In this document: positions 1 through 10,057 of the stretch, piece by piece
Position numbering within the stretch: the first letter of the stretch is position 1
Layout: each line of letters starts with the position of its first letter
NCBI GenBank assembly: GCA_021789565.1
Contig: JAJYJL010000171.1
Span: 1 to 10,057 of the forward strand
Direction: 5' to 3'
DNA length: 10,057 bases
Source: Acidobacteriota bacterium
GTDB lineage: Bacteria; Acidobacteriota; Terriglobia; UBA7540
The notes under the pieces: generated by a model
Seen by the model: only the letters and a program-made list of their open reading frames with translations
Database searches by the model: none
What the model was told of the DNA's origin: nothing
Position numbers and translations under genes: made by a program

Positions 1-2
1 GG

Positions 3-1238
3 GTCATCCCCGGCACCGGGCCGGAAGAAGTGCTGGCGCTGGGCCACACGTCTGAACAGGGAGCCGAAGACAACGCCACCGGCGTGGCCGCGCTGATGGA
101 AGCCATGGCAACACTCAACCGGCTGATTGAGTCCGGAAAGCTGCCGCGGCCGCGGCGCACCATTCGGGTCCTGGCCATGCCCGAGATGTACGGGTCGATG
201 GCCTATATCGCAAATCATCGTGAGCGGATCAAGCGCACGATCGCCGCCTGGTGCTTGGATACGCCTGCGGGCAAGTATGACATGCAGGGCACGGAATACA
301 CTTTTTACATGAACCCGGAGGTCGCCAGTTCCTACACCGACGCTTTTGTTCTGAAGGTGGCCGATGACTATTTTTCTTCGGTCCATCGCCTCTGGCACGA
401 GCACCCCTACCTGACGGGCACGGACAGTTATCTGGGAGATCCCACCATCGGCGTGCCCACCGAATGGGCCTACAGCGGCAGCGGCGTGGACACCCACCAC
501 AACAGCGAAGATACTCCGGGCCGCGTGGATTCCAGGTCGCTGCGGGACATCTCAATTGTGTCGGCAGCCTATCTCTACTATCTGGCCAACGCCGAGGCGC
601 CGCAGGCCGTGTGGCTGGCGGACCTGAGCCAGACTCGCGGCTACGGCCAGGTGCTGGACGCCGTTTCGCCTTACCTCGACCGCATTGCAGACGCCGGCAG
701 CCGGGAAGAACTGGGAGAACTTCTGCAACAGTCGCTCGACGAAATTGACTACAAGGTGGGACGGCAAACCCAGGCCGTCGATTCCGTTCTGCGGCTGGTT
801 GCGCCGGATGAGCAGCAGGCATTGCAGGCTTCACTTGCGCCGGTGTCCAACAATCTCGTCGAGTTCGGAAACCAGCAGGCCGGGCGCGTTCGTGAAGCTG
901 TGGCTGAAAGAGCGCGCCAGCTCGCCATCGAGGGTTCCATCCAGCCCATCGCCGCGCCAGACCCGCAAGCCGCGGTTGCCTCGCAAATCGTTGTCAAGCG
1001 CAAACGCTTTGGTACGATTCCTCTCGACCAGATCCCGCCCGACCAGCGCGACGGGTATCCTTCCGGCGCCTGGGCCCTCGTCCCCATCTCCGCGCTTTAC
1101 TGGTGTGACGGGCAGCGGAACCTCGAGCAGGTAATCCATCTGACTAAAATGGAAATGGGCCCCACCCGGTTTGATTTTGTGGGGTATTTCCGCTTCCTAC
1201 GCGACCACGGATTTGTGGAATTCGTCAAGGGCAGGTAG
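3..1238 (+). CDS. M28/DUF4910-like zinc aminopeptidase, 5'-truncated by window edge
   Basis: The frame is open from the left edge, so the N-terminus, including any signal peptide, is missing; 411 residues are visible. A probable metal site can be read. GHTSEQGAEDNATG gives a His (nt 45-47) and an Asp (nt 69-71), as in M28 peptidases. MPEMYGSMAYIANH supplies a Glu (nt 183-185) in the PExxGSxAY form I associate with DUF4910-type aminopeptidases rather than the usual EExGLxGS. CLDTP gives an Asp (nt 258-260) and HNSEDTP the last His (nt 498-500). The expected role is removal of N-terminal residues from peptides with a two-metal centre. A helical stretch follows (about nt 590-990). The C-terminal 80 residues (nt 999-1235), with ISALYWCDGQRNLEQVI and then FRFLRDHGFVEF, look like a winged-helix unit, which DUF4910 proteins also carry. 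The stop is TAG at 1236-1238. The next gene starts 220 bases on, so co-transcription is uncertain. Fold confidence is good; substrate is unknown. Confidence 0.8.
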   Translation, partial: VIPGTGPEEVLALGHTSEQGAEDNATGVAALMEAMATLNRLIESGKLPRPRRTIRVLAMPEMYGSMAYIANHRERIKRTIAAWCLDTPAGKYDMQGTEYTFYMNPEVASSYTDAFVLKVADDYFSSVHRLWHEHPYLTGTDSYLGDPTIGVPTEWAYSGSGVDTHHNSEDTPGRVDSRSLRDISIVSAAYLYYLANAEAPQAVWLADLSQTRGYGQVLDAVSPYLDRIADAGSREELGELLQQSLDEIDYKVGRQTQAVDSVLRLVAPDEQQALQASLAPVSNNLVEFGNQQAGRVREAVAERARQLAIEGSIQPIAAPDPQAAVASQIVVKRKRFGTIPLDQIPPDQRDGYPSGAWALVPISALYWCDGQRNLEQVIHLTKMEMGPTRFDFVGYFRFLRDHGFVEFVKGR

Positions 1239-1334
1239 TCCACGCCGTGATTCAGATTCGTTAAGAACCGGCAGGCGCAGCCCATCATTCCGTCCCTCGC
1301 TGTACTGGTTCGACCTGGCAGCATCGAACCCGGG

Positions 1335-1352
1335 GACGAAAACCCTTTCGTC
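1335..1352 (+). terminator. Hairpin GACGAAA-N4-TTTCGTC, possible weak terminator
   Basis: Perfect 7-bp arms at 1335-1341 and 1346-1352 flank the loop ACCC, about 100 bases after the peptidase stop. No T-run follows (the next bases are GTATTATG), so this is not a classical Rho-independent terminator. It could equally be an mRNA structure or a protein site. The rest of the 1239-1458 spacer shows no other convincing element. Confidence 0.3.
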
Positions 1353-1445
1353 GTATTATGACTGCTTGCGATATCAATCACTGTCAGCAGGAAACATCTT
1401 GTGTATCCTGTCGGAACTTTGGTAGCCTGACGGGTCTGCTTGCTT

Positions 1446-1450
1446 GGAGG
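1446..1450 (+). promoter_or_regulatory. Shine-Dalgarno GGAGG for the glycosidase-like gene
   Basis: GGAGG sits 8 bases before the ATG at 1459. It fixes that ATG as the start, rather than the in-frame TTG at 1444, which precedes the ribosome site and would put five extra residues before the Tat signal. Confidence 0.8.
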
Positions 1451-1458
1451 GAGAACTC

Positions 1459-4400
1459 ATGGGCAAAAACAACCTGCCGTCACGCCGAAATTTTCTTCGC
1501 ACAGCCTTTGGAACCGCCATCGCAGGAGGCGCGCTGGGCCTGCCTGGTGCTGAAGCTTTCCCGGGCAAACCTGTCCCGCAAACGGCGGATACCACGGTTG
1601 TGGCGCGCGTCACCCTGGACCGCGAGCTTTATGACTCCGGCGCCGCGGTCAACGGAAACATTTCTTTCCGTGTGCCGCCCGCCGGCCAGACGGAAATCGA
1701 ATGGATTGACAGCCTGGGCCGTGTGGCCTGGCGTTCGGCTTTTCCTCCGCCTGCGTCCATGGGCAGCCCTCAACTTTTTTCCTTCCCCCTGGTTCCGGCG
1801 CTGACCTATTGCAACTGGATTCGGCTGAAGGTGAACGGCGTTCCGCAGGTGGAGGGAGCAAAATTTCTCCTCTCACCGCCCGCGCGGGCCTGGGACGACT
1901 ATCACGTGGTGAGCTGGGCCCACTACCCTGACGGTTTTTACGATCTGCTGCGCGAGTGCGGTGTGGACGCCACCATCGCCTACCGCAACGGCGAGTTTTC
2001 AAACGTTCTCGACAACAATTTCAATTTTTACGTCGAGCAGATGGCCTGGGAAGTTTTCGCCATCTACCACAAGGACCAGCCGCTCTGGAAGGGCCTGGTC
2101 GCCGAGGTGCTGCGGGACCGGAACAACCTCAAGCTCTGGGTCCGGCAACCCTGCGTTAACGATCCCAAAACCGACGAGTATGTGCGGGAACATCTCCGGC
2201 AGTACGTGCGCCAACACCGCGCTTTTCGTCCGCTTTTTTACAACATCGCCGATGAGCTGGGCCAGGCCGACCAGATCAAACCCAACGATTTTTGCCACTC
2301 CGAACACTGCACCATCAAGTTTGCGGAATACCTTCGCAAGCTCTACGGAATCCCCGGCCACGTAGCTGGCGAATGGCAGACCGGCGAGGAGATGACGCGC
2401 TGGGACGATGAAAGCGTGCGCTCCGGCACGGAATGGGAAAAGCGCAACCTGATGATTTCCTATACCACTACCGACCGCGCTTTCGACTCCATCGCCCTTG
2501 CCGTCTTCCACGCCAGGTATGGCGGCGTCAAGAACTTCAACAAACAATGGGGCACCAGCTTCCCGGAACCAAGAGGCGTGGGGATGAGCGTGCACGACGA
2601 ATGGGAACCGGTGATCGGCCTGGTCAGTGACGCGCGTTCCATCGTCAACCTGAACGAGGAAGCGTTGTCCGACAAGCTCGGTCCTCTGCCCAGGGCGAAC
2701 GACCGCTGGGGCCGGCGCGCCGGCTGGAAAGCCGTCCAGAAGCCCACCAACTTCCAGACCTGGAGCCAGGTGCTGGATTTTCTGAAGCGCTTCTACAAGG
2801 AACTGGGCGAAGTCCATTCCACCGAGGGCTGGAATGTTTCTGCCTGGTGCGACTTCCGCAACTTCATGGATGAAACGTTTGCCGACGCCATCCTGCGGGC
2901 GGCACGGGTCTGCAAGGAGGAAGACCCCCACGCACTCTGCGCCACCGAGGGCGGGCAGTGCCCGTTTCCATTCGGCTGGTACAACTATGAGCAGGTGCTG
3001 AGGGCGGTGGACGTCATTGAGCCTTACAACATCGGCAACAACGTGGAAGTCATCCGTTCGCTCAAGCCGGAAACCATCATGGTTTCCACCCACGGCTATG
3101 AATACACGCCCGGCAAGCCGCTCACGGCGAAAGACCGCCTGGAGCAAAAACGGGCCGTGCGGCCGATTTGGTGGGGAGTGTTCCATGCCCACCGCGGCAG
3201 CCTGATCTGGGACGACAACCTTAGGAATTACCAGTTTGTTGACGAAAAGACGCGGGATCTGACCCCGGCGGCTGAAACTTTTTCAGAAGTATTCAGAGAC
3301 CTCCATCGGGGCATTCCGAAGCTGGTGATGAACTCGCACCGCACCCATGACGGCATCGCGCTCCACTATTCGCAGCCGTCCATGCAGGTCCACTGGCTGC
3401 TCAGCAACCTGAAGCACGCCCGCCAGTGGGTGGCCCGGAGCGCCGGAGACCGTGGCAGCCACATCACCGCCGTGCGGAACGGCTGGACCAAGCTGATTGA
3501 AGACCTGGGCATGCAGTACAACTTTGTTTCCAACAAGCAGATCGAGGCCGGCAAGCTCGCAAGCGGCGAGTACCGCGCCTTCATCATGCCGCAGTCCCTG
3601 GCCGTCAGCGCGGATGAGGCGCAACAGATTCGACAGTTTGTCCACAGCGGCGGCCTGCTGATTGCGGATTACCGGAACGCCACCATGAATGAGCACGGAC
3701 GCGATCTTGGGCACGGCCAGCTCGACGACGTTTTCGGCATCAGCAGGACCCCGGCATCTGCCGCGGCCGGGCAGCCGGCAACCGCGCAGGGCGTGGCGAA
3801 TGCAGGCTCGCTGGAGCTCGAGGGCAAGGAGCTCAAATTACTGTCGCCGGGCGATCCGGGTGTCAAGGCCGCCACCGGCAAAGCGCTGGCGCAAAGCGGC
3901 GGCACGCCTCTGGTGATCGTCAACACGTTCGGCACGGGAAAGGCGGTTTTTCTGAACCTTGAAATCGCAGGCTATGCCTATCAGCGCCTGCAGGCCAGCC
4001 TGGATACCAGCCTTCCCGACCTCCTGGAAGGGGTGTTGGGCCTTGTCCATATTTCCCCCCGCCTGCGCGTGCTGGGCGCGGACGGCAAGCGCCTGCCGGG
4101 CACGGAAGTGGTGATCTATAAAAACGGCGGATGCGAGCATGTGGCGGTCTTCCGCAATCCACAGTTCGATGACGGAGGATGGGGCAGCTTTCCCACCCTG
4201 GAAGCGCACGAATGGGCCGGAAGCATTGATAACTCCCTGCTTGAAAAGAGCGCCAGGGTCCATCTGGTGTGGGACGCGGCAGGGCAAACGTACGACGTCC
4301 GGCAGAGCAAGGATTTGGGTTCCGTCAAGACCCTGGACGCCACGCTCGATCCCTGGAGCCCTCTGCTCTTGACCCGGTCCGCACAGCCGCTGCCCGAGTT

Positions 4401-4686
4401 TAGGCTCGCCGACCCGGGTGAAATCAAGACGGGTCAAACCTTAAACATCGTCGTTAATGATTTCTCCCCGGTTCCCGAGGGAACGTTTCGCGTTATCAGA
4501 ATAGAAATCGACGATCCCTCGGGAACAACATACGACATCTACTCTCGCAACCTGCTGATCCGCTCAACGCCGTTTCGGGAGAGCATAACCCTGGCGTTCA
4601 ATGACCCAACCGGGGGCTGGAAGATACGGGCGCATGACGTCATGACAGGACAGTCGGTCGAGAAACCCTTCAGCGTGGTTGCCTGA
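1459..4686 (+). CDS. Tat-exported GH42-like (beta-galactosidase-type) protein with trimerisation domain
   Basis: This 1075-residue protein begins with a twin-arginine signal, SRRNFLRTAF at residues 8-17. An Ala/Gly-rich core follows, with a likely cleavage after AEA (residues 31-33), so it probably acts folded outside the cytoplasm. Residues about 40-145 look like a beta-sandwich. Residues about 150-610 look like a GH42-type barrel: NIADELGQ (D265, E266) is a candidate acid/base strand, FNKQWGTSF (360-368) matches the GH42 'N..WgT.F' segment, E497 in ATEGGQ or E521 in DVIEPYN could be the nucleophile, and WWGVFHAHRG starts at 571. Residues about 615-845 match a beta-galactosidase trimerisation domain, with DYRNATMNEHG at 737 and FGTGKAVFLNLEIAGYAYQR near 824-843. 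Residues 985-1075 form a further beta-rich domain. The expected role is cleavage of a beta-linked sugar. Catalytic assignments are by analogy, and the protein could be a divergent or unclassified glycosidase. The downstream ROK and receptor genes support a carbohydrate role. Confidence 0.85.
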   Translation: MGKNNLPSRRNFLRTAFGTAIAGGALGLPGAEAFPGKPVPQTADTTVVARVTLDRELYDSGAAVNGNISFRVPPAGQTEIEWIDSLGRVAWRSAFPPPASMGSPQLFSFPLVPALTYCNWIRLKVNGVPQVEGAKFLLSPPARAWDDYHVVSWAHYPDGFYDLLRECGVDATIAYRNGEFSNVLDNNFNFYVEQMAWEVFAIYHKDQPLWKGLVAEVLRDRNNLKLWVRQPCVNDPKTDEYVREHLRQYVRQHRAFRPLFYNIADELGQADQIKPNDFCHSEHCTIKFAEYLRKLYGIPGHVAGEWQTGEEMTRWDDESVRSGTEWEKRNLMISYTTTDRAFDSIALAVFHARYGGVKNFNKQWGTSFPEPRGVGMSVHDEWEPVIGLVSDARSIVNLNEEALSDKLGPLPRANDRWGRRAGWKAVQKPTNFQTWSQVLDFLKRFYKELGEVHSTEGWNVSAWCDFRNFMDETFADAILRAARVCKEEDPHALCATEGGQCPFPFGWYNYEQVLRAVDVIEPYNIGNNVEVIRSLKPETIMVSTHGYEYTPGKPLTAKDRLEQKRAVRPIWWGVFHAHRGSLIWDDNLRNYQFVDEKTRDLTPAAETFSEVFRDLHRGIPKLVMNSHRTHDGIALHYSQPSMQVHWLLSNLKHARQWVARSAGDRGSHITAVRNGWTKLIEDLGMQYNFVSNKQIEAGKLASGEYRAFIMPQSLAVSADEAQQIRQFVHSGGLLIADYRNATMNEHGRDLGHGQLDDVFGISRTPASAAAGQPATAQGVANAGSLELEGKELKLLSPGDPGVKAATGKALAQSGGTPLVIVNTFGTGKAVFLNLEIAGYAYQRLQASLDTSLPDLLEGVLGLVHISPRLRVLGADGKRLPGTEVVIYKNGGCEHVAVFRNPQFDDGGWGSFPTLEAHEWAGSIDNSLLEKSARVHLVWDAAGQTYDVRQSKDLGSVKTLDATLDPWSPLLLTRSAQPLPEFRLADPGEIKTGQTLNIVVNDFSPVPEGTFRVIRIEIDDPSGTTYDIYSRNLLIRSTPFRESITLAFNDPTGGWKIRAHDVMTGQSVEKPFSVVA

Positions 4687-4790
4687 GCCGAGGCTCTCAA
4701 CAACTCCCCGCAGAGTGGCCACGGTCCGGTTTGCCCGGAAAAAAGCGGATTGATGCGGTTCGGGAGCGCGCGCCGCGCAAATAGCAGTGC

Positions 4791-4820
4791 TTGTGTTAAT
4801 TGATGGTTTCATAATATAAA
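4791..4820 (+). promoter_or_regulatory. Candidate sigma70-type promoter for the ROK gene
   Basis: TTGTGT at 4791-4796 and TATAAA at 4815-4820 are separated by 18 bases in a locally AT-rich stretch. The -10 matches 5 of 6 consensus bases; the -35 is weak. A transcript from here would carry a leader of about 310 bases to the ATG at 5137. GTTAATT (4795-4801), lying in the spacer and overlapping the -35, repeats the outer seven bases of the palindrome at 6622-6644. Confidence 0.35.
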
Positions 4821-5053
4821 GATGCTTGAACTGGCGCTGGGTCCTTGGGACAGTCTGAATCGAGTGAACACACCAAAGGCTCCGAGCACCGAAGAGCTGT
4901 GGGACATTCGTGGGCCCAGGCTCGTCGAGTTTATTGGGGATTGCACTAACACCTTTTTTTCGTGCAGCTACCTCCAATTTTTATGATTTCAACGTGCTCC
5001 GTCAGCGCGAGGCAATCGAGAGCTCGAATCGGCCAAACGCATTATGTGGAGCC

Positions 5054-5068
5054 CCTATTATTAATAGG
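5054..5068. repeat. AT-rich inverted repeat CCTATT-ATT-AATAGG
   Basis: Perfect 6-bp arms (5054-5059 and 5063-5068) flank ATT, about 70-80 bases before the ROK start. The site could be an operator. Its right arm is shared with a second possible stem at 5064-5094, so if transcribed the two hairpins would be mutually exclusive. Confidence 0.5.
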
Positions 5069-5094
5069 CCCGAACCTGCCCCTTCGGGGCCTAT
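5064..5094 (+). repeat. Inverted repeat ATAGGCCC...GGGCCTAT enclosing GCCCC-TTC-GGGGC
   Basis: 8-bp arms at 5064-5071 and 5087-5094 pair perfectly. Inside lies a competing small hairpin, GCCCC (5078-5082) and GGGGC (5086-5090) with a TTC loop, which uses part of the right arm. The set looks like alternative RNA structures in the ROK leader or overlapping protein sites. No T-run follows, so termination is not indicated. Confidence 0.5.
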
Positions 5095-5109
5095 GATGCC
5101 AAAGGGCCC

Positions 5110-5123
5110 GGCAGCGCGCTGCC
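5110..5123. promoter_or_regulatory. Perfect 14-bp palindrome GGCAGCGCGCTGCC, candidate autoregulatory operator
   Basis: The 7-bp half-sites are exact, and the site ends 13 bases before the ROK ATG. It abuts the position where a Shine-Dalgarno sequence would be expected. A dimeric regulator bound here could block transcription, or the RNA stem could hinder translation. Which protein binds is unknown. Confidence 0.45.
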
Positions 5124-5136
5124 ACCACGCACGAAA

Positions 5137-6471
5137 ATGCCTAAAGTCACAAAATTCCAGCCCATCCCTGAGATGGAACTTGCTCCGGGACGCCCTGAAT
5201 TAATACGTGAAGTCAATGTGCGCCGTCTGCTCCGCCTCCTGCAGTTGCACGGCCCGTGTTCGCAGGCTGATCTCGCCCGTATTTCCAGATTGAGTCCTCC
5301 CACGATATCGTTTGCAGTGGCCGACCTGGTGAAGAAGGACCTGGTAGAGAGTGTGGGGCCTGGACGGTCTGATGGTGGTGGCCGTCCGCCGAGAATGCTG
5401 CGATTTAACACCGGGTTCGGTTATGTGGCTGGCGCTGAGGTCAGCCCGTCGGAAGTGCGCCTGGCCCTTGCCGATTTGGGCGGTACGGTTCTGGGGAGAT
5501 GGACCGGCCCAATGGCCTCCCGCGCCACTCCCATGCGCGCAGCCGGCCTGGTAGCGTCAGGCATCCGGGAATTGATGGCCCGGCACGGCATTCCTCTTGA
5601 AAAACTTCTCTCCCTGGCGGCGGGGATTCATGGAATTGTCGACGCGCGGACAGGTACTACCGATTCATTACCGCACTTTTCCTCGGCCTGGCGCCGCACT
5701 CCTCTGCGCGGTCTGCTTGAGGCCAGTGCTAAGGTATCTACGGCCGTTGAAAACGATGTCAACCTGGCCGCCATTGCGGAAAGCTGGATCGGCAGGGCTT
5801 GCGGGGTGAGGAACTTTGTTTTCATAACGGTCGGCGATGGCGTGGGCGCAGGCATCTTTATCAACGGAAGGCTCTATCGCGGATCGGCCTGCGCTTCCGG
5901 CGAGATCGGCTTTTTTTACGTGCCGGGCAGCAGGGAAACCCCTCTACAGAAGCATCAATTAGGTCCCCTGGAGGAGATCGCCAGCACGGCCGGAATAGAG
6001 CGGTCCTGGCGGGAGATGTTAGGGGAAAGTAACGGCTCCAGGAGTAAAGACACCAGGGGTGCAACAACAGAAGAGATTCTCAGGTTCGCCCGGGAAGGCA
6101 ATCGGCAGGCAAAGCGGCTCGTTCAACAATCGGCAAACGCATTTGCATGCGCAGTCACCAATGTCTGCGCGGTCCTGGACTGCCCTCTGGTCGTAGTTGG
6201 AGGCTGTATCGGATCGGACGGGGTGTTCTTCGAACAAGTGCGCCGCCGGCTGGAGCGCAACGATTATCCACGCCCTCAGCTTGCACTGAGCACGCTGGGA
6301 GAAGAAGCCAGCCTTCTCGGCGCGGTCTGGCTGGCCTTAAATTCGGCTGAAAGGATTGTATTACATTCCTCCCTTGGCGGATCGCTTTCACCCACGGATG
6401 GTTCAAATGTTCTGCAACCCTTTCTCGGTCTTGCTTCAAGAAATAAATTCAAAACGCATCCATCAGCTTAA
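5137..6471 (+). CDS. ROK-family transcriptional regulator (NagC/XylR/Mlc type) lacking the zinc motif
   Basis: This 444-residue protein has the length and plan of ROK repressors. A winged helix lies at about residues 27-75 (ADLARISRLSPPTISFAVADLV), followed by a two-lobed sugar-kinase-like domain. Seen there are LADLGG, GIHGIVD, VENDVN (204-209, with D207 at the position of the ROK-kinase catalytic Asp), VGDGVGAGI (232-240) and GEIGF (255-259). ROK proteins normally continue as GEIGH and then CxCGxxGCLE, binding zinc. Here the His is F259, and residues 260-279 (FYVPGSRETPLQKH and on to GPLEE) contain no cysteine. The DNA-binding part looks intact, so the likely role is a ligand-responsive regulator, possibly with altered sugar sensing. 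No clear ribosome site precedes ATG 5137; ATG 5173 (M13) is also possible and has none either, so the start is moderately sure. The receptor gene downstream is the most plausible target. Confidence 0.93.
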   Translation: MPKVTKFQPIPEMELAPGRPELIREVNVRRLLRLLQLHGPCSQADLARISRLSPPTISFAVADLVKKDLVESVGPGRSDGGGRPPRMLRFNTGFGYVAGAEVSPSEVRLALADLGGTVLGRWTGPMASRATPMRAAGLVASGIRELMARHGIPLEKLLSLAAGIHGIVDARTGTTDSLPHFSSAWRRTPLRGLLEASAKVSTAVENDVNLAAIAESWIGRACGVRNFVFITVGDGVGAGIFINGRLYRGSACASGEIGFFYVPGSRETPLQKHQLGPLEEIASTAGIERSWREMLGESNGSRSKDTRGATTEEILRFAREGNRQAKRLVQQSANAFACAVTNVCAVLDCPLVVVGGCIGSDGVFFEQVRRRLERNDYPRPQLALSTLGEEASLLGAVWLALNSAERIVLHSSLGGSLSPTDGSNVLQPFLGLASRNKFKTHPSA

Positions 6472-6485
6472 ACAAAACAAGCGTC

Positions 6486-6539
6486 AAGGCCCGAAGCCTT
6501 AACCCGGCGCCTGGCCCCAATAAAGAACGGCTGGCCAGG
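6486..6539 (+). terminator. Paired stem-loops after the ROK gene, possible factor-dependent terminator
   Basis: AAGGC (6486-6490) and GCCTT (6496-6500) form a 5-bp stem. CCTGGCC (6510-6516) and GGCCAGG (6533-6539) form a 7-bp stem around a 16-base loop. Neither is followed by a T-run, so intrinsic termination is doubtful. Their place, 15-70 bases past the stop and before the receptor promoter region, suits an mRNA 3' end. Confidence 0.3.
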
Positions 6540-6548
6540 GTTCCGGCC

Positions 6549-6583
6549 ACCTGCAAATAACCTGCAAATAAAGCTGCAAATAA
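6549..6583 (+). repeat. Three tandem 11-12 bp repeats (ACCTGCAAATA) upstream of a -35 box
   Basis: Units at 6549-6559, 6560-6571 and 6572-6583 share CTGCAAATAA, with cores starting at 6551, 6562 and 6574. The spacing of 11 and 12 bases is about one helical turn, which places the copies on nearly the same DNA face. The array ends 3 bases before TTGACA at 6587, a position typical of an activator site or an UP-like element. Confidence 0.7.
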
Positions 6584-6586
6584 AGC

Positions 6587-6615
6587 TTGACAACCACCCA
6601 TTTCGGTGGTAACCA
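6587..6615 (+). promoter_or_regulatory. Candidate receptor promoter with consensus -35 TTGACA and poor -10
   Basis: TTGACA at 6587-6592 is the full sigma70 -35 consensus. At 17-base spacing the -10 would be TAACCA (6610-6615), a poor match, and no better hexamer lies within 16-18 bases. A weak -10 beside phased upstream repeats and downstream palindromes suggests a regulated promoter, but the -35 match alone could be chance. Confidence 0.4.
6593..6610. repeat. Inverted repeat ACCACC-N6-GGTGGT between -35 and -10
   Basis: Perfect 6-bp arms (6593-6598 and 6605-6610) flank CATTTC, filling the spacer of the candidate promoter. A dimeric regulator bound here would compete directly with RNA polymerase. 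The sequence differs from the neighbouring 23-bp palindrome, so a second regulator is possible. Confidence 0.5.
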
Positions 6616-6621
6616 TGTAGC

Positions 6622-6644
6622 GTTAATTAGGGACCCTAATTAAC
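6622..6644. promoter_or_regulatory. Perfect 23-bp palindrome, candidate operator for the receptor gene
   Basis: Exact 11-bp arms GTTAATTAGGG (6622-6632) and CCCTAATTAAC (6634-6644) flank a central A. It lies just downstream of the candidate -10, where a bound repressor would block initiation. NagC/Mlc-type ROK operators are also long palindromes of about this length with AT-rich outer parts, so the ROK protein encoded upstream is the leading candidate; this is inference. Another dimeric repressor such as a GntR-type protein cannot be excluded. Confidence 0.75.
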
Positions 6645-6893
6645 CCTTCGACTCTAAGTGCTTGTCAAAGTTGGAGGAGGGTTCGCCGCGGGGCGCAAGG
6701 GCATGGGTATTAATCGCAGCAGGATGCTATGACCGCTCAGGCTGTCCTCTCTGCTGTTTCGTATCGGATTTGGGGTACGGATCGCGAGCGCCGCGGGTGA
6801 ATAAACTGTTGATAGCTTTTTTAATTGCGCGTCTCTGACCAGACCACCGATCGTGTGCGGTAGTCACAGGGGAGCCTGCTTTCGCGTCGGGTT

Positions 6894-6908
6894 TGGAAAC
6901 TCTTTCCA
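6894..6908 (+). repeat. Hairpin TGGAAA-CTC-TTTCCA in the receptor leader
   Basis: Perfect 6-bp arms flank a 3-base loop, ending 55 bases before the receptor ATG. It may be an RNA stem or a short protein site. Confidence 0.4.
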
Positions 6909-6930
6909 GATTAGCTGCCTTGATTAAAAG

Positions 6931-6948
6931 CGTGAGTTCGCTATCACG
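6931..6948 (+). repeat. Hairpin CGTGA-N8-TCACG just before the receptor ribosome site
   Basis: 5-bp arms at 6931-6935 and 6944-6948 end two bases before AGGAGG. The stem could affect ribosome access, or the element could be a protein site. The short arms make chance possible. Confidence 0.35.
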
Positions 6949-6950
6949 AG

Positions 6951-6956
6951 AGGAGG
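6951..6956 (+). promoter_or_regulatory. Consensus Shine-Dalgarno AGGAGG for the receptor
   Basis: AGGAGG lies 7 bases before ATG 6964 and settles the start. It is one of the strongest ribosome sites in the window, in contrast with the ROK gene, which has none visible. Confidence 0.85.
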
Positions 6957-6963
6957 AGGCTGT

Positions 6964-9900
6964 ATGGCAGTCAGGTTAAGCCGTGTATCTGTGGCTTTAT
7001 GTACTTTCTTGCTTGCATCGAGCATGGTCTTGCTTGCCCAGACTCAGTACGGGACCGTGGGGGGGACGGTGACGGACACGAGCAACGCGGTGGTGCCGGG
7101 CGCCCAGGTGACTCTTACAAACACAGCGACGGGCGTACAAAGCAGGACGACAACCTCATCGGTCGGCATTTATCACTTCGGGGCTGTGCCCCTCGGCAAT
7201 TACCAACTGGAAGTCAGCAAGCCGGGCTTTATGCAATGGGCGGGCACGTTTTATCTGGCGGTGGCGCAGCAGGCGACCGTCAACGCAGTGCTGCAAGTCG
7301 GCACGACCCGCCAAACTGTGACGGTCAAAGCGGCTGCCACCCCGATCAATACCACCAGCGGCAGCGTGTCCGACGTGATGAACTCTACGGCGATCCGCGC
7401 CCTGCCCCTGAATGGCCGCGACATCGGGGCACTTTTTAACCTGGTTCCTGGCGTGTCGGGCGGCGCTGGCGGCGCCCGCGTGAACGGCATGAGGGTCGGC
7501 TCTTTGGCTATCAACTACGATGGGACGACCATGGTGGACCGCTTTAACGGCGGGATGATCCGCGTGCATCCCGGAATTGAAACCGTTCAGGAGTTCCGCG
7601 TGAACACTGTGGGTGCGGACGCCAAGTACGATGAGCCGTCCACGGTCACCATGGCGACGCGCAGCGGCACCAACCAAATCCATGGCGCCGCCTACGAATA
7701 CATCCGCGACAACACAGTACTTAGCCCGGCACGCTTGCGGACCGACCCCGTGAACGTGCCCGTGCCGGAACTCATCCGCAACGAGTTTGGAGGCTACCTG
7801 GGCGGTCCCGTGGTGATTCCTCACGTCTACAATGGCAAGAACAAGACGTTCTGGTTTTTTGACTTCGAGGGCTTGCGCGACCATGAGCGCTTTGACCCGT
7901 CCTCCTTTGGCTGGAATGACGTGCCCACGCCGGCCATGTGGAACGGCGATTTGAGCAACGCGGTGGATACCTCGAATCCGTGCCCGGTTTCATCAGCTTG
8001 CCCGCTGGGATTCCAGCCGATTACCATCTATAACCCGACGACCACGGCGGCGACGTACCCCTATCAGCGCACCCCGTACCCGAACAATCAAATCCCGGGG
8101 CCGTTCAATCAAACGGCGAAACTTTTGGCAAGCATGACCGCGCACCCAACGAACAACAACAATCCTTGGATCGCGGATAACTTCTTCCAGACCTATCCCC
8201 AGATCGCGCGCACGAACAACTACACCGCCAAGGTGGACCAAAATATTACCGATAAAGACCGGCTCTCGGTGCGCTACACGCGGAGCAATGAGTTCTCAGC
8301 CGTTGAAGGCGGTTACTTCGCCGATCCTATCGACCCCACGTCCGGGATGGGATCGAGCGCCCGCACGTTTCCCGACACCAATGTCGGCGTGAACTACACC
8401 CGCACCATCTCCCCGACTTGGCTCAACGAATTGGTGGTGGGCGTGCTTCGGGATCCCAATCATTATGGAACTTTGGCTGACATGACCAACTGGGATTCCA
8501 AACTGGGCGTTCCCAATATTTTCGGCGTGACCGGCTGGCCGACGCTGTACACTTGCGAGGATGCCGGCTTCCCCGCCGAGGGCGGCTGCCTTGGATGGGA
8601 TTCAGACAATAACCATCTGCAGCACCTCACCAGCGAGAGTCTCGATGACAACGTCACGTGGGCTCATGGCAAGCACACGATCCAGTTCGGCTTCCAGGGG
8701 CGGATGGAGCAGAACTACATTGCGGAGTTGCAGCAGGCGCAAGGCAGCGACGAATGGGATCCCACCTGGACGGCCCTCTATGACCCGTCGTGCAACTGCG
8801 GGATGTCGGACACGGGCAGCGGATTCGCCCAACTGCTGCTAGGCCTGCCCGACTACCTCTCCAATCAGTACAATCGCGGTTATTTCTATTTCCGCCAGCA
8901 CAGAGTGGATCTCTACGCCCAAGACCAATGGAAAGTCACTCGGCGCCTGACGCTCGACCTGGGGCTTCGCTGGGACTATAACTCGCCTTACACCGAAGCC
9001 CGGAACCGGCTGGTTGACCCTTATAATCCTGAAAGCAGCACGTGGGAGGTCCTTACACCCGACAATCACGATATAAGCACGCTCGGAGCGCCGTCCGCCG
9101 TGATCAACGCCTGGTCGGCTGCCGGCCTCCAGTACGCCACGGCCAGTTCCGTGGGCTACCCGTCAAACCTGTTTCGCTCGATTTACAGTGACTGGGCCCC
9201 GCGTTTGGGATTTGCGTACCGACTCACCAACAAGACGGTTCTGCGCGCATCTTACGGCATCTACCACTTCCCCATGCCACTCAATCTGATCCTCCAAGCC
9301 GCCAGGTCGAATCCGCCACTGAATCTCAGGTACCAGAATCAATACAACCAAAACGGCGCGAATTCCAACTACACTCTCGAGTTCAACCCCGCGACAAACG
9401 ATTACCTCCCGAACGCCCCGGTGCCCCCAGGGTCAGTCAGCAAATATGGCCACACCTCCACTTACTGGGATGGCAACACCTGGAGCAGCGGAAAGTTTCA
9501 GACCTGGAACTTGACGATCGAGCACGAGCTTTTCAGGAACACGATCGCTCGCCTGACCTATGTCGGGACCTGGGGTTCGAACCTGTCCCAGTCGTTCGCA
9601 TATGACTCTTCGGTGCCGGATTTGATTTACGCGCAAAGCACAGGCTTGCTGCCGTCGAGCAACGCCAATCTGCTGAAGCCGAACCCGAACTGGTCGCTGA
9701 TCTCCTACAACACAACCGGCTATTCTCACAACAATTCCGTACAGGCTCAACTCCAGCATAAGCTTTCAACTGGGGTGATGTTCAACGCGTTTTATACTTT
9801 CTCGCGCTTCATGAGCACCGCCGACCCGAGCGGCGGCAGCCTCTTACCCACTAATATTAACAACGGCGGCGGCAGCAGCGGCGGCGGAGCGCAGGTCCCG

Positions 9901-10057
9901 GAAAATTATCAAATCTTGGGCCAGCCCAATCTCACCTACCAGCAACGGTTGCGGCTCGTTTACATGAATAGCACAACGGTTGCACCGCAGGTCTTTACTC
10001 TGGATGGTGTCTTTAATCTTCCCTTTGGGCACGGCAGACACTTTTTCCGGAATATCC
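6964..10057 (+). CDS. TonB-dependent receptor with carboxypeptidase-regulatory-like N-domain (Oar-like), 3'-truncated
   Basis: The frame stays open for 1031 residues to the right edge. A signal peptide covers residues 1-25 (cleavage near LLA/QTQ). A carboxypeptidase-regulatory-like beta domain spans about 29-115 (GTVGGTVTDTSNAVVPGAQV). The plug follows, with ALPLNGRD (146-153), ETVQEFRV and TRSGTNQIHGAAYEY (232-246). The outer-membrane barrel starts near RNEFGGYLGGP (272-282) and KTFWFFDFEGLRD, then alternates aromatic-rich strands and long Asn/Thr/Pro loops, as in Acidobacteriota receptors. A Gly/Ser-rich stretch at 968-975 is probably an external loop. The role is energised uptake or binding of a large ligand, here plausibly a glycan because of the upstream genes; ligand identity cannot be read. 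I see no convincing TonB box. No SusD-like partner is visible, though one could lie downstream. The upstream palindrome and repeats suggest tight regulation. Confidence 0.95.
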   Translation, partial: MAVRLSRVSVALCTFLLASSMVLLAQTQYGTVGGTVTDTSNAVVPGAQVTLTNTATGVQSRTTTSSVGIYHFGAVPLGNYQLEVSKPGFMQWAGTFYLAVAQQATVNAVLQVGTTRQTVTVKAAATPINTTSGSVSDVMNSTAIRALPLNGRDIGALFNLVPGVSGGAGGARVNGMRVGSLAINYDGTTMVDRFNGGMIRVHPGIETVQEFRVNTVGADAKYDEPSTVTMATRSGTNQIHGAAYEYIRDNTVLSPARLRTDPVNVPVPELIRNEFGGYLGGPVVIPHVYNGKNKTFWFFDFEGLRDHERFDPSSFGWNDVPTPAMWNGDLSNAVDTSNPCPVSSACPLGFQPITIYNPTTTAATYPYQRTPYPNNQIPGPFNQTAKLLASMTAHPTNNNNPWIADNFFQTYPQIARTNNYTAKVDQNITDKDRLSVRYTRSNEFSAVEGGYFADPIDPTSGMGSSARTFPDTNVGVNYTRTISPTWLNELVVGVLRDPNHYGTLADMTNWDSKLGVPNIFGVTGWPTLYTCEDAGFPAEGGCLGWDSDNNHLQHLTSESLDDNVTWAHGKHTIQFGFQGRMEQNYIAELQQAQGSDEWDPTWTALYDPSCNCGMSDTGSGFAQLLLGLPDYLSNQYNRGYFYFRQHRVDLYAQDQWKVTRRLTLDLGLRWDYNSPYTEARNRLVDPYNPESSTWEVLTPDNHDISTLGAPSAVINAWSAAGLQYATASSVGYPSNLFRSIYSDWAPRLGFAYRLTNKTVLRASYGIYHFPMPLNLILQAARSNPPLNLRYQNQYNQNGANSNYTLEFNPATNDYLPNAPVPPGSVSKYGHTSTYWDGNTWSSGKFQTWNLTIEHELFRNTIARLTYVGTWGSNLSQSFAYDSSVPDLIYAQSTGLLPSSNANLLKPNPNWSLISYNTTGYSHNNSVQAQLQHKLSTGVMFNAFYTFSRFMSTADPSGGSLLPTNINNGGGSSGGGAQVPENYQILGQPNLTYQQRLRLVYMNSTTVAPQVFTLDGVFNLPFGHGRHFFRNI

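Follow-up and report, generated by a model that had tools for sequence, protein, structure and literature searches.

Several regulators of the ROK family bind sites that are T-rich at the 5′ end and A-rich at the 3′ end (accessible text of PMC4856308). A 25-bp inverted repeat, ACTTattAAAnnnnnTTTaaAAAgt, is reported for the XylR proteins of group 1 from Clostridium acetobutylicum, C. beijerinckii and A. metalliredigens, and the purified XylR of C. acetobutylicum, itself a ROK protein, gel-shifts DNA that carries sites of this type (both in the accessible part of PMC2873477). NagR of Bifidobacterium resembles the arrangement that we propose below in being a negatively acting ROK regulator whose palindromic operators lie near promoter elements of glycan-use genes, and differs from it in that 10 of its 11 operators overlap the −10 or −35 element and in that uptake in this Gram-positive organism is by ABC transporters (accessible text of PMC9599254). 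ROK regulons have also been described in Thermotoga, in an article whose accessible text does not print the motifs (PMC3750489). We found no report in the open-licence literature of ROK control of TonB-type receptors in Acidobacteriota.

The DNA analysed here, which we call the window, is a stretch of 10,057 nucleotides from an acidobacterium. Its genes, all read from the + strand, encode an M28-type peptidase (3–1238, open at its start), a large protein that carries a GH42 trimerisation domain (1459–4686), a ROK-family regulator of 444 aa with a winged helix-turn-helix (HTH) and a ROK domain (5137–6471), and a TonB-dependent receptor-like outer membrane protein composed of a CarboxypepD_reg domain and a beta barrel (6964–10056), which runs off the window and is the presumed regulated gene. 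All of the receptor's domains score above their cut-offs (PF13620, 69.6 bits; PF25183, 467.8 bits; PF00593, 32.5 bits).

The ROK domain of the regulator (PF00480) scores 135.6 bits against a cut-off of 22.9, and three winged HTH families (PF13412, PF12802 and PF01047) exceed their cut-offs near the N-terminus, at 28–74; such a domain is missing from ROK sugar kinases. The protein shares this combination of winged HTH and ROK domain with Mlc, NagC and Lmo0178, aligns with Lmo0178 and Mlc from residue 14–15 over most of its length, and counts Lmo0178, Mlc and XylR among its solved relatives. It stays far below the NCBIfam equivalog cut-offs for NagC (124.3 of 650 bits) and Mlc (118.4 of 530 bits), and it differs from the Mlc/NagC/Lmo0178 type in its presumed target, a TonB-type receptor, and in lacking CxCGxxGC, a zinc motif that is usual in regulators of that type (it is seen in Lmo0178) and that the Pfam family does not demand. 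The same motif is absent from all 120 listed proteins (P0001–P0120, the window's own included). Homologues of the regulator at 84–87% identity are known as proteins (within P0002–P0014); no close orthologue was found in the 28 loci of a contig search or in the 399 genomes described below, where the best match had 52% identity.

The palindrome and the receptor promoter

The 492-bp gap between the stop of the ROK gene and the start of the receptor gene holds, at 6622–6644, the putative operator GTTAATTAGGG-A-CCCTAATTAAC, which has no strand of its own and in which two exact 11-bp arms enclose a single A at 6633, with the operator core TTNNTWARNNNNNYTWANNAA at 6623–6643 inside it. This is the perfect 23-bp palindrome in non-coding DNA that an earlier note on this sequence had described, and no perfect inverted repeat in the window with a spacer of 0–8 is longer, the runner-up having arms of 9 bp. 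The note had also called it very unlikely by chance, which holds for the gap and not for the window at large: under an order-1 Markov model, with any spacer of 0–8, arms of at least 11 bp arose in 3 of 2000 resampled 492-bp gaps and in 2 of 60 resampled whole 10-kb windows. A repeat with 11-bp arms is improbable within the gap, yet not extraordinary across 10 kb, and its occurrence is suggestive rather than decisive. The weight of the argument rests on its position and on its relatives. The core is matched exactly only once in the window, base composition giving an expectation of 0.0013 for the window and 0.00025 for the gap.

No surplus of half-sites marked a second site in the window, which has 12 matches at up to three mismatches, the palindrome's own two arms included, against 13 expected. 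Nor was a further operator site found ahead of the window's ROK gene, where the palindrome CCTATTATTAATAGG at 5054–5068 was rejected as not fitting the core of the operator. A candidate second site at 1247–1267 was also set aside as weak (score 10.8), and by eye it is absent from the L066 and L067 stretches, two related loci discussed below. Rfam returned nothing that reached its gathering score in the window.

The receptor promoter is predicted from a −35 hexamer, TTGACA, at 6587–6592 (+) and a −10 hexamer, TAACCA, at 6610–6615 (+), the latter weak, with 2 of 6 consensus letters, preceded by TGG and spaced by 17 bp; the start of transcription, placed 7 nt past the −10, would be at 6622 (+). 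The palindrome begins on this predicted start and has its centre about 11 nt downstream. The association with the promoter that the earlier note had seen is thereby retained, while its placing of the palindrome just after the −35 region is amended, the site not lying directly behind the −35 but beginning 6 bp past the predicted −10. By eye, GCTTGACA stands ahead of the receptor start in seven of nine related loci (L062–L067 and L071, not L061 or L069), TGGTA lies near the −10 in L063, L064, L065 and L071, and L065 has the same TGGTAACCA downstream of a TTGACA.

A similar geometry is found in related sites. The predicted start precedes the centre by 10–21 nt in 18 of 22 sites, which were picked and oriented by hand; the exceptions are L091 (promoter not found), L084 (+48), L009 (+3) and L090 (+29 by script; by eye, this site overlaps a TTGACA promoter). 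Centres fall at +10 to +15 in the loci of ROK genes like that of the window and, roughly one helical turn beyond this, at +20 to +21 in Granulicella-type loci.

Other repeats surround the promoter. Three tandem copies of approximately CTGCAAATAAAG (6551–6587, period 11–12) end at the −35 box and might serve as an upstream element, for the promoter or for an activator, and an inverted repeat ACCACC-N6-GGTGGT (6593–6610) occupies the −35/−10 spacer. Further downstream, a short block around GCGTCGGG is shared by the leaders of four receptor genes (window, 6878–6905; L066, about 9495; L067, about 8913; L006, about 1974 on the − strand); its match is longest among the window, L066 and L067, its 8-mer is found in unrelated places too, and it may represent a leader RNA element.

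Related sites and their tie to ROK genes

To follow the site beyond the window, we searched 399 genomes of the class of G002 (Terriglobia bacterium), drawn from a larger group; ROK matches at E up to 1e-90 occurred in 18 of them. The conservation upstream of related receptors on which the earlier note had staked its reading was not found for the literal sequence and was found for the core design, tied to ROK genes. The inner 21-mer, with up to three mismatches, was present in 1 of the 399 genomes, against 16 of 399 for its reversed control, and in 0 of 10 genomes in a smaller set. Viral contigs held no exact match to it and no confirmed ROK relatives.

The core design came from L003, L006 and L007, where the promoters close to ROK genes contain TTTGTTAGGAGTCCTTAGTAA, TTTATTAGGAAAGTTAATGAA and TTTTTTAGGAACCTTTAGCAA, which were seen by eye and align to the window site without gaps. 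The shorter motif TTNNTTAGGNNNCCTAANNAA (up to one mismatch) occurs at six places in 40 genomes of the order of G001, its reversed control being commoner (22 places in 17 of the 40), so that the number of sites is not enriched and location alone is telling: three of the six places lie within 2 kb of a ROK orthologue, in G003 (already known from L003) and, newly, in G005 and G002. On a profile built from five sites with the window site excluded, the window site ranks first, at 20.5 against 10.8 for the next in the window, a score that is partly circular because the seed sites were noticed or sought by their resemblance to it; none of 2000 resampled gaps (maximum 16.6) or 300 resampled windows (maximum 16.7) reached 20.5.

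The five-site profile was also applied to 18 further ROK loci. Seven of them have their best site no more than 350 bp from the ROK gene, against 0.82 expected with this limit, which was chosen after the site locations had been seen, and 11 have it elsewhere; a profile from the window site alone likewise gives 7 of 18. The six ROK loci beyond these 18 (L014, L018, L019 and L024–L026) yielded one such site near the ROK gene, in L019. Ten loci that have a receptor but no match to the window's ROK protein reached 6.2–11.1 at best, and equally low scores (7.2–12.1) came from some of the ROK loci that lack a convincing site. The site in L019, a ROK locus from Lentisphaeria, is TTTGTAAGGTGATTTAACAAA at 5726–5746, about 66 bp from the ROK match and with a five-site profile score of 16.8, a hint that this operator design extends to another phylum.

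The tests rest on this profile and on an exact search for the 25-bp pattern ACTTNNTWARNNNNNYTWANNAAGT, which was built from ROK-linked sites. The pattern occurs at 15 places in 15 of the 399 genomes, and the distance to a ROK gene, measured from the ends of tblastn matches, is at most 300 bp at all 15. Seven of these genomes had served in building the pattern (G005, G006, G008, G056, G099, G243 and G386). The eight places outside pattern building (G258, G231, G347, G359, G162, G115, G035 and G049) adjoin a ROK gene without exception, and since the ROK proteins there are 62–67% identical to that of G008, whose site went into the pattern, they are new places of one kindred. The reversed pattern was found at eight places in seven genomes, and none of the eight 3-kb loci contained a ROK match. 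At 11 of the 15 places of the pattern itself, no more than 180 bp separate the site from the start of a receptor match, and a wider search adds a receptor for G056; in G006 another open frame seems, by eye, to intervene, and for G386 and G005 the search near the site detected no receptor. The window site fits the inner core TTNNTWA..TWANNAA exactly, at the fixed spacing, and as a 25-mer lacks the outer AC/GT, having CG first and CC last.

An iterated motif of 30 sites, on which the tests do not rest, admitted sites up to 2500 bp from ROK genes and has the consensus ACTTwnTwArgnnncyTwAnwAAGT, from a list that is biased because proximity to ROK was its entry rule and the window site was included. 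The XylR group 1 operator equals this consensus in length and spacing and has nearly the same half-site (accessible text of PMC2873477). According to the same text, XylR group 1 governs xylose use in Firmicutes; the window site differs from its operator in the outer CG/CC in place of AC/GT, in a GGGACCC centre and in its perfect symmetry. Ten ROK loci, again from a biased list, have an additional site upstream of the ROK gene (G003, G008, G056, G192, G243, G386, G099, G369, G168 and G118).

The presence of the site follows that of the ROK gene and the receptor imperfectly. In favour of the tie, L066 and L067 combine M28 (85%), GH42M (80–82%) and receptor (46–48%) in that order with no ROK match between them and no such site. 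The ROK loci of G001, G044 and G058 yielded neither a convincing site near ROK nor a receptor in the stretch, and in L081, L082, L089 (which begins at a contig end) and L091 a site is present and no receptor was detected in the stretch. The receptor of L087 adjoins ROK, with sites only on the opposite side. The locus of a related ROK gene, L001, carries a perfect palindrome of different sequence, CGGCGATCnnnGATCGCCG, twice (6645–6663 and 12856–12874).

A predicted repressor site at the receptor gene

The palindrome at 6622–6644 is very probably the operator of the adjacent upstream ROK regulator (5137–6471), acting as a repressor site at the receptor gene. The earlier note had nominated it as a candidate operator for this protein, and that nomination is upheld, as a prediction from sequence, by the constant company of ROK genes at the pattern places, new ones included, which the reversed pattern lacks, by the usual position just past a promoter and by the likeness to the XylR operator (accessible text of PMC2873477). 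Relatives carry sites of this design next to their ROK genes, so this would be one more genetic switch of a known kind, newly mapped in the window. A ROK dimer would bind both arms through its winged HTH domains. With the site spanning about +1 to +23 of the receptor promoter, the bound protein would be expected to block transcription initiation or escape, and a sugar-type ligand, perhaps derived from material handled by the locus, may then free the operator and so induce the receptor.

Proteins bound just downstream of a transcription start normally block the polymerase, and the location of the site downstream of the predicted −10, shared in the form of centres past the predicted start by most of the sites compared, makes it quite improbable that the ROK protein, bound to the palindrome, activates the receptor gene or regulates it in both directions, even though ROK proteins may activate or repress (accessible text of PMC9599254). 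We regard it as highly improbable that a different regulator owns the palindrome and that the ROK gene is a bystander; long palindromes are bound by many transcription factors and the exact sequence was not found elsewhere, but every exact match of the related 25-bp pattern in the 399 genomes adjoins a ROK gene, and a ROK protein is reported to bind almost the same motif in gel shifts (accessible text of PMC2873477). A role in RNA, in which a 5′-terminal hairpin would protect or regulate the receptor mRNA, is barely credible: a transcript starting at 6622 would open with a 10-bp stem, but the fold has a z-score of only −1.62 and is equalled by 11 of 200 shuffles, 19 related sites keep the core letters (18 of them exactly) with only 5–8 of 10 pairs, and the site also lies upstream of the ROK gene in the ten loci named above.

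Returning to the ROK protein as repressor at the receptor start, we tentatively extend this reading to the class, as a possibility to which we give somewhat less than even weight. Terriglobia may have class-wide switches of one regulator and one receptor, in which ROK repressors free of the zinc motif, each beside a TonB-type receptor gene, would act on one operator design at the receptor start, a design shared across phyla with clostridial XylR. Receptor candidates numbered 29–207 per genome, on a first look, in the genomes listed, and if the extension is true, ROK–receptor switches of this kind would be a main way for Terriglobia to choose among their many receptors. A defined, though predicted, pair of regulator and operator, together with a searchable pattern, would make regulons and ligands predictable and testable, including those of uncultured lineages.
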